From the NCBI RefSeq assembly GCF_023016265.1, contig NZ_CP095412.1, positions 682,001 through 746,000 on the forward strand: a stretch of 64,000 bases of DNA. The letters run 5' to 3'. Source of the DNA: Blastococcus sp. PRF04-17 (lineage in GTDB: Bacteria > Actinomycetota > Actinomycetes > Mycobacteriales > Geodermatophilaceae). Under the pieces are notes generated by a model. It was not told the DNA's origin, did no database searches, and saw only the letters and a list, made by a program, of their open reading frames with translations. Below, piece after piece: positions 1 to 64,000 of the stretch (its first letter is position 1; each line of letters opens with the position of its first letter). The position numbers and the translations under genes are program-made.

Positions 1-1
1 C

Positions 2-289
2 GAAGCGCGTCACGACAGCCCCTGGCTTGCTGCCCAGGCCTTTTGCCAAGACGCTGAGGTCGTGAACGTGCGCATTCGGGCGGGTAGCGACCCCCTGACT
101 GAGACTCGCCGCTGGCGTTCTGTTGCAGCCATCGGTGTTCGAGCTACGTTGCCGGGCGGCCCTACAACCCCCGTCGGCGTACTGTCCTCGGCCTCCGTGC
201 AGGACTTCACAGGAGACGTCGACGCGTGGACTGACGCTTTGCGCGGTCTAGCCGACGACTGGGCGACTCGATTGGCGGCTCGCGCATGA
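2..289 (+). CDS. C-terminal end of an unrecognised protein (cut by window edge)
   Basis: An open frame runs in from the left edge and stops at the TGA at 287-289, leaving about 95 codons. A GTG at 62 could start a 75-aa protein, but the frame is open upstream of it with no stop, so a truncated longer gene is more likely. The C-terminus is Asp/Trp/Ala-rich (ends DDWATRLAARA), as in many actinobacterial helical tails. No motif is recognised and I assign no function. Confidence 0.45.
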   Translation, partial: EARHDSPWLAAQAFCQDAEVVNVRIRAGSDPLTETRRWRSVAAIGVRATLPGGPTTPVGVLSSASVQDFTGDVDAWTDALRGLADDWATRLAARA

Positions 290-906
290 CACGAGCCAGG
301 CCCACGACCCAGACGGCGACTAGGCTGTGAGTTCGGACTGGACCAGGGAGAGCGCTACGTGAAGTCCTCTAAGAAGTACGTCGTCCGTGAGGTCAAGTCC
401 GGTACGTTCCACGTTCGCGAGCGTCGTTCTGCAACCTGGCAGGATGCTGCGGTTACTCCGGACTCCCGTCCCAGCAAGCCCTCTGTCGCCGTCCGAGCGG
501 GTGGGGGAAGGTCGAAGCAGAGCGCGGCTGGCTGATCCGCCGCTTGCACAGTCATCATGCACTGGCCCGGCGCCAACCGGGCGCGCACGAGTTGCGTGGT
601 GGCAATTGTGGTTGCAGTGGGCGTCGTTCGCGGGCGTGCGCGGAGGTCCGCCGTCCTTCAAACCGGCACGTCAAGCGGCATACGGAACGGCGACGAACCC
701 GTGCGAACGCGATCATGACGGCCTGGCAGTGCGGCCTCCACGGCCCGGGACCGTCAAGTCGTGCGGACGAGGAGGGCCGGGCGGCTCCGGCTGGCGTTGC
801 ATGGGCGCAAGAGGTGATGCCCGCCTTCACCCAGCTGACGGAAGAGCGAAGGCCGAGAAGCGGCTCCGAGGTCTGAGCAGCCACTCCAGAAGCGCCTCCT
901 ATGGGG
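290..906. other. Stretch without a convincing gene
   Basis: Open frames exist on both strands but they overlap each other, lack ribosome binding sites and show Arg/Ser/Pro-rich compositions typical of shadow frames in GC-rich DNA. I see no RNA gene, no clear repeat and no transposon end. Confidence 0.5.
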
Positions 907-1245
907 CTAGCGAGCTGTGGCCGATTGAGTGTGCAGCCGGCTGCGAACCCATCCGATGAGGCAGTGCAGCGCAGCGTGCGCCTCGGGTGAGGCGTACCCC
1001 TGCTCGGTCCGCGCCGCCTCGATCAGTTCCTCATGGTCAACCGCACCCCTGGTGTAGAAGCGACGGAGCACCTGGCCGGAGGGCGTGGGGCTGGCGAACA
1101 GGCCGGCGATGCCCAGGGCGACGGCGTCGGAGACGGCGAGCGTGACCGGGGGCTCCGTGAGCTGGCCGCGCCGATCGAGAACCTCTTGGACCTCCGCGAA
1201 GATCCGCCCGTCGTCGGCTGGAAGCTGCCTGCCCTGCACGATCAC
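907..1245 (-). CDS. Hypothetical protein, 112 aa
   Basis: GTG start at 1243-1245 and a balanced composition (VTLAVSDAVALGIAGLF in the centre, then alternating acidic and basic helices) suggest a real small soluble protein rather than a shadow. No recognised domain. It stands alone, with a long gap on its 3' side and a divergent gene (start 1588) beyond its 5' side. Function unknown. The main doubt is whether this accessory region is still under selection. Confidence 0.5.
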   Translation of the reverse strand: MIVQGRQLPADDGRIFAEVQEVLDRRGQLTEPPVTLAVSDAVALGIAGLFASPTPSGQVLRRFYTRGAVDHEELIEAARTEQGYASPEAHAALHCLIGWVRSRLHTQSATAR

Positions 1246-1410
1246 CGTTGCCCCCGCTGTTGCATGACTCTGACTCCCTAATAACTGGCCGGCTCTTTAC
1301 GTAATCGGCGGGCCGGGAGCCAACCTTGACGCGGAGGCCTACGAGGACGGCGCGCACCAGGGTCTTTGGTCTGTGAAATCCGTCACACTGCAGGCGGCTG
1401 TCGCGATCTA

Positions 1411-1495
1411 CGCGCCGGTACGCCCTAACTTCGCGCAAGGAGACGGCGCCGCCTCCAAGGGCAGTGGAGACGGCGCCGCCTTCCCTCGGTTGTAC
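1411..1495 (+). repeat. Leader repeat, copy 1 (GGCGCC hairpin family)
   Basis: Contains two GGCGCC blocks flanking TCCAAGGGCAGTGGA. GGCGCC can pair with GGCGCC and TCCA with TGGA, giving a hairpin with a symmetric internal loop. The same block recurs at 12163-12245 and 12421-12517, each time about 110-130 nt before a member of one small-protein family. Similarity extends upstream (CCGGTA..GCCCTAA) and downstream (TGTAC). Confidence 0.7.
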
Positions 1496-1587
1496 CTGCC
1501 GCAGCCGACACTTCAGTGCCTGCTCTCGGTCGCATTCCTCACCGGATCGACCAGCTCTGCCCGGGAGCGGGCGACGGGGAAAGCTCC

Positions 1588-2241
1588 ATGCCGAACTACC
1601 GACTGTCCGCCGGCCGCGGGACGATCGTGGACGACTTCGAGGCCGACCACGATGACGTGGCTCGCCGGAACGCAAGCAAGCTGCTCGAGGCCTTCGGGGA
1701 AGCCCGAGCCCAGCTGCTGCAACGCGGCGGCATCCGGCTGGAGCGGCAGGACGGCGCTTCCTGGCAGGGAGTGTGCGTCTGGGGGCCCGACGTCGATGTG
1801 AGCACGGAGATGCAGGATGGCGGGCTAGCGTCGGCGACCTGTCACGTCCTGCGCTGCACGGAGCCGGCGGTCACCGTCTGGACGGAGTCGGCTTGGCGCC
1901 GGCCGATCCAGGTGCCGGTGTGCCAGCAACATCTGTGTGCTCTCGAGTCCGGGGAACGGCGGCAGCTCACGCAGGACCATCTTCTGCTGATGCATCCCGA
2001 CGACCTGTCGCCGAGCCACGAGTGGCTCGTCGTCACCCAGCGGCCGAACGTCACGCGGCGACGGTCCGACGAGGTCTCAACCGACCCAACGCACATGCTG
2101 CATCTCGTGGCCGACGTGCGCCGGCGGGGCGGCGCGGAACTCGAGGAGCTGGACCTCGTCATGACGCAGGAGTTCGCGCGCAACCTGCATGAGGTGCTCG
2201 CCCACGCGCTGCGACAGAACCACGCCGCCGATGGCTGGTGA
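1588..2241 (+). CDS. Hypothetical protein with a MP..RL.AG.GTI N-terminus, 217 aa
   Basis: The ATG at 1588 follows a purine-rich GGGGAAAG; the frame is open further upstream, but this start is chosen because the N-terminus (MPNYRLSAGRGTI) matches the start of the 78-aa gene at 12587 (MPSFRLLAGKGTV), and the following segment (acidic helix, then RLERQDGASW versus RLERRNGHRW) also aligns. The extra C-terminal 140 residues contain two Cys (CHVLRC) and a CQQHLC motif, possibly a metal site, and a region reading DLSPSHEWLVV. No known domain is recognised. Preceded by leader repeat copy 1. Function unknown; likely an accessory, duplicated family. Confidence 0.6.
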   Translation: MPNYRLSAGRGTIVDDFEADHDDVARRNASKLLEAFGEARAQLLQRGGIRLERQDGASWQGVCVWGPDVDVSTEMQDGGLASATCHVLRCTEPAVTVWTESAWRRPIQVPVCQQHLCALESGERRQLTQDHLLLMHPDDLSPSHEWLVVTQRPNVTRRRSDEVSTDPTHMLHLVADVRRRGGAELEELDLVMTQEFARNLHEVLAHALRQNHAADGW

Positions 2242-2676
2242 TCGAGGCATGGCAGCGGCACTCAGCGGCCCGGCCCGGGATGTAGCCGAGTCGGGCCGGT
2301 CGGCGGCGCTGCGGCCGACCGGCACCGGACCCCGCGGGCGAGATGATGTGGCCGGGCGGCGGGTGACCACGCCGACGACGGCCACCGTCCCGCTGGAATA
2401 GCGACCCGCCCTTGGCGGTCGCCCTGCACTGTCGTGACAAGGTCAAGGACCAGTGCTGCCAAGCGGGCGGCCACTCGCGCACTCTGAAGAACCGTGAGCA
2501 GAGCGAGTGAGCTGGGAGCGGTGCCCGTCCTGCGCGGCGAGCGCGGCCGTCGACTGGAAGCCTGTCATGGAGCAGGGCGCGGCAGCGATCGGCGAGGAGG
2601 CGGCCGAGTGGGCTGCCCCGTCCGGCTGCACCGTCGCGATGTCGGAGCTGGCCAAGGCCGTCGAGTGACAGGATCG
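2242..2676. other. Stretch without a convincing gene
   Basis: Only overlapping Arg/Pro/Gly-rich frames on both strands. No RNA gene, transposase motif or strong palindrome seen. Confidence 0.4.
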
Positions 2677-2916
2677 CTAGCGCCCCGGCTCAAAGGGCGT
2701 GAGTTGCCTCGGTGGGCACGGGCTGTCGCCGTAGGAACAGAACACGCAACAGTCGCCCGAACGCGGCGCGAGCAGCTCAGCGCACCCGGTGCAGCGGTAG
2801 AAGTACTGACAGACGTCCACGGGCATCGACTCCGCAGTCTCCGTGCCGCACAGCGGGCAGGTGATGACCGACGTCGAGCTCTGCACGCCGCCCAGGGTAG
2901 GCAGAGCCGATGCCAC
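2677..2916 (-). CDS. Small cysteine-rich zinc-ribbon-like protein (GDCCVFCSYG family)
   Basis: 79 aa from a GTG at 2914-2916; an internal GTG 10 codons later is an alternative start. Three Cys pairs are visible: CPLC near residue 20, CTGC near 43, and the block GDCCVFCSYGDSPCPP near 54-69. From memory, small proteins with GDCCVFCSYG are widespread, uncharacterised and often annotated hypothetical. The Cys spacing suggests a rubredoxin- or zinc-ribbon-like fold. It lies beside IS3-family debris, so it may be accessory cargo. No enzymatic role is claimed. Confidence 0.65.
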   Translation of the reverse strand: MASALPTLGGVQSSTSVITCPLCGTETAESMPVDVCQYFYRCTGCAELLAPRSGDCCVFCSYGDSPCPPRQLTPFEPGR

Positions 2917-3019
2917 GATCCCGGCCCAGGAACGCTAGCGCCCGGAGATGCGAGCGCCGCGGGCTGCCCGGTGCAACCCTGCCGACGTGGCCGACGAGGG
3001 CGTCGTCTATCAGGCGGTC

Positions 3020-3660
3020 GCTGCCCGCTGACTCTGAAGTGACCCCAATCAGGCACCTCGAGGGGTACACCATCGCCGCGGGACGAAGACGACCCGGCAG
3101 GGCGCCGCTCAAGCGCCGGCGCCGGACCTGGTCGAGGCGTACGCCATCGGCGAGCTGCACACCGCCTGGACCGACCGCCGGCGCACCGTACGGCGCCCGC
3201 CGGCTGACCGCCGAGATCCGCGACCGCGGGCACGACTGGGCCCGCAAGCGAGTCGCCCGCTGATGGCCATCGGCGACATGTTGCTGACATGGAGCACGCG
3301 GCAGAGACGGCGCACGCCGTAGGTGACTTTCCCCGCGGCGATGAAGGCGAACCTGTCGCCTGGGCTCACCGCCCCGTCTCCTTGGTGAAGAAGACCGCGG
3401 CCCTTTTCACGATTCTTCCTCGAGTTCCAGCTCGGCCACCCGTCGCCGCATCCAGGTCGGCTCGGCGCGCTCATCGGTGCTGACCGGGCCACCCGGCCCT
3501 GCCCGTTCGGCCCGCATCGCAACGACCCGGGTCCGGAGCGTCGTCGAATTCTCGGGCGACGTCGTGCACGCCGCCACCGTCGTCTAGCAGGAGCGATGCC
3601 GCCTGCCTGCGGAACCCTTCCGGGTACTTGCTGACTCTCCCCAACCGGGGCTTCCTCCCT
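3020..3660. mobile_element. Decayed, internally inverted IS3-family remnant
   Basis: On the minus strand from about 3645 to 3290, different frames encode an OrfA-like start (KYPEGFRRQAASLLLDDG) and the beginning of OrfB (FAFIAAGKVTYGVRRLCRVL). On the plus strand, about 3150-3270 encodes a later OrfB piece (YGARRLTAEIRDRG, then WARKRVARLM). The two pieces face opposite ways and meet near 3285, so the element has been rearranged as well as frameshifted. No DDE catalytic part and no terminal repeats were found. Confidence 0.6.
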
Positions 3661-4241
3661 GGCTGCTGCCAAGTCTCGGAGGTGTCCCGCCCGCTGGGGT
3701 CACTTCATCGGCGGGGCGCCGGCCCGGCACCGTCACAGCAGCGGCCACCACGGGTCTCCCTCCAGGGCCGGTGTGGCAGCGCCGCGGAGCATCGGGCATC
3801 CGTGCGGGCTGTCGGTGGCTCAACTCCCGCGCCGGAGCACGCCGCCCGCACCGATATCAGCAAGGTCGCCTGCGCCGATCGAGCCGAGCCCGGACGATCC
3901 AGGCGGTGAGCCTGGTGGCGTGCCGGAGCCGTTCTGATCGCACATCGTCCACGAGCAGTGGGCAATCCTCGATGCACCAGCCAGGATCCTCTGCGAAGGC
4001 CTCACGGCGGTCGCCGTTCGGGACCACGGTTACCGCAGCCGGCCGCTGCAGGAGCGGAAGATGCCGCGTCCCGGGTTTCCGCCATTAGCTAACCCTGGCC
4101 TTGACAGCGGACGGTATGCCTGCCTCTACTTTCTGTAGTCAGACGCGTTTCCGCGAGCAGACTGGTCCAGCGGCCACGGCAACCGCCCCGGCATCCGGCC
4201 GGTGGGGCGGCCACGCCGCGCACTGACGACGGGGGAGTGGC
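3661..4241. other. Gene-poor stretch upstream of the GGDEF gene
   Basis: No convincing coding frame. A sigma70-like promoter lies near its right end (4101-4132); otherwise I see nothing I can name. Confidence 0.4.
4101..4132 (+). promoter_or_regulatory. Candidate promoter of the membrane/PAS/GGDEF gene
   Basis: TTGACA at 4101-4106 matches a -35 box exactly. TCTACT at 4125 or TACTTT at 4127 would be the -10 box with an 18-20 nt spacer. It lies about 110 nt before the GTG at 4242. Confidence 0.35.
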
Positions 4242-5579
4242 GTGGAGGCGTGGGTCGGTCTGCTACGGGCGGTCACGACCGTGCTCTTCCTGGGACTGGC
4301 GGTCACGTCCCTGGTGGTGTGGCGGCGGCGGCGGGACGCACCGGCGAGGTGGGCGGCGGCGAGTTTCGCGTTGCTCGCGCTGGTCACCACGACCGGCCCC
4401 TTGCTGGCCGACGTCGGGGGCTCGGCCGGTGAGTGGGCGGCCAAGGTCCGGGTCGCCGTGCTCCTGCTCTTTCCCTACTGCTTGCACCGGTTCGCGGCCG
4501 CCTTCGGCGGCCACTCGACGCTGGGGCGGCGCTCCGCGGCCGCGCTCTCGCTGCTGCTCGTCGCGGTCACTCTCCTCCTGCCGCCGCTGGGGAGAGCGGA
4601 CGAGGCCGCCCCGGCGTGGACATCGTGGTTCGTCGCCGCTGCGCTGATCGTGTGGACGGTTCTGTCCATCCACGTCGCGGGAGCCCTGTGGGCGGCCGGG
4701 CGGGGACAGCCGCGCGTGGTCGGGCAGCGGATGCGCCTGCTGGCCGCGGCTTCGGTCGGGCTGAGCGCGGCCGTCCTGACGGCGGGTGCCACGCGGACTG
4801 TCTCCGGCGAAGCACCCGACCTGTTGGCACAGGGATTCGCCCTGGCCAGCACTCTGATGTTCGCCGCGGGCGTGACGCCACCCCGGTCCCTGCGGGCGTC
4901 ATGGCGGCAGGCCGACGAGGCGGACCTCGACCAGGCCGTGCAGAGCCTGGTGGCCGGGACCGGGCTGGACGACCTCGCCGCCGGGCTGCTGCCCCCGCTG
5001 GTCCGGGTGGTGGGTGGTCGCGGTGCGGCACTGCTGGACGGTGACGGCGTGGTGGTCGCTGCCCATGGGGACGTGGGCGGGGGCGGGGGTCGGCCGCATA
5101 TGCGCCGCACGTCCCATCAGGATGCGCCAGGGAGGAAAGCCGGGTCGACTTTCCTCTGCGCGCCGGCCACCTCTCGGTGTGGGTTGGCCGGTACACGCCC
5201 TTCTTCGGGCAGGACGAACTGCAGCGGGTGCGCGTCCTGGCAGGCCTGCTCGACCTGGCATGGGACCGCATCCGGCTCGCCGAGACCGAGCGGGAGGCGC
5301 TGCAGGCCCTCGACCGCGAGCAGCAGTTCTCCCGGCGGCTGGTGCACAGTGCCTCGGACTGCATCGTCGCCTTCGACGAGCAGTTCCGGTACACGGTGTG
5401 GAACCCGGCGATGGAGAAGCGCACCGGTGTACCCGCATCCGCGGTCCTGGGCCGGGTGGCCTTCGACGTGTTTCCTTCCCTCCTGGATTCCGGCGAGGAC
5501 CAGTTCTTGCGGGACGCGCTGGAGGGGCGGCAGGTCACCACTCCGGAGCGCTACTTCGACGTACCGGAGACCGGGGTGA
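4242..5579 (+). CDS. N-terminal half of a membrane diguanylate cyclase, interrupted by a frameshift
   Basis: GTG start. Residues 1-220 carry seven or so hydrophobic segments (for example TTVLFLGLAVTSLVVW near the start and FALASTLMFAAGV near 205), forming an integral-membrane sensor. Residues about 225-285 look like the start of a GAF-like cytoplasmic region (GGRGAALLDGDGVVVAAHGD). The frame is then lost: past about residue 290 it is Ser/Cys/Arg-rich nonsense to the stop, while the sensible sequence continues in another frame (next entry). The break lies at about 5085-5130, next to runs of five G. The two halves should be read as one gene, 4242-6229. Either a sequencing indel or an inactivated gene. 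Confidence 0.7.
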   Translation: MEAWVGLLRAVTTVLFLGLAVTSLVVWRRRRDAPARWAAASFALLALVTTTGPLLADVGGSAGEWAAKVRVAVLLLFPYCLHRFAAAFGGHSTLGRRSAAALSLLLVAVTLLLPPLGRADEAAPAWTSWFVAAALIVWTVLSIHVAGALWAAGRGQPRVVGQRMRLLAAASVGLSAAVLTAGATRTVSGEAPDLLAQGFALASTLMFAAGVTPPRSLRASWRQADEADLDQAVQSLVAGTGLDDLAAGLLPPLVRVVGGRGAALLDGDGVVVAAHGDVGGGGGRPHMRRTSHQDAPGRKAGSTFLCAPATSRCGLAGTRPSSGRTNCSGCASWQACSTWHGTASGSPRPSGRRCRPSTASSSSPGGWCTVPRTASSPSTSSSGTRCGTRRWRSAPVYPHPRSWAGWPSTCFLPSWIPARTSSCGTRWRGGRSPLRSATSTYRRPG

Positions 5580-6229
5580 CCGGCTGGTTCACGGTCTCCT
5601 ACTCGCCCCTGCTCGACGAGGCCGGGAAGGTCGTCGGCGGCCTGTCGGTGAGCCACGACGTCACCGCTGCCAAGGAGGCAGAGCGCCTGCGGCGGGAGGT
5701 GCTGCACGACCCGCTGACCGGGTTGGCCAACCGGACGCTGTTCTTCGAGCGCCTTGGCCACGCGCTCGCCAGGCTGGAGCGCCATCCCGGTCCGCTGGCC
5801 GTCATGTTCCTGGACATCGATCGGTTCAAGGAGATCAACGACCGGTTCGGACATCACGTCGGCGACCAGGTGCTGCAGGCCATTTCCGCCCGGGTCGCCG
5901 ACGCCCTGCGACCGGAGGACACGGTGGCCCGGCTCGGTGGGGACGAGATCGCGGTGCTGTGCGAGGAGGTCGTCGACGCCGCCCACGCTTCCGCCATCGG
6001 CCAGCGCATCGTGGAAGGGTTCACCACTCCGCTGCGACTGCCGGACCACACGCTGAGGCTGACGGTGAGCGCCGGTGTCGCCGTCACCGAAGACTGCTGC
6101 GCTGACCCGGAGAAGCTGCTTCGCCAGGCCGATGCCGCGATGTACCGGGCCAAGCGGAACGGCCGAGACCGGGCGGAACTCTTCGAGGGCCTTGAGCCCG
6201 TCGCGCTCGCGGCAACCGAGACGGTGTAA
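5177..6229 (+). CDS. C-terminal half: PAS plus GGDEF diguanylate cyclase
   Basis: The coherent protein begins upstream of the nominal GTG at 5177 (frame reads ESRVDFPLRAGHLSVWVGRY), joining the membrane half across the frameshift. A GAF-like tail is followed by a coiled linker, a PAS domain (DCIVAFDEQFRYTVWNPAMEK to about residue 165) and a GGDEF domain. The active-site motif is GGDEI (ARLGGDEIAVL) rather than GGDEF, a substitution usually tolerated in this family because GG[DE]E[FI] is kept; DPLTGLANR and the FLDIDRFKEIND metal/substrate segment are intact. It would make c-di-GMP from two GTP at the membrane. The PAS domain probably senses a small ligand or redox state. No inhibitory RxxD site was seen before the GGDEI. 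Confidence 0.8.
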   Translation: MWVGRYTPFFGQDELQRVRVLAGLLDLAWDRIRLAETEREALQALDREQQFSRRLVHSASDCIVAFDEQFRYTVWNPAMEKRTGVPASAVLGRVAFDVFPSLLDSGEDQFLRDALEGRQVTTPERYFDVPETGVTGWFTVSYSPLLDEAGKVVGGLSVSHDVTAAKEAERLRREVLHDPLTGLANRTLFFERLGHALARLERHPGPLAVMFLDIDRFKEINDRFGHHVGDQVLQAISARVADALRPEDTVARLGGDEIAVLCEEVVDAAHASAIGQRIVEGFTTPLRLPDHTLRLTVSAGVAVTEDCCADPEKLLRQADAAMYRAKRNGRDRAELFEGLEPVALAATETV

Positions 6230-6552
6230 CCCCTCGGCGCTCCCGGGGCCGACAGTCCCGCATCGACGGGGCGCCCGATCAGCGAACGTGTCAGCTGGGT
6301 CGCCTGCACCTACTGCATAGGCCCCGGCGCCTGGGATGGCGGGGAACACTCCGGCGGAGTTCGACTGCCGCGGAGGCTGCCGCATCGCCGACGTGGACAT
6401 CGCCGCCCACCTCCGTGATCCCCGCAGGCCGGCCCGGGAGCCGAACCGCGCTCGACGGGGGCTCGATGCCCGGAGGCGGACGACGCGCCCGGTTGACGGG
6501 TCTGCCACGGAGGACGAACTGTGGCCAGGGTCGCGTCGCCGCAGGCCCTCGG
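6230..6552. other. Intergenic stretch between convergent genes, nothing recognised
   Basis: Lies between the GGDEF gene and the TetR gene, which converge. GC-rich, with overlapping shadow frames only. No strong terminator hairpin followed by a T run was seen. Confidence 0.4.
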
Positions 6553-7260
6553 TCAGTCGTCGCCGGCCCTGCTCGGAAGCGGACAAGCAAGGAAACCGAA
6601 GACGCTCGAGAGGCGATGAAGCAGGTGGTCGGCGATCACGGCAGCTCGAGAGGCCAATGCCTGCGGGGGGTCGTCGAGCGCGCGCTGAGCGACGACGACC
6701 TCGTGCAGTGGTGCCAGCAAGGTGGCCGCCGCCAGGACGGCGGACAACACGGGGTCGTCCGGCAGGGACGCGGTGGACGCCGGAGGATTCTCCGTCCAGG
6801 CAACAGCCAGGGCGGAGGACAGCAAGCGTTGGGATTGGTGGACCAGCTCGCGTTCGTACGCCCTCAGCGCAGGCGAGGATTGGATCGCCGCGATGTAGCG
6901 GCGGCCTTCCGGGGTCGCCTCCCGGTGGACCGTCTCCCAGACACCCTCGACGAGGTGGTCGCGCAGGGCGCTGTGGGGGGAGACGTGCCAGGGCCGCGAC
7001 TGCACCGCGAGCGCAGGACCGTCGACCCAGGGCGTGCGCCCGTCGAAGAATAGCTCCTCTTTCGCGGTGAAGTGGTTGAACACCGTCTGGACCGAGATGC
7101 CGGCCGCTTCTGCGATCTCGGCGATCGTGACTGCGTCGAACCCGCGATGGTCGAACAGCTGTTGGGCGACGTTGCGGATTTCCTCTCGCCGCTGGGCTTT
7201 GCGCTCTGCGCGGGGCGACTCGAACGCGATCGCGGATGTGAGGGAATCGGTTGTTGTCAC
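6553..7260 (-). CDS. TetR/AcrR-family transcriptional regulator
   Basis: 235 aa. The helix-turn-helix lies at about residues 25-70 (IRNVAQQLFDHRGFDAVTIA, then EIAEAAGISVQTVFNHF and FTAKEELFFDG), the standard TetR DNA-binding head. The C-terminal ligand domain is helical and diverged, so the inducer cannot be told. It sits downstream of and co-directional with nothing obvious: the next gene upstream on this strand is fliG, which ends 45 nt before its start, so the two could be co-transcribed. TetR proteins usually repress their own gene or a neighbour; no operator palindrome was identified. Confidence 0.85.
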   Translation of the reverse strand: MTTTDSLTSAIAFESPRAERKAQRREEIRNVAQQLFDHRGFDAVTIAEIAEAAGISVQTVFNHFTAKEELFFDGRTPWVDGPALAVQSRPWHVSPHSALRDHLVEGVWETVHREATPEGRRYIAAIQSSPALRAYERELVHQSQRLLSSALAVAWTENPPASTASLPDDPVLSAVLAAATLLAPLHEVVVAQRALDDPPQALASRAAVIADHLLHRLSSVFGFLACPLPSRAGDD

Positions 7261-7305
7261 GGGCGCTCCTGCGAGAGTTGTGCGCGGGGAAGGGTGCCCC
7301 CGGGG

Positions 7306-8400
7306 TCAGCTGATGAGGTCCTCGTCGCTGCGGTTGATGGTCAACTCACCGCGCTCCTCCAGGGCTCGGATGGTGGCGACGATCCTGGCCTGGGCCTCCT
7401 CGACGGTGCTCATTCGCACCGGACCCAGCAGATCGATCTCTTCGGCCAGGTTCTCCGCGGCACGCTCGGAGAGGTTGCGGGTGACCTTGTCGTGGACGTC
7501 GGCGCGGACGCCCTTGAGGGCAGTGGCCAAGTCGTTGGCCTCCACCTCCCGCAGCACCTGCTGCAGGGAGCGGTCGTCGAGGATCACGATGTCCTCGAAC
7601 ACGAACATCTGTGACCGCACGCGTTCGGCCAGGTCAGCGTCGGCGGTGTCCAGCCACTCGAGGATGGAGCGTTCGGTGGGCCGCGGGGAGTGGTTGATGA
7701 TCTCGACCAGGGCCTCCACGCCGCCGACCGTCGTCATGTCCTGGTGGGCCAGGATCGAGCCCATTCGCCGGGCGAGTTCCTCCTCGACCAGGCGCACCAT
7801 CTCCGGCGAGGTGCGATCCATGGTCGCGATCCGGTGCGCCACCTCGGCCTGCTGCTCGGGCGCGAATCCGGACAGCACCTCAGCCGACTGTGCGGCGGTG
7901 AGGTGGGCGAGCACGAGCGCGATGACCTGCGGGTGCTCGTCCTTCAGGAAGGTGACCAGCTGTCGGACGTCGGCGTTACGCAGCGAGGAGAAGGGTAGCT
8001 CTCTGTAGGCGGCGTTCACGCGGGCCAACAGGTCGTCTGCCTTGTCCTCCCCGAAGCCGGCCGCCAGCATCTCGCGTGCCATCTCGACGCCGCCGTGGCC
8101 GACGTAGCGCTGTGCGGTCATCAGGCCGTGGAATTCGGTCATGACGTCGTCGACGTCCTCCGCCTCGACCGACCCCAGGCGAACCAGTTCGCGGGTGACC
8201 GCCTCGATCTCCCGGGGGCGGAGCTTGCCCATCAGCAGGCCGGCCTCGTCCTTGCTCATCTGGGCGAGGAAGACCGCGGCCTTCCGCAGGCCAGGCAGCG
8301 GTCGGTCAGACGCGGAGTCCGCGGTAACCTCCGTCTCACCAGGGTTCCGCGCGGGCCGGGCGGCCGTACCGCTGGGAAGGAGGGCCGCCAGTCCGCTCAC
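7306..8400 (-). CDS. fliG: Flagellar motor switch protein FliG
   Basis: 364 aa from the GTG chosen at 8400; the frame is open to 8595, but the longer N-terminus is Pro/Arg-rich and overlaps the neighbouring gene. FliG usually has about 335 residues. The N-terminal domain begins GLRKAAVFLAQMSKDEA; the middle domain has FLKDEHPQVIALVLAHL, with the EHPQ-type motif typical of FliG; the C-terminal domain contains FVFEDIVILDDRSLQQVLRE, the charged torque helix region that meets the MotA stator. It forms the rotor ring with FliF, FliM and FliN. No other flagellar gene is in this window, so it is separated from its usual fliF-fliG-fliH order or is a relic. Confidence 0.88.
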   Translation of the reverse strand: MSGLAALLPSGTAARPARNPGETEVTADSASDRPLPGLRKAAVFLAQMSKDEAGLLMGKLRPREIEAVTRELVRLGSVEAEDVDDVMTEFHGLMTAQRYVGHGGVEMAREMLAAGFGEDKADDLLARVNAAYRELPFSSLRNADVRQLVTFLKDEHPQVIALVLAHLTAAQSAEVLSGFAPEQQAEVAHRIATMDRTSPEMVRLVEEELARRMGSILAHQDMTTVGGVEALVEIINHSPRPTERSILEWLDTADADLAERVRSQMFVFEDIVILDDRSLQQVLREVEANDLATALKGVRADVHDKVTRNLSERAAENLAEEIDLLGPVRMSTVEEAQARIVATIRALEERGELTINRSDEDLIS

Positions 8401-8830
8401 CGTCGGGGCCCCGGTCTGCTTGCTCCGGGTTGGGTGTTCCGGGGGGTGGATCCGGTCGGATGGCCAGCGGGAGTCGTGTGGTGGGGGGCTCGTTCGACCG
8501 ATAGCGCGCGGCGGTGGGAGCGTCGTCGCCTGCCCGGTGTCGGCCTGCCCCACCGCGACGGTGGCGCCCCGGTCGCGCTGGGCCAGCGTTCGCATCTGTA
8601 TGCCCGGTCCCGCCCGGCGGCAGCCGCAGGTCGGCGAGGTGGGCCCAGGCGATCTCCTCTCCGCCCAGCCCGGTGAAGCGGACCAGGGGGAGGCATGTGC
8701 CGTCGTCCTGGAGGCGCCAGCCGAGAAGCTCTCCTGGGAGCCATGAGCGGTCGTGCCAGATCTCCACAGGTTGCGGGGTGTGGGCGAAGGCCGCCGTGGG
8801 CTGCAGGTTGAACCCGAACACGGTAGGCAC
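8336..8830 (-). CDS. Hypothetical protein with an N-terminal conserved module
   Basis: GTG at 8830 opens VPTVFGFNLQPTAAF, and the next 75 residues are well-ordered (WHDRSWLPGELLGWRLQDD, VRFTGLGGEEIAWAHLADLRLP), resembling a short SH3-like or Tudor-like barrel. After about residue 85 the composition becomes Pro/Arg/Gly-rich and overlaps the start of fliG, so the true protein may end earlier, with a frameshift hiding the stop. It is divergent from the GGDEF-EAL gene. Function unknown; the position beside fliG and c-di-GMP genes is only suggestive. Confidence 0.5.
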   Translation of the reverse strand: MPTVFGFNLQPTAAFAHTPQPVEIWHDRSWLPGELLGWRLQDDGTCLPLVRFTGLGGEEIAWAHLADLRLPPGGTGHTDANAGPARPGRHRRGGAGRHRAGDDAPTAARYRSNEPPTTRLPLAIRPDPPPGTPNPEQADRGPDGERTGGPPSQRYGRPARAEPW

Positions 8831-8851
8831 GCTACGCGTATACACGATCAC

Positions 8852-8975
8852 TACCCGTAAGCCACACCGGGGGACAGGGACCAAAGCCTCTAGACATCTT
8901 GTGCTCGCTGGGCTGCTCGCGAGCCTGACGCTCGGAGGACAGCAGTCGCGTGGCTCCGTTCCGGTCTTCCGGGTG
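8852..8975 (+). promoter_or_regulatory. Candidate c-di-GMP-I (GEMM-like) riboswitch, weak
   Basis: Contains GTAAGCC followed by GGGACCAAAGCCTCTAGAC and then GCTGGGCTGCTCG, in the order and rough spacing of the GEMM core (GGCAAACC ... GGGACGCAAAGCC ... AGCCGGGUUGCC). One conserved base is missing from the GACGCAAAGCC block. It lies upstream of a GGDEF-EAL gene, a typical GEMM target. I treat it as a candidate only. Confidence 0.28.
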
Positions 8976-9028
8976 AGAGCAGGCGGTCCTGTCTCGGCCA
9001 GTGGCCTCCCTCTAAGGAGGTAGTCCCG

Positions 9029-9079
9029 GTGCCCCAGTGGGTCAAGCGTGGTGGTCGTCCGCCCGATGGTGTGGTGTGA
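9029..9079 (+). CDS. Possible 16-residue leader peptide before the GGDEF-EAL gene
   Basis: A perfect AAGGAGG at 9014-9020 is followed 8 nt later by GTG, opening a 16-codon frame (MPQWVKRGGRPPDGVV) that ends at the TGA at 9077-9079, just 17 nt before the chosen start of the large gene. It is the best Shine-Dalgarno in the neighbourhood and does not serve the large frame. It could couple or gate translation of the downstream gene. No direct evidence of expression. Confidence 0.35.
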   Translation: MPQWVKRGGRPPDGVV

Positions 9080-9096
9080 CTTCACGTCGGAGGGGT

Positions 9097-11076
9097 GTGC
9101 GACTGCGCCGCCTGGCGATGTCCCGGCTCATGCTGGCCGTGGCCATCGGGGTGGTGCTCGTCGCCATGCTCTGGCTGATGTACGGCCTGCAGGATAGGAA
9201 GCTGCTCCGCGCCGATGCCGAGGGTGAGCAGACGGCCCGGATCATCGCCGCGGCCGTGGTGCGCCCGACCCTGGACGCGGACGGGGCCGCCGGCGGGCGG
9301 CTGTCCGAGGCCGACATCGCCGACCTCCGCGAACACGTGTCAGCTCTGCGCCACGAGCAGCAGGTGCTCGCGCTCGGTGTCTGGCGGAGCGACGGCCTGC
9401 CTCTGTTCCTCGACGAGGACCCTCAGGGTGCGAGGCTGTCGACACCCGACCTCGACCGCGCACGCCGGGGCGAGCTGTGGACTGCAAACGTCGCCGGCCC
9501 CGGTGAAACTCCGGCGCTGCGGGTCTATCTGCCTATCCGCACCGCGGACACTCCGGCGGCCGAGTTCGTCGTGGGTGTGGTGCTCGCACACGACGACGTC
9601 GTGCAGGAGGCAGAGAGCCGCCTTCTCCGGCAGCAGGTCTCTACCGCCGTGGTGTTCGCCCTCATCGTCCTCGGCCTGGTCGCGGGACGGCGGCGCCTCG
9701 TCGTCCGTGAGCGGCAGGCCCGGCACGACACGCTCACCGGGCTGCGCAACCGCCGTGCCCTGAAGGAGGACGCCGGCCGCATGCTGGCCCGGGCCACCGA
9801 CGAGAAGCCCGTGGCACTGCTGCTGCTCGACCTGACCGAGTTCAAGACGGTCAACGACACGCTCGGCCACGCAGCCGGCGACGTCCTGCTGCAGCAGGTC
9901 GCGGCCACCCTCCTGGCGGCCGTTCGTCGAGAGGACCTGGTCGTTCGCCTGGGCGGTGACGAGTTCGCGATCCTGTTGACGGACCTCTCTGACCGGGCGG
10001 CGGCCCAGAAGCGGGCCGAGCAGCTCCTCCGTCGGCTGCGGGAGACGTCGTTCACCGCGCACGGCGTCGATCTTGCCGTCGATGGCAGCATCGGCGTTGC
10101 GCTCGCCCCCGAGCACGGCCGGCAGCTCTCCGAGCTGCTGCAGCGCGCGGACGTGGCGATGTACCAGGCGAAGCGGGCCCGACGCGGCACCACGCTCTAC
10201 GACGTCGCCACCGACCAGCACACCGTCGGTCAGCTGGAGATGGTCACCGACCTGCACCGCGCCCTCGCCGACGACGAGTTCGAGCTGCACTACCAGCCCA
10301 AGGTCTCCCTGCCCGACATGCGGGTGACCAGCGTGGAGGCCTTGGTGCGGTGGCGGCACCCGACCCGAGGTCTGCTGCCGCCGGCCGACTTCATGCCGGT
10401 CCTGGAGCGCGCCGGGTTGATGCCTCAGCTGACGCAATGGGTCCTCCGGCGGGCAGTGCATCAGGCGGCCAGCTGGCAGCGCGCCGGGATGCCGCTGCAG
10501 GTGGCGGTCAACGTCAGCCCGCGAAGCCTGCTGGATGAAGCCCTGCCCGCTCGCATCCTGGCCGTTCTGCGCGGTGCAGAGCTGCCGGCTGACCTCCTTC
10601 AGCTGGAGATCACCGAAAGCGCGGTCATGACCCACCCTGAGCGGGCGGCGTTCGTGCTCACCCAGCTCGCGAGTCGCGGCATCACCGTCGCCATCGACGA
10701 CTTCGGCGCCGGCTACACCAGTCTCGGGTTCCTTCCCGTCCTGCCGATCACCGCGCTCAAGATCGACCGCAGCCTCGTCACGCGCTTGCTGGAGCATCCC
10801 GAGAACGAGGCGGTCACCCAGGCCGTCATCGACCTCGCCCAGCGGCTGGGGATGACCGTCGTGGCCGAGGGCGTCGAGACAGCTGCGCTGATCGACCGGC
10901 TGACAATGCTGGGCTGCGACCAGGTGCAGGGCTACGCCATCAGTGCACCGCTGCCTGCCGACTCCCTCGAGGGGTGGCTGGCCGATTGGCGCGCGAGATG
11001 CGATCAGTCCCGCCGAGGCGCGCAGCGTTCCTCACCACAGGAGTCGGGTCAATGGGCTCTCACCGTCGACTCCTGA
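9097..11076 (+). CDS. Membrane-bound GGDEF-EAL c-di-GMP enzyme
   Basis: About 659 aa from the GTG at 9097 (GGAGG at 9089-9093); ATG 9118 and GTG 9037 are alternatives. Two membrane helices (residues about 12-31 and 180-198) flank an extracytoplasmic sensor of about 150 residues. The GGDEF domain has DTLTGLRNR and an intact RLGGDEFAIL near residue 285. The EAL domain keeps EALVRW near 413, the EITES segment, and DDFGAGYTS near 534, so both cyclase and phosphodiesterase sites look competent. It would make and/or break c-di-GMP in response to an external cue. A leader peptide and a GEMM-like element lie upstream. The next gene overlaps its 3' end by 25 nt, suggesting co-transcription. Confidence 0.9.
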   Translation: MRLRRLAMSRLMLAVAIGVVLVAMLWLMYGLQDRKLLRADAEGEQTARIIAAAVVRPTLDADGAAGGRLSEADIADLREHVSALRHEQQVLALGVWRSDGLPLFLDEDPQGARLSTPDLDRARRGELWTANVAGPGETPALRVYLPIRTADTPAAEFVVGVVLAHDDVVQEAESRLLRQQVSTAVVFALIVLGLVAGRRRLVVRERQARHDTLTGLRNRRALKEDAGRMLARATDEKPVALLLLDLTEFKTVNDTLGHAAGDVLLQQVAATLLAAVRREDLVVRLGGDEFAILLTDLSDRAAAQKRAEQLLRRLRETSFTAHGVDLAVDGSIGVALAPEHGRQLSELLQRADVAMYQAKRARRGTTLYDVATDQHTVGQLEMVTDLHRALADDEFELHYQPKVSLPDMRVTSVEALVRWRHPTRGLLPPADFMPVLERAGLMPQLTQWVLRRAVHQAASWQRAGMPLQVAVNVSPRSLLDEALPARILAVLRGAELPADLLQLEITESAVMTHPERAAFVLTQLASRGITVAIDDFGAGYTSLGFLPVLPITALKIDRSLVTRLLEHPENEAVTQAVIDLAQRLGMTVVAEGVETAALIDRLTMLGCDQVQGYAISAPLPADSLEGWLADWRARCDQSRRGAQRSSPQESGQWALTVDS

Positions 11077-12077
11077 CCACGGTCACGTGCCTGCGCGCGG
11101 TCCCCGCCGCCGCCCTGCGTCGTCTCCGGAACTGGTGGGCCGTCTGGGCCGACCGGCTGCGGCCTGCCCTGCACGTCCTGATCCTGGTCGGAGCCGTGGT
11201 CACGCTCGTCATCGTGGCCGAGCATCGGCCCCCCAAGGGTGCCGCCCCGCTCGACGCCGCGCTCTCGTCGGCAACCCCCGACGGGAAGGGGACCGCCGCA
11301 TGGCCCCAGCGGTGGGATGTGCCGGTGTCCGACCCGCGCATCGGACCGGCTCCCTTGCCCCCAGCGGGCGTCTTGCTCGGCGACCTCCCCAACCTAACCG
11401 CCGGTGGCGGCCAATCCTCCTCGTCAGCAGGAGAGGGGCGAGCCGCCTCCCTGGCCCCCGCCTCGACGGTGGGTCTCAGCGCACCGGTCGCCGCGGTCCT
11501 CGCGGCCGTGCTGGCCATGGGCCTCTCCGCCCTCGCCGTCTACCGGAGGTGGACGCGGGAAGAGGCCCACTCCGCACCGGCGGATGAAGCTTCGGCCGCG
11601 TCCATGGCCGGCGAGGACATCGCCGGCGGCGGGGACGGGGTCTCGCCGCTGGAAGGAGAGCCCAGCGAGCGGCCGCCCGATCCACCAGCCCAGCACGACG
11701 CACCGCCGTCCGCCAGCCCGGACGGCGACCAGCCCATGGAGAGCCACCGGACACGCGGGACGGCACAAAACGTCGGTACATCTGCGTCGAACGGTGGCCA
11801 GCAGTGGCCCGGTCGCGACTCCGGCCGGCCAACCCCTTCCTTTCCCTCACACGAGGCCAGCCAGGGCCGACGTCCTCAGGACACTCGCCAGCAGCACCCG
11901 TCGCGCAGCATCGGGACCGAGGGCCGGACGGAGGGCCGAACCTTCGACACACACAATCAGCGTCCGGCCCAGCAGGACAGGGGCAGCGGGACGGAGCAGG
12001 CCAGGCACGCGGCCAGCGGAACGCCGGAACGCGAGGCACTGGAGAGCCGCGTCGTCCTGTTCTCGAAGACCTTCTAG
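11052..12077 (+). CDS. Hypothetical two-helix membrane protein with a long disordered tail
   Basis: ATG at 11052 lies inside the end of the GGDEF-EAL gene, in another frame, so translation is probably coupled. 341 aa: a membrane helix near residues 35-55 (LHVLILVGAVVTLVIVA), an extracellular Pro/Gly-rich loop, a second helix near 140-160 (PVAAVLAAVLAMGLSALAV), then about 180 residues rich in Ser, Pro, Asp, Gln and Arg with no order. No domain recognised. The second half might be partly out of frame, but the composition gives no clear break. A role with the upstream c-di-GMP enzyme is possible only from position. Confidence 0.6.
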   Translation: MGSHRRLLTTVTCLRAVPAAALRRLRNWWAVWADRLRPALHVLILVGAVVTLVIVAEHRPPKGAAPLDAALSSATPDGKGTAAWPQRWDVPVSDPRIGPAPLPPAGVLLGDLPNLTAGGGQSSSSAGEGRAASLAPASTVGLSAPVAAVLAAVLAMGLSALAVYRRWTREEAHSAPADEASAASMAGEDIAGGGDGVSPLEGEPSERPPDPPAQHDAPPSASPDGDQPMESHRTRGTAQNVGTSASNGGQQWPGRDSGRPTPSFPSHEASQGRRPQDTRQQHPSRSIGTEGRTEGRTFDTHNQRPAQQDRGSGTEQARHAASGTPEREALESRVVLFSKTF

Positions 12078-12162
12078 AAGCGGTCCTGCGCTAGCCCGGG
12101 TGCCCACGAGAGCGGCACCAACTCGCAATGTGAGCCGAGTCATACGCGGTGCGGGGGACACT

Positions 12163-12245
12163 AACCGGTGGTTAGCCCATTCGTCCGCTGGGACGGCGCC
12201 GCCCCCAAGGGCAGTGGAAACGGCGCCGCCGACTCCAGGTGTACT
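12163..12245 (+). repeat. Leader repeat, copy 2 (GGCGCC hairpin family)
   Basis: Same core as copy 1: GGCGCC blocks around CCCCAAGGGCAGTGGAAAC. Downstream it shares TGTAC and TTGAAGCAC with copy 3. It is followed about 110 nt later by a broken copy of the small-protein family. Confidence 0.7.
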
Positions 12246-12335
12246 CCTATTTTGAAGCACCATGCCGACCCTCGCTGTGGGACCGCCATCGGGCACCACC
12301 GGCGCTGCCCATGCCAGCGGCGAGGGGGCGCCGTA

Positions 12336-12410
12336 AAGCCGAGTTGGCGGCTGCCGGTGGGCCGCGACAGGGGCATCGACGCCTTCGAAGTTCTCGATTC
12401 CGATGGGTGA
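12336..12410 (+). pseudogene. Broken copy of the MP..RL small-protein family
   Basis: Where the start codon should be there is AAG (12336-12338), followed by codons reading PSWRLPVGRDRGIDAFEVL, which align with PNYRLSAGRGTIVDDFEA (gene at 1588) and PSFRLLAGKGTVIETFDA (gene at 12587). A stop at 12408-12410 ends it after 24 codons. The distance to its leader repeat matches the other two copies. Alignment made by eye over about 20 residues. Confidence 0.5.
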
Positions 12411-12420
12411 CGACTCGCTG

Positions 12421-12517
12421 TACCGGCAGGTAGCGCCTAGGTTGCGTGGGGAGCCGCCGCCAAGGGCAGTGGAGACGGCGCCGTGTGACTGGCATGTGTA
12501 CGACAGCCTTGAAGCAC
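12421..12517 (+). repeat. Leader repeat, copy 3 (GGCGCC hairpin family)
   Basis: Core CCGCCGCCAAGGGCAGTGGAG followed by ACGGCGCCG, with the upstream part GGTAGCGCCTA resembling copy 1 and the downstream TGTAC..TTGAAGCAC resembling copy 2. The left GGCGCC is changed to GCCGCC, so the outer stem is weaker than in copies 1 and 2. Confidence 0.65.
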
Positions 12518-12586
12518 GACCGCTGACTCTCGGCGCGCTGTCAACGACTGCACACCGCGGCGACTGCCCAGAGGCAGCCACGGGGG

Positions 12587-12823
12587 ATGCAGCACATGCC
12601 GAGCTTCCGATTGCTCGCCGGCAAGGGGACGGTCATCGAAACCTTCGACGCCGACGACGAAGCCGAGGCCATCGAATGCGCACGCCGGCTCTCGTTGGAG
12701 TTCCCTCGCAGGAGCCCGCTCGACGATCAATGGCTTCGGCTGGAGAGGCGAAACGGCCACCGATGGGAGCTGTTCTTCGCCTGGCGCCCACCCGCCCCTG
12801 AGGCAACAGAAGAGCCGCAGTAA
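12587..12823 (+). CDS. Small protein of the MP..RL.AG.GT family, 78 aa
   Basis: ATG at 12587, with a second ATG at 12596 that matches the family start (MPSFRLLAGKGTV) and may be the real one. The fold is predicted to be beta strand - GTV strand - acidic helix (DADDEAEAIECARRLSLEF) - strand (WLRLERRNGHRWELFFAW) - Pro-rich tail. It is homologous to the first 75 residues of the protein at 1588. Preceded by leader repeat copy 3. The IS481-family element inserted only 9 nt after its stop, so its transcript end was altered but the gene is intact. No function known. Confidence 0.65.
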   Translation: MQHMPSFRLLAGKGTVIETFDADDEAEAIECARRLSLEFPRRSPLDDQWLRLERRNGHRWELFFAWRPPAPEATEEPQ

Positions 12824-12832
12824 CCGCCTAGA

Positions 12833-13916
12833 TGTCGCGACCAGGGACGTTGTTGACAGTCGGCGTGGCGCCTTGATGACGAAGGAGACCTCCGGAAGGA
12901 GTGGCGATGTCTGACGTCGCCTTTCCCGACCGGAGGTCTCCGTGGCCCACGCTAACGCCCGCACCACCGTCTACGCCCGCAAGCTGATCGTCGCCCGTGT
13001 CCTGGCCGGGCATCGGCCCGGGGAGGTGGCCAAGCAGCTCGGCATCAGCCGGCAGACGGTCTACAAGTGGGTGCGCCGTTTCCGCGCCGAGGGCCGCGCG
13101 GGGCTGGCCGACCGCTCCTCCCGGCCGCACCGCATGCCGCGCCGGATCTCGGTGGCCGCGACCGCGGCTATCGTGGCCGCCCGCCGCGCGCATCACGCGG
13201 GGCCGGTGCGGCTGGCAGCGATCCTCGGAGTCGCGGCATCCACCATCGGCGCGGTGCTCGCCCGCGCCGGCATGCCCCGGCTGGCCGACGTCGACCGGCT
13301 CACCGGCGAGTTGCTGCGCGGCCGCCGGCACAGCGACCGCCGCTACGAACACGAGCACCCCGGCGACCTGCTGCACGTCGACGTCAAGAAGCTCGGCCGG
13401 GTGCCCGACGGTGGCGGCTGGCGCGTGCACGGCCGCTCCGAGCAGGTGCGCGGCCGCGGCAACGGCTGGGACTACGTGCACGTCGCCATCGACGACCACA
13501 CCCGGCTGGCCTACGCCGAGGTGCTGCCCGACGAGCGCGCGGCCAGCTGCGCCGGCTTCCTGACCCGAGCGGTGGCCTGGTTCGCCGCGCACGGCGTCAC
13601 GATCCGCCGGGTGCTGACCGACAACGCCCTGAGCTACCGCCGCGGCGACGCCTGGATCGCCGCCTGCACCCAGCACGCGATCGGCCGCCGATTCATCAAG
13701 CCCGGCCGCCCCTGGACCAACGGCAAGGCCGAACGGTTCAACCGCACCCTGCAGACCGAATGGGCCTACGCCACCGCCTGGACCGGCAACGACCAGCGCA
13801 CCGCCGCCCTGGACAGCTGGCTCGAGCACTACAACACTGCCCGCAGCCACTCCGCCCTCGGAGGCCGCCCACCGGTCAGCCGCCTCGCCGCGTGAACAAC
13901 GTGTCCGGTCGCGACA
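12833..13916 (+). mobile_element. Complete IS481-family insertion sequence, 1084 bp
   Basis: Terminal inverted repeats at 12833-12857 and 13892-13916 both start TGTCGCGACC and match at 21 of 25 positions. Directly outside both ends is CCTAGA (12827-12832 and 13917-13922), a perfect 6-bp target duplication with the NCTAGN form described for IS481. The single transposase gene is intact. Together these mark a recent, probably still competent insertion. Confidence 0.93.
12942..13895 (+). CDS. IS481-family DDE transposase
   Basis: 317 aa. N-terminal helix-turn-helix (LGISRQTVYKWVRRFRAEG, about residues 35-55) and a second HTH region near 80-105 bind the terminal repeats. The rve-type catalytic core has the three acidic residues in DVKKLG (near 146), LTDNALSYR (near 225) and NGKAERFNRTL (near 263), followed by the HYNTARSHSALGG signature of this group. 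GTG start 84 nt inside the left inverted repeat. Cuts and joins the element ends. No frameshift. Confidence 0.95.
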   Translation: MAHANARTTVYARKLIVARVLAGHRPGEVAKQLGISRQTVYKWVRRFRAEGRAGLADRSSRPHRMPRRISVAATAAIVAARRAHHAGPVRLAAILGVAASTIGAVLARAGMPRLADVDRLTGELLRGRRHSDRRYEHEHPGDLLHVDVKKLGRVPDGGGWRVHGRSEQVRGRGNGWDYVHVAIDDHTRLAYAEVLPDERAASCAGFLTRAVAWFAAHGVTIRRVLTDNALSYRRGDAWIAACTQHAIGRRFIKPGRPWTNGKAERFNRTLQTEWAYATAWTGNDQRTAALDSWLEHYNTARSHSALGGRPPVSRLAA

Positions 13917-13999
13917 CCTAGACCCGCGGCTGGCGCGTGTCCGTTGGCGAGGCCTGTGCACTCAACCGTTCGCGGCCATGCCGCGCACACGCAGCCGCA

Positions 14000-14329
14000 G
14001 TGAGGATCGCCGTCGTCGATGCTCCCGACCGTGCCCGCTTCGAGCTCTGGGTGGAGGACGAGCTGGTCGGCTGTGCGAGTTACCACGTGGCCGATGGGGT
14101 CATGGCACTGCCGTTCACCGAGGTGCACCCGACCCGGCATGGTCAAGGGCTGGGGACCATTCTTGTTCGCGGTGTTTTGGCCGCGGTCCGTCAGCGCCAG
14201 CTGTCGGTCCGACCGTACTGTCCTTTTGTTCGGCACTGTCTGCTCGCCCATCCCGAGGAGCTGGACCTCGTCTCGCCAGCCGACCGGGCACTGTTCGGTC
14301 TACCACCTGCCGCTTCGTCTTCCGCTTGA
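14000..14329 (+). CDS. Small GNAT-like N-acetyltransferase (YjdJ type)
   Basis: 109 aa from the GTG at 14000; the frame is open to 13937 but the longer N-terminus is Arg/Ala-rich. The acetyl-CoA loop is visible as HPTRHGQGLGTILVRGVL, preceded by the strands FELWVEDELVGCASYHVADG and followed by CPFVRHCLLAHPE, the Cys-Pro-Phe block conserved in the YjdJ/YidJ group of short GNAT proteins. These are single-domain enzymes of unknown substrate. It lies just right of the IS481 element and left of thiD, which converges with it. Confidence 0.75.
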   Translation: MRIAVVDAPDRARFELWVEDELVGCASYHVADGVMALPFTEVHPTRHGQGLGTILVRGVLAAVRQRQLSVRPYCPFVRHCLLAHPEELDLVSPADRALFGLPPAASSSA

Positions 14330-14388
14330 GAGTCCTCGCACACGGGTGCTGCCCCGCTGTGAGGCAGACCTCCGCAAGCGCCTCGGGC

Positions 14389-15206
14389 TCAGTCGGAGAT
14401 GCGTGCAGCCTGATGAGGGAAGTGGTTGAGGGGCCCGTGTCCGTGGCCCAGCCGCCAGGCCGCGCCGGCGGTGATCGCGCCGAAGGTGAACGTCTTGGCG
14501 TGGGTGAGCGCGTCCGGGATGCTGCTGCCGGCGGCCAGCGCTGCCGCGACGGCGGCGGCGAACGTGCAGCCGGTGCCGTGGTTGTTCAGCGTGGCGATTC
14601 TGGGCCCGCGCAGCTCGTAGACCTTGCCGCTATCCCAGATGACGTCGGTGGCGTGGTCGGCGACGTCGCCGACCGCGTGGCCGCCCTTGACCACCACCGT
14701 GGTCGGGCCCAAGGCGCCGAGGGCTCGGGCTGCCTCCCGCTGCTCGGCGAGGGTGCGGATCGAGGTGTCGAGCAGCACTTCGGCCTCGCGCAGGTTGGGC
14801 GTGATCACCGTCGCGTGGGGGAGCAGCGTCTGGACGTAGAGCTGTTCCGCTTCGGCTTCGAGCAGCCGGTCACCGCTGGACGCCACCATCACCGGGTCGA
14901 CGACGAGCCGGGGCAGTCGACCGGCTGCGGCGAGGTCGGCGACGACGCGGACCACCTCGGGGGTGCCGAGCATCCCGGTCTTCACCGCCGCGACCGGAAG
15001 ATCCTGGAGCACCGCCTCGACCTGGGCGGTGACGAACTCGGGCGGTACCGGGTGGATGTCGTGGACACCTTGGGTGTTCTGCGCGGTGAGGGCGGTGATC
15101 GCCGAGGTGCCGAAGACGCCGAGCGCGGCGAAGGTCTTGAGGTCGGCCTGGATGCCGGCGCCGCCGCTGGAGTCCGACCCGGCGATGGTGAGCGCGACCG
15201 GCGGCG

Positions 15207-15210
<4 letters not shown>
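14389..15210 (-). CDS. thiD: Hydroxymethylpyrimidine/phosphomethylpyrimidine kinase ThiD
   Basis: 273 aa; ATG at 15208-15210 overlaps the stop of the preceding gene by 4 nt (ATGA), which decides the start. Ribokinase-fold signatures: the HMP-binding N-terminus [19 protein letters not shown], the [10 protein letters not shown] strand, and the anion hole [15 protein letters not shown] near residue 210. Phosphorylates HMP and then HMP-P to give the pyrimidine half of thiamine. Last gene of the thi operon controlled by the TPP riboswitch. Confidence 0.95.
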
Positions 15211-16805
<1,595 letters not shown>

Positions 16806-16810
16806 GTCGA

Positions 16811-17920
16811 TCACCTCCTGAATCGGTCGATGGTGAACGGCCTGGCCAGTGGCGGCAGGGCTCCGCCGGCCAGGAACTCGGCGATCACCTCGCCGGTCAC
16901 CGGGGTCAGCAGCACGCCGTTGCGGTAGTGCCCGGTGGCCAGGACCAGACCGGGCAGACCCGACGGGCCGAGCACCGGCGCGTTGTCGGCGCTGCCAGGC
17001 CGCCACCGGGCCAGCGTCTCCACCAGCTCCAGCTCGCTGATCGCCGGGACGACGTCGATCGCGTCGTGCAGCAGGTCGTGCACACCGCCGGCGGTGACCG
17101 CGGGATCGAAGCCGCGGTCCTCGACGGTCGCGCCGACGACCAATCCATCGCCGGCCGAGGGCACCAGGTAGACCTGCCGGCCTCGCACCAGCGCGCGGAC
17201 CGTGCCGCCGAGCAGTCCGTCGGCGCCGCCCAGCCGCAGGATCTGCCCCTTCACCGGCCGCACGGGCAGCGGCGGCACCCCCGGCAGCGACGCGGTGTGT
17301 GCTCCGAGAGCGAGCACCACGGCGTCGCCGGCCAGTTCCTCGCCGCCGAGCAGCCGCAGCCCGGTGGCCCGGCCGCCCTCGATCCGCACGCCACCGATGC
17401 GGGCACACAGCATCTCGACGCCGGCGGCACGGGCGGCGGCCAGCAACGTCCGGTGCAGCGCCCGGGGATCGACGGAGTGGTCGCCGGGGACCTGCAGCCC
17501 ACCGCGCACACGCGGGGCCAGCGCCGGCTCCCGGCGCCGGGACTCGCGTCCGGTCAGCCGCTGCACCGCCAGGCCCAGGTCCTGCTGGAAGCCGTGAAGG
17601 GCCGCGAGCGCGCGCATGTCGTCGTCGTCGAAGCCGACCACCAGCGTGCCGGTGGTGCGCAGCTCCACAGGCGTCGCGGCCGCCCGGGACAGCTCCGCGA
17701 CGAAGTCGGGATAGCGTTGCAGCGAGGCAAGGCACAGCCGCAGCAGCGGCTCTTCTCCGTAGGCGGCCTCGGTGACCGGGGCCAGCATTCCGGCCGCCGC
17801 GTAGGAGGCGCCGGTGCCCGGATCGTCGTCCACCACGGTGACCGACAGACCCCGCTGCGCCGTCCGCCACGCCACCGACAGTCCGATCAGGCCTCCGCCG
17901 GCGACCAACACGTCGGTCAC
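16811..17920 (-). CDS. thiO: Glycine oxidase ThiO
   Basis: 369 aa from the GTG at 17920, which overlaps the thiE stop by 4 nt. FAD-binding Rossmann motif DVLVAGGGLIGLSVAWRTA at residues 3-21; the AAAGMLAP segment and the C-terminal GHYRNGVLLTPVTGEVIAE are diagnostic of the ThiO/DAAO group. It oxidises glycine to dehydroglycine (iminoacetate), which ThiG consumes. This is the aerobic alternative to ThiH, consistent with an aerobic actinomycete. Confidence 0.95.
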   Translation of the reverse strand: MTDVLVAGGGLIGLSVAWRTAQRGLSVTVVDDDPGTGASYAAAGMLAPVTEAAYGEEPLLRLCLASLQRYPDFVAELSRAAATPVELRTTGTLVVGFDDDDMRALAALHGFQQDLGLAVQRLTGRESRRREPALAPRVRGGLQVPGDHSVDPRALHRTLLAAARAAGVEMLCARIGGVRIEGGRATGLRLLGGEELAGDAVVLALGAHTASLPGVPPLPVRPVKGQILRLGGADGLLGGTVRALVRGRQVYLVPSAGDGLVVGATVEDRGFDPAVTAGGVHDLLHDAIDVVPAISELELVETLARWRPGSADNAPVLGPSGLPGLVLATGHYRNGVLLTPVTGEVIAEFLAGGALPPLARPFTIDRFRR

Positions 17921-18543
17921 CCGGCACCACCAAGTTCTTCCAGGAATCGGCGGGTGGCGGCTGCCGGGTCGGGCGCGCCGGACACCGCGGCCGTGACGGC
18001 GACACCCCACGCGCCGGCCGCGAGGAGTTCGGAAACCCGCTCGACGGTCACCCCACTGATCGCGATCACCGGCACGCTCACCGCCTCAGCGACGGCTTGG
18101 ACTCCGGCGGGGCCGATCGGGTCGGGCAACCCGGACTTGGTCCGCGTCGCGTACGCCGGACCGACCCCGAGGTAATCCGCGCCCGCGGCCACCAGCTCGC
18201 GGGCCTGCCGCGGGTTGCGCGCCGTCCCCCCGATCAGGTGGTCGGGACCGGCCACTCGGCGCGCAGCCTCGACCGGCAGGTCCTCGGCGCCCAGGTGAGT
18301 TCCGGCCGCTCCCACGGCGAGCGCCACATCGACCCGGTCGTTGATCAGACACGTCGCCTCGAACGCCGCGCAGATGTCAGCCACCGCCGCGGCGAAGTCG
18401 CACAGCGCACGGTCGGTGCAGTTCTTCTGCCGGACCTGCACCACCGGGGCCCCGGCCGCCACCGCTGCGGCGACCGCCTCCAGCGCCGCCTGCCCACCCC
18501 GCGGATCGGTGAGGACATGCAGCTGGCCGACCCTGCTCGCCAC
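17917..18543 (-). CDS. thiE: Thiamine-phosphate synthase ThiE
   Basis: 208 aa from the GTG at 18543; the frame continues to 18708 but that part overlaps the riboswitch outlet. TIM barrel with VQVRQKNCTDRAL (pyrimidine/pyrophosphate binding), LINDRVDVALAVGAAGTHLG, VGPAYATRTKSGLPDPIG and AISGVTVERV. Joins HMP-PP and thiazole phosphate to thiamine phosphate. First gene of the thi operon, directly behind the TPP riboswitch. Confidence 0.94.
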   Translation of the reverse strand: MASRVGQLHVLTDPRGGQAALEAVAAAVAAGAPVVQVRQKNCTDRALCDFAAAVADICAAFEATCLINDRVDVALAVGAAGTHLGAEDLPVEAARRVAGPDHLIGGTARNPRQARELVAAGADYLGVGPAYATRTKSGLPDPIGPAGVQAVAEAVSVPVIAISGVTVERVSELLAAGAWGVAVTAAVSGAPDPAAATRRFLEELGGAG

Positions 18544-18699
18544 ACGGCCCAGAGAAGTGGGCGGGGAATCGGCTGCCGGAGACTGATGCTTCGGTCGCCC
18601 CCCGACCCGGCGGTATCCCAACAGTTCTTGGGTCCATGACGACGGCCCAGGCGTCCTCGAGGGAATCCCCGAGCAGCTGGGGTCGCCGGCTACGCCCGG

Positions 18700-18802
18700 C
18701 TCCCGCATGTCCGCTCCCTACGCCGGCATTACCCGGTCAGGTTCCAGCGGTCGGCGGCACATCAGCCACCCTCTCAGCCCGGTCGCTCCGAGCTCCCGCA
18801 CA
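18700..18802 (-). promoter_or_regulatory. TPP (thiamine pyrophosphate) riboswitch
   Basis: Read on the minus strand it contains GGGCTGAGAGGGTGGCTGA, then CTGGAACCTGACCGGGTAAT and GCCGGCGTAGGGAGCGGACA. CTGAGA, the AACCTGA..GGGTAAT.CC.GCGTAGGGA block and the pairing ends are the signature of the THI element. It lies upstream of thiE and should shut the whole operon when TPP is abundant. Confidence 0.97.
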
Positions 18803-18852
18803 TCGCCACCCCAGCCTACCGGCCAAGTCCGTCGGCCCGGCAGTCGATCGAG

Positions 18853-19053
18853 TCAGGCGGCCGCGCTCCAGCCGCAACGGGACTCAGTGTTAGGGACATG
18901 ACGACGGAGGCGCTCGCGGACTTGGTCAGCGAGCGCCGCCGTCACATCAGGGACGGGTGGTGACGTCACCGGAGAACTGGAGAAAGTCTGCAGGTCCTGG
19001 AGCACGCTTTCGTACGCCGCGTACTGCGGGTCCAATCCGTCACCGCCGTCCAC
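18853..19053 (-). CDS. Possible small hypothetical protein, 66 aa
   Basis: A GTG at 19053 opens a frame with balanced composition (DPQYAAYESVLQDLQTF, then VTAALADQVRERLRRHV). It lies between the TPP riboswitch and the divergent integrase. No domain recognised and no strong ribosome binding site; it may equally be chance coding-like sequence. Confidence 0.3.
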   Translation of the reverse strand: MDGGDGLDPQYAAYESVLQDLQTFSSSPVTSPPVPDVTAALADQVRERLRRHVPNTESRCGWSAAA

Positions 19054-19165
19054 AGGGCCCGGCGTCCTCCACAGAGGCGAGGCATCGCTCCGCTGATCCG
19101 TCGTCCTCCGGTAGACGCCTAGGTGCTTACTACGGGCGGGACTGCAGGTTCCGGGTGCGAGTGAG

Positions 19166-20376
19166 GTGCCGATGACGTCCAAGCCGCGACGAAGGCAGGC
19201 GGGGGAGGGCGGCATCAGCGAATACTCCACCAAGGCCGGTCCCCGCTTCCTCGTCAAGTATCCGGTGATTCTTCCGGACGGCACGAAACGAGTCGTCCTC
19301 AGGCGCGGGTTCAGGAGCCGCCGGGAAGCGGCCGCCCACCTGCGGGTCGAGATCAGCAAAGCCGAGACCGGGGCCTGGGTCGAGCCCTCGAAGGAGCGGC
19401 TCGACGCCTACCTCGCCGAATGGGTCGCCGGGCAGCGGCTCAGCGTCTCGACGCTCGCCTCGTACCGGAAGAACATCCGGCTGCACATCGATCCCTACCT
19501 CGGCGAGACCCCGCTGTCCCGCCTCACCGGCGCGGCGGTGGACGCCTGGATGCGGCAGCTGGAGGCGTCAGGTCGAGCGGACGGCCGAGGAGGCCTGTCT
19601 GCCCGGACGGTGCGCTACGTCTACACGATCCTGCGGTCCGCGCTCGGCGACGCCGTCCGACACGGACGGCTGGCGGTGAACCCCACCGACCGCTCCACCC
19701 CGCCGAGCCCGTCAGAGGCCCGACCGCCGGAGATGCAGGCGTGGACGGCGGGTGAGCTTGCGCGCTTCCTGCGCTGGGTCGAGGCCCGCGATCCGGATCT
19801 CGCGATCGGCTGGCGGCTGCTTGCCGCGACCGGGATGCGGCGGGGGAGGCGCTGGCCCTCCGCTGGCGGGACGTCGACCTCGACGCCGGCCGGCTGCAGG
19901 TCCGGCGCAGCCTCGGCGTGGTGAAGATCAAGGGCGACGGTCAGCAACTCGTCGAAGGGCCGACGAAGACGGGCCAGGCCCGCGTGGTGGACATCGACGA
20001 CGACACGGTCGCCGCCTTGCGCACCTACCGGGCGATCCGCGGCTCGCTCGCGCCCGAGCTCGTGCGGGACGCCGCGCTCCTCCTGGCAAACCTCGACGGC
20101 ACCCATCGCCACCCGGAGCGGTACTCGCGCCGGTTCGTCGAGCAGGTCGCGCAGGCTCGCAGGGCGCTGGGGGAGGACCAGCTGCCCCAGATCCGGCTGC
20201 ACGACCTGCGCCACACGCACGCGACGCTCCTGCTGGCTGCCGGCGAGCCCGTGAAGGTGGTATCGGAGCGCCTCGGGCATGCCAACGCGACCATCACGCT
20301 CACCGTGTACCAGCACGTCCACCCCGGCATGGGCCGCCAGGCGGCCGACCGCTTCGCCGCGCTGCTGAGGGGCTGA
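19166..20376 (+). CDS. Phage-type tyrosine integrase, one frameshift
   Basis: The N-terminal half reads through AP2-like and SAM-like core-binding domains (AYLAEWVAGQRLSVSTLASY, LGETPLSRLTGAAVDAWM) into LLAATGMRRG, where the catalytic Arg lies. The frame is then lost at the run of five G near 19850. One more G would continue GEALALRWRDVDLDAGRL and join the downstream frame (starting nominally at 19918), which carries TKTGQARVV, HDLRHTHATLL, LGHANATIT and the nucleophile Tyr in TVYQHVHPG. All RKHRHY residues are present if joined. It ends about 100 nt from the 3' end of tRNA-Leu, a classical attachment site, so it is the relic of an integrated element. Confidence 0.85.
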
Positions 20377-20475
20377 CCAGCCTCGCGAAGTATCACGGCG
20401 GTATCACGAGGCCTTTCTGGCCCCGGCACGACAGCGCCCCGGGCTCCTGACCTGCAGGCACACCGGGGCGGGCTG

Positions 20476-20559
20476 TGTCCGAGGGGGACTTGAACCCCCA
20501 CGCCCGATAAAGGGCACTAGCACCTCAAGCTAGCGCGTCTGCCATTCCGCCACCCGGAC
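20476..20559 (-). tRNA. tRNA-Leu (anticodon GAG)
   Basis: Minus strand: acceptor GTCCGGG pairs with CTCGGAC, D arm GGCGGAATGGCAGACGC, anticodon stem-loop CTAGCTTGAGGTGCTAG with anticodon GAG, a long variable arm (TGCCCTTTATCGGGCG) as expected for a class II tRNA, and T arm GGGGGTTCAAGTCCCCC. CCA is not encoded. Confidence 0.95.
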
Positions 20560-20626
20560 GAGTGCGTCGCAAGACTACTAGACCTTCGACGGCCTTCCGA
20601 GCACCCCCGGTGGCAGGATCGGCCGC

Positions 20627-21955
20627 ATGGCAGAGCCGACCGCCCAGCCCCTCGCCGGAGCCCAGGACGAGGTGGCCGGACTGCTCTCCGACCTCATCCG
20701 GATCGACACCACGAACACCGGTGACAGCCGGACCAGCGCGGGGGAGCGGACCGCCGCCGAGTGGGTCGCCTGCAAGCTCGCCGACGTCGGCATCGAGTCG
20801 CAGATCTGCGAGTCCGAGCCCGGCCGGGCCAGCCTGGTCGCGCGCATCGAGGGCGCCGACCGCTCGCGCCCCGCGCTGCTGGTGCACGGGCACCTGGACG
20901 TCGTCCCCGCCGATCCGGCCGAGTGGAGCGTCCACCCGTTCTCCGGCGAGGAGCGCGACGGCTACGTCTGGGGCCGGGGTGCGGTGGACATGAAGGACAT
21001 GGACGCCATGGTGCTGGCGCTGGTCCGCGACTGGGCCCGCACCGGCACCAAGCCGCCGCGCGACATCGTCCTGGCCTACGTCGCCGACGAGGAGGCCGGC
21101 GGGAGGCTCGGCGCCCGGTTCCTGGTCGACGAGCACCCCGACCTCTTCGAGGGCTGCTCCGAGGCGATCAGCGAGGTCGGCGGCTTCAGCATCACCGTCC
21201 GCGACAACCTGCGCCTCTACCTCGTGCAGACCGCCGAGAAGGGTCTGGCCTGGATGCGGCTCACGGCGTCCGGCAGGCCCGGCCACGGCTCGTTCGTGCA
21301 CGACGACAACGCGGTCACCCGGCTGTGCGAGGCCGTCGCCCGACTCGGCTCGGTCCGGCTGCCCACGGTGCTCACCCCGCCGATGCGCCAGTTCATCGAG
21401 GCGGTCGAGGACGCCTACGGCATCGAGATCGACCCGGACCAGCCGGAGCAGGCGCTGGCCCGGCTGGGCTCGATCAGCCGGATGATCGGCGCGGCTCTCC
21501 GCAACACCGCCAACCCCACGATGCTCGACGCCGGCTACAAGGCCAACGTCATCCCGGGCACGGCCGGCGCGACCGTCGACGGCCGGTTCCTCTACGGCCA
21601 GCAGGAGGAGTTCGAGCGGCAGCTCGCCGGGCTGCTCGGTGAGGGCATCCAGCGCGAGTGGCTGGTCCTCGACAACGCCGTCGAGACGACGTTCGACGGC
21701 CCGCTCGTCGACGGCATGGTCGCCGCGCTGAAGGCCGAGGACGACGGCGCGCGGCCGGTGCCGTTCACGATGAGCGGCGGCACCGACGCCAAGAGCTTCG
21801 AGCGGCTGGGCATGCGCTGCTTCGGCTTCTCGCCGCTGCGCCTGCCCCCGGACCTCGACTTCGCATCGCTCTTCCACGGCATCGACGAGCGGGTCCCGAT
21901 CGAGTCGCTGCAGTTCGGCATCCGGGTGCTCGACCGCTTCCTGCGCTCTGCATGA
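20627..21955 (+). CDS. M20-family metallopeptidase/deacylase
   Basis: 442 aa. Zinc-binding residues: HGHLDVVPAD near residue 86, GRGAVDMKDMDAM near 117, DEEAGG near 150 and the final His in SLFHGIDERVP near 415; a dimerisation domain begins near 200. The family removes acyl or aminoacyl groups from dipeptides or N-acyl amino acids (dipeptidase, acetylornithine or succinyl-diaminopimelate deacylase); the substrate cannot be decided. Cytoplasmic, no signal peptide. Eight nt separate it from the next gene, so the two are probably one transcript. Confidence 0.9.
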   Translation: MAEPTAQPLAGAQDEVAGLLSDLIRIDTTNTGDSRTSAGERTAAEWVACKLADVGIESQICESEPGRASLVARIEGADRSRPALLVHGHLDVVPADPAEWSVHPFSGEERDGYVWGRGAVDMKDMDAMVLALVRDWARTGTKPPRDIVLAYVADEEAGGRLGARFLVDEHPDLFEGCSEAISEVGGFSITVRDNLRLYLVQTAEKGLAWMRLTASGRPGHGSFVHDDNAVTRLCEAVARLGSVRLPTVLTPPMRQFIEAVEDAYGIEIDPDQPEQALARLGSISRMIGAALRNTANPTMLDAGYKANVIPGTAGATVDGRFLYGQQEEFERQLAGLLGEGIQREWLVLDNAVETTFDGPLVDGMVAALKAEDDGARPVPFTMSGGTDAKSFERLGMRCFGFSPLRLPPDLDFASLFHGIDERVPIESLQFGIRVLDRFLRSA

Positions 21956-21962
21956 TGAGGCC

Positions 21963-22759
21963 ATGAGCACCCCGGCAGCCGGCTCCGTCGCGATGATCAC
22001 CGGAGGGACCGGTGGCTTCGGCCGCGCCCTCGCGACGAAGCTGCGCGAGCGGGACGTCACCGTCGTCCTCACCGATCTGGACAGCGAGCGGAACCGGCAG
22101 GTCGCCGCCGACCTCGGTTGCCCGTTCCTCCCGCTCGACGTCACCGACCCGGCGGCCAACGAGGCCGTGGTCGCGCAGATCGAGGCCGAGCACGGCGGCT
22201 CGACGCCGCCTACCTCAACGCCGGCATCTCCGCGGCCAAGTCCGACGACGCACTCGACCTCGACGAGTTCATGAAGGTCGTGGACGTCGACCTGTTCGGG
22301 GTCGTCTACGGCGTGCAGGCCGCCCGACCGGCGATCAAGCGGGCCGGGGGTGGCGCGATCGTCGTGACGGCGTCCCTCGCCGGACTCTCGCCGATGGCCG
22401 GGGACCCCGGCTACAGCGTCGCCAAGGGCGGCGCGATCGCCTTCGTCCGGTCGATGGCGCCCCGCCTGGCCGCCGAGGGGACGACGATCACCGCGATCTG
22501 CCCCGGCTTCGCCGACACCGCGATCATCGACCCCATCCGCGACCAGTTCGAGGCAGCCGGCTTCCCGGTGCTCACCGCCGGTGAGGTCGCCGACGCCATG
22601 GTCCTGGCCTGGACGGCGGGCGAGCCGGGTGCCGCCTACGTCATCCAGCCCGGCGTCGGCACGGTGCCCTACAAGTTCAAGGGCGTGCCGTCGGCGAAGA
22701 CGGATGCGGGCGAGACCGCCGTCGTCCCGGAGGCTCTCCGCCCGCCGTCCATGCGGTAG
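21963..22759 (+). CDS. Short-chain dehydrogenase/reductase, one frameshift
   Basis: Residues 10-21 give the NAD(P) loop ITGGTGGFGRAL. The frame breaks near 22198 (GAGCACGGCGGCTCGAC); one added G restores GGLDAAYLNAGISAAK, and the second frame then supplies the catalytic Ser (TASLAGLSP), Tyr and Lys (GYSVAKGG) and the NAG motif. Joined length is about 265 aa, normal for a classical SDR. The substrate is unknown. It is sandwiched between the M20 peptidase and a quinone oxidoreductase on the same strand. Confidence 0.85.
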
Positions 22760-22782
22760 GGGCCGTCTGGCAGGGTCGGCCC

Positions 22783-23739
22783 ATGCGTGCATGGCGGGTA
22801 CACGAGCTCGGCAATCCCTCGAAGGTCATGAGCCTCGACGAGGTCGACCAGCCGACGCCGGGCGACGGTCAGGTGCTGGTCAAGGTACGGGCGGCGGCGC
22901 TCAACTTCCCCGACGTCCTGATGGCCATGGGCATGTACCAGGAGAAGCCGCCGCTGCCCTACACGCCCGGCGTCGAGTTGTGCGGCGAGGTCGTCGGCAC
23001 CGGCCAGCGGGTCATCGGCGCGCCGTCCGGCGGTCCGGGCGCGTTCGCCGAGTACGCGCTCATGGACGCCGACGGCGCCTTCCCCGCACCCGAGGGGCTC
23101 TCCGACGAGAAGGCCGCCTCCCTCTTCCTGACCTACCAGACCGGTTACGTCGGGCTGCACAACCGCGCACACGTCCAGGCCGGCGACTGGGTGCTGATCC
23201 ATGCCGGCGCCGGCGGGGTCGGCACGGCCGCGATCCAGCTGGCCAAGGCGGCGGGCGCGAAGGTCATCGCCACGGCCGGCGGCACCCGCAAGACCGAGGT
23301 CTGCACCCAGCTCGGGGCCGACCACGTCGTCGACTACACGACCGAGGACTTCGTCCCCGTCGTGAAGGAGGTGACCGGCGGCCACGGCGCCGACATCGTG
23401 TACGACCCGGTCGGCGGCGACGTGTTCGACAAGAGCACGAAGTGCATCGCGTTCGAGGGTCGGATCGTGGTCGTCGGCTTCACCAGCGGCCGGATCCCCG
23501 AGGCGAAGGCCAACCACCTCCTGGTCAAGAACTACAGCGTCGTGGGCCTGCACTGGGGCCTCTACAAGAAGTACGACCCCGCGCTGTTCGGCATGGTGCA
23601 CGAGGAGCTGACCCGGCTGGTCGACGAGGGCCACGTGGACCCGCTGGTGGGGGAGCGCCTGCCCCTGGACCAGGCACCCCAGGCGCTGATGAAGCTGGCC
23701 GACCGGAGCACGGTCGGCAAGGTCGTCCTGGTCCCGTAG
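22783..23739 (+). CDS. NADPH:quinone oxidoreductase-type zinc-less MDR protein
   Basis: 318 aa. GroES-like N-terminal domain (DGQVLVKVRAAALNFPDVLM, PGVELCGEVVG) and a Rossmann domain with HAGAGGVGTAAIQLAK at about residues 145-160 for NADPH. No catalytic-zinc Cys/His set, as in the quinone oxidoreductase and crotonyl/acryloyl reductase branch. It probably reduces a quinone or an enone. Start 23 nt after the SDR gene. A bidirectional terminator hairpin follows it. Confidence 0.88.
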   Translation: MRAWRVHELGNPSKVMSLDEVDQPTPGDGQVLVKVRAAALNFPDVLMAMGMYQEKPPLPYTPGVELCGEVVGTGQRVIGAPSGGPGAFAEYALMDADGAFPAPEGLSDEKAASLFLTYQTGYVGLHNRAHVQAGDWVLIHAGAGGVGTAAIQLAKAAGAKVIATAGGTRKTEVCTQLGADHVVDYTTEDFVPVVKEVTGGHGADIVYDPVGGDVFDKSTKCIAFEGRIVVVGFTSGRIPEAKANHLLVKNYSVVGLHWGLYKKYDPALFGMVHEELTRLVDEGHVDPLVGERLPLDQAPQALMKLADRSTVGKVVLVP

Positions 23740-23740
23740 G

Positions 23741-23765
23741 GAGGGGCGGGTCGGACCCGCCCCTC
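23741..23765. terminator. Bidirectional terminator hairpin
   Basis: GAGGGGCGGG - TCGGA - CCCGCCCCTC forms a perfect 10-bp stem with a 5-nt loop exactly between the stops of two convergent genes (23739 and 23771). No T run follows, which is common for actinobacterial terminators. Confidence 0.75.
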
Positions 23766-23770
23766 GCCCG

Positions 23771-24514
23771 TCACGCGGCCAGGTACCGGAATGCCCGGCG
23801 CTCCCGCCGCTCGAACGGCCGGCGGAGGAACAGCCGCCACATCAGGATCAGCACCGGGCCCTTCGGGTCGCCCCGCCGCAGTCGCGTCACGCCCTCGGAC
23901 GACAGTTCGTGCAGGCCCCAGGCTGCGACGCCCACCAGCTGGCGTGTCGTCAGCGGTTTCTCGAAGTGCTCGACGCTCAGCCGCTGCCAGTCGTCCTGCG
24001 TGAGGTGGGCCTGCACCAGCCGCATCGCGTCCCGCTCCTCGTGGGACAGGTGCGCGCCCAGGTGTTCCCGCGTCTCGGTGAGCTGTCGCGCGAGAGCGTC
24101 CCTGATCGAGGCGCGGGGCGCCCGGGTCATCTGGGCGAAGCCGGCCGAGCAGGCGTCCAGGAGGGGGTCGATGCGGCCGTGCTCGGCGGACATCGCCTCG
24201 AGCGTGGCCCGGCCGTCGGCGTCGCCCGCGGCGTCCACGCGGTCGAGCAGCAGCGGCCAGAGGCCGGCGTCCTCTCCCGAGTGGTGGCCGTGCAGGATCT
24301 CCGCGAACAGCCTCCACCGCTGCGCGAGCGCCGACCAGGTCGCCGGATCGTCGAGCGGGGTGGCCTCCACGGCCCGCGCGAAGGCCTCGAGATCCCGGCG
24401 GAAGCCGCGATGCATGAGGAACATCGTGGTGAGGTCGACCGGTCCGTCGGGCGCGGCGGCCTGGCCGGCCAGCATCAGCTGGCCGGGAAAGCGTCGGGTC
24501 GGGGTGCTGGTCAT
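23771..24514 (-). CDS. Hemerythrin-like HHE domain protein
   Basis: 247 aa; ATG at 24512-24514 with AGGAG upstream. His ligands of a di-iron four-helix bundle are visible: MHRGFRRD near residue 35, HGHHSGED near 75, SAEHGRIDPLL near 110 and AHLSHEERDAM near 155. The last 60 residues are an Arg-rich tail. Hemerythrin-like proteins bind oxygen, NO or iron. The divergent-neighbour TetR gene upstream on the same strand probably belongs to the same transcript and may control it. Confidence 0.85.
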   Translation of the reverse strand: MTSTPTRRFPGQLMLAGQAAAPDGPVDLTTMFLMHRGFRRDLEAFARAVEATPLDDPATWSALAQRWRLFAEILHGHHSGEDAGLWPLLLDRVDAAGDADGRATLEAMSAEHGRIDPLLDACSAGFAQMTRAPRASIRDALARQLTETREHLGAHLSHEERDAMRLVQAHLTQDDWQRLSVEHFEKPLTTRQLVGVAAWGLHELSSEGVTRLRRGDPKGPVLILMWRLFLRRPFERRERRAFRYLAA

Positions 24515-24714
24515 CGTGCATCTCCTCTGGTGGGTGCTGGGGAACCTGTGAGGTCCGGGAGCCCGGCAGCGGACTCGACCCCGTGCGACGAGGGAGTCCG
24601 AGCAGGGGTCGGCCCGTAGCCGGGCGGTGCGGACGACGTCGTCGCGCTGGTCGCACCCCTTGGGAGGCCCAGCGTGGGCACGCCGCCGGCCGCCGGCGTC
24701 ACGAGCACCCGCAT
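24511..24714 (-). CDS. Small ORF with a strong ribosome binding site, 67 aa
   Basis: GAGGAGG stands 5 nt before the ATG at 24714, immediately behind the TetR stop, and the stop TGA overlaps the hemerythrin ATG (ATGA). Both features argue for translation. The sequence (MRVLVTPAAGGVPTLGL, then Ser/Pro/Thr-rich) resembles no family. It may be a short translational coupler or a decayed N-terminus of an older gene. Confidence 0.4.
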   Translation of the reverse strand: MRVLVTPAAGGVPTLGLPRGATSATTSSAPPGYGPTPARTPSSHGVESAAGLPDLTGSPAPTRGDAR

Positions 24715-24723
24715 GGGTCCTCC

Positions 24724-25323
24724 TCAGTGGTCGCGGGCCGTCTCCAGGGCGGCTCGGAGCAGCAGCCGCAGCACCGCGGCGGTCTCGGCCCGGGAGTGGC
24801 CGAGGTCGCGGCGCAGCAGCTTCCAGGTGCCGACGTCGGTGACCGCGTAGAGCGCGGCCACGGTGCGGCGACGCGCCCGCGGGTCGTCGGGCAGCGAGTC
24901 GGCGAACGTCGCCTCGAGCCACGCGGTGTGGTGCCGGCGGCCGAACTCGACGCCCGCAGCCAGCTCGGGGATGCGCTCCGCGACGGCGGCCAGGCGGACG
25001 TTCGCGTCGCCGAGCGCCTCGTACTGGCGCATGAGGGCTCGGACGGCCGCATCGACGTCGCCGGGCGCGACGGGCCCGCGGAGCGCCTCGATCTCCGGGG
25101 CCACGAACTCCACCACGGCCAGCAGCAGGCCCTCCTTGGAGGAGAAGTGGTTGAGCAGCGTCTGCTCGCTGACGCCCGCGGCGGCCGCGACCTCGGCCAG
25201 GCGGACCTCGTCGTACGGCGCCGAGAAGAACCGGTCACGGGCCACGGCGAGGATCCGCTCGCGGGTCCGGCCCACGGTGGCGGCGCGCGCCGTCATGCGA
25301 TAGCTGCGCGGGGCCTCGCCCAT
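24724..25323 (-). CDS. TetR/AcrR-family transcriptional regulator
   Basis: 199 aa from ATG 25323; ATG 25296 nine codons later is an alternative. DNA-binding head: RERILAVARDRFFSAPYDEV followed by RLAEVAAAAGVSEQTLLNHF and FSSKEGLLLAVV, a standard TetR HTH. The C-terminal half is helical and diverged. First gene of a likely three-gene transcript (tetR - small ORF - hemerythrin), so autoregulation of that transcript is the simplest guess. Confidence 0.88.
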   Translation of the reverse strand: MGEAPRSYRMTARAATVGRTRERILAVARDRFFSAPYDEVRLAEVAAAAGVSEQTLLNHFSSKEGLLLAVVEFVAPEIEALRGPVAPGDVDAAVRALMRQYEALGDANVRLAAVAERIPELAAGVEFGRRHHTAWLEATFADSLPDDPRARRRTVAALYAVTDVGTWKLLRRDLGHSRAETAAVLRLLLRAALETARDH

Positions 25324-25652
25324 GGACCGGAGAGTGCTCGGCGTTGGGATCCAACCCAAGTGAAATCTTTAGTACGACCCCAACGAAAATGGCTCACCTA
25401 GCGTGTCGCGACCGTGCGCCACCGGCCTGGCCCGGAGCGGTCATGTCCCGCCTGCGCGGGACCAGCCTGCGCGGTACCCACCTGATCGGCGCGGCCTGCG
25501 TGGCGCCGACCTGGGCTGGGCCCTCTTCTCACCCAGCCACCGGTGAGCGCCGCCCGAGGCGACATGTCGACACGGTTCCTTGTCGCCTTGTCGTGCCCGC
25601 GGCGCTGGTGAAGGACCCGCACCTGGGGCGTGGTCCGCTCGTTGGGCCAGGC
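25324..25652. other. Intergenic stretch with a pentapeptide-repeat remnant
   Basis: At 25443-25545 the plus strand reads MSRLRGTSLRGTHLIGAA, and if one C is restored near 25497 it continues LRGADLGWALFSPSHR and stops. The A(D/N)LxG-like pentads suggest the end of a pentapeptide-repeat gene. The rest of the region shows only shadow frames. Confidence 0.35.
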
Positions 25653-26131
25653 ATGACCAGGGCACAACGCGTCCCGGTCGACGAGCCGCTCATCGACGCG
25701 GCAGGCGCCGACTATGCGGACGCCTTCGAGATCGCCCTGCCTCCGGACGACGAGCGCAGCGCGGAGGAGTGGGTGCGGGCGGCCTGGAGCAGTCCCCGCC
25801 GGCGCTGCGGCGGCTCATCCTGGTCGCCCACCGGCACGTACTGGCACTGGACCTCGCTCCGCTGGACGCGCCGGGGCACGTCCTGGGCTGGCGGGTCAGG
25901 GCGAACGAGCACGACGTGGTCCGGCTCGAGGCGTCCGGACCGCTGGCCGATCCGGTGATCGTGGGACGGCGGCACGCGGACCGCGTGGTCCTCACCACGG
26001 CGCTGCGCTACCGACGTCCGTTCGCGGGTGCGCTTTGGACCGTCGTCGGCCCCGTGCACCGGCGGGTCGCGCCCTACCTGCTCGAACGGGCGGGGGACCT
26101 CAGCGGTCAGATGACCGGCAGCGGCAGGTAG
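25653..26131 (+). CDS. DUF2867-like protein, one frameshift
   Basis: ATG at 25653 opens MTRAQRVPVDEPLIDAAGADYADAF and EWVRAA. One C is missing near 25782; restoring it continues LEQSPPALRRLILVAHRHV in the frame that then carries LGWRVRANEHDVVRLEASGP, IVGRRHADRVVLTTALRYRR and WTVVGPVHRRVAPYLLERA. That last block is typical of the DUF2867 group, probable SRPBCC-like lipid- or ligand-binding folds of unknown role. Joined length about 159 aa. Its 3' end overlaps the convergent DUF5703-like gene by 25 nt. Confidence 0.7.
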
Positions 26132-26310
26132 GAGAGCCGGGCCCGGCGACGGAGGATGACCTTGCGGGTGCCGTCGGGGTGCAGCTGGAGGCGGGCGAGT
26201 TCCCACCCTCCGGTGTCCGCCTGCAGGCTCAACATCGTCGCCGCTGCGGACCGGGACGTGCCCGGTGGGATCCGCAGCGGCGCGTACTGGTAATCCGCGG
26301 CCGCCTCCAT
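26107..26310 (-). CDS. DUF5703-like small protein
   Basis: 67 aa from ATG 26310. The sequence DYQYAPLRIPPGTSRSAA, GGWELARLQLHPDGTRKVIL and a basic tail matches a short actinobacterial family (DUF5703-like: GWEL.. plus DGTR.V.LRR). It probably folds as a small beta sheet resembling DUF4177-type proteins. Function unknown. Convergent with the DUF2867-like gene. Confidence 0.75.
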   Translation of the reverse strand: MEAAADYQYAPLRIPPGTSRSAAATMLSLQADTGGWELARLQLHPDGTRKVILRRRARLSYLPLPVI

Positions 26311-26428
26311 CCCGGCGATTGTGCATCGTGGACGCCGATCGGTCACGCCCTCCCCGCCCCGTCTGCGGCCGGGAAGCCCGACCGGCAGGATGGACCGCGA
26401 CCGCAGCTGTCCGACGAGGGAGGACGAC

Positions 26429-26701
26429 GTGACCGAGCCCGGCACCCCGACCGACGTGCCCGACGCCGACCGCGCCGAGCAGGAAGCGCTGCTCGACCCG
26501 CCCGCCGTCACCTCGGCCGTCGACGCCACGGCGCCCGGCGAGGGCGTGCCGGAAGCCGACGCGCTGGAGCAGCAGCTCTCCGCGCGACCGGGGGAGGCCG
26601 GCAGCCCGCTGCGTCCCGTCGGCGACCGGGAAGCCAACGAGGCCGACGTCCTCGAGCAGGAGGCGGACGTCCCGCTGGACGACGACGACACCCTGACCTG
26701 A
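26429..26701 (+). CDS. Acidic low-complexity protein, 90 aa
   Basis: GTG at 26429 follows GAGGGAGG. Strongly acidic and disordered, with an internal repeat: DADRAEQEALLD, EADALEQQLSARP and EADVLEQEADVPLDDDD share a core A-D-x-x-E-Q. Proteins with such DALEQ repeats occur in actinobacteria without known function. Ends 79 nt before the iron-box gene. Confidence 0.6.
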   Translation: MTEPGTPTDVPDADRAEQEALLDPPAVTSAVDATAPGEGVPEADALEQQLSARPGEAGSPLRPVGDREANEADVLEQEADVPLDDDDTLT

Positions 26702-26741
26702 GCCGTCCCGAGCTGATGAGCTCGGGCAAACGACCCTCGAA

Positions 26742-26767
26742 GATAGGTTAGGGTTGCCTAACCTATC
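26742..26767. promoter_or_regulatory. DtxR/IdeR-type iron box
   Basis: GATAGGTTAG ... CTAACCTATC is a perfect 10-bp inverted repeat with a 6-nt centre. The 19-mer TTAGGGTTGCCTAACCTAT at 26748-26766 matches the IdeR consensus (TTAGGTTAGSCTAACCTAA) at 16 of 19 positions. It ends 13 nt before the ATG of the downstream gene, so iron-loaded repressor would block that gene. Confidence 0.85.
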
Positions 26768-26779
26768 GAGGAGGGCGCC

Positions 26780-27559
26780 ATGTCGATCAGTTCCAGCCCC
26801 GACCGCTCGGACCTCGAACGGTTGCGTCCGGCGCCGGCCGAGCGGGCCCGCACCGTGTTCTCCCGCCGGTCAGCCGCCGTCTGCGCGGCGGGCATTCCGG
26901 GCAGCCGCGTCCTCGCGCACACCGTCACGACCGCCGGCCAGACGCTGCTGGTGGTGCCGACCGACGGCGTACTCGCAGCCGCGGTCAGCGCCGCCCCGAA
27001 CCGCGACCTCTCCGCCCTGGTGATGGTCACCGACCGCGCGCCCGTGCCCTTGCAGAACCCGGTCCGGGCCCAGGTGTGGCTCTCCGGCTGGCTCACCCCG
27101 GTCCGGCGGCACGACCGGCGCGCCGCCCTGCTGGCGTTCGCCGAGACCCTGCCCGACGAGCGGCTCCTGGACGTCGGCCGATCGGCCACGCTGCTGCGCC
27201 TCGACCTGGCGGAGGTGGTGCTGGGGGAGAACGGCGGCGGCACCGACGTCCCCCTGCAGGACTTCCTCGCCGCCCGGCCCGATCCGCTGGCCCGGGTGGA
27301 GGCCGACACGGTGCGGCACCTCGACCGCGACCACCCCGGCTTCCTGGCGGCCCTGCGCAGCCTCGTCCCGGCCGGCCTGAGCGGCCCGGACGACGTCCTG
27401 CGGCCGCTGGGCGTCGACCGCTACGGCATCCGCATCCGCGTCGAGGGCCGGTCCGGTCACCACGACCTGCGACTGCCGTTCGCCCGGCCGCTGACCTGCC
27501 CCGGTCAGCTGGGTGCGGCACTGAACTCCCTGAGCTGCGTCGCCCGGAGCAGGACTTAG
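26780..27559 (+). CDS. DUF2470/HugZ-like protein under iron control
   Basis: 259 aa. N-terminal part resembles the split-barrel of heme-utilisation (HugZ/PNPOx-like) proteins. The C-terminal DUF2470-type region (HLDRDHPGFLAALRSLV, GVDRYGIRIRVEGRSGHHDL, ARPLTCPGQLGAALNSL) is clear. The family is linked to heme degradation or tetrapyrrole handling. The iron box just upstream supports a role under iron limitation, probably getting iron from heme. No membrane segment or signal peptide. Its stop overlaps the end of the convergent helicase gene by 4 nt. Confidence 0.8.
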   Translation: MSISSSPDRSDLERLRPAPAERARTVFSRRSAAVCAAGIPGSRVLAHTVTTAGQTLLVVPTDGVLAAAVSAAPNRDLSALVMVTDRAPVPLQNPVRAQVWLSGWLTPVRRHDRRAALLAFAETLPDERLLDVGRSATLLRLDLAEVVLGENGGGTDVPLQDFLAARPDPLARVEADTVRHLDRDHPGFLAALRSLVPAGLSGPDDVLRPLGVDRYGIRIRVEGRSGHHDLRLPFARPLTCPGQLGAALNSLSCVARSRT

Positions 27560-29495
27560 CCGACCGCCTCGGCGAGCAGCCGGGCCAGCCGGGTCCGTCG
27601 CGGTCGCACGTCGACCTCGCGCACCGCGCGGGCGAGGGCGGCACCGCTGGCGTGCACGATCGACAGGTGCTGCTGCGCCCGCGTGAGCGCGGTGTAGACC
27701 AGCGGCCGGGACAGCATCCCGCCGGCCTCCGGGGGCAGGCAGACGACCACCCCGGGCCACTCGGAGCCCTGCGCCCGGTGAACGGTGATCGCCCAGCCGT
27801 GCCGCAGGTCCGACAGCGCCTGGCCGGTGACCGTCACCGGCCCGGAGCTGAAGTCGACGTGGAGCGAGCCCTCGCCGGTCCCGGTGACCACGCCGACCTC
27901 GCCGTTGGCGAAGCCGGTGGGCTCGAGGTCGAGGTGGTTGGCGGTGGCCACCACCCGGTCTCCCGGGTCGAAGCCGAAGACCGTGCCGGTGCCCGGGTTC
28001 AGCTCGGCCTTGAGCGCCCTGTTCAGCTCGATGGTGCCGGCCGCCCGCGGTGCACCGGCGTCACGACCTGGATCCCGCTCGGCGGGATGCCCAGAGCGCG
28101 GGGGATGGAGTCGGTGACCAGCTGCACCACGCGTCGGGCGGCCTCGGCGCTGCCGGTCGCCGGAACGACGACGACCTCGCGGTCGGGGGAGACCACCGGG
28201 GGCAGGTCGCCCTGCCGCACCGCCGTGGCCAGCCGGGCGATGGCGCCGCCCTCGGCCTGCCGGTAGAGCGTGGTCAGCTCGGTCACCGGGACGACGCCGG
28301 AGTCGATCAGGTCGCCCAGCACGTGTCCCGGTCCGATCGAGGGCAGCTGCGCGGGATCGCCGACCAGCAGCAGGTGCGTGCCGTCGGGACAGGCCTCCAG
28401 CAGGGCGGCGGTGAGCTCGACGTCGAGCATCGACGCCTCGTCGACGACCACCACCTCGGCGTCCAGCGGCCACTCCTCGTTGCGGGAGAACCCGCCGGAG
28501 GTGCCCTGCGCGCCGAGCAGCCGGTGCACGGTGACCGCGGGGTGGTCGGTGAGCTCCTCGAGCCGCTTGGCCGCGCGGCCGGTCGGCGCGGCCAGCGCCA
28601 CCTCCGTGCCCTTCTTGCGCAGCAGCTGGACGACGGCAGCCACCGTCCGGCTCTTGCCGGTGCCCGGCCCGCCGGTCAGCAGCGAGACACCGGCGGTCAG
28701 CGTCTGGCCCACGGCGGCGGCCTGCGCCTTGTCCAGGCCCTTGGACACCGACCGCACCGACACGGGGTCGGCGATCGGCTCGGCGGTGACCATCAGCCGC
28801 TGCACGTTCTCGGCCACCGCCTCCTCGGCCATGCCGTACCGGGCGAGGGAGAGCGACCGCAGGGCCGGATCGGGCTCCAGCTCCGGATCCTCCGGCTCCG
28901 GTGGCTCGTGCTCCAGCACCTCGCCGGACTCCACCGCGGCGACGACGGCGGCCGCCGGGTCGGCGAACCCCTCCGCCCGCAGCGCGGCCACCACGAGGTC
29001 GGCCGGCAGCACGGTGTGCCCGTCGCGGGTGGCGGTGCGCAGCGTCAGGCCGACGATCGCCCGGCCGCGCCGGCTGTCCTGCCGGTCGGCGCCGGGCAGC
29101 AGCGCGATCGCCAGCCGGTCGGCGTCCACGAGGTTCACGCCGGTCAACCCGAGCAGCGCCCACGGGTCGTCCTTGAGCCGCCGGGCGGCGTCCGGCCCGA
29201 GCGTGTCGGCCACCCCGGCGGCGAGCTTCGCGTCGAGGCCGGCGTTGACCAGCAGCTCGACGACGTCGTAGGTGGGCTGCGCAGCCAGGAAGCTCGAGAA
29301 CAACCGCTCGGCGCGCTGCCGGCCGACCCGGGGCAGCTTCATCAACCGGTCGGCCGTGACGTCGTCAGGGGAGACGATGCCCGCGTCGGGCAGCTCGGCC
29401 GCCGTCCGCCGGCCCAGGCCCGGCCAGAGCCCCGCAGCGCAGAACGCGGCGAAGACGCGGTCCCCGCCCGGTGCGGGGGCAGGGGCTGCCGTCAC
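27556..29495 (-). CDS. RecD2-like ATP-dependent DNA helicase, one frameshift
   Basis: GTG at 29493-29495 overlaps the stop of the aldo/keto reductase gene. N-terminal helix-hairpin-helix-like part (MKLPRVGRQRAERLFSSFL), Walker A LTGGPGTGKSRTV, then AAPTGRAAKRLEEL, VVVDEASMLDVELTAALLEA and GDPAQLPSIG. The frame breaks near 28050 at CGCGGGCGG; one added G restores HRGAAGTIELNRALKAEL, and the other frame gives the C-terminal helicase motifs TVHRAQGSEWPGVVV and YTALTRAQQHL. Joined length about 646 aa, shorter than typical RecD2 (about 720-800). It unwinds DNA 5' to 3'; likely repair. Confidence 0.85.
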
Positions 29496-30472
29496 CGTTC
29501 CTGCCGTCGCTCGGGATAGCTGAACGGTGGGGCCGAGACGTCCTCCAGGGCGGTCCGGATCGCTGCGGGCAGCCGCACGTTCTCGGCGTCCAGCGAGGCC
29601 TGCAGCTGGTGCGCCGTGCGGGCACCGACGATCGGCGCGACGACTCCGGGCCGGTCCCGCACCCAGGCCAGCGCCACGGCCAGCGGCGTCGTCCCCAGCC
29701 CCTCGGCGGCGGTGATCACCGCCTCGACGATCCGGTCGGACGTGGACGAGCGCAGGCCGTCGATGAAGCCCTGCCACTGCGTGGAGGCGCCGCGGGACTC
29801 CGACGGCGTGCTGTGCCGGTACTTGCCGGTCAGGATGCCGCGGCCCAGCGGCGACCACGGGAGGACGCCGAGCCCGAGCGCCTCCGCGGCCGGCACCACC
29901 TCGCGCTCGACGCCGCGCTGCAGGAGCGAGTACTCGACCTGGGTGCTGACGATCGGCGTCCGCCCCGGCCAGGCCCGCTGCCAGGTCGCGGCGTGCGCGG
30001 TCTGCCAGCCGGAGAAGTTGCTGATGCCGATGTAGCGGGCCCGGCCCGACGAGACGGCGAGGTCGCAGGCGGCCAGCGTCTCCTCGATCGGCGTCATGTC
30101 GTCCCAGGCGTGCAGCTGCCACAGGTCGACGTGGTCGAGCCCGAGCCGCTCCAGCGACGCGTCGAGCGCGGCCAGCAGGTGGCCGCGGGAGGCGCCGCGG
30201 CCCATGGGTCCGGGCGCCGTTCGGCCCACGGCCTTGGTCGCGACGAGCACGTCGGACCGGGGGACGACGTCGGTGAGCAGGTGGCCCAGGACGCGCTCGC
30301 TCTCGCCGTCGCAGTAGACGTCGGCGGTGTCGACGAGCGTGCCGCCGGCGTCGACGAAGGCCGTCAGCTGCATGGCGGCCTCGTCCTCGTCGGTGTCGCG
30401 CCCCCACGTCATCGTGCCCAGCGCGAGCCGCGAGACGACCAGACCACTGCGCCCCAGCGACCGTTGCTCCAC
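29492..30472 (-). CDS. Aldo/keto reductase
   Basis: 326 aa from GTG 30472 (VEQRSLGRSGLVVSRLALG). Catalytic Asp and Tyr in VDTADVYCDGESE, Lys in VLVATKAVG and His in DLWQLHAWDD; NADPH-binding region RYIGISNFSGW and PLGRGILTGKY toward the C-terminus. It reduces aldehydes or ketones with NADPH; substrate not predictable. Its stop overlaps the helicase start, so the two are translationally coupled. Confidence 0.92.
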   Translation of the reverse strand: MEQRSLGRSGLVVSRLALGTMTWGRDTDEDEAAMQLTAFVDAGGTLVDTADVYCDGESERVLGHLLTDVVPRSDVLVATKAVGRTAPGPMGRGASRGHLLAALDASLERLGLDHVDLWQLHAWDDMTPIEETLAACDLAVSSGRARYIGISNFSGWQTAHAATWQRAWPGRTPIVSTQVEYSLLQRGVEREVVPAAEALGLGVLPWSPLGRGILTGKYRHSTPSESRGASTQWQGFIDGLRSSTSDRIVEAVITAAEGLGTTPLAVALAWVRDRPGVVAPIVGARTAHQLQASLDAENVRLPAAIRTALEDVSAPPFSYPERRQER

Positions 30473-30618
30473 GACCGGAAAACCTACCGGCGACCACGGG
30501 GACCGACCGGGCAGTGTGGAAAGCGACGGGGCGGCGCGGCGGGTCGGGCGCGGCGCCCGCCTAGGGTGACCCCTCGTGCCCGCCCGACCCGTACCCCGCA
30601 CCTGCCCTCCCGTCCGCG

Positions 30619-30675
30619 CGAGATCTGCACACTCGCGGCCATCAGCGTCTGATGGCCGCGAGTGTGCAGATCTCG
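30619..30675. repeat. Long perfect palindrome, AGATCTGCACAC family, copy 1
   Basis: Two perfect 26-bp arms (starting CGAGATCTGCACACTCGCGG) around a 5-nt loop GCGTC. Lies between the divergent aldo/keto reductase and uppP. The same palindrome recurs at 33656-33722. Confidence 0.9.
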
Positions 30676-30696
30676 TCGCGCGGAGGGGCCGCTGAG

Positions 30697-31563
30697 ATGG
30701 GCTGGATCGAAGCCGTCGTCCTGGGCGTCGTCCAGGGCCTCACCGAGTTCCTGCCGATCTCCTCCAGCGCCCACCTGCGGCTCGTCGGCGAGCTGTTCGG
30801 GTGGGACGACCCGGGCGCGGCGTTCACCGCGATCACCCAGATCGGCACCGAGGCCGCCGTCCTCCTGTACTTCCGGAAGGACATCGCGCGGATCGTCGTC
30901 GCCTGGCTCGGCTCGCTGGCCGGCCGGCGGAAGGGCGACCCGGACGCCCGCATGGGTTGGCTGATCATCGTGGGCAGCCTCCCGATCGTCGTCCTCGGGC
31001 TGCTCTTCCAGGACGACATCGAGACGACGCTGCGCGACCTGCGCATCGTCGCGACGGCGCTGATCCTCTTCTCGCTGATCCTGTACTGGGCCGACCGCGT
31101 GGGCGCCAAGCAGCGCGAGCTCAAGGACCTGACCGTGCCGCACGGCATCGGCTACGGCTTCGCTCAGGCCATGGCGCTGATCCCCGGTGTCTCGCGGTCC
31201 GGCGGCACCATCACCGCGGGCCTCTTCCTCGGGTACTCGCGGGCGGCCGCGGCCCGCTACTCGTTCCTGCTCGCCATCCCCGCCGTCCTCGGGTCCGGCT
31301 TCTTCCAGGCCTACGAGGCGCTCACCGGCGAGGTCGCCGGCCGGGGCGTCGCCTGGGGGCCGACGATCGTGGCGACCGTGATCGCCTTCGGCGTCGGGCT
31401 GACGGTGATCGCCTGGCTGCTGCGCTACCTCGACCGTGGGAGCTTCACGCCGTTCGTGATCTACCGGATCCTGCTCGGGGTGCTCGTGCTCGTGCTCGTG
31501 CAGACCGGGGTGCTCGACCCCGTCGGGGACTTCCAGCCGAGCCCGTCGCCGGCGCCCCGCTGA
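30697..31563 (+). CDS. uppP: Undecaprenyl-diphosphatase UppP (BacA)
   Basis: 288 aa; ATG at 30697 chosen because the frame upstream runs through the palindromic repeat. Polytopic membrane protein with the two signature loops [15 protein letters not shown] near residue 18 and [17 protein letters not shown] near 165. It hydrolyses undecaprenyl diphosphate to the monophosphate, recycling the carrier for cell wall precursors, and is a classic bacitracin-resistance gene. Followed by histidine phosphatase, DUF3090 and SCO1664-like genes in an order shared with mycobacteria. Confidence 0.96.
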
Positions 31564-31589
31564 CCTGCGGCCGCCTAGGCTCGGGCGTC

Positions 31590-32288
31590 GTGACCACCGT
31601 GATCCTCCTGCGCCACGGCCGGACGACGGCCAACACCGGAGGCGTGCTCGCGGGCTGGACCCCGGGCGTGCAGCTCGACGAGACCGGCGCCGCGCAGGTG
31701 CGGGCGGTGGGGGAGCGGCTGGCCAAGGTGCCGCTGGCCGCGGTCGTCAGCAGCCCGCTCGAGCGCTGCCGGCAGACCTCGGCGGCGGTCGCCGCCGGCC
31801 GGGACCTCCAGGTGGCGACCGACGACCGCCTCGGCGAGGCGCGCTACGGCGACTGGACCGGCCGCACGATCAAGGAGCTGACCAAGGACCCGCTGTGGCG
31901 CGTGGTCCAGCAGCACCCCTCCGCGGCGGTGTTCCCGGGCCCCGAGGGGGAGGGGCTGGCGCAGACCCAGGCCCGCGCCGTCTCCGCCGTCCGGGAGTGG
32001 AACGCGAGGCTCGGCCCCGACGCGGTCTGGCTGGCCTGCAGCCACGGTGACGTGATCAAGGCGATCCTGGCCGACGCTCTGGGCCTGCACCTGGACCAGT
32101 TCCAGCGCATCGTCGTCGATCCGGCGTCGGTCTCCGTCGTCACCTACACCGACACCCGGCCGTTCGTCGTCCGGGTGAACGACGTCGGGGGTGACGTGTC
32201 CGCTCTGATCCCACCGCCGAGGAAGCGGCGCCGCCGCAAGGCGTCCTCCGACGCCGTCGTCGGCGGCGGCGCCGGGACGACCGTCTGA
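31590..32288 (+). CDS. Histidine phosphatase superfamily protein
   Basis: 232 aa from GTG 31590 (VTTVILLRHGRTTANTGG). The RHG motif holds the catalytic His; SPLERCRQT, EARYGDWTG and LACSHGDVIKA complete the site. The basic C-terminal tail (RKRRRRK) is unusual. From its neighbourhood it belongs to the MSMEG_4193-type branch near uppP; substrate unknown (phosphoglycerate mutase function unlikely, given the sequence). Confidence 0.9.
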   Translation: MTTVILLRHGRTTANTGGVLAGWTPGVQLDETGAAQVRAVGERLAKVPLAAVVSSPLERCRQTSAAVAAGRDLQVATDDRLGEARYGDWTGRTIKELTKDPLWRVVQQHPSAAVFPGPEGEGLAQTQARAVSAVREWNARLGPDAVWLACSHGDVIKAILADALGLHLDQFQRIVVDPASVSVVTYTDTRPFVVRVNDVGGDVSALIPPPRKRRRRKASSDAVVGGGAGTTV

Positions 32289-32338
32289 CCTCTGTGTCGT
32301 CGGGGTGCCGGGTCGCGTCGCCCGCGTAACCTGGGCGC

Positions 32339-32890
32339 GTGCCACGTCAGGTCCACCTCTTCGATCGTCCGAGCCGATTCGTCGCCGGCACCGTGGGCCA
32401 GCCGGGCGACCGCACCTTCTACCTCCAGGCGTCCGACGAGTCCGGCCGCACGGTGAGCGTCGCCCTCGAGAAGACCCAGGTGCAGATCCTCGCCGACCGC
32501 ATGAACGAGCTCCTCGACGAGATCGCCGGCCGCCCGGGCGCGGTCATCCCGCCAGACGCCGACGTCGACGACCTCGACCCGCTCACCGCCCCCGTGGACG
32601 AGGAGTTCCGGGTGGCCGCCATGGGTCTGGCGTGGGACGGCAACGAGGAGGCCGTCGTCGTCGAGGCCGTGGCCGCCGGCGACGAGCCGATCGACGAGGA
32701 CGCGATCCTGTCCGACAGCGAGGAGGGCCCCGACGCCCTTCGGGTGACCATCACGCCGATGGCCGCCCGGGCGTTCGTCGCACGCGCCCGCCGCGTCGTG
32801 GCCGCCGGCCGCCCGCCGTGCCCCCTGTGCTCGCTACCCCTCGATCCCTCCGGGCACGTCTGCCCACGGCAGAACGGCTACCGCCGCTGA
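32339..32890 (+). CDS. DUF3090 protein
   Basis: 183 aa, GTG start at 32339. The start RQVHLFDRPSRFVAGTVGQPG and the C-terminal zinc-ribbon-like block CPLCSLPLDPSGHVCPRQNG are signatures of DUF3090, an actinobacterial family always near SCO1664-like proteins and histidine phosphatases. No function is established. Thirteen nt from the next gene. Confidence 0.93.
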   Translation: MPRQVHLFDRPSRFVAGTVGQPGDRTFYLQASDESGRTVSVALEKTQVQILADRMNELLDEIAGRPGAVIPPDADVDDLDPLTAPVDEEFRVAAMGLAWDGNEEAVVVEAVAAGDEPIDEDAILSDSEEGPDALRVTITPMAARAFVARARRVVAAGRPPCPLCSLPLDPSGHVCPRQNGYRR

Positions 32891-32903
32891 CCGGCGGCCG
32901 CCC

Positions 32904-33653
32904 ATGAGCGAGCAGCCGGTCGAGCCGGACCTCCGGCCACCCTCGGACGACGCCGAGGCGCTCCGCCTGCTGCGAGAGGGCGAGATCGATGTCGAGGGGC
33001 GGCTGCTCGACGCCTCCAACGTGACCCTGATCGGCACGATCCGCTCGGGGGCGCTGGCCGCCGAGTGCGTCTACAAGCCGGTGGCGGGGGAGCGGCCGCT
33101 GTGGGACTTCCCCGACGGCACCCTCGCCGGCCGGGAGGTCGCGGCCTATCTGGTGTCGGAGGCCACCGGCTGGCGGGTGGTCCCGCCTACGGTGCTGCGG
33201 GAGGGACCGTTCGGGCCGGGCATGGTGCAGCTGTGGGTGGACGGCGACGAGCGCGTCGACCTGGGTGTCTTCGTCCGCCGCGACGACCCCGCGCTGCGCC
33301 GCATGGCGGTCTACGACGCCGTGGTGAACAACGCCGACCGCAAGGGCGGCCACATCATCCCGATGCCCGGCGGCCACGTGCACGGCGTCGACCACGGCAT
33401 CTGCTTCTCCGTCGACCCGAAGCTGCGGACGCTGCTGTGGCGCTGGGCGGGCAAGCCGCTGACGGTCGAGGCCCTCGAGGTGCTGGAGCGGCTCGGCGAC
33501 GAGCTGCGCGGCGACCTGGGTGAGCAGCTGCACGAGCACCTGACCCGCCGCGAGGTGGCCTGCACGCGGCAGCGGGTGGCCGAGCTGCTGCGCAGCGGCC
33601 GGCACCCCGAGCCCAGCGGCGAGTGGCCCGCGCTGCCCTGGCCCCCCTTCTAG
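32904..33653 (+). CDS. SCO1664-family protein
   Basis: 249 aa. Key blocks CVYKPVAGERPLWDFPDGTLAGREVAAY, DAVVNNADRKGGHII and GVDHGICFSVDPKLRTLLW (kept apart here) look like a reduced phosphatidylinositol-kinase-like fold: a Lys in VYKP for phosphate, NNADRKGGH as catalytic loop and VDHG as DxG-like motif. It is a predicted kinase-like enzyme of unknown substrate. Last gene of the uppP cluster; a long palindrome begins 3 nt after its stop. Confidence 0.92.
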   Translation: MSEQPVEPDLRPPSDDAEALRLLREGEIDVEGRLLDASNVTLIGTIRSGALAAECVYKPVAGERPLWDFPDGTLAGREVAAYLVSEATGWRVVPPTVLREGPFGPGMVQLWVDGDERVDLGVFVRRDDPALRRMAVYDAVVNNADRKGGHIIPMPGGHVHGVDHGICFSVDPKLRTLLWRWAGKPLTVEALEVLERLGDELRGDLGEQLHEHLTRREVACTRQRVAELLRSGRHPEPSGEWPALPWPPF

Positions 33654-33655
33654 GA

Positions 33656-33722
33656 AGACGCGAGATCTGCACACTGGCGGCCATCAGGCGCTGATGGCCG
33701 CGAGTGTGCAGATCTCGCGTCT
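33656..33722. repeat. Long palindrome, AGATCTGCACAC family, copy 2
   Basis: 32-bp arms (starting AGACGCGAGATCTGCACACT) with a single mismatch and a 3-nt loop. Begins 3 nt after the stop of the SCO1664-like gene, so it may act as its terminator. Core arm sequence is the same as copy 1. Confidence 0.9.
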
Positions 33723-33746
33723 GGGGGCGGTTCTAGGGTGCCGCTC

Positions 33747-34134
33747 ATGCCGCATCGCAGCCGCCTCTCGATCCTGCTCCTCGACCTGCCGCCCGAGCAC
33801 CACGTCGCCGGCACCGACTTCTGGGTCGGCGCCACCGGGCGCACGGCGGAGCCCGACCACACGAACGAGGAATGGGCCTCGCTGGGCCACTTCGCCGACG
33901 GCTGGAGCGTGGAGATCCAGCGCACCGGCGAGGGGACGCCGCCGCGGTGGCACGTCGACATCGAGACCGACGACATCCCCGCCGAGGTGGCCCGCCTCGA
34001 GGCACTGGGCGCCACCCGGCACCAGGACATGGGCTCGTTCTGGCAGATGCTCGACCCGGCGGGCCTGGTCTTCTGCGTCGTCGGCATCCAGACCGGCGAG
34101 GCCTTCGACCGCTATGCGGTCACCTGGCCCCTAG
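33747..34134 (+). CDS. VOC (glyoxalase-fold) family protein, 3' end frameshifted
   Basis: ATG 33747. RLSILLLDLPPEHHVAGTDF, WASLGHFADGWSVEIQRTG, RWHVDIETDDIPAEVARLEALG and FWQMLDPAGLVFCVVG trace one VOC domain of about 125 residues; the usual metal positions are only partly kept (H in RWHVDIE, no clear Glu pair). In the given frame it runs on to 34682 through a convergent gene. One C fewer in TGGCCCCTAG (near 34130) would end it with Trp-Pro-stop at 34134, which I take as the true end. Confidence 0.75.
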
Positions 34135-34171
34135 CCGTCACCAGGTCGCCCGCCCCGTGCCGGGGAGGCTG

Positions 34172-34888
34172 CTACTCCAGCGAGACCAGGCCGATCATCG
34201 CGGCGGCCTGCGCCGGGTCGCCGTCCACGGTGAGGACCTCGATCGGCACCCGCCGCCAGGCCGCCAGCAGCAAGTCTCCGGCGTTGCCGGTCAGCACGGC
34301 GATCGGGAACGGTCGGCTGCCCGGGAAGAGCGTCCGCTCGGCGTCGGCGTCGACGGCGTGGAAGACCAGCGGATGGGCGCCCGCGGGCGGGCCGTGCGGC
34401 AGCGCGCTCGGCACCATGACGTCGAGCCACTCGTCCAGCCCGTCGAGGCCGACGGCCGCGGGGATGGGCCGGACGTCGCCCAGCACCTGCTCCACGTCGG
34501 CGGTGTGGACGGTCGCCTCGAGGGTCTGCCGGCGCAGCACGAAGGCGACGTCCTGCTGCGCTGCCCAGGTCCACACCCGCTCGGCCGGGTCGGCGCCGGC
34601 CAGCACGGTCTCGAGTTCGGCGTTCTGCGCGGCCAGGAACCCGAGCAGTTCGTCGTCCGGATGCCGCGCGGGCTCGACGTAGGTCGACGGGTCGGGCGCC
34701 CGGGTCCGCACCACCCACGCCCAGAAGTGCTGCACCTCCGACAGGTGCCAGACCAGGTCGTCGAGCCGCCAGCCGGGGCAGCCGGGCACCGGCGCCTGCC
34801 ACCCGTGCTCGAGCACCGCCTCGGCGGCGGCGTCGCAGCAGCGCCGGTTGGTCTTCTCCAGGACCGGGAGGTACTCGTCGAGCTCCAT
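34172..34888 (-). CDS. Maleylpyruvate isomerase-type mycothiol-dependent protein (DinB fold)
   Basis: 238 aa from ATG 34888. DinB-like four-helix bundle: VPGCPGWRLDDLVWHLSEVQHFW near residues 34-58 holds the first metal His; RRQTLEATVHTADVEQVLG near 118-137 holds the TxHxxD pair. A C-terminal SCP-like region follows. Such enzymes use mycothiol with a metal; substrates vary. Consistent with the mycothiol gene mshC next door, which is divergent from it. Confidence 0.85.
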   Translation of the reverse strand: MELDEYLPVLEKTNRRCCDAAAEAVLEHGWQAPVPGCPGWRLDDLVWHLSEVQHFWAWVVRTRAPDPSTYVEPARHPDDELLGFLAAQNAELETVLAGADPAERVWTWAAQQDVAFVLRRQTLEATVHTADVEQVLGDVRPIPAAVGLDGLDEWLDVMVPSALPHGPPAGAHPLVFHAVDADAERTLFPGSRPFPIAVLTGNAGDLLLAAWRRVPIEVLTVDGDPAQAAAMIGLVSLE

Positions 34889-34999
34889 CGTTTCCCCCTC
34901 CTGCGCGGTGCCGCCCACGGTAGAAGAGGAGGCACCCCAACGGGGGCCGCCGGACGTGGGCCAGGGGATCGCCGTCCTGGCCCGATCTAGGCTCGTGAC

Positions 35000-36264
35000 G
35001 TGCTCTCCTGGCCCGCCCCCCTCCTGCCGACCCTGCCCGGGACCGGGCCCGCCCTCAAGCTCCACGACACCTCCCGCGGCGAGGTCGTCGAAACCAGTCC
35101 CGACCCGACCGCGCGGATGTACGTCTGCGGCATCACGCCGTACGACGCGACGCACCTGGGCCACGCGGCCACCTACCTCGCCTTCGACCTGGTGAACCGG
35201 GTGTGGCGGGACGCCGGGCACGCCGTGCACTACGTGCAGAACGTCACCGACATCGACGACCCGCTGCTCGAGCGCGCCGAACGCGACCGCGAGGACTGGA
35301 TCGTGCTCGGCATGCGCGAGACCGCGCTCTTCCGGGAGGACATGACGGCGCTGCGCGTGCTCCCGCCCGAGGACTTCGTCGGTGCGGTCGAGTCGATCCC
35401 GCGCATCGTCGCGCACATCGAGGACCTGCTCGACGAGGGACTGGCCTACGTCCTGGACGACGGCACCGGTGACGTCTACCACGACATCGCGCAGGCGCCG
35501 GGCTTCGGTGGCGAGTCCCGCTACGACGAGACCACCATGCTCCGCTTCTTCGGCGAGCGGGGCGGCGACCCCGACCGCCCGGGCAAGCGGCAGCCGCTGG
35601 ACCCGATGCTGTGGCGCGGCGAGCGGCCGGGAGAGCCCTCCTGGCCAGGACCACGCGGCACCGCGGGCGGCCGGGCTGGCACATCGAGTGCGCCACCATC
35701 GCGCTGGACACCATCGGCATGGGCTTCGACGTGCAGGGCGGCGGCAGCGACCTGGTCTTCCCGCACCACGAGTACTCGGCCGTCCACGCCGAGGGCCTGA
35801 CCGCGACCAAACCCTTCGCCCGGGCCTACGTGCACGCGGCGATGATCGGCCTCGACGGCGAGAAGATGAGCAAGAGCCGGGGCAACCTCGTCTTCGTCTC
35901 CCGCCTCCGGGGCGACGGCGTGGACCCGATGGCGATCCGCCTGGCGCTGCTGTCCGGGCACTACCGCACCGACCGCGCCTGGACGACGGATCTGCTGCGG
36001 GCGGCCGAGGAGCGCCTGGCCACGTGGCGTCGCGCAGTGGCCCTGGACGCCGGTGCGCCCGCCGCTCCCGTGCTGCTCGGTCTGCGCGAGCGGCTGGCCG
36101 ACGACCTCGACAGCCCGGGCGCGATCGCGCACGTCGACGCCTGGGCGGCACGGACCCTGGCCGGCGGCAGTGATCGAGGCGGGGACCTGGAGGAGGAGGC
36201 GCCGCGCGTCGTGTGCGACGCGGTCGACGCGCTGCTCGGTGTCGCGCTGGGCGACGGCGGATGA
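35000..36264 (+). CDS. mshC: Cysteine:glucosaminyl-inositol ligase MshC, one frameshift
   Basis: GTG at 35000 ([14 protein letters not shown]). Class I aminoacyl-tRNA-synthetase-like fold: zinc Cys in [20 protein letters not shown] with the HLGH version of HIGH, and [10 protein letters not shown] in the second half. The frame breaks between EPSWPG and GRPGWHIEC (about 35640-35675); joined length about 421 aa, near the usual 410-420. It ligates cysteine to GlcN-inositol in mycothiol synthesis. WHIEC holds a zinc ligand and lies just after the break, so the break is more likely an indel error than decay. Confidence 0.92.
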
Positions 36265-37301
36265 GCGGGCCCTTCCGGTTCACCGATCGTGCCGCACGGG
36301 AGGCGGCGGAGACCGAGCTGGCACCCGCGGCGGCCCGGTCGGCGACCAGCCGCGGGCGGGCACGGCCCGAGCCGGCCGACCCCTTGCGGACCGAGTTCGA
36401 GCGCGACCGCGACCGCATCCTGCACGCGAAGGCGTTCCGCCGGCTGAAGCACAAGACGCAGGTCTTCCTGAACCCCGACGGCGACCACTTCGTCACCCGG
36501 CTCACCCACACGCTCCAGGTCACCCAGGTCGCGCGGTCGCTGGCACGGGCGCTCGGCTTGAACGAGACGCTGGCCGAGGCCATCGCGCTGGCCCACGACG
36601 TCGGTCATTCGCCGTTCGGCCACCTCGGCGAGGACGCGCTGGAGCCCTACGTCGCCGGCGGCTGGCACCACGCCGCGCAGGGGGTGCGGATCGTCGAGGT
36701 GCTCGAGCACCTGAACCTGACGGAGGAGGTCCGCGACGGCGTCCGGTCGCACAGCTGGAAGATCGACCCGCCGCCGTCGACGCGCGAGGGCGAGTGCGTG
36801 CGGTACGCCGACCGGATCGGCTACCTCTCCCACGACGCGCTGGACGCGATCCGCGCCGGCGTGCTGCGGCTCGGCGACCTGCCGGCACGCCCACTGGAGG
36901 TCTTCGGCGAGCCGGGCAGCGAGATGGTCGGCCGCATGATCGACGCCGTCGTCGAGGGCTCGCTGTCGGCGGCCAACACCGCCGGCGTGGTCGTCATGGC
37001 ACCCGAGAAGCTCGAGGCGATGCACGAGCTGCGGGCGTTCATGTTCGAGCGGGTCTACAACTCGCAGACCGCTGCCGGGCAGAAGCACGTGGCGATCGAC
37101 GTCATCCGGCGCCTGGTCGACCACCACCTCGCCCACCCCGAGCTGATCCCGCAGAGCTACCGGGATCCCGACGCCGACGTCCTCACCCAGGTGGTCGACT
37201 ACGTGTCGGGCATGACCGACCGGTTCGCCCTCGCGATGCACGACCGCCTCTTCGACGCCGACGCAGCAGCGAGGATGGTTCCCCTCCTGCGTACCACCTG
37301 A
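36261..37301 (+). CDS. dgt: Deoxyguanosinetriphosphate triphosphohydrolase-like protein
   Basis: 346 aa; ATG overlaps the mshC stop (ATGA). HD-domain metal ligands: [17 protein letters not shown] (first His), [17 protein letters not shown] (HD) and [15 protein letters not shown] (Asp); [20 protein letters not shown] is the family opening. It hydrolyses dNTPs, especially dGTP, to deoxynucleoside and triphosphate. Likely the DNA-pool housekeeping enzyme seen next to mshC in many actinobacteria. Confidence 0.93.
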
Positions 37302-37302
37302 C

Positions 37303-37365
37303 GGCCCCCTGCAGGGGCCCGCCGCGAGCTAGCGAGCGGTGGGGGGCAGGGGGTCCTCTTTCTGG
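37303..37365. repeat. Dispersed GGCCCCCTGCAGGGGCC element, copy A
   Basis: GGCCCCCTGCAGGGGCCC, a CGCCGCGAGC spacer, then GGTGGGGGGCAGGGGGTCCT. The ends pair (GGNCCCCCTGC with GCAGGGGGNCC). It sits between the convergent stops of dgt and the PAC2 gene and could terminate both. Copies B (50041-50104, inverted) and C (56463-56515) share the sequence. Confidence 0.75.
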
Positions 37366-37390
37366 CCGCGGTGCGATCCGGAGGATCGCG

Positions 37391-38248
37391 TCAGATATTG
37401 CCCCGGCGTCTCAGGTAGCGCTCGAACTCGCGGGCGATCTGGTCGCCGTTGGCCTGGGAGAGGTCCACCTCGGTGGCTCGCTCCTCGAGCGAGCGCACGT
37501 ACTCGACGACCTCGGCGTCCTCGTTGGCCATCTCGTCGACGGTCTTGACCCAGTCCTCGGCCTGCTGCGGCAGCGCGCCGAGCGGCACGGTCAGCTCGAG
37601 GACCTCCTCCACCCGCTGCAGCAGGGCCACGGTGGCCCGCGGCGACGGCGGCTGCGACACGTAGTGGGGGACGGCGGCCCAGAAACTGATCGCCGGCAGA
37701 CCGGCCTGCACGCACGCGTCCTGGAACACGCCGAGGATGCCGGTGGGCCCCTCGTAGCGCGAGGTCTCCAGGCCGTAGGCCCGTGCGGACTCCGAGTCGT
37801 AGGCGGAACCGGTCACGGGCGTGGGCCGGGTGTGCGGCGTGTCGGCCAGCAGCGCGCCGAGTGCCACCACGATCGAGACGTCGAGCTCCTCGAGGATCGC
37901 CAGCAGTTCCTCGCAGAACCCGCGCCAGCGCATGTTCGGCTCGATGCCGCGGATGAGGACGACGTCCCGGTCGCTGTCCGGCGGCCGGGCGACCGAGATG
38001 CGGGTCGTGGGCCACTCGATCCGCCGGCTCACGCCGCCGACTTGCGAGACGGTCGGGCGGTTGACCTGGAAGTCGTAGTAGTCCTCGGGGTCGAGCGCGG
38101 CCAGCGGCTTGGCGTCCCAGATGAGCTCGAGGTGCTCGACCGCGCCCGTCGCGGCGTCCCCGGCGTCGTTCCAGCCCTCGAACGCGACGACCACGAGCGG
38201 GTCGGTCAGCTGGGGCAGGTCCGCGGGGATGGACGTCGGGTCGGTCAC
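37391..38248 (-). CDS. PAC2-family protein (proteasome-assembly-chaperone-like fold)
   Basis: 285 aa from GTG 38248. The PAC2 signature DPLVVVAFEGWNDAGDAA stands near residues 17-34; DVVLIRGIEPNMRWRGF and VVALGALLADTPHTRP follow. The C-terminal 60 residues form a charged helix (ANEDAEVVEYVRSLEERA). The family resembles eukaryotic PAC2 and archaeal PbaB-like folds, but its bacterial role is unproven. Divergent from metH, as in Mycobacterium (Rv2125 beside Rv2124c). Confidence 0.9.
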   Translation of the reverse strand: MTDPTSIPADLPQLTDPLVVVAFEGWNDAGDAATGAVEHLELIWDAKPLAALDPEDYYDFQVNRPTVSQVGGVSRRIEWPTTRISVARPPDSDRDVVLIRGIEPNMRWRGFCEELLAILEELDVSIVVALGALLADTPHTRPTPVTGSAYDSESARAYGLETSRYEGPTGILGVFQDACVQAGLPAISFWAAVPHYVSQPPSPRATVALLQRVEEVLELTVPLGALPQQAEDWVKTVDEMANEDAEVVEYVRSLEERATEVDLSQANGDQIAREFERYLRRRGNI

Positions 38249-38516
38249 CCCTGCAACCCTACGTCGGTCCCGCCGTCCGGCCCTGCTCCGCGAACCGCGG
38301 GCCCTCCCGTCGAGGGAGTGCGCCGCCGCTCGCTCAGGGACCCCTGTGGCGCACGGGACGGACCGTTCCAACACGGCTGCTCCATTTGGCGGCAGGTGAG
38401 ACCATGGGTGCCGACATCGGGAACGCCCAGGCCTGGGCCAGCCCGCCGGGGTGACGGAGCTCCCGCAACGGACCGAGCCCGCACGCCCACCTAGAGGAAC
38501 CACTGGGGATCAACCT

Positions 38517-42317
<3,801 letters not shown>

Positions 42318-42438
42318 GCTGATCTCCCGGCGCGGTCCGCCCCGAGCATTGACCACAAACCCTGCTCATGAACATCATGGACCGCGCACTCGATGGCGGG
42401 GGCGGCCGGCGGACCGCCTCGTCGATCGGAGATCACCC

Positions 42439-43623
42439 ATGACGGAGTACGACCCGCTCTCGGCCGAGGTCCTCGACGACCCGGGTCCCGCCCACGCGCG
42501 GCTGCTGGCCGAGTGCCCGGTGCACCGGTTCGAGGGTTTCGAGCCGCCCTTCTACACGTTGTCGCGCTACGAGGACGTGGCATGGGCGCTCAAGGACACG
42601 ACCACGTTCTCCAGCCGGTACGGGCAGGGCCCGCGCTTCACCGAGGAGCGCGGCATGAAGTCCGACCCACCGATGCACACGTTCTTCCGCCGCCTGGTGA
42701 GCAAGGCGTTCACGCCCCGCGCCGTCGCGGCGATGGAGCCACGGATCGACGGCATCGTCACCGACCTGATCGACGCCTTCGTCGACCGGGGCGAGGGCGA
42801 CCTGCACCACGAGCTCGCCTATCCGCTGCCGACGATCGTGATCGCCGAGATGCTGGGGGTCCCCGCCGAGGACCGGGACCGCTTCAAGGCGTGGTCGGAC
42901 GCCTGGGTGACCGCGATGGGGTCCACGACGCCCGAGCTCTGGGCCGACGAGATCGCCGAGATGCGCGGCTACATCCACGAGCACGTCGCGGAGCGGCAGC
43001 GCCGCGACGCGGCCGGACTGGCGCTGCCGGACGACCTGGTCTCGGCGCTGGTCGTCGCCGAGGAGGACGGCGAGCGTCTGGACGCAGAGGGGATCGTCAA
43101 CGTCGTCCGGCAACTGCTCGTCGGTGGCAACGAGACGACGACCTCCCTGCTGACCAACGCGCTCCTGCGGCTGACCGAGCAGCCCGGGCTGCTGGATCGC
43201 ATCCGGGAGGATCCGGCCCTCGCCGAGGTCGCGGTGGAGGAGAGTCTCCGCTTCGACGCCCCGGTCCTCGGCCTGTTCCGCACGACCACGTGTCCGGTCG
43301 AGCGGCACGGCGTGGTCATCCCCGAGGGCGAGAAGGTGATGCTGCTGTACTCGGCGGCCAACCGGGATCCGGCGGTCTTCGAGGACCCCGACGTCTTCTC
43401 GCTCGACCGCGCGGCCCACGAGGTGCGCAGGCATCTCGCCTTCGGCTTCGGCATCCATGTGTGCCTGGGCGCCGGTCTGGCCCGGCTCGAAGGGCGCATC
43501 GTCCTCCAGCAGGTCGCGCGGCGCCTTCGGGACCTGGAGATCACCGCGCCGCCGCAGCGGATCGAGCCCTTCATGCTGTGGGGCAAGGCCACCCTCCCGG
43601 CGAGGTGGACCCCGCCGTCCTGA
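42439..43623 (+). CDS. Cytochrome P450
   Basis: 394 aa from ATG 42439. I-helix oxygen-binding LVGGNETTTSLLTNAL near residue 235, ExxR in AVEESLRFDAP near 270, and heme-Cys loop AFGFGIHVCLGAGLAR near 340. Typical soluble bacterial CYP oxidising a small organic substrate with ferredoxin partners not encoded nearby. Not obviously tied to metH, 121 nt upstream. Confidence 0.95.
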   Translation: MTEYDPLSAEVLDDPGPAHARLLAECPVHRFEGFEPPFYTLSRYEDVAWALKDTTTFSSRYGQGPRFTEERGMKSDPPMHTFFRRLVSKAFTPRAVAAMEPRIDGIVTDLIDAFVDRGEGDLHHELAYPLPTIVIAEMLGVPAEDRDRFKAWSDAWVTAMGSTTPELWADEIAEMRGYIHEHVAERQRRDAAGLALPDDLVSALVVAEEDGERLDAEGIVNVVRQLLVGGNETTTSLLTNALLRLTEQPGLLDRIREDPALAEVAVEESLRFDAPVLGLFRTTTCPVERHGVVIPEGEKVMLLYSAANRDPAVFEDPDVFSLDRAAHEVRRHLAFGFGIHVCLGAGLARLEGRIVLQQVARRLRDLEITAPPQRIEPFMLWGKATLPARWTPPS

Positions 43624-43694
43624 GGCAGGCAGGCCCCCGAACATCACATTTCAATAACGCGGTTTCCTGGGTACCTTGTTCTCGTCCGCCGGAA

Positions 43695-43880
43695 CTCCGT
43701 CCTCGACCGAGGGCGTCGGCGTGGCACCGCCGAACCGTGCGCGGCCCCCGGGCCGGGCGTGGACCGGGGACCCGTGGTTCCTCTGGGGTGAATCCTGGGC
43801 GCACGCGTGCGCCCGGGTAGGGCGACTTTCCCGCCCGAACCCGTCAGCTAACTCGGTAGGCGGTGAAGGGAAGAACGGAG
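43695..43880 (+). promoter_or_regulatory. ydaO-yuaA-type (cyclic di-AMP) riboswitch
   Basis: Conserved blocks in order: CGCCGAACCG, CCGGGGACCC, GGGGTGAATCC, GGTAGGGCGAC, then CCCGAACCCGTCAGCTAACT, CGGTAGGCG and GGAGAGC. CTCCGT at 43695 pairs with ACGGAG at 43875 to close the outer stem. It ends 10 nt before the GTG of the downstream gene, so c-di-AMP would lower expression of that cell-wall protein. Confidence 0.95.
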
Positions 43881-43890
43881 AGCCGCCCCT

Positions 43891-44796
43891 GTGGCGACCC
43901 TGAAGCTGCACGCTGCACCACCTCCGGACGGCGAGACCGCCGCGGCCGACGACCTCGAGACCACCGCGCTGCTGGCGCAGCCGGGCCCTCGTCGCGGCCG
44001 GCCTCGCACGAGGGCACCGCAGTCGCGCGTCGCGTATGCGCTGGGCACGGCCATCGTCTGCTCCGTCGCCTTCCTCGATCTCATGGGCGGGGAACCCGCG
44101 ACGGCCACCCCGCAGTCCGAGTCGGTGGCCGTCGCCGCCGCGCTCGGCATCTCCGGCACCGGCGCCGAGGCCGACGAGCCGCCGGTCGAGAACCCGGTGC
44201 TGCTGGAGCAGTTGGCCGCCAGCCGCGCCCAGCGCGACGCGCGCCAGGCAGCCGCGGTCGCCTCGCAGGCGCAGGCCGAGCAGGCCGCCAAGGCCAAGGC
44301 GGAGGCCGAGGCCCGCGCCGCCGCGGAGGCCGCCGCGGCCGCGGAGCGCGCCGCAGCGGCCGCGGCCGCCGCCGAGGCGGAGGACCAGGCGGCGGCGGCC
44401 GTGTCGGCCGCCGCCGGCACCGCCGTCAGCGCGATCGCGCAGATCAACAACAGCGCCGGGCCGTTGCGGGACGTCGCCCAGGCCGCCGCCAACGCCGTCG
44501 TCAGCAACGTGCCCGGCGCCGCCAACATCACCCTCGGGGGCACCCGCGCCAGCGCCGCCGACCCGGGCGGGCACCCGTCCGGCCTGGCCGTGGACTACAT
44601 GGTCATGGGGGACGCGGCGCTCGGTGACGCGATCGTCGCGTACCACATCGCCCACTGGGACGAGCTCCGGGTGGACTACATCATCTGGCAGCAGCGGATG
44701 CTGTCGTCGCCGGGCGGCTCCTGGTCGATGATGGAGGACCGGGGGAGCGCTACCGCGAACCACTACGACCACCCGCACGTGAACTACCGAGGCTGA
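43891..44796 (+). CDS. Exported/membrane-anchored cell-wall protein with ARB_07466-like domain
   Basis: 301 aa, GTG start. A membrane anchor or signal helix near residues 48-64 (VAYALGTAIVCSVAFLDLM), an Ala/Glu-rich coiled coil at about 110-170 (QAEQAAKAKAEAEARAAAE), then a C-terminal domain with HPSGLAVDYMVMGD, YIIWQQRML and HYDHPHVNYRG. The His/Asp set looks like a peptidase-like metal site related to D-Ala-D-Ala peptidase folds. Under direct c-di-AMP riboswitch control, as are many actinobacterial Rpf/NlpC cell-wall hydrolases, so peptidoglycan remodelling is the best inference. Confidence 0.85.
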   Translation: MATLKLHAAPPPDGETAAADDLETTALLAQPGPRRGRPRTRAPQSRVAYALGTAIVCSVAFLDLMGGEPATATPQSESVAVAAALGISGTGAEADEPPVENPVLLEQLAASRAQRDARQAAAVASQAQAEQAAKAKAEAEARAAAEAAAAAERAAAAAAAAEAEDQAAAAVSAAAGTAVSAIAQINNSAGPLRDVAQAAANAVVSNVPGAANITLGGTRASAADPGGHPSGLAVDYMVMGDAALGDAIVAYHIAHWDELRVDYIIWQQRMLSSPGGSWSMMEDRGSATANHYDHPHVNYRG

Positions 44797-44800
44797 CCGC

Positions 44801-45776
44801 GTGCGCGTCCTCGTGACCGGCAGCGCCGCCACCTGGGCGAGGCGCTGGTCCGCACCCTGCGGGAGTCGGGGGACGACGTCGTCGGCCTCGACGTGCTGCC
44901 GTCGCCGACCACCGACGTGACCGCGTCGGTCACCGACCGCGCCGCGGTGCGGTCGGCGCTGGACGGCGTCGAGGCGGTGCTGCACACCGCGACGCTGCAC
45001 AAGCCGCACGTGGGGTCGCACTCGCGGCAGGACTTCGTCGCCACGAACGTCGTCGGCACCCTGGTGCTGCTCGAGGAGTCGGTCGCCGCCGGCGTGCGCG
45101 CTTCGTGCACACGAGCACGACGAGTGCCTTCGGCCGGGCGCTGGTCCCTGCCGAGGGCGAGCCGGCCGCCTGGATCACCGAGGACGTCGTCCCGCGGCCG
45201 AGGAACGTCTACGGGGTCACCAAGGTCGCCTCCGAGGATCTCTGCGAGCTGGTCGCACGCGATGCCGGCCTGCCGGTCGTCGTCCTGCGGACCTCGCGGT
45301 TCTTCCCCGAGCAGGACGACGACGAGCAGCGGGCCGGCCGGTTCCCCGACACCAACCTCAAGGTCAACGAACTGCTGTACCGGCGGGTGGACCTCGCGGA
45401 CGTGGTGGGCGTTCACCTCGCGACGCTGGAGCGGGCGGCGGCGATCGGGTTCGGGCGGTACGTCGTCAGCGCCACCACGCCGTTCGGGCCCGGGGACCTG
45501 GCCGAGCTGCGCAGGGACGCGCCGGCGGTGGTCGAGCGGCTGTTCCCCGACTACCGCGAGGTCTACGAGCGGCTGGGCTGGGAGATGCTGCCGTCGATCG
45601 ACCGGGTGTACGTCAACGCCCGGGCACGAGCGGAGCTGGGGTGGGTACCGCGGTATGACTTCGGCCACGCCCTGGACCTGCTCCGCGCGGGCCAGGAACC
45701 GCGGAGTGCGCTCGCGACCAGCATCGGGACGAAGGGCTACCACGCCGAGACGACGGGGCCGTACACCCGGCGCTGA
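44801..45776 (+). CDS. NAD-dependent epimerase/dehydratase, two frameshifts
   Basis: GTG 44801 opens VRVLVTGSA; a missing G or so near 44828 breaks the expected GxxGxxG loop, and the next frame gives LRESGDDVVGLDVLPSP, VLHTATLHKPHVGSHS and NVVGTLVLLEESVAAGV. A second break near 45100 (one C missing) leads to RFVHTSTTSAFGRALVPAE, then the catalytic Tyr/Lys in YGVTKVASEDLC. Joined it is an extended SDR of about 325 aa with a C-terminal domain for a sugar nucleotide or similar ligand. Two breaks in one gene could mean real decay, but neighbours show the same error type. Confidence 0.8.
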
Positions 45777-45813
45777 CGCACCGGCGGCGGGTTCGTGCCT
45801 ACCGTGGTCGGCG

Positions 45814-46512
45814 ATGGCTACCGACCGGTCCTTGCGCGCCGTCCTCTTCGACATGGACGGCACGCTCGTCGAGACCGAACAGCTGTGGGGCGAGGCGATG
45901 TTCGAGCTCGCCGCACGCCTCGGCGGACGCATGTCGGACGAGGCGCGGTCCCGCACGGTGGGCACGAGCATGCGGACGGCGATGGGCATCCTGCACGCAG
46001 ACCTCGGCATCCTCCGGACCGAGGCGGAGCTCCGGGCCGATGCCGCCTGGATCGAGGCGCGCGTGGCCGAGCTGATGGCCGACGGCATCGTCTGGCGGTC
46101 CGGGGCCCCGCAGCTGCTGCTGGCCGTGCGTGCCGCCGGTCTGGCCACGGCCCTGGTGACGACGACGCCGCGGCTGCTGGCCGACATCGTGCTGCGGTCG
46201 ATGCGCGAGGACCTGGGGACCGACCCGTTCGACCTGAGCGTGTGCGGCGACGAGGTGCCCGCCCGGAAGCCCGACCCGGCGCCCTACCTGCAGGCGATGG
46301 CCACGCTGGGCGTGCAGCCCGCCGAGTGCGTGGTGCTCGAGGACTCCGCCGCCGGCATCACCGCCGGGCTTGCCGCCGGCGCCGTCGTGGTGGGCGTGCC
46401 GATGATGCAGGCCGTCGAGCCGGCGGACGGGCTGGTCCTGCTGGACGGCCTGGAGGGGCTGGGCGTGGCCGAGCTCGCCGCCGTGCTGGCGGACGGGGAG
46501 CTCGTGGCCTAG
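45814..46512 (+). CDS. HAD-family phosphohydrolase
   Basis: 232 aa from ATG 45814. Motif I DMDGTLVET at residues 12-20 (nucleophile Asp), motif II TTTP near 118, Lys in ARKPDPAPYL near 155, and motif IV LEDSAAGITAG near 180. Cap type C1 (beta-phosphoglucomutase/phosphatase-like, with the GTSMRTAMG region). Dephosphorylates a small metabolite; substrate unknown. Its end overlaps the convergent amidohydrolase by 4 nt. Confidence 0.92.
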   Translation: MATDRSLRAVLFDMDGTLVETEQLWGEAMFELAARLGGRMSDEARSRTVGTSMRTAMGILHADLGILRTEAELRADAAWIEARVAELMADGIVWRSGAPQLLLAVRAAGLATALVTTTPRLLADIVLRSMREDLGTDPFDLSVCGDEVPARKPDPAPYLQAMATLGVQPAECVVLEDSAAGITAGLAAGAVVVGVPMMQAVEPADGLVLLDGLEGLGVAELAAVLADGELVA

Positions 46513-47689
46513 TAAGCGGTCTCCCACCTGCGCGCGACCACGAGCCGGGGTCGTTGCAGGGCCGCGATGTCGGTGAGCGGGTCGCCGTCGACGAGCAGCA
46601 GGTCGGCGTCGAGCCCGGGCGCCAGTCGCCCGGTGCGGTCCGCCAGCCCGCAGGATGCCGCGGCGGCCGAGGTGGCGGCCGCGAGCGCCTCGGCTGACGG
46701 CATGCCGCACTCGCGGACGAGGTCGAGCACCGCCATCGGCACCAGCCCGTGCGTCTTGCTCGGGCCGATGCCGGCGTCAGTTCCGGCCGTGAGCGGCACG
46801 CCCGCCCGGTGCAGCTCGGCGACGTGGGGGAGATGCAGCTCGTAGCTCATCCCGGCCGCCTGGAGCCGCGCCTGCACGTGTGGGGGCGGCTCCACCCCCG
46901 GTACCCGGCCGAGGGTCGGACAGACGGCGATGTCGCCCTTCGCGAGGCGGCGGGCCAGCCGTTCGGGCAGGCGTGCGCCGTCCCGGGTGACGCAGCTGCA
47001 GTGCTCATCCCGTCGACGCCGGCGGCGGCCGCGTCCTCGACCGCCGTCAGGCTGTGGGCGTGTGCTGTCACGGGCAGACCGAGCCGGTGCGCCTCGTCGA
47101 CGGCGGCGCGGAGCGCGTCGGCCGGGAACTGAGGAGCCAGCATGTCGGTGCCGGCTGTCATGACTCCGCCGCTCGCCATGATCTTCACGACGTCGGCCCC
47201 GCGCTCCGCTCGCTCGGCGACGGCTCGCCGGAGGGCCTCGATGCCGGCCGCCTCACCGCCCATCGACGCGCAGTGCCCGCCGGGGGAGGTGATGGGCGGC
47301 CCAGCCGCGAGCAACCGCGGACCGCCGTCGCCGCTGTCCCTCCGGTCCAGCACGGCCCACTCGTGGTCGCCGAGGTCGCGCACGGTCGTGACGCCGGCCG
47401 CGAGCTGCTGCTGCAGCGCGGTGTCGATGACGGCACGGAGCTCGTCGCGGCTGAGTCCTGGGATCCGGTCCAGGGCAGCGGGTCCGCCGTCACCACACAG
47501 GTGCACGTGGGTGTCGATCAGCCCCGGGAGCAGCGTCGTCCCCGACAAGTGGGTCACCGGGCAGCCGTCCGGTGCGGCGGCGGACGCCGGCTCCACGCCG
47601 ACGATGGCGCCGTCCTCCACGAGGACGAGGACACCTCCAGGCATCGCCTGCCTGCCGTCGAAAGCGCTGTCGGCCCGGTACCCGCGCAC
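46509..47689 (-). CDS. Amidohydrolase-family protein (imidazolonepropionase-like), one frameshift
   Basis: First part from 47689: TLLPGLIDTHVHLCGDGG (metal HxH), KIMASGGVMTAG (bridging Lys) and VTAHAHSLTAVEDA (metal His). The frame breaks near 47005: GGGATGAGCAC should read GGGATCGAGCAC, giving GIEHCSCVTRDG. The second frame then supplies VPLTAGTDAGIGPSKTHG (metal Asp) and the C-terminal TGRLAPGLDADLLLVDGDPL. Joined length about 393 aa. It hydrolyses a C-N bond (dipeptidase, prolidase-like or imidazolonepropionase-like); substrate unknown. Confidence 0.85.
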
Positions 47690-47732
47690 GCTGCCCTCCT
47701 CGCGGCTGGGATGCGCGGACCCTAGTCCCGAT

Positions 47733-48165
47733 TCACAGGTACTGCTTGTACGTCCGCGCCGCCGCCCGCAGGCCCGCGGCCTCGTAGAACGCGTACGCGT
47801 CGGGGTCGTCGGCGGCCAGCTGGAGCTCGTAGCAACCGGCGGCTCGACCGCGGGCGCGCGCCGCGTCGAGGAGGAGGCGACCCACGCCGGATCGCCGGTG
47901 GGCCGCGTCCACGACGACGTTCTCGTCCAGCAGGTACGGCCGCCCGTCCCGTGCGGCGTTCGCCAGCACCGTGAGGTCGACTGTGCCCACCAGCTGGCCG
48001 GCGCGCTCGACGACGAGCACGGTGCGGCCGGGCGTGCCCAGGGTCGCAGCCCAGGCGTCGGTGATCGCGGAGCCGTCGGGCCGTTCGAGCTCGCGGTACA
48101 GCTCGGTAGGGCCTGCCCACCGCCGGCAGGTCTTCGAGGGCGGCGGACCGCACCGTGACAGCCAC
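47733..48165 (-). CDS. GNAT N-acetyltransferase, one frameshift
   Basis: GTG at 48165 opens VAVTVRSAALEDLPAVG; the frame shifts near 48115, after which LYRELERPDGSAITDAWAA and VVERAGQLVGTVDL lead to the acetyl-CoA loop VVDAAHRRSGVGRLLLDAA and the C-terminal YAFYEAAGLR. Joined length about 144 aa, one GNAT domain of unknown substrate. Sits between amidohydrolase and RecB-like gene on the same strand. Confidence 0.8.
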
Positions 48166-48181
48166 CTGCGTCGCGACCGTT

Positions 48182-49099
48182 CTAATCCCGTTCGACGGCC
48201 GGCAGGGAGGCCCAGCCGGCGGCCGCCGCCGCCTCGGCCGGAAACGGCGGGGGCGTGCCACCGAATGCCGGGCAGAGGGCCTGGTGGTCGCACCAGCCGC
48301 ACAACCGGGTCGGGTTGGGGCGGAAGTCGCCGGTGGCGACCGCCCGCTCGATCGCGGCCCAGATGGCTTGCAGCGTCCGCTCGAACCGCACCAGCTCCGC
48401 CTCGTCGGGGGAGTAGGTGAGCGCGTCGCCGTCCCCCAGGTAGAGCAGCTTGAGCTGGGCGGCGACGACGCCACGGGTGCGCCAGAGCACCAGCGCGTAG
48501 AACTTCATCTGGAACAGCGCCTTGGCCTCGAACGCCTCGCGCGGGATCGACCCGGTCTTGTAGTCGACGACCCGCAGCGCGCCGCTGGGCGCCACGTCGA
48601 GGCGGTCGACGTAGCCGCGCAGCAGCAGCCCGTCGGGCAGGGTCACCTCGACCAGCTCCTCGCGGCCGTGCGGCTGGATGCGGGTCGGGTCCTCGAGCGT
48701 GAAGTACTTCTCGACCAGCCTGCCGGCCGAGGCGAGCCACGCCTCCACGGACTCGGGCGCGTTGGGGTCGCTCTCGGCGCCGTCCTCCTGGGCCACGGCG
48801 AACAGCTCGGCGATGCCCGGCTCGTCGCGCAGCTCGGCCCAGGCCGGCTCGAGCAGCTCCAGGGCCGCCTCGGGGGTGCGGCGGGCCGCGGGCAGGTCGT
48901 AGAGGCGCTCCAGCACGCTGTGCACCAGGGTGCCGCGGACCGCCGCGAGGCTCTTGCGCTCGGGCAGCCGGTCGATGGTGCGGAAGCGGTAGAGCAGCGG
49001 GCAGGTCTTGAAGTCGGCGGCGCGGCTCGGCGACAGCGACGGCCGGCGGGGCGCCTGGGCGTCGTCGGTCGCCGGGGTCGCATCAACCATCGCCGTCAT
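48182..49099 (-). CDS. RecB-like PD-(D/E)XK exonuclease with Fe-S cysteines
   Basis: 305 aa from ATG 49099 (49090 possible). LSPSRAADFKTCPLLYRFR carries the first Cys; GTLVHSVLERLYD an early motif; RVVDYKTGS is the D..DYK catalytic block near residue 195; LCGWCDHQALCPAFGG near 270-285 gives three more Cys. One plus three Cys is the Cas4/AddB-type 4Fe-4S pattern. Single-strand DNA nuclease probably acting in repair. Ortholog-like position to Rv2119, divergent from trmI. Confidence 0.9.
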   Translation of the reverse strand: MTAMVDATPATDDAQAPRRPSLSPSRAADFKTCPLLYRFRTIDRLPERKSLAAVRGTLVHSVLERLYDLPAARRTPEAALELLEPAWAELRDEPGIAELFAVAQEDGAESDPNAPESVEAWLASAGRLVEKYFTLEDPTRIQPHGREELVEVTLPDGLLLRGYVDRLDVAPSGALRVVDYKTGSIPREAFEAKALFQMKFYALVLWRTRGVVAAQLKLLYLGDGDALTYSPDEAELVRFERTLQAIWAAIERAVATGDFRPNPTRLCGWCDHQALCPAFGGTPPPFPAEAAAAAGWASLPAVERD

Positions 49100-49113
49100 G
49101 GGTCCGAGGCTAG

Positions 49114-50040
<927 letters not shown>

Positions 50041-50104
50041 GAAAGGACCCTCCTGCCCCCCAGCTCTCGCGAGTTCGGGCCGGGCCCCTGCAGGAGGGCC
50101 GCCT
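50041..50104. repeat. Dispersed GGCCCCCTGCAGGGGCC element, copy B (inverted)
   Basis: On the minus strand: GGCCCTCCTGCAGGGGCCCG, then CGCGAGAGCTGGGGGGCAGG and AGGGTCCTTTCT, matching copies A and C. It starts right after the trmI stop and may terminate that gene before the mpa promoter. Confidence 0.7.
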
Positions 50105-50213
50105 GGGACACGTGTGATCCCAGTCCTCCTGTGGCCCGCGAGCCCACAGCGGCCTGTCCCTCCCCGTGTATAGATTTGGTTCCTGGCTCCCCCGGAGTGT
50201 GTGGAGGTGCGCG

Positions 50214-52004
50214 ATGGGCCCCGGCTCGAGCAATGGTCCCGACGAGATGCGGGCGCGGCGGGAGCGTGACGTCGCCGCGCTGCTCAGCCAGATCTCCTAC
50301 CTCGAGGAAGAGATCGGCCTGCTCCGCCGCAAGGTCGCCGACAGCCCCCGCCAGGTGCGCCAGCTCGAGGAGCGGATCGCCGAGGCCGAGGGGCGGGCGG
50401 CGTTCCTCTCCGAGCGCAACGACAAGCTGGCCGGCACCCTCCGCGAGGCGCGCGAGCAGCTGGTGTCGCTCAAGGAGGAGGTCGACCGGCTGGGGCAGCC
50501 GCCGTCGGGCTACGGCATCTTCCTGACCCGGCACGAGGACGGCACCGTCGACGTGTTCACCGGCGGGCGCAAGCTGCGGGTGACGCTGTCGCCCAACGTC
50601 GAGGGCGACGAGCTCCGCACCGGCCAGGAGGTCATGCTCAACGAGGCGATGAACGTCGTCGAGGCGCGCGGCTTCGAGCGGGCCGGGGACGTCGTCATGC
50701 TCAAGGAGCTGCTCGAGCCGATCGACGGCGTGACGCCGCGGGCCCTGGTGATCGGCCACACCGACGAGGAGCGGGTGGTCTTCCTCGCCGACTCGCTCAC
50801 CGGTCAGCCCCTGCGCGTCGGCGACTCGCTGCTGCTGGAGACGCGGTCGGGCTACGTCTACGAGCGGATTCCGAAGAGCGAGGTCGAGGAGCTCGTCCTC
50901 GAAGAGGTCCCCGACATCGACTACGGCGACATCGGCGGCCTGTCCCGGCAGATCGAGCAGATCCGGGACGCCGTCGAGCTGCCGTTCCTCCACGCCGACC
51001 TGTTCCGCGAGTACGAGCTGCGGCCGCCCAAGGGCATCCTGCTGTACGGCCCGCCCGGATGCGGCAAGACGCTGATCGCCAAGGCGGTGGCCAACTCGCT
51101 GGCGAAGAAGGTCGCCGCCGCGAAGGGTGACGGCGACACGAACCAGGGGAAGTCCTACTTCCTCAACATCAAGGGCCCGGAGCTGCTCAACAAGTACGTC
51201 GGCGAGACCGAGCGGCACATCCGGCTGGTGTTCCAGCGGGCGCGGGAGAAGGCCAGCGAGGGCACACCGGTCATCGTGTTCTTCGACGAGATGGACTCGA
51301 TCTTCCGCACGCGTGGGTCCGGGGTCTCCTCCGACGTCGAGTCCACGATCGTGCCGCAGCTGCTCAGCGAGATCGACGGCGTCGAGGGGCTCGAGAACGT
51401 CATCGTCATCGGCGCCTCCAACCGCGAGGACATGATCGACCCGGCGATCCTGCGGCCGGGCCGGCTCGACGTGAAGATCAAGATCGAGCGTCCGGACGCG
51501 GAGGCCGCGCGCGACATCTTCAGCAAGTACCTGACGACGTCGCTGCCGATCAACCCCGACGACCTGGCCGAGCACGGCGGCAGCCGTGAGGCGACGATCG
51601 CGGGGATGATCCAGCGGACCGTCGAGCGCATGTACACCGAGAGCGAGGAGAACCGCTTCCTCGAGGTGACCTACGCCAACGGTGACAAGGAGGTCCTGTA
51701 CTTCAAGGACTTCAACTCCGGCGCCATGCTGCAGAACATCGTCGACCGCGCGAAGAAGATGGCGATCAAGGAGCACCTCGAGACCGGGACGTCGGGTCTG
51801 CGGGTGAGCCACCTGATGGCGGCCTGCCTCGACGAGTTCAAGGAGAACGAGGACCTGCCCAACACGACCAATCCCGACGACTGGGCGCGGATCTCGGGCA
51901 AGAAGGGCGAGCGGATCGTCTACATCCGCACGCTCATCAGCGGCAAGGGCAACGAGTCCGGCCGCGCCATCGACACGGCGACGAACACCGGCCAGTACCT
52001 GTAA
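50214..52004 (+). CDS. mpa: Proteasomal AAA ATPase (Mpa/ARC)
   Basis: 596 aa; ATG at 50214 begins [19 protein letters not shown]; an upstream GTG at 50166 is less likely. Coiled coil at about residues 10-75 recruits Pup; interdomain OB folds 80-230; Walker [16 protein letters not shown] near 278; Walker [13 protein letters not shown] near 352; Arg finger region [12 protein letters not shown]. It ends in GQYL, the penultimate-Tyr motif that docks on and opens the 20S proteasome. Unfolds pupylated proteins. Confidence 0.97.
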
Positions 52005-52042
52005 CCGCGGATGTCCCGACGCGCGCCTTCTAGGGTTGCGGC

Positions 52043-53547
52043 ATGAGCGTGCGTCGGGTCATGGGCACCGAGGTCGAGTACGGCATCTCGGTGCCCGGGC
52101 AGCCGACGGCGAACCCGACGACCCTGTCCAGCCAGGTCGTGAACGCGTGGGCGGTGGCCGAGGCGCCCACCCCGCGGCGGCCGCGCTGGGACTTCGAGGA
52201 GGAGTCGCCGCTGCGCGACGCGCGCGGGTTCGACCTCTCGCCGGCCCAGGCCCTGGACCACAACGACCTCGACGAGGACACCGGGATGGCCAACGTCATC
52301 CTGACCAACGGAGCACGCCTGTACGTCGACCACGCCCATCCGGAGTACTCGACGCCCGAGGTCACCAACCCGCGTGACGTCGTCCTCTGGGACAAGGCGG
52401 GGGAGCAGGTGATGGCCGAGGCCGCTCGCCGGGCGGCCCGCATCCCCGGCCAGCCGGCGATCCAGCTCTACAAGAACAACACCGACGGCAAGGGCGCGTC
52501 GTACGGCTCGCACGAGAACTACCTGATGGACCGGCGGACGCCGTTCATCGACATCATCCGCGGGCTCATCCCGTTCTTCGTGACCCGGCAGGTGTTCGCC
52601 GGCTCGGGGCGGGTCGGGATCGGCACGGAGAGCCGCACGCACGGCTTCCAGCTGTCGCAGCGGGCGGACTTCTTCGAGGTCGAGGTCGGGCTCGAGACCA
52701 CGCTCAAGCGGCCGATCATCAACACGCGGGACGAGCCGCACGCCGACGCGGACAAGTACCGCCGGCTGCACGTCATCATCGGCGACGCCAACCTGGCCGA
52801 GCTGTCGACCTACCTGAAGGTGGGGACGACGTCGCTCGTGCTGGCGATGATCGAGGCGCGGGCGCTGCCGCGCGACCTGCAGATCGAGGAGCCGGTCGAG
52901 GCGCTGCAGGCGATCAGCCACGACCCGACGCTGAGCCACAAGGTGCGGCTGCGGGACGGCCGGGCGATGACCGCCCTCGAGGTGCAGCAGGTGTACCTCG
53001 AGCAGGCGGAGAAGTTCGTCGCGACGCAGGGGGAGGGCGACGAGCAGACCGCCGACGTGCTGCGGCGCTGGGCCGAGGTGCTCGACGACCTGGCGATCGA
53101 CCCGATGCGCTGCGCCGACCGGCTGGACTGGCCGGCGAAGCTGCGGCTGCTCGAGGGGTACCGGACCCGGGACGGGCTGTCGTGGGGGGACTCGCGGCTG
53201 TCGCTGGTGGACCTGCAGTACTCCGACGTGCGGCCGGACAAGGGCCTCTACAACCGCCTCGTGGCGCGCGGGTCGATGCAGCGGCTGCTGACCGACGACG
53301 AGGTCGCACGGGCGATGGTCGCGCCGCCGCCGACACCCGTGCCTTCTTCCGCGGCGAGTGCCTGCGCCGGTACCCGGCGCAGGTGGCCGCGGCGTCGTGG
53401 GACTCGGTCGTCTTCGACCTCGGCCGGGAGAACCTGGTGCGCATCCCGACCATGGAGCCGCTCCGTGGCACGCGCGAGCACGTGGGGGCGCTGTTCGAGG
53501 CGTCGGCGACGGCGCAGGAGCTCGTCGACACCATCACCGGCGGGTGA
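52043..53547 (+). CDS. dop: Depupylase/deamidase of Pup (Dop), one frameshift
   Basis: ATG at 52043. Glutamine-synthetase-like carboxylate-amine fold: [20 protein letters not shown] (ATP/Mg), [15 protein letters not shown] with the catalytic Asp region, the long Dop loop near residues 40-75, and [22 protein letters not shown]. The frame is lost near 53333 (CCGCCGCCGACACC, one base missing); the other frame gives [19 protein letters not shown] to TITGG and the stop at 53547. Joined about 501 aa, normal for Dop. It deamidates Pup-Gln and removes Pup from substrates. Confidence 0.95.
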
Positions 53548-53633
53548 TCACCGACCGGTAAGGGTGACCTTGATTGTCGGTATCGGCGGGTACCTTCTGC
53601 TCACGAGCAGTTCCGTAGACCGGAGGGCAAGCG

Positions 53634-53841
53634 ATGGCCACCAGGGACACCGGCGGACAGCAGAAGGCGACGCGCTCGCGCGAGGAGACCGACGAGGTCG
53701 AGGCCTCGGTCGACACCGAGGTCGCCGAACGCCACAAGGAGATGACCGAGGACGTCGACTCGCTCCTGGACGAGATCGACGAGGTGCTCGAGGAGAACAG
53801 CGAGGAGTTCGTTCGCCAATATGTACAAAAAGGGGGAGTAG
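53634..53841 (+). CDS. pup: Prokaryotic ubiquitin-like protein Pup with rewritten, out-of-frame 3' end
   Basis: ATG at 53634 with GGAGGG upstream. Disordered acidic Pup with the helical Mpa-binding region ([19 protein letters not shown]) and the conserved [10 protein letters not shown]. The last codons from 53811 (GTT CGC CAA TAT GTA CAA AAA GGG GGA) end mostly in A/T, whereas the rest of the gene is nearly all G/C-ending. In the given frame the protein runs on to 54050. The canonical ending is present one frame away: GGG GAG TAG at 53833-53841, that is Gly-Glu-stop. Two extra G in the A5G5 run, or a -2 slip, would yield QKGGE-stop. I set the end there. Tags proteins for the proteasome via the C-terminal Glu. 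Confidence 0.9.
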
Positions 53842-53875
53842 AACTCCCTAGTTCTGTAACTATCGCCCTGCGGAA

Positions 53876-54637
53876 ATGGAACCCGAGAAGTTCTGCCCGG
53901 ACTGCGGGGAGTCGCGCCCCGTCGCGTCCTTCACCCGAGACAAGCGCCGACGTGACGGCTTGGCGTTCTACTGTCGCGAGCATTCGCGTCAAAGGTTGCG
54001 GGAGTCGAAGGCGCGGCGCCACGGGCCGCCTCAAACCCGCCACAAGCTAGACCGTGTCGTACCTGAGGGATCGAAGTGGTGTCCCGATTGCGACACGGTC
54101 AAGCTTCAGGCCGAGTTCCCGACCTCCAAGTACAACAAGTCTGGTCGGCACACCTACTGCAAGCCCTGCCACAACGCCCGAGGCCGCGCCACTCTGGAGA
54201 GGGTGGGCGGGGCACGGACATACCACCTCAAGCGTCGGTACGGCATCACGGCTGAGGACGCGAACGCGATGCTCGAGGCGCAGGGTGGACTCTGTGCCAT
54301 TTGCCGGGCAGCCCCGGCAGTACATGTGGATCACGACCACGTGACGGGAGCTGTCCGTGCGCTGCTGTGCTTCAACTGCAACGGGGGTCTCGGACAGTTC
54401 AAGGACGATCCCGCCGTGTTGCGTGCCGCGGCCGACTATGTCCAGTTCCACATCCTCAGCCAGCGCGTGGTCGCTCTGGCTGCGGCCGCTGGTCTCGGCC
54501 CCGTCCGACCCATCCGGCTGGGTGAGCCGCCGGTAGGGTCGCAGCGACGCCCAGGAACGCACAGCACCAGCACGCGGACCACCGGGCGGAGCAGCGGTTC
54601 ACGCCGGCGCGAGCAGGCGGGAGAGGCGGATGGGTGA
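53876..54637 (+). CDS. Endonuclease VII-type HNH nuclease inserted between pup and prcB
   Basis: 253 aa, ATG 35 nt after the canonical pup stop. Zinc modules: CPDC at 7-10 with C33; CPDC at 69-72 with CKPC at 95-98; and the catalytic endonuclease VII module CAIC at 140-143, VDHDHVTG at 151-158 and CFNCN at 165-169. Codon use (CGT, TGT, CAA, TTG, CTA, GTA) is less G/C-ending than neighbours, a sign of transfer. After residue 195 the tail is low-complexity and may be read-through of the old pup-prcB spacer. Its TGA overlaps the prcB GTG. I infer a free-standing homing endonuclease targeting the pup 3' end. Confidence 0.88.
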
Positions 54638-55491
54638 GCGAGCAGTCGAGCGGCCGGAGCGGGTTCCCGCCCGCGTACCTGGACCGGGTGGGCTCCTCGT
54701 TCACCGACTTCCTCGCGGCCGCCGCGCCTGACCTCCTTCCCGGCCGCCGGCCCGCCCCGCAGAGCCACGTGGGCGACATCGGCCCGCACGGCACCACGAT
54801 CGTCGCCGTCACCTACGAGGGCGGCGTCCTCATGGGCGGCGACCGGCGCGCCACCATGGGCAACCTGATCTCCAGCCGCGACATTGAGAAGGTCTACCCC
54901 GCCGACTCCTACAGCGTCATCGGCATCGCCGGCGCCGCCGGCATCGCGATCGAGATGGTCCGGCTCTACCAGGTCGAGCTCGAGCACTACGAGAAGATCG
55001 AGGGACTCACCATGTCCCTCGACGGCAAGGCCAACCGCCTGGCGGCGATGATCCGCGGCAACCTCGGCGCCGCCCTGCAGGGCCTCGCCGTCGTCCCGCT
55101 GTTCGCCGGCTTCGACCTCGACGCCGCGCCCGGCGTCAGCCCCGGCCGCATCTTCAGCTACGACGTCACCGGCGGGAACTACGAGGAGCGCGGCTACGCG
55201 GCCGTCGGCTCCGGCTCCCTCTTCGCCAAGAACTCGCTCAAGAAGACCTGGCGCGCCAATCTGCCCGCCGACGAGGCCACCCGCACCGTCGTCGAGGCCC
55301 TCTACGACGCCGCGGACGACGACTCGGCCACCGGCGGGCCCGACCCCGTCCGCCGGCTGTACCCGATCGTCTACCGGGTGGACGAGGAGGGCGCCGTCCG
55401 GCTCACCGAGGCCGAGGTCGCCGCCATCGCCGACACGATCGTCACCGAGCGGGCCGAAGCCGACCGCCAGAACATGCCGCGGGAGGCCTGA
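54634..55491 (+). CDS. prcB: 20S proteasome beta subunit PrcB
   Basis: 285 aa, GTG start overlapping the nuclease stop (GTGA). The propeptide of 53 residues is removed before Thr54 in [16 protein letters not shown], the N-terminal nucleophile. [27 protein letters not shown] and [16 protein letters not shown] follow the Ntn-hydrolase pattern. Forms the inner catalytic rings. Six nt before prcA. Expression now depends on coupling to the inserted nuclease or on an internal promoter. Confidence 0.97.
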
Positions 55492-55496
55492 GCGCC

Positions 55497-56342
55497 ATGA
55501 CCATGCCGTACTACGCCTCGCCCGAGCAGCTCATGCGGGACCGCTCGGAGTACGCCCGCAAGGGCATCTCCCGCGGTCGCAGCGTCGCCGTCCTCACCTA
55601 CGCCGACGGCGTCCTGTTCATCGCCGAGAACCCCAGTTCCACCCTGCACAAGGTCGGCGAGCTCTACGACCGCATCGGCTTCGCCGCTGTCGGCCGCTAC
55701 AGCGAGTTCGAGAGCCTGCGGGTGGCCGGCGTCCGCCTCGCCGACGTCCGCGGCTACTCCTACAACCGCCGCGACGTCACCGGCCGGGTGATCGCCAACG
55801 CCTACGCCCAGACCCTCGGCGAGATCTTCACCCAGCAGACCAAGCCGTTCGAGGTCGAGCTCTGCGTCGCCGAGGTCGGCGACCGCCCCGAGAACGACCA
55901 GCTCTACCGGCTGACCTTCGACGGGTCCATCGTCGACGAGCCCGACTTCGTGGTCATGGGCGGCCAGGCCGACGCAGTCACCGGCAACCTGCGCGAGCAC
56001 TTCTCCACCGGCATGAGCCTCGCCGACGCCCTCGAGGTCGGGGTCCGGGCACTGTCCACGGTCAGCCCCGTCACCGCCGGCGCCACCAACGGCGGCCCGA
56101 CCCGGCTGACCGCGAACCAGCTCGAGGTCGCCGTCCTCGACCGGCGCCGCCCCAAGCGTGCCTTCCGACGCGTCGTCGGCGCCGCGCTCGGCCGGCTGCT
56201 CGGCGACGAGGTGCCGCCCGCCAAGGAGGCGCCGGCCCACATCCCGAGCGTTCCCGAGCCGGGAACCCCGCCCGGCCTCGGTGACCCGGCGAACCCCGAC
56301 ACCGCCGGCGGCGAGGTGCCGGACCGCGACTCCGAGGACTGA
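55497..56342 (+). CDS. prcA: 20S proteasome alpha subunit PrcA
   Basis: 281 aa. N-terminal gate/H0 helix segment [21 protein letters not shown]-like (here residues 3-22), Ntn fold without an N-terminal Thr, [19 protein letters not shown] and [11 protein letters not shown] in the core. The last 50 residues are Pro/Gly-rich and disordered. Outer ring subunit binding Mpa's C-terminus through Lys pockets. Overlap-free, 6 nt after prcB. Confidence 0.97.
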
Positions 56343-56344
56343 CC

Positions 56345-56579
56345 GTGCCCACCTAACGCCTCGACGACGACGCCGTGACGCGCGCGCGGAAGCTCGTCGC
56401 CGACGGGAAGGTCGACACCGGCACGCAGTGGTCCGACGCGGCCCCGAGCACTCAGGCGGTCCCGCTGCAGGGTCCCGCCGCGAGCGTGCGAGTGGTGTGG
56501 GGGGCAGGGGGTCCTTCGACACGACGCGATCGAGCGGGCCGCCGACGAACTGCTCCGACGGGTCGACGAGAAGCAGTAG
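56345..56579 (+). pseudogene. Truncated conserved hypothetical gene between prcA and pafA
   Basis: GTG 56345 is followed after two codons by TAA. Downstream in that frame VTRARKLVADGKVDTGTQWS and DAAPSTQ resemble the N-terminus of a small actinobacterial protein family of unknown function. Its expected middle is missing and replaced by repeat element copy C. The family's C-terminal helix (HDAIERAADELLRRVDEKQ) then appears in another frame and ends at 56579. So the gene has lost its centre and its frame. Confidence 0.55.
56463..56515. repeat. Dispersed GGCCCCCTGCAGGGGCC element, copy C
   Basis: CTGCAGGGTCCCGCCGCGAG followed by GTGGTGTGGGGGGCAGGG and GGTCCTT, the same order as copy A. It occupies the place of the missing middle of the pseudogene between prcA and pafA. 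Confidence 0.7.
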
Positions 56580-56652
56580 CCCGACGCGCAACCGTGACCC
56601 GATCGGCGCGCGGCAGGCGGCTGCTGTCGGTGATCCGGCCTAGGCTCGGTCC

Positions 56653-58011
56653 GTGGACCGACGGATCTTCGGCATCGAGACCGAGTACGGCGTCACGTGC
56701 ACCTTCAAGGGACAGCGCCGGCTGTCCCCGGACGAGGTCGCCCGCTACCTGTTCCGGCGGGTGGTCTCCTGGGGCCGCAGCTCCAACGTCTTCCTCCGCA
56801 ACGGCTCGCGCCTCTACCTCGACGTCGGCAGCCACCCCGAGTACGCCACCGCCGAGTGCGACGACCTCACCGAGCTCGTCGTGCACGACAAGGCGGGCGA
56901 GCGGATCCTCGAAGGACTGCTCGTCGACGCCGAGCAGCGGCTCGCCGAGGAGGGCGTCACCGGCGACATCTACCTGTTCAAGAACAACACCGACTCCGCC
57001 GGCAACAGCTACGGCTGCCACGAGAACTACCTGGTCGGTCGGCACGGCGAGTTCAGCCGACTGGCCGACGTCCTCATCCCGTTCCTCGTCAGCCGGCAGA
57101 TCGTCGTCGGCGCCGGGAAGGTCCTGCAGACGCCGCGCGGCGCCATCTACTGCGTGAGCCAGCGCGCCGAGCACATCTGGGAGGGCGTCTCCAGCGCCAC
57201 CACGCGCAGCCGCCCGATCATCAACACCCGCGACGAGCCGCACGCCGACGCGGAGCGCTACCGGCGGCTGCACGTCATCGTCGGCGACTCCAACATGAGC
57301 GAGACGACCACGCTGCTCAAGGTCACGATGACCGACCTCGTGCTGCGCATGATCGAAGCCGGTGTCCCGGTCAAGGACATGACGCTGGAGAACCCGATCC
57401 GGGCCATCCGCGAGATCAGCCACGACATGAGCGGACGCCGCAAGGTCCGGCTGGCCAGCGGCCGGGAGATGTCTGCGCTGGAGATCCAGTCCGAGTACCA
57501 CTCGCGGGCTGCGGAGTTCGCCGACCGCGAGGGCTGCAGCCCCGAACACCGGCAGATGCTCGAGCTGTGGGGCCGCGTCCTCAAGGCCGTCGACACCGAG
57601 GACCTCAGCCTCATCGACCGCGAGATCGACTGGGCGATCAAGTACAGCCTGCTCGAGCGGTATCGCGCCAAGCGCGACCTGCCGCTCAGCCACCCGCGGA
57701 TCGCCCAGATGGACCTCGCCTACCACGACATCAGCCGTCGGCGGGGCCTGTACTACCTGCTGGAGCGGGCGGGCCACGTCGAGCGGGTCGCGCACGAACC
57801 GCGCATCTTCGAGGCCAAGAACGTCCCGCCGCAGACCACCCGGGCCCGGCTCCGCGGCGAGTTCATCCGCCGCGCCCAGGAGAAGCGCCGCGACTTCACC
57901 GTCGACTGGGTGCACCTCAAGCTCAACGACCAGGCGCAGCGCACCGTGCTGTGCAAGGATCCGTTCAAGGCCGTCGACGACCGCGTCGACAAGCTCATCG
58001 CCAGCATGTGA
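56653..58011 (+). CDS. pafA: Pup ligase PafA
   Basis: 452 aa, GTG start. Same fold as Dop but without the Dop loop: [20 protein letters not shown] at the N-terminus (ATP/Mg Glu residues), [20 protein letters not shown] with the catalytic Asp, [19 protein letters not shown], and [20 protein letters not shown]. The C-terminal [20 protein letters not shown] domain binds Pup. It phosphorylates the Pup Glu and joins it to substrate Lys. Intact. Confidence 0.97.
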
Positions 58012-58015
58012 GCCG

Positions 58016-58059
58016 AGCGGAGTGGCAGGGGCGCGCTTTCCGCGCCGTCCTACTCCGCT
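58016..58059. terminator. Bidirectional terminator hairpin
   Basis: AGCGGAGT at 58016-58023 pairs with ACTCCGCT at 58052-58059, and an inner GGCGCG/CGCGCC stem closes a CTTTC-type loop. It lies between the convergent ends of pafA (58011) and the DUF3866 gene (58050). Confidence 0.65.
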
Positions 58060-59194
58060 GACTCGGCCGGTGCCTCCTCGGCGTCCGCCTCGGGCACCGG
58101 GACGCGCAGCGCGGCGAAGCGACCGGCCGCGGCGGCGGCCAGGAAGTAGGCGCGCTCCTCGGGGTAGCCGCGGCCCATCGTGCGCAGGGGCACCGGTGAC
58201 AGGCCCAGCGCGTCGTCCAGGCCGTCGGTGTCGACCCACACGACCTTGTTGCGGGCGGCTGGCCGGCCAGGTCCTCGTCGACCTGACCACCGAGCTCGGA
58301 ACTCAGCCCGCGGGGGGCGACCAGTGTCACCCCGCCCAGCGCCACCCGGCCGAACGCGGTCAGCGAGTGGTGGGAAACACCGCGGTGCCGCGGCCGCGGG
58401 TCGGCGTCGGAGATCCGCAGCGCCCCGATCGCCTCGCCGCCCAGCACGGTCACCGCGTTGCACGCCTCGCCCGCGGCGACGCCCGAGAAGCCCCACGGCG
58501 TCCCGGTGCCCAGGTTGCCGGGCCCCTGCGTGACGATCGCCAGGTCCGCGCGCAGCACGTGCCGGGCCGCGAGCAGTCCCGTGTGCAGGGTGACCGCCTC
58601 GAGGTCGCCGCCGAACGCCTGCCCGACGGTCACCACGCCGGCCAGCGACGCGGCCAGCGCGTCGAGCGTCTTGGAGAAGGCCGCGGGCAGCGCCCCGCCG
58701 TCGGTCATCACGTAGGCGACGCGGAGGTCCGGATCGGTGGCGAGCATGCCGATCAGCACCGCCGGCAGCGCCGAGTGCAGGTCGGCCACGACCACCGGCA
58801 TGCCGCCCAGCTCGTCGGCCTCGGCGAGCAGGTCGTGGTGCTCGGTCTCCTGCTCGTCCACGCCGGCGACCGACACCTGCAGCGGCGTGTACCGCGCCTT
58901 GACCAGGTGGCCGGGCCCGGAGGGGTCCGGCGGCAACCGGTCCGGGACGGCCACGACCAGCGCGACGCCGCCCGTCCCGAGCCCCTGGGCCAGGGCCGTG
59001 GTGTTGAGCAGGACGTCGTCCCCGACCTCGGGCATGCCCACGACCGACAGGTACGCCAGCGCCCGGACGTCGCCCTCGTCCGGCACCGCGACGGTCAGCT
59101 CGAGCGTGTCGCGGCCCCGGCGGCCGGTCTCCGTCACCCGGCCGCGCCGCCAGCGGATGCGCGAGGGCGGGGGAGGGGAGTCGGAGAAGGGCAT
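58050..59194 (-). CDS. DUF3866 protein, one frameshift
   Basis: ATG at 59192-59194 (MPFSDSPPPPSRIRWRRGRV). Core blocks: DDVLLNTTALAQGLGTGG, GMPVVVADLHSALPAVLIG, AYVMTDGGALPAAFSKTL, ADLAIVTQGPGNLGTGTPWG and RHRGVSHHSLTAFGRV. The frame breaks near 58258; the other frame gives NKVVWVDTDGLDDALGL and the tail to 58050. Joined about 381 aa. DUF3866 is found beside paf genes in many actinobacteria without known function. Convergent with pafA, divergent from pafB. Confidence 0.88.
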
Positions 59195-59317
59195 GCAGGC
59201 AGCGTAAGGACCCCGATCCCCGCGGTGCGCCGCAGGCTCGGCGCGGCCCCCTGCACCGCGGCCGGGCCGACGGACGCCTGGGGAGCGCACCGCGCGGGGC
59301 TGACTAGCCTGGGCGAC

Positions 59318-60310
59318 ATGGCGGCCAAGCGGGCGGAGCGACTGGTGAACCTGGTCATCGCCCTGCTCAGCACCCGGCAGTACGTGACGGCCGCCCGCAT
59401 CCGCGCGACCGTCCCGGGTTACGAGCCGGACGACGCCACCGATCGCGCGGACGAGGCCTTCAAGCGGATGTTCGAGCGGGACAAGGCGGAGCTGCGCGAG
59501 ATGGGCGTGCCGCTGGAGACCGGGCGCACCAGCGTCTTCGACACCGAGGACGGCTACCGCATCGCCCGCGCCGACTACGAGCTGCCCGAGATCACCCTCA
59601 CCGGCGAGGAGGCCGCCGCCGTCGGCCTCGCCCTGCGGCTGTGGGAGTCCGCGCACCTGGCCGGTGCCGCGCACGGCGCCCTCGTGAAGCTCAAGGCGGC
59701 CGGCGTCGACGTCGACACCGCCCGGGCCATCCCGCTGCAGCCGCGCCTGGACGCCGGCGAACCGGCGTTCGAGCCGTGCTACGCCGCGGCCCGCGACCGC
59801 CGCCGGCTCGAGTTCGACTACCAGCGCCCCGACGAGGACGCCCCGACCCGCCGGCACGTCCAACCCTGGGGGGTCGTCGCCTGGCACGGCCGCTGGTACC
59901 TCGTCGGCCTCGACCTCGACCGGCAGGCACCACGGCAGTACCGGCTCTCCCGCGTCGTCGGCACGCCCAGGGCCGTCGGGCCGGCCAACGCCTTCGAGCC
60001 GCCCGACGACGTGGACCTCGCCGGCATCGTCGCCGGTCAGGTCGGCGGCGAGGAGCGGCTCGTCGTCGTCCGGGCCCGCCCCGGGACCGCCATCGGCCTC
60101 CGGAGGCACGCCACCCCGCTCGGCCCCGCGGACGACGGGGACGACCGCCTCGAGCTGCGCACCACCGAGCCCTGGCGATTGGCCGACGAGCTGGCCTCCT
60201 ACGGGGCCGACGTCCTGGTGGAGGCTCCGCAGGAGATGCGCGAGGCCGTGATCGCGCGCCTCACGCGGCTGGCCGCCATGGACGGCGCGACCGCGGAGGA
60301 GCCGGTATGA
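59318..60310 (+). CDS. pafB: WYL-domain transcriptional regulator PafB
   Basis: 330 aa from ATG 59318. N-terminal winged helix (AERLVNLVIALLSTRQYVTA, MFERDKAELREMGVPLETG), middle linker, and the WYL domain with RHVQPWGVVAWHGRWYLVGLD and RQYRLSRVV. With PafC it activates DNA-repair genes (recA-independent mitomycin/DNA-damage regulon) rather than the proteasome itself; known from Mycobacterium. The WYL domain is thought to sense single-stranded DNA or another nucleic-acid signal. Confidence 0.95.
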   Translation: MAAKRAERLVNLVIALLSTRQYVTAARIRATVPGYEPDDATDRADEAFKRMFERDKAELREMGVPLETGRTSVFDTEDGYRIARADYELPEITLTGEEAAAVGLALRLWESAHLAGAAHGALVKLKAAGVDVDTARAIPLQPRLDAGEPAFEPCYAAARDRRRLEFDYQRPDEDAPTRRHVQPWGVVAWHGRWYLVGLDLDRQAPRQYRLSRVVGTPRAVGPANAFEPPDDVDLAGIVAGQVGGEERLVVVRARPGTAIGLRRHATPLGPADDGDDRLELRTTEPWRLADELASYGADVLVEAPQEMREAVIARLTRLAAMDGATAEEPV

Positions 60311-61303
60311 CCGCCACCGGCACCACCGACCGCATGACGCGGCTGCTGGCCCCTCGTCCCGTACCTCACCGCCCGGCCCGAGGGTGTCGCGCTCGCGGAG
60401 GCGGCCCGCGACTTCGGCGTAGCGGAGCGTCAGCTGCGCAACGACCTGGAGCTGCTGTGGATGTGCGGCCTGCCCGGCTACGGCCCCGGCGACCTGATCG
60501 ACCTGTCCTTCGAGGGCGATCGCGTCCGGGTCACCTTCACCGCCGGCATGGTGCGCCCGCTCCGGTTGAACACCGACGAGGCCGTCGCCCTCGTCGTCGC
60601 GCTCAGGACGCTGCTGGAGCTGCCCGGCCTGGCCGAGCGGGAGGCGGTCAGCCGCGCGCTGGCCAAGGTGTCGGCCGCCGCGGGGCACGCTGCCGACCGG
60701 GTCACCCCGGTGGCCGTCAGCGTCGACGCCCGCGAGGAGGCGCTCGCCGTCGTCCGTGACGGCCTCGAACGCAAGCGGGCCCTGCACCTCACCTACTACG
60801 TGCCCACCCGCGACGAGCGCACGGAGCGGGACGTCGACCCCATGCGGCTGCTGCTCGTCGACGGCAAGTGGTACCTCGAGGCCTGGTGCCGCCGGGCCGA
60901 GGGCGTGCGGTTGTTCCGCCTCGACCGCGTCGACGACGTCGTCGTCCTCGACGAGCCCGCCGCCCCGCCGCCGCAGGCACACGAGCGCGACGTCCACAAC
61001 GGGGTCTACCAGCCCGACCCGCGGTCTCCCGAGGTCCGGCTCCGGCTGTCCCGCAGCGCCCGCTGGGTCGCCGACTACTACCCGGTCGACTCGGTCGCCG
61101 CCGTCGACGACCCGCCGGGCGGGCTGGCGGTCACCGTCCGCACCGAGGACCTCGCCTGGGCCCGTCGGCTGGTCGCCTCCCTCGGCGGGGACGCGCTCGT
61201 CGACGAACCCGCCGAACTGGCCCGGCAGGTCGCCGCCGCGGCCCGCGGCGCGCTGGCTCGTTACGGCGTCGAACCCACCCGGCCGGTCCGCTCGGGGTCC
61301 TAG
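60307..61303 (+). CDS. pafC: WYL-domain transcriptional regulator PafC, one frameshift
   Basis: ATG overlaps the pafB stop (ATGA). MTATGTTDRMTRLLA then a break near 60352: CTGGCCCCTCG has one C too many; CTGGCCCTCG continues LVPYLTARPEGVALAEAARD and joins the main frame DFGVAERQLRNDLELLWMCG. WYL motif in LLLVDGKWYLEAWCRRAEGV and RLFRLDRVDDVV. About 331 aa when joined, the usual partner of PafB. Confidence 0.93.
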
Positions 61304-61387
61304 GCAGCGGCGGAAGGGCCGCAGGGCCCTGTCCGGCACGGTGCGGGGCGGCCATCCTGGGCGGACTCGGGACGTGGGGGAACGGCC

Positions 61388-63427
61388 ATGGGCGGGTCGC
61401 GGTTCGGGAGGCGGTTGCTCGCCGCGGTGGTGGCGGCGATGGCGGCGGCCTCGTTCCTCGTGGTGGGCGCACCGGCGGCGCAGGCGGCGCCGGGCGACGT
61501 CACGATCACCGGGCACGGGTTCGGCCACGGCCGCGGTCTGTCGCAGTGGGGCGCCTACGGGTACGCCACCCGGTCCGGCTGGACCCACCAGCAGATCCTG
61601 GCGCACTTCTACGGCAACACGGCGGCGGGGGACATCGGGAACCCCGCGATCATCGTGCGCCTGATCGCCATGGACAACCGCACCCTCGCCGTCACCTCGG
61701 GGCAGACGTTCACCGTCGGTGGCCGCCAGCTCGCCGCCGGCACGGCGGGCGTCGTGAGCCGGAACGCCGACGGCTCGTGGCAGCTGAGCACGCGGACCTC
61801 CTGCACGGGCACGGCCACGGGCAGCGTCCGGATCACGACGCCCACGTTCGCGACGCTCGCCGCGCCCGGCGACGACGTGCGCCGGATGCTGACGCTGTGC
61901 GCCCCCGAGGCACGGGCGTATCGCGGCACCCTCTCGCTCGTCTGGGACGGGTCGGCGCTGCGCACGGTGAACCGGCTGCCCATGGAGGAGTACCTGCGCG
62001 GGGTGGTCCCGCGCGAGGCCCCGGCGACCTGGGGGGACGGCGCGGGGATCAACGCGCTGCGCGCCCAGGCGGTGGCCGCGCGGTCCTACGCCCAGGGGGA
62101 GAACCGCACCGCCTACGCCAAGACCTGCGACACCACCACGTGCCAGGTCTACGGGGGTGCCGGGCTGAACGGCTCCTCGCTCGAGGACGCCCGGACGAAC
62201 CGGGCCGTCGCCGACACCGCCGGGGACGTGCGGACCCTCAACGGGCAGGTCGCCCGGACCGAGTTCTCGTCGTCGAGCGGTGGATGGACGGCCGGCGGCA
62301 CCTTCCCCGCCGTGGTGGACGCCGGGGACGTCGTCTCCCCGTACCACAACTGGTCGACCACGGTGACCCGGGCGCAGATCTCCGCCGCCTTCGGGGTCGG
62401 CACGCTGCAGGCCATCCAGGTCCTCAGCCGCAACGGCCTGGGCGCCGACGGTGGCCGGGTCCTCACCGTGCGCGTGACGGGGTCGACCCGCGCCGTGACG
62501 GTCAGCGGCCTGGAGTTCCGGACGGCGCTGGGCCTGCGGTCCGACTGGTTCTCCGTGGGGCCGGTCGTCGATCCGACGCAGTCGGACATCTCCCCGGTCC
62601 ACGTGGCCGCGGCAAGGACCAACCTCGGCACCGTGGTCGCGTTCGTCCGGGGCACCAACGGATCGATCTACGCCAGTACGGGCACGGCGACCGCGTTCAG
62701 CCCGTGGCAGCGCATCCCGTTCACCGCGTCGACGGGTCCGTCCGCGGTGAGCTGGGACGGCCGGCGGATCGAGGTCTTCGCGGTGGGCACCGACCGGCAC
62801 CTGTACCACACCTCGACCGTCGTGGACAGCAACGGCCGGCCCACCACGTTCGCCCCGTGGGACTACGTGGGCGGGACGTTCACGACCGCCGTCACGGTGG
62901 CATCGCTCGGCAACCGGCGGCTGCTGATCGCCGGGCGCGGCACGAACGGCCAGGTGTACGTGCGGTCCTTCGACAATTCGGGGTGGTCGGCCTTCCGGAG
63001 TGCGGGCGGGCAGGCGGTCTCCGCCCCGGCGGTCGACGTGCTGGCCGACGGCACCTACCGGGTGTCGGTGGTCGGGACCGACGGGGTGGTCTGGACCCGA
63101 GCGGTGTCCGGCACCGGTGCCACGCCGCTCGGTGCGTGGACCAGCACCGGACGCCCTTCGGGCTTCGCCCCCGGGGCCAGCGCCACCACGTGGTGGGCGG
63201 CGAACGTCCGGGCGCTCGCCGTCAGCAACGGGCAGAGCGTCCGCGAGGTCTGGGGCGACGGGCGGGTCGTCGACGTCGGCGGAACGGCGACGTCCGCGGT
63301 CGCGCTGACGGAGCAGGGGACCGGCGAGGTGTGGGCCTTCGTGCGTGGCCGGGACAACGCGCTGTGGGTGAACATCACCGACGGTGCCACCTCCACCTGG
63401 CGCAGCGCCGGCGGCCTCCTGGGCTGA
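61388..63427 (+). CDS. Secreted SpoIID/LytB-domain protein with a C-terminal propeller
   Basis: 679 aa from ATG 61388. Signal peptide (RRLLAAVVAAMAAASFLVV then APAAQAAPG, cleavage near residue 34). SpoIID-like domain: GHGFGHGRGLSQWGAYG near 40-57, PMEEYLRGVVPREAPATWG near 200, ALRAQAVAARSYA near 222 and a disulfide-like CDTTTCQVYGG. The last 300 residues form WD/lectin-like repeats (GTNGSIYAST, GTDRHLYHTS, GTNGQVYVRS, GTDGVVWTRA, GRDNALWVNI), a PLL-type beta propeller. Probably a peptidoglycan amidase or lytic enhancer with a wall- or glycan-binding propeller. Confidence 0.92.
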   Translation: MGGSRFGRRLLAAVVAAMAAASFLVVGAPAAQAAPGDVTITGHGFGHGRGLSQWGAYGYATRSGWTHQQILAHFYGNTAAGDIGNPAIIVRLIAMDNRTLAVTSGQTFTVGGRQLAAGTAGVVSRNADGSWQLSTRTSCTGTATGSVRITTPTFATLAAPGDDVRRMLTLCAPEARAYRGTLSLVWDGSALRTVNRLPMEEYLRGVVPREAPATWGDGAGINALRAQAVAARSYAQGENRTAYAKTCDTTTCQVYGGAGLNGSSLEDARTNRAVADTAGDVRTLNGQVARTEFSSSSGGWTAGGTFPAVVDAGDVVSPYHNWSTTVTRAQISAAFGVGTLQAIQVLSRNGLGADGGRVLTVRVTGSTRAVTVSGLEFRTALGLRSDWFSVGPVVDPTQSDISPVHVAAARTNLGTVVAFVRGTNGSIYASTGTATAFSPWQRIPFTASTGPSAVSWDGRRIEVFAVGTDRHLYHTSTVVDSNGRPTTFAPWDYVGGTFTTAVTVASLGNRRLLIAGRGTNGQVYVRSFDNSGWSAFRSAGGQAVSAPAVDVLADGTYRVSVVGTDGVVWTRAVSGTGATPLGAWTSTGRPSGFAPGASATTWWAANVRALAVSNGQSVREVWGDGRVVDVGGTATSAVALTEQGTGEVWAFVRGRDNALWVNITDGATSTWRSAGGLLG

Positions 63428-63486
63428 CCGGTCGGGCCGACTGGGCCGTCCGGGCCGTCCGGGCCACACCGGGCTAAGGTCGCCCC

Positions 63487-63681
63487 GTGGTCTGGGTCGT
63501 CGCCGCGGTCGTGGTCGTGCTCGCCCTCGTGGTCCTCGGCGTCGTCGCGTTCCTCCTGTTCGGCGCGTTCGGCCGGCTGGGGCGGGAGCTCGAGGCGGTG
63601 GACCGCGAGGTGCGTCCCCTGGCCGAGCAGGCCCAGGCGACCGCGGCTCGCGCCGCAGAACTGGGCGCCGACCGCCGGTGA
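63487..63681 (+). CDS. Small single-pass membrane protein, 64 aa
   Basis: GTG start. An N-terminal helix of Val/Leu/Ala (VVAAVVVVLALVVLGVVAFL, residues 4-23) anchors it; a cytoplasmic amphipathic coil follows (ELEAVDREVRPLAEQAQATA). Small proteins of this shape sit upstream of tatA in several actinobacteria. Function unknown. Confidence 0.75.
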   Translation: MVWVVAAVVVVLALVVLGVVAFLLFGAFGRLGRELEAVDREVRPLAEQAQATAARAAELGADRR

Positions 63682-63755
63682 CGTCCGTGTTCGGCCCCGG
63701 GCACGAACACCTTCCGGCGTAGCATCGGCCCCTGCCACCCACTCCTGGAGGACCA

Positions 63756-64000
63756 GTGAACCTCGGCCCGCTGGAGATCGCCCTGATCGTCCTGGCGATC
63801 CTCCTGCTCTTCGGCTACAAGAAACTGCCGGACGCCTCCCGCTCGCTCGGTCGTTCGCTGCGCATCTTCAAGGGCGAGATGAAGGGCATGAAGGACGACG
63901 ACGCGGGTTCCTCGGCGGCCCAGGGCGTCCGCACCAAGGACGCCGCGCAGACCGCCCCCGTGCGGGGCGAGATCGTCGCTCCCGCCACACCCCCCAGGAC
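63756..64000 (+). CDS. tatA: Sec-independent translocase subunit TatA (cut by window edge)
   Basis: GTG at 63756 with GGAGGA 3 nt upstream. MNLGPLEIALIVLAILLLFG is the short membrane helix, followed by the YKKLPDASRSLGRSLRIFK hinge and amphipathic helix and an acidic tail that runs off the edge. TatA forms the pore for folded proteins; tatC is expected just right of the window, as in the pafB-pafC-tatA-tatC order of mycobacteria. Confidence 0.95.
   Translation, partial: MNLGPLEIALIVLAILLLFGYKKLPDASRSLGRSLRIFKGEMKGMKDDDAGSSAAQGVRTKDAAQTAPVRGEIVAPATPPR

Follow-up and report, generated by a model that had tools for sequence, protein, structure and literature searches.

Linkage of a putative homing nuclease gene to synonymous recoding of the pup 3' end in Geodermatophilaceae and other Actinomycetota

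The window, by which we mean the whole 64,000-nucleotide stretch of contig NZ_CP095412.1 of Blastococcus sp. PRF04-17 analysed here, raises the question of why an endonuclease gene sits between pup and prcB, and why the last codons of pup change character just before it. An earlier note on this DNA had proposed that a homing nuclease rewrote the end of pup and spreads by copying itself together with the recoded tail.

The pup-prcB locus and its nuclease gene

The genes at this locus run in the order dop, pup, nuclease, prcB (Table 1). Direct reading of the window gives the tail codons of pup as GTT CGC CAA TAT GTA CAA AAA GGG GGA; the codon switch starts at 53811, as the earlier note had it, and its last codon ends at 53837, one base short of the end that was given (53838). 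The endonuclease VII-type gene reported between pup and prcB is likewise there, as an ORF at 53876-54637 that matches Pfam Endonuclease_7 with an E-value of 5e-26. The TGA of this ORF overlaps the prcB GTG at 54634, an overlap that had been read as wiring the nuclease into proteasome expression. The overlap holds in the window, but we rejected it as functional coupling because it is found in only 27/73 loci, a count for which the prcB start was placed by a fixed offset that is plainly mis-estimated in five loci (G040, G041, G042, G045 and G046).

Table 1. Coordinates of features at the pup-prcB locus of the window
Feature	Position	Strand	Remarks
pup body	53634..53810	+	host-like codons; Pfam Pup E 7e-28
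Recoded pup tail VRQYVQKGG	53811..53837	+	left end of the putative cassette
Spacer after pup tail	53838..53875	+	in relatives, varies with nuclease subtype
Nuclease core	53876..54460	+	DHHRN/Endo VII nuclease domain and two CxxC zinc-ribbon-like modules (by eye from the alignment)
Nuclease ORF, 3' part	54461..54637	+	length and stop differ among species
Conserved box CGCCGGTAGGGTCG	54528..54541	+	upstream of prcB; common to type A and type B loci
prcB, right flank	54634..55491	+	no linkage to nuclease type

The window pup has no stop after its GG codons, and the frame continues to 54050, giving 138 aa. The nearest relative, Blastococcus tunisiensis (G038; NZ_FOND01000014.1), has two extra bases (GGGGG-CC-AGTAG) and a normal GGQ followed by a stop; the window pup reads past GG because these two bases are absent (53835-53851). 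Comparison with 70 kb of the same relative revealed further frame breaks in the window, the clearest being those in dop (53329/53332) and, near 35667, in another gene; both genes are single open frames in B. tunisiensis. Given these other breaks, and given that the assembly is a single contig at 95.9% completeness, the missing pup stop is probably an assembly indel, which is likelier than a broken pathway; if the pup and dop breaks were real, pupylation would be broken in this strain. A programmed frameshift in the window pup, where AAAAAGGGGG looks slippery, was rejected since relatives have an ordinary stop and the window has other frame breaks.

The zinc cysteines of the nuclease (C140, C143, C165 and C168) and four of its nuclease residues (D152, H153, R161 and N169) are invariant in 34/34 aligned sequences, drawn from 75 intact loci; a fifth nuclease residue, H155, is present in at least 90%. 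A stricter active-site/zinc pattern fits 65/75 intact loci. Among solved structures, Hpy99I is the closest in sequence (E 7e-15, residues 65-191); the match to T4 endonuclease VII (E 2e-9) covers the nuclease domain only (profile positions 125-177), and a PADLOC type II restriction model also matches the protein (E 2.9e-8). Values of dN/dS were 0.05-0.24 in the 25 closest nuclease pairs, 13 of which have dS >1, and the median over 117 pairs was 0.15. This excess of synonymous over amino-acid change argues that the nuclease protein is under constraint, and hence used now or recently. We rejected a homing endonuclease borne by a group I intron, as a search of 53500-54800 gave no Rfam match with E up to 1.

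The recoded tail and nuclease are not peculiar to the window's genome but are widespread in its relatives. Among 112 genomes of the same family, with Blastococcus, Geodermatophilus, Modestobacter, Klenkia and Trujillonella represented among the named loci, a nuclease match was found in 99, although some matches are weak or lie at other places. Pup was found in 104 of these genomes, the eight without a pup match being left out, and 98/104 loci carry a DHHRN/Endo VII-type nuclease or its remnant after pup. Types were assigned with one type A query and one type B query, the two types being about 40% identical and the window nuclease belonging to type A. By best match, 69 loci are type A (56 intact), 29 are type B (19 intact) and six are neither, with G001 and G005 placed under A, the 65-residue remnant G032 under B, and G070 (a contig end) and G004 (type C) among the six. 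We call a nuclease intact if it is in one frame without a stop and has at least 165 residues matched, which does not imply activity; no ATG, GTG or TTG precedes the match in 5/75 intact loci. Three loci (G060, G073 and G079) have prcB nearby and no nuclease. The gene thus behaves as an optional free-standing gene: the pup-prcB interval may hold it intact, hold it in decayed form or lack it.

Across the class, 63/394 sampled genomes have a nuclease match at E <=1e-8, and the best 28 of these 63 matches, besides those of the window and G023, all lie directly 3' of pup (L195-L222). Named genomes, some of them also in the family set, were scanned as well, and 31/33 relatives there directly follow pup. 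The pup-adjoining relatives include those of Actinoplanes, Actinomadura, Pseudofrankia, Streptomyces and an Acidimicrobiia MAG. Full-length relatives in phages, among the best 15 of 1822 records, reach at most 36% identity over 95% of the query.

By eye, three family loci (L074, L077 and L078, from G001, G004 and G005) have a third, more divergent nuclease type at the same site, and two of the three have CAA AAA in the pup tail.

Pup tail codons and nuclease type

In the 56 intact type A loci, 3.9% of codons -58 to -25 of pup end in A or T, bearing out the description of the rest of pup as G/C-ending, compared with 73% of V, 88% of Q and 84% of K codons in the terminal YVQKGG. This switch is far beyond chance, and the A/T signal climbs over about the last 20 pup codons. 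In the 19 intact type B loci, the corresponding values are 2.5% at codons -58 to -25, 0% at Q, 5% at K, 63% at V and 74% at the second G. Both types therefore depart from the codons of the pup body, at partly different codons.

The difference between types is sharpest at Gln and Lys. CAA occurs in 59/69 type A loci and 1/29 type B loci (Fisher 5e-15), and AAA in 56/69 and 2/29, respectively (Fisher 3e-12); within-genus permutation gave p<=5e-5 for both codons. Removal of G001, G005 and G032 changes the counts to 58/67 against 0/28 for CAA and 55/67 against 1/28 for AAA. Since type B keeps CAG AAG (18/19 intact loci), the recoding goes with the nuclease type and not with the presence of a nuclease; the expectation of identical recoded tails wherever the nuclease is present fails, and the GC-type Gln and Lys codons of type B count against a homing cassette. 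Linkage of third bases to type, expressed as z from within-genus permutation, is absent at pup codons -60 to -25 (mean z -0.02, maximum 1.8), climbs from about codon -22 to a peak of 31 at Q and K, and is again near zero in prcB (mean 0.02, maximum 3.7 over 205 variable codons).

The few nuclease-free family loci give a mixed picture, which counts against a homing cassette: G079 has CAG AAG, G060 has CAG AAG after GTA, and G073 has CAG AAA. Broken type A loci kept CAA in 10/13 cases, an observation that counts against a homing cassette. One counterexample is G071 (L126): its pup tail is recoded, yet neither a nuclease nor prcB was seen within 2.1 kb; the genome is 74% complete.

For Streptomyces, we compared 70 loci from 110 genomes with pup, a non-random set made up of the 30 best-scoring loci and 40 listed by hand. 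A full or near-full nuclease, defined by a summed score of at least 165, is present in 26 loci, a lower-scoring remnant in 32, and no nuclease in 12. AAA occurs in 15/26 loci with a full or near-full nuclease and in 0/44 with a remnant or none (Fisher 1e-8); the remaining 11/26 have AAG, which counts against a homing cassette. Ten tree pairs split into 4.9 in the same direction, 0 in the opposite direction and 5.1 with no difference (median p 0.06), reflecting few events, and the scatter of nuclease presence over the tree is weak, with 17 changes compared with a mean of 21.3 and a minimum of 15 after shuffling; both results count against a homing cassette.

In the class as a whole, a hand count found CAA AAA in 16/63 genomes with a nuclease match and in 11/331 without (Fisher 1e-7); in this count the match may lie away from pup, for one of the 16 (G480) the nuclease and the tail come from separate contigs, and the window is scored as lacking the pattern, its pup stop being missing. 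The 11 genomes with CAA AAA and no nuclease match count against a homing cassette; eight of them have a size of 2.3 Mb or less. The looser pattern CAA AAR was rejected as an indicator of the nuclease across the class because CAA AAG is common in family f8, in which only one sampled genome has a (weak) nuclease match; this too counts against a homing cassette.

Replacement of tail and nuclease, and its boundaries

We used prcB, the gene next to the nuclease, as the sole host marker for the family; six loci without a prcB match were left out of the tree and five loci are short pieces. The A and B labels change 24 times on this tree, as in shuffled data (mean 24.2, range 19-28), while the 10 genera need 11 changes. 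By contrast, on the tree of the 75 intact nucleases the A/B labels change once and the genus labels 32 times (shuffled mean 45.6), compared with 10 genus changes on a prcB tree of 73 of the same 75 loci. Of 16 independent pairs taken from supported branches of the family prcB tree, about 12 show tail and type in agreement and 0-1 show them at odds (median p 0.0005).

Four sister pairs carry different nuclease types. Their pup sequences at -200..-66 are 98-100% identical and the 5' parts of prcB 96-100%; their nuclease DNA is 56-58% identical. In the pair formed by G064 (type B) and G044 (type A), with prcB 97.4% identical, a single base, in codon -17, differs over the 63 codons from -65 to -3 (the first three being upstream of the start), so that the 14 codons before the first tail difference, at codon -2, contain none. 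Six of the eight codons from -2 to +5 then differ (R, S, V, Q, K and the second G), all synonymously, the Y and first G codons being alike. From left to right, identity in this pair is 94% upstream (-470 to -200), 100% in pup (-200 to -66), 89% in the last 22 codons, 58% in the nuclease DNA, 90% in the leader and 100% in the 5' part of prcB. This break in similarity corresponds to the one expected near 53811, and places the left boundary of the exchanged block at the pup tail. In the pair G103 (type A) and G085 (type B), all eight tail codons differ, one of them changing R to K, and the upstream differences are confined to codons -3 and -11; the other two pairs agree broadly, with few scattered upstream differences. 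In these last two of the four pairs, the leader before prcB has diverged (25-27% identity), which counts against a homing cassette.

That sister species with near-identical pup bodies and prcB genes have different nucleases and tails indicates, from the alignments, that pup tail and nuclease have been replaced repeatedly as a block. With the type-linked tails and the prcB-tree pairs, the sister pairs uphold the idea that tail and nuclease travel together. Even where the hosts are closest (23 pairs with prcB >=0.955), the nucleases have a median identity of 65%, and only 17% of pairs exceed 85%. No recent cross-genus transfer was seen (best cross-genus nuclease identity 80%, prcB 91%), and this too counts against a homing cassette. 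In the relatives, the tail constitutes a foreign C-terminal end fused in phase to the host gene; the window pup is without its stop.

On the right, box CGCCGGTAGGGTCG shows no linkage to nuclease type, and the boundary of the putative cassette probably lies before it. The C-terminal 55 or so residues of the nuclease ORF are therefore probably read-through into host leader DNA. In appearance the box resembles a promoter element; prcB may accordingly be transcribed from a promoter of its own, 3' of the nuclease core. We rejected a displaced native pup end downstream of the nuclease: a search with one model tail gave a mean score of 9.08 (n 95, maximum 14), compared with 8.66 (sd 1.42, maximum 17) for shuffled sequence.

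Candidate mechanism, rival explanations and precedents

Our best reading is homing by cutting of the pup end, with a probability of roughly 0.6 that the nuclease is a free-standing DHHRN (Endo VII-motif) homing endonuclease and that the mobile unit is a cassette of pup tail plus nuclease. The cassette would comprise the last 8 to about 20 codons of pup and the nuclease gene. The enzyme would cut the pup 3' end of an allele without its own cassette, and repair from the cassette-bearing chromosome would copy in the nuclease together with a reworded tail. The new tail would encode nearly the same amino acids and differ at synonymous sites, such that pup stays functional and the new allele escapes recutting; nuclease types with differently reworded tails would displace each other at the one site. 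We infer the cutting, the immunity and double-strand-break repair as the route from sequence comparison. More tentatively, and with the balance tilted somewhat against it, the pup 3' end in Actinomycetota may be a battleground of rival natural gene drives that displace one another, in which a private rewrite of about nine codons would shield each cassette from its own enzyme and perhaps from rivals. The description of the target as essential is not supported, as a review reports that disruption of pupylation-locus genes causes no significant growth change in standard culture (PMC3511204).

The main rival, which we consider unlikely, is that ordinary homologous recombination swaps the alleles of a long-standing balanced polymorphism, or of a locus that diversifies for competition or defence. 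The tail would then be the mere edge of a heterologous block, exchanged without self-directed cutting. This explanation fits the scrambling of A and B among hosts, and it fits nucleases that are deeply diverged and show no recent transfer across genera; trans-species alleles whose flanks recombine would lead one to expect both. Against it, the pup-side edge of the exchange between G064 and G044 is reached within about 17 codons, and pup is identical from -200 to -66; the type A tails stay alike although 13/25 of the closest nuclease pairs are past a dS of 1; and decayed and absent nucleases are frequent.

Two weaker rivals assign the tail or the enzyme another role. The A/T-rich tail might be a cis-regulatory element for the nuclease gene, with codons kept for expression and not for immunity, whether through translation coupling, through AAAAAGGNGG as a Shine-Dalgarno-like sequence or through opening of the mRNA. 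The stretch AAAAAGG is similar to a ribosome-binding site, and the restriction of AAA to full or near-full nucleases among the 70 Streptomyces loci points the same way. We nevertheless regard this role as improbable: in type B a comparable gene follows a tail with GC-type codons, the first possible starts lie 8-39 bases past the pup stop and are missing in the five intact loci noted above, and GGA, the best Shine-Dalgarno fit, is used in only 5/56 intact type A loci. Alternatively, the nuclease could be a restriction-like or anti-phage enzyme related to Hpy99I, the recoded tail removing its self site in place of a methylase, as the Hpy99I and PADLOC matches would allow; the location of 31/33 named-genome relatives at one chromosomal site is odd for a general restriction enzyme, and gives this role poor odds. 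That the A/T-ending codons were left behind by a low-GC donor or by local mutation bias is very improbable and already disfavoured by the contrast between types, for although the type A nuclease, at 67% GC, is below the ~70% of much of the flanking host DNA, type B has nearly the same GC (68%) without these Gln and Lys codons, and the block differs at once between sisters.

A homing cassette of this kind has its closest precedent in gene-end elements of fungal mitochondria. As described in passages of PMC3630166, such mobile ORFs occur at atp6 in Allomyces and in atp6, atp9, cox2 and nad3 hybrids in Glomus; as with the pup cassette, the endonuclease ORF brings along a C-terminal end for the host gene, foreign but largely synonymous, in exchange for the native end. 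They differ in being mitochondrial, in encoding LAGLIDADG or GIY-YIG enzymes and in having the native end still downstream (PMC3630166). The pup cassette, in contrast, would be on a bacterial chromosome, with several nuclease types at one site and no relic found.

That a protein with the Endo VII motif can be a free-standing homing endonuclease is illustrated by F-CphI of cyanophage S-PM2, which shares with the pup-linked nuclease the Endo VII catalytic residues and a free-standing gene adjoining its target gene, according to the parts of PMC6083498 consulted. Site-specific cutting by F-CphI has been demonstrated; F-CphI belongs to a phage and its immunity comes from an intron in psbA (PMC6083498). 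For the pup-linked nuclease, with no Rfam match, immunity would instead come from synonymous codons. The free-standing Seg and Mob endonucleases of T4 are also intergenic and spread with co-conversion of flanks, and one can replace another, SegH and Hef taking the place of MobC and MobE (passages of PMC2988022). The T4 enzymes cut hundreds to thousands of bases from their own genes, unlike the close site proposed at pup, which counts against a homing cassette, and those passages of PMC2988022 do not describe a recoded host-gene end.

Home-and-rescue synthetic gene drives, engineered in insects, carry a recoded, cut-resistant end of the target gene. The pup cassette would share the recoded end of the target gene, and would be natural and bacterial; if the battleground reading is true, it is a natural bacterial counterpart of such drives. 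In open-access literature on pup, prcB or the proteasome together with endonuclease VII, HNH or homing, we found no earlier description, subscription papers falling outside this search; an endonuclease term did not occur in the pupylation papers checked, and the passages of Streptomyces reviews that came up concern WhiA.

If homing at the pup end is correct, a homing nuclease on a bacterial chromosome occupies the end of a housekeeping gene and spares that gene through synonymous rewriting. This would account for the recurrence of such genes in the pup-prcB interval of many Actinomycetota, and selection unconnected with pupylation may then act on synonymous sites in the last codons of pup. The tails of rival types would be a ready-made set of predicted cuttable and uncuttable sites, opening target choice, self-immunity and drive-against-drive competition to direct testing.

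Two minor features of these loci deserve mention. After the pup stop, 14/56 intact type A loci, from five genera, have AGATCA(T/A), and 14/56, from four genera, have CCATTC or ACATTC. Each of the two is clustered on the nuclease tree, and none of the 19 intact type B loci has either motif, making them possible binding or recognition half-sites; two of the four post-stop motifs tried showed no clustering on the nuclease tree. In family f32 of the class, two loci (L206 and L215) have a pup-linked ORF with two nuclease units in tandem, which suggests duplication or stacking of the cassette.
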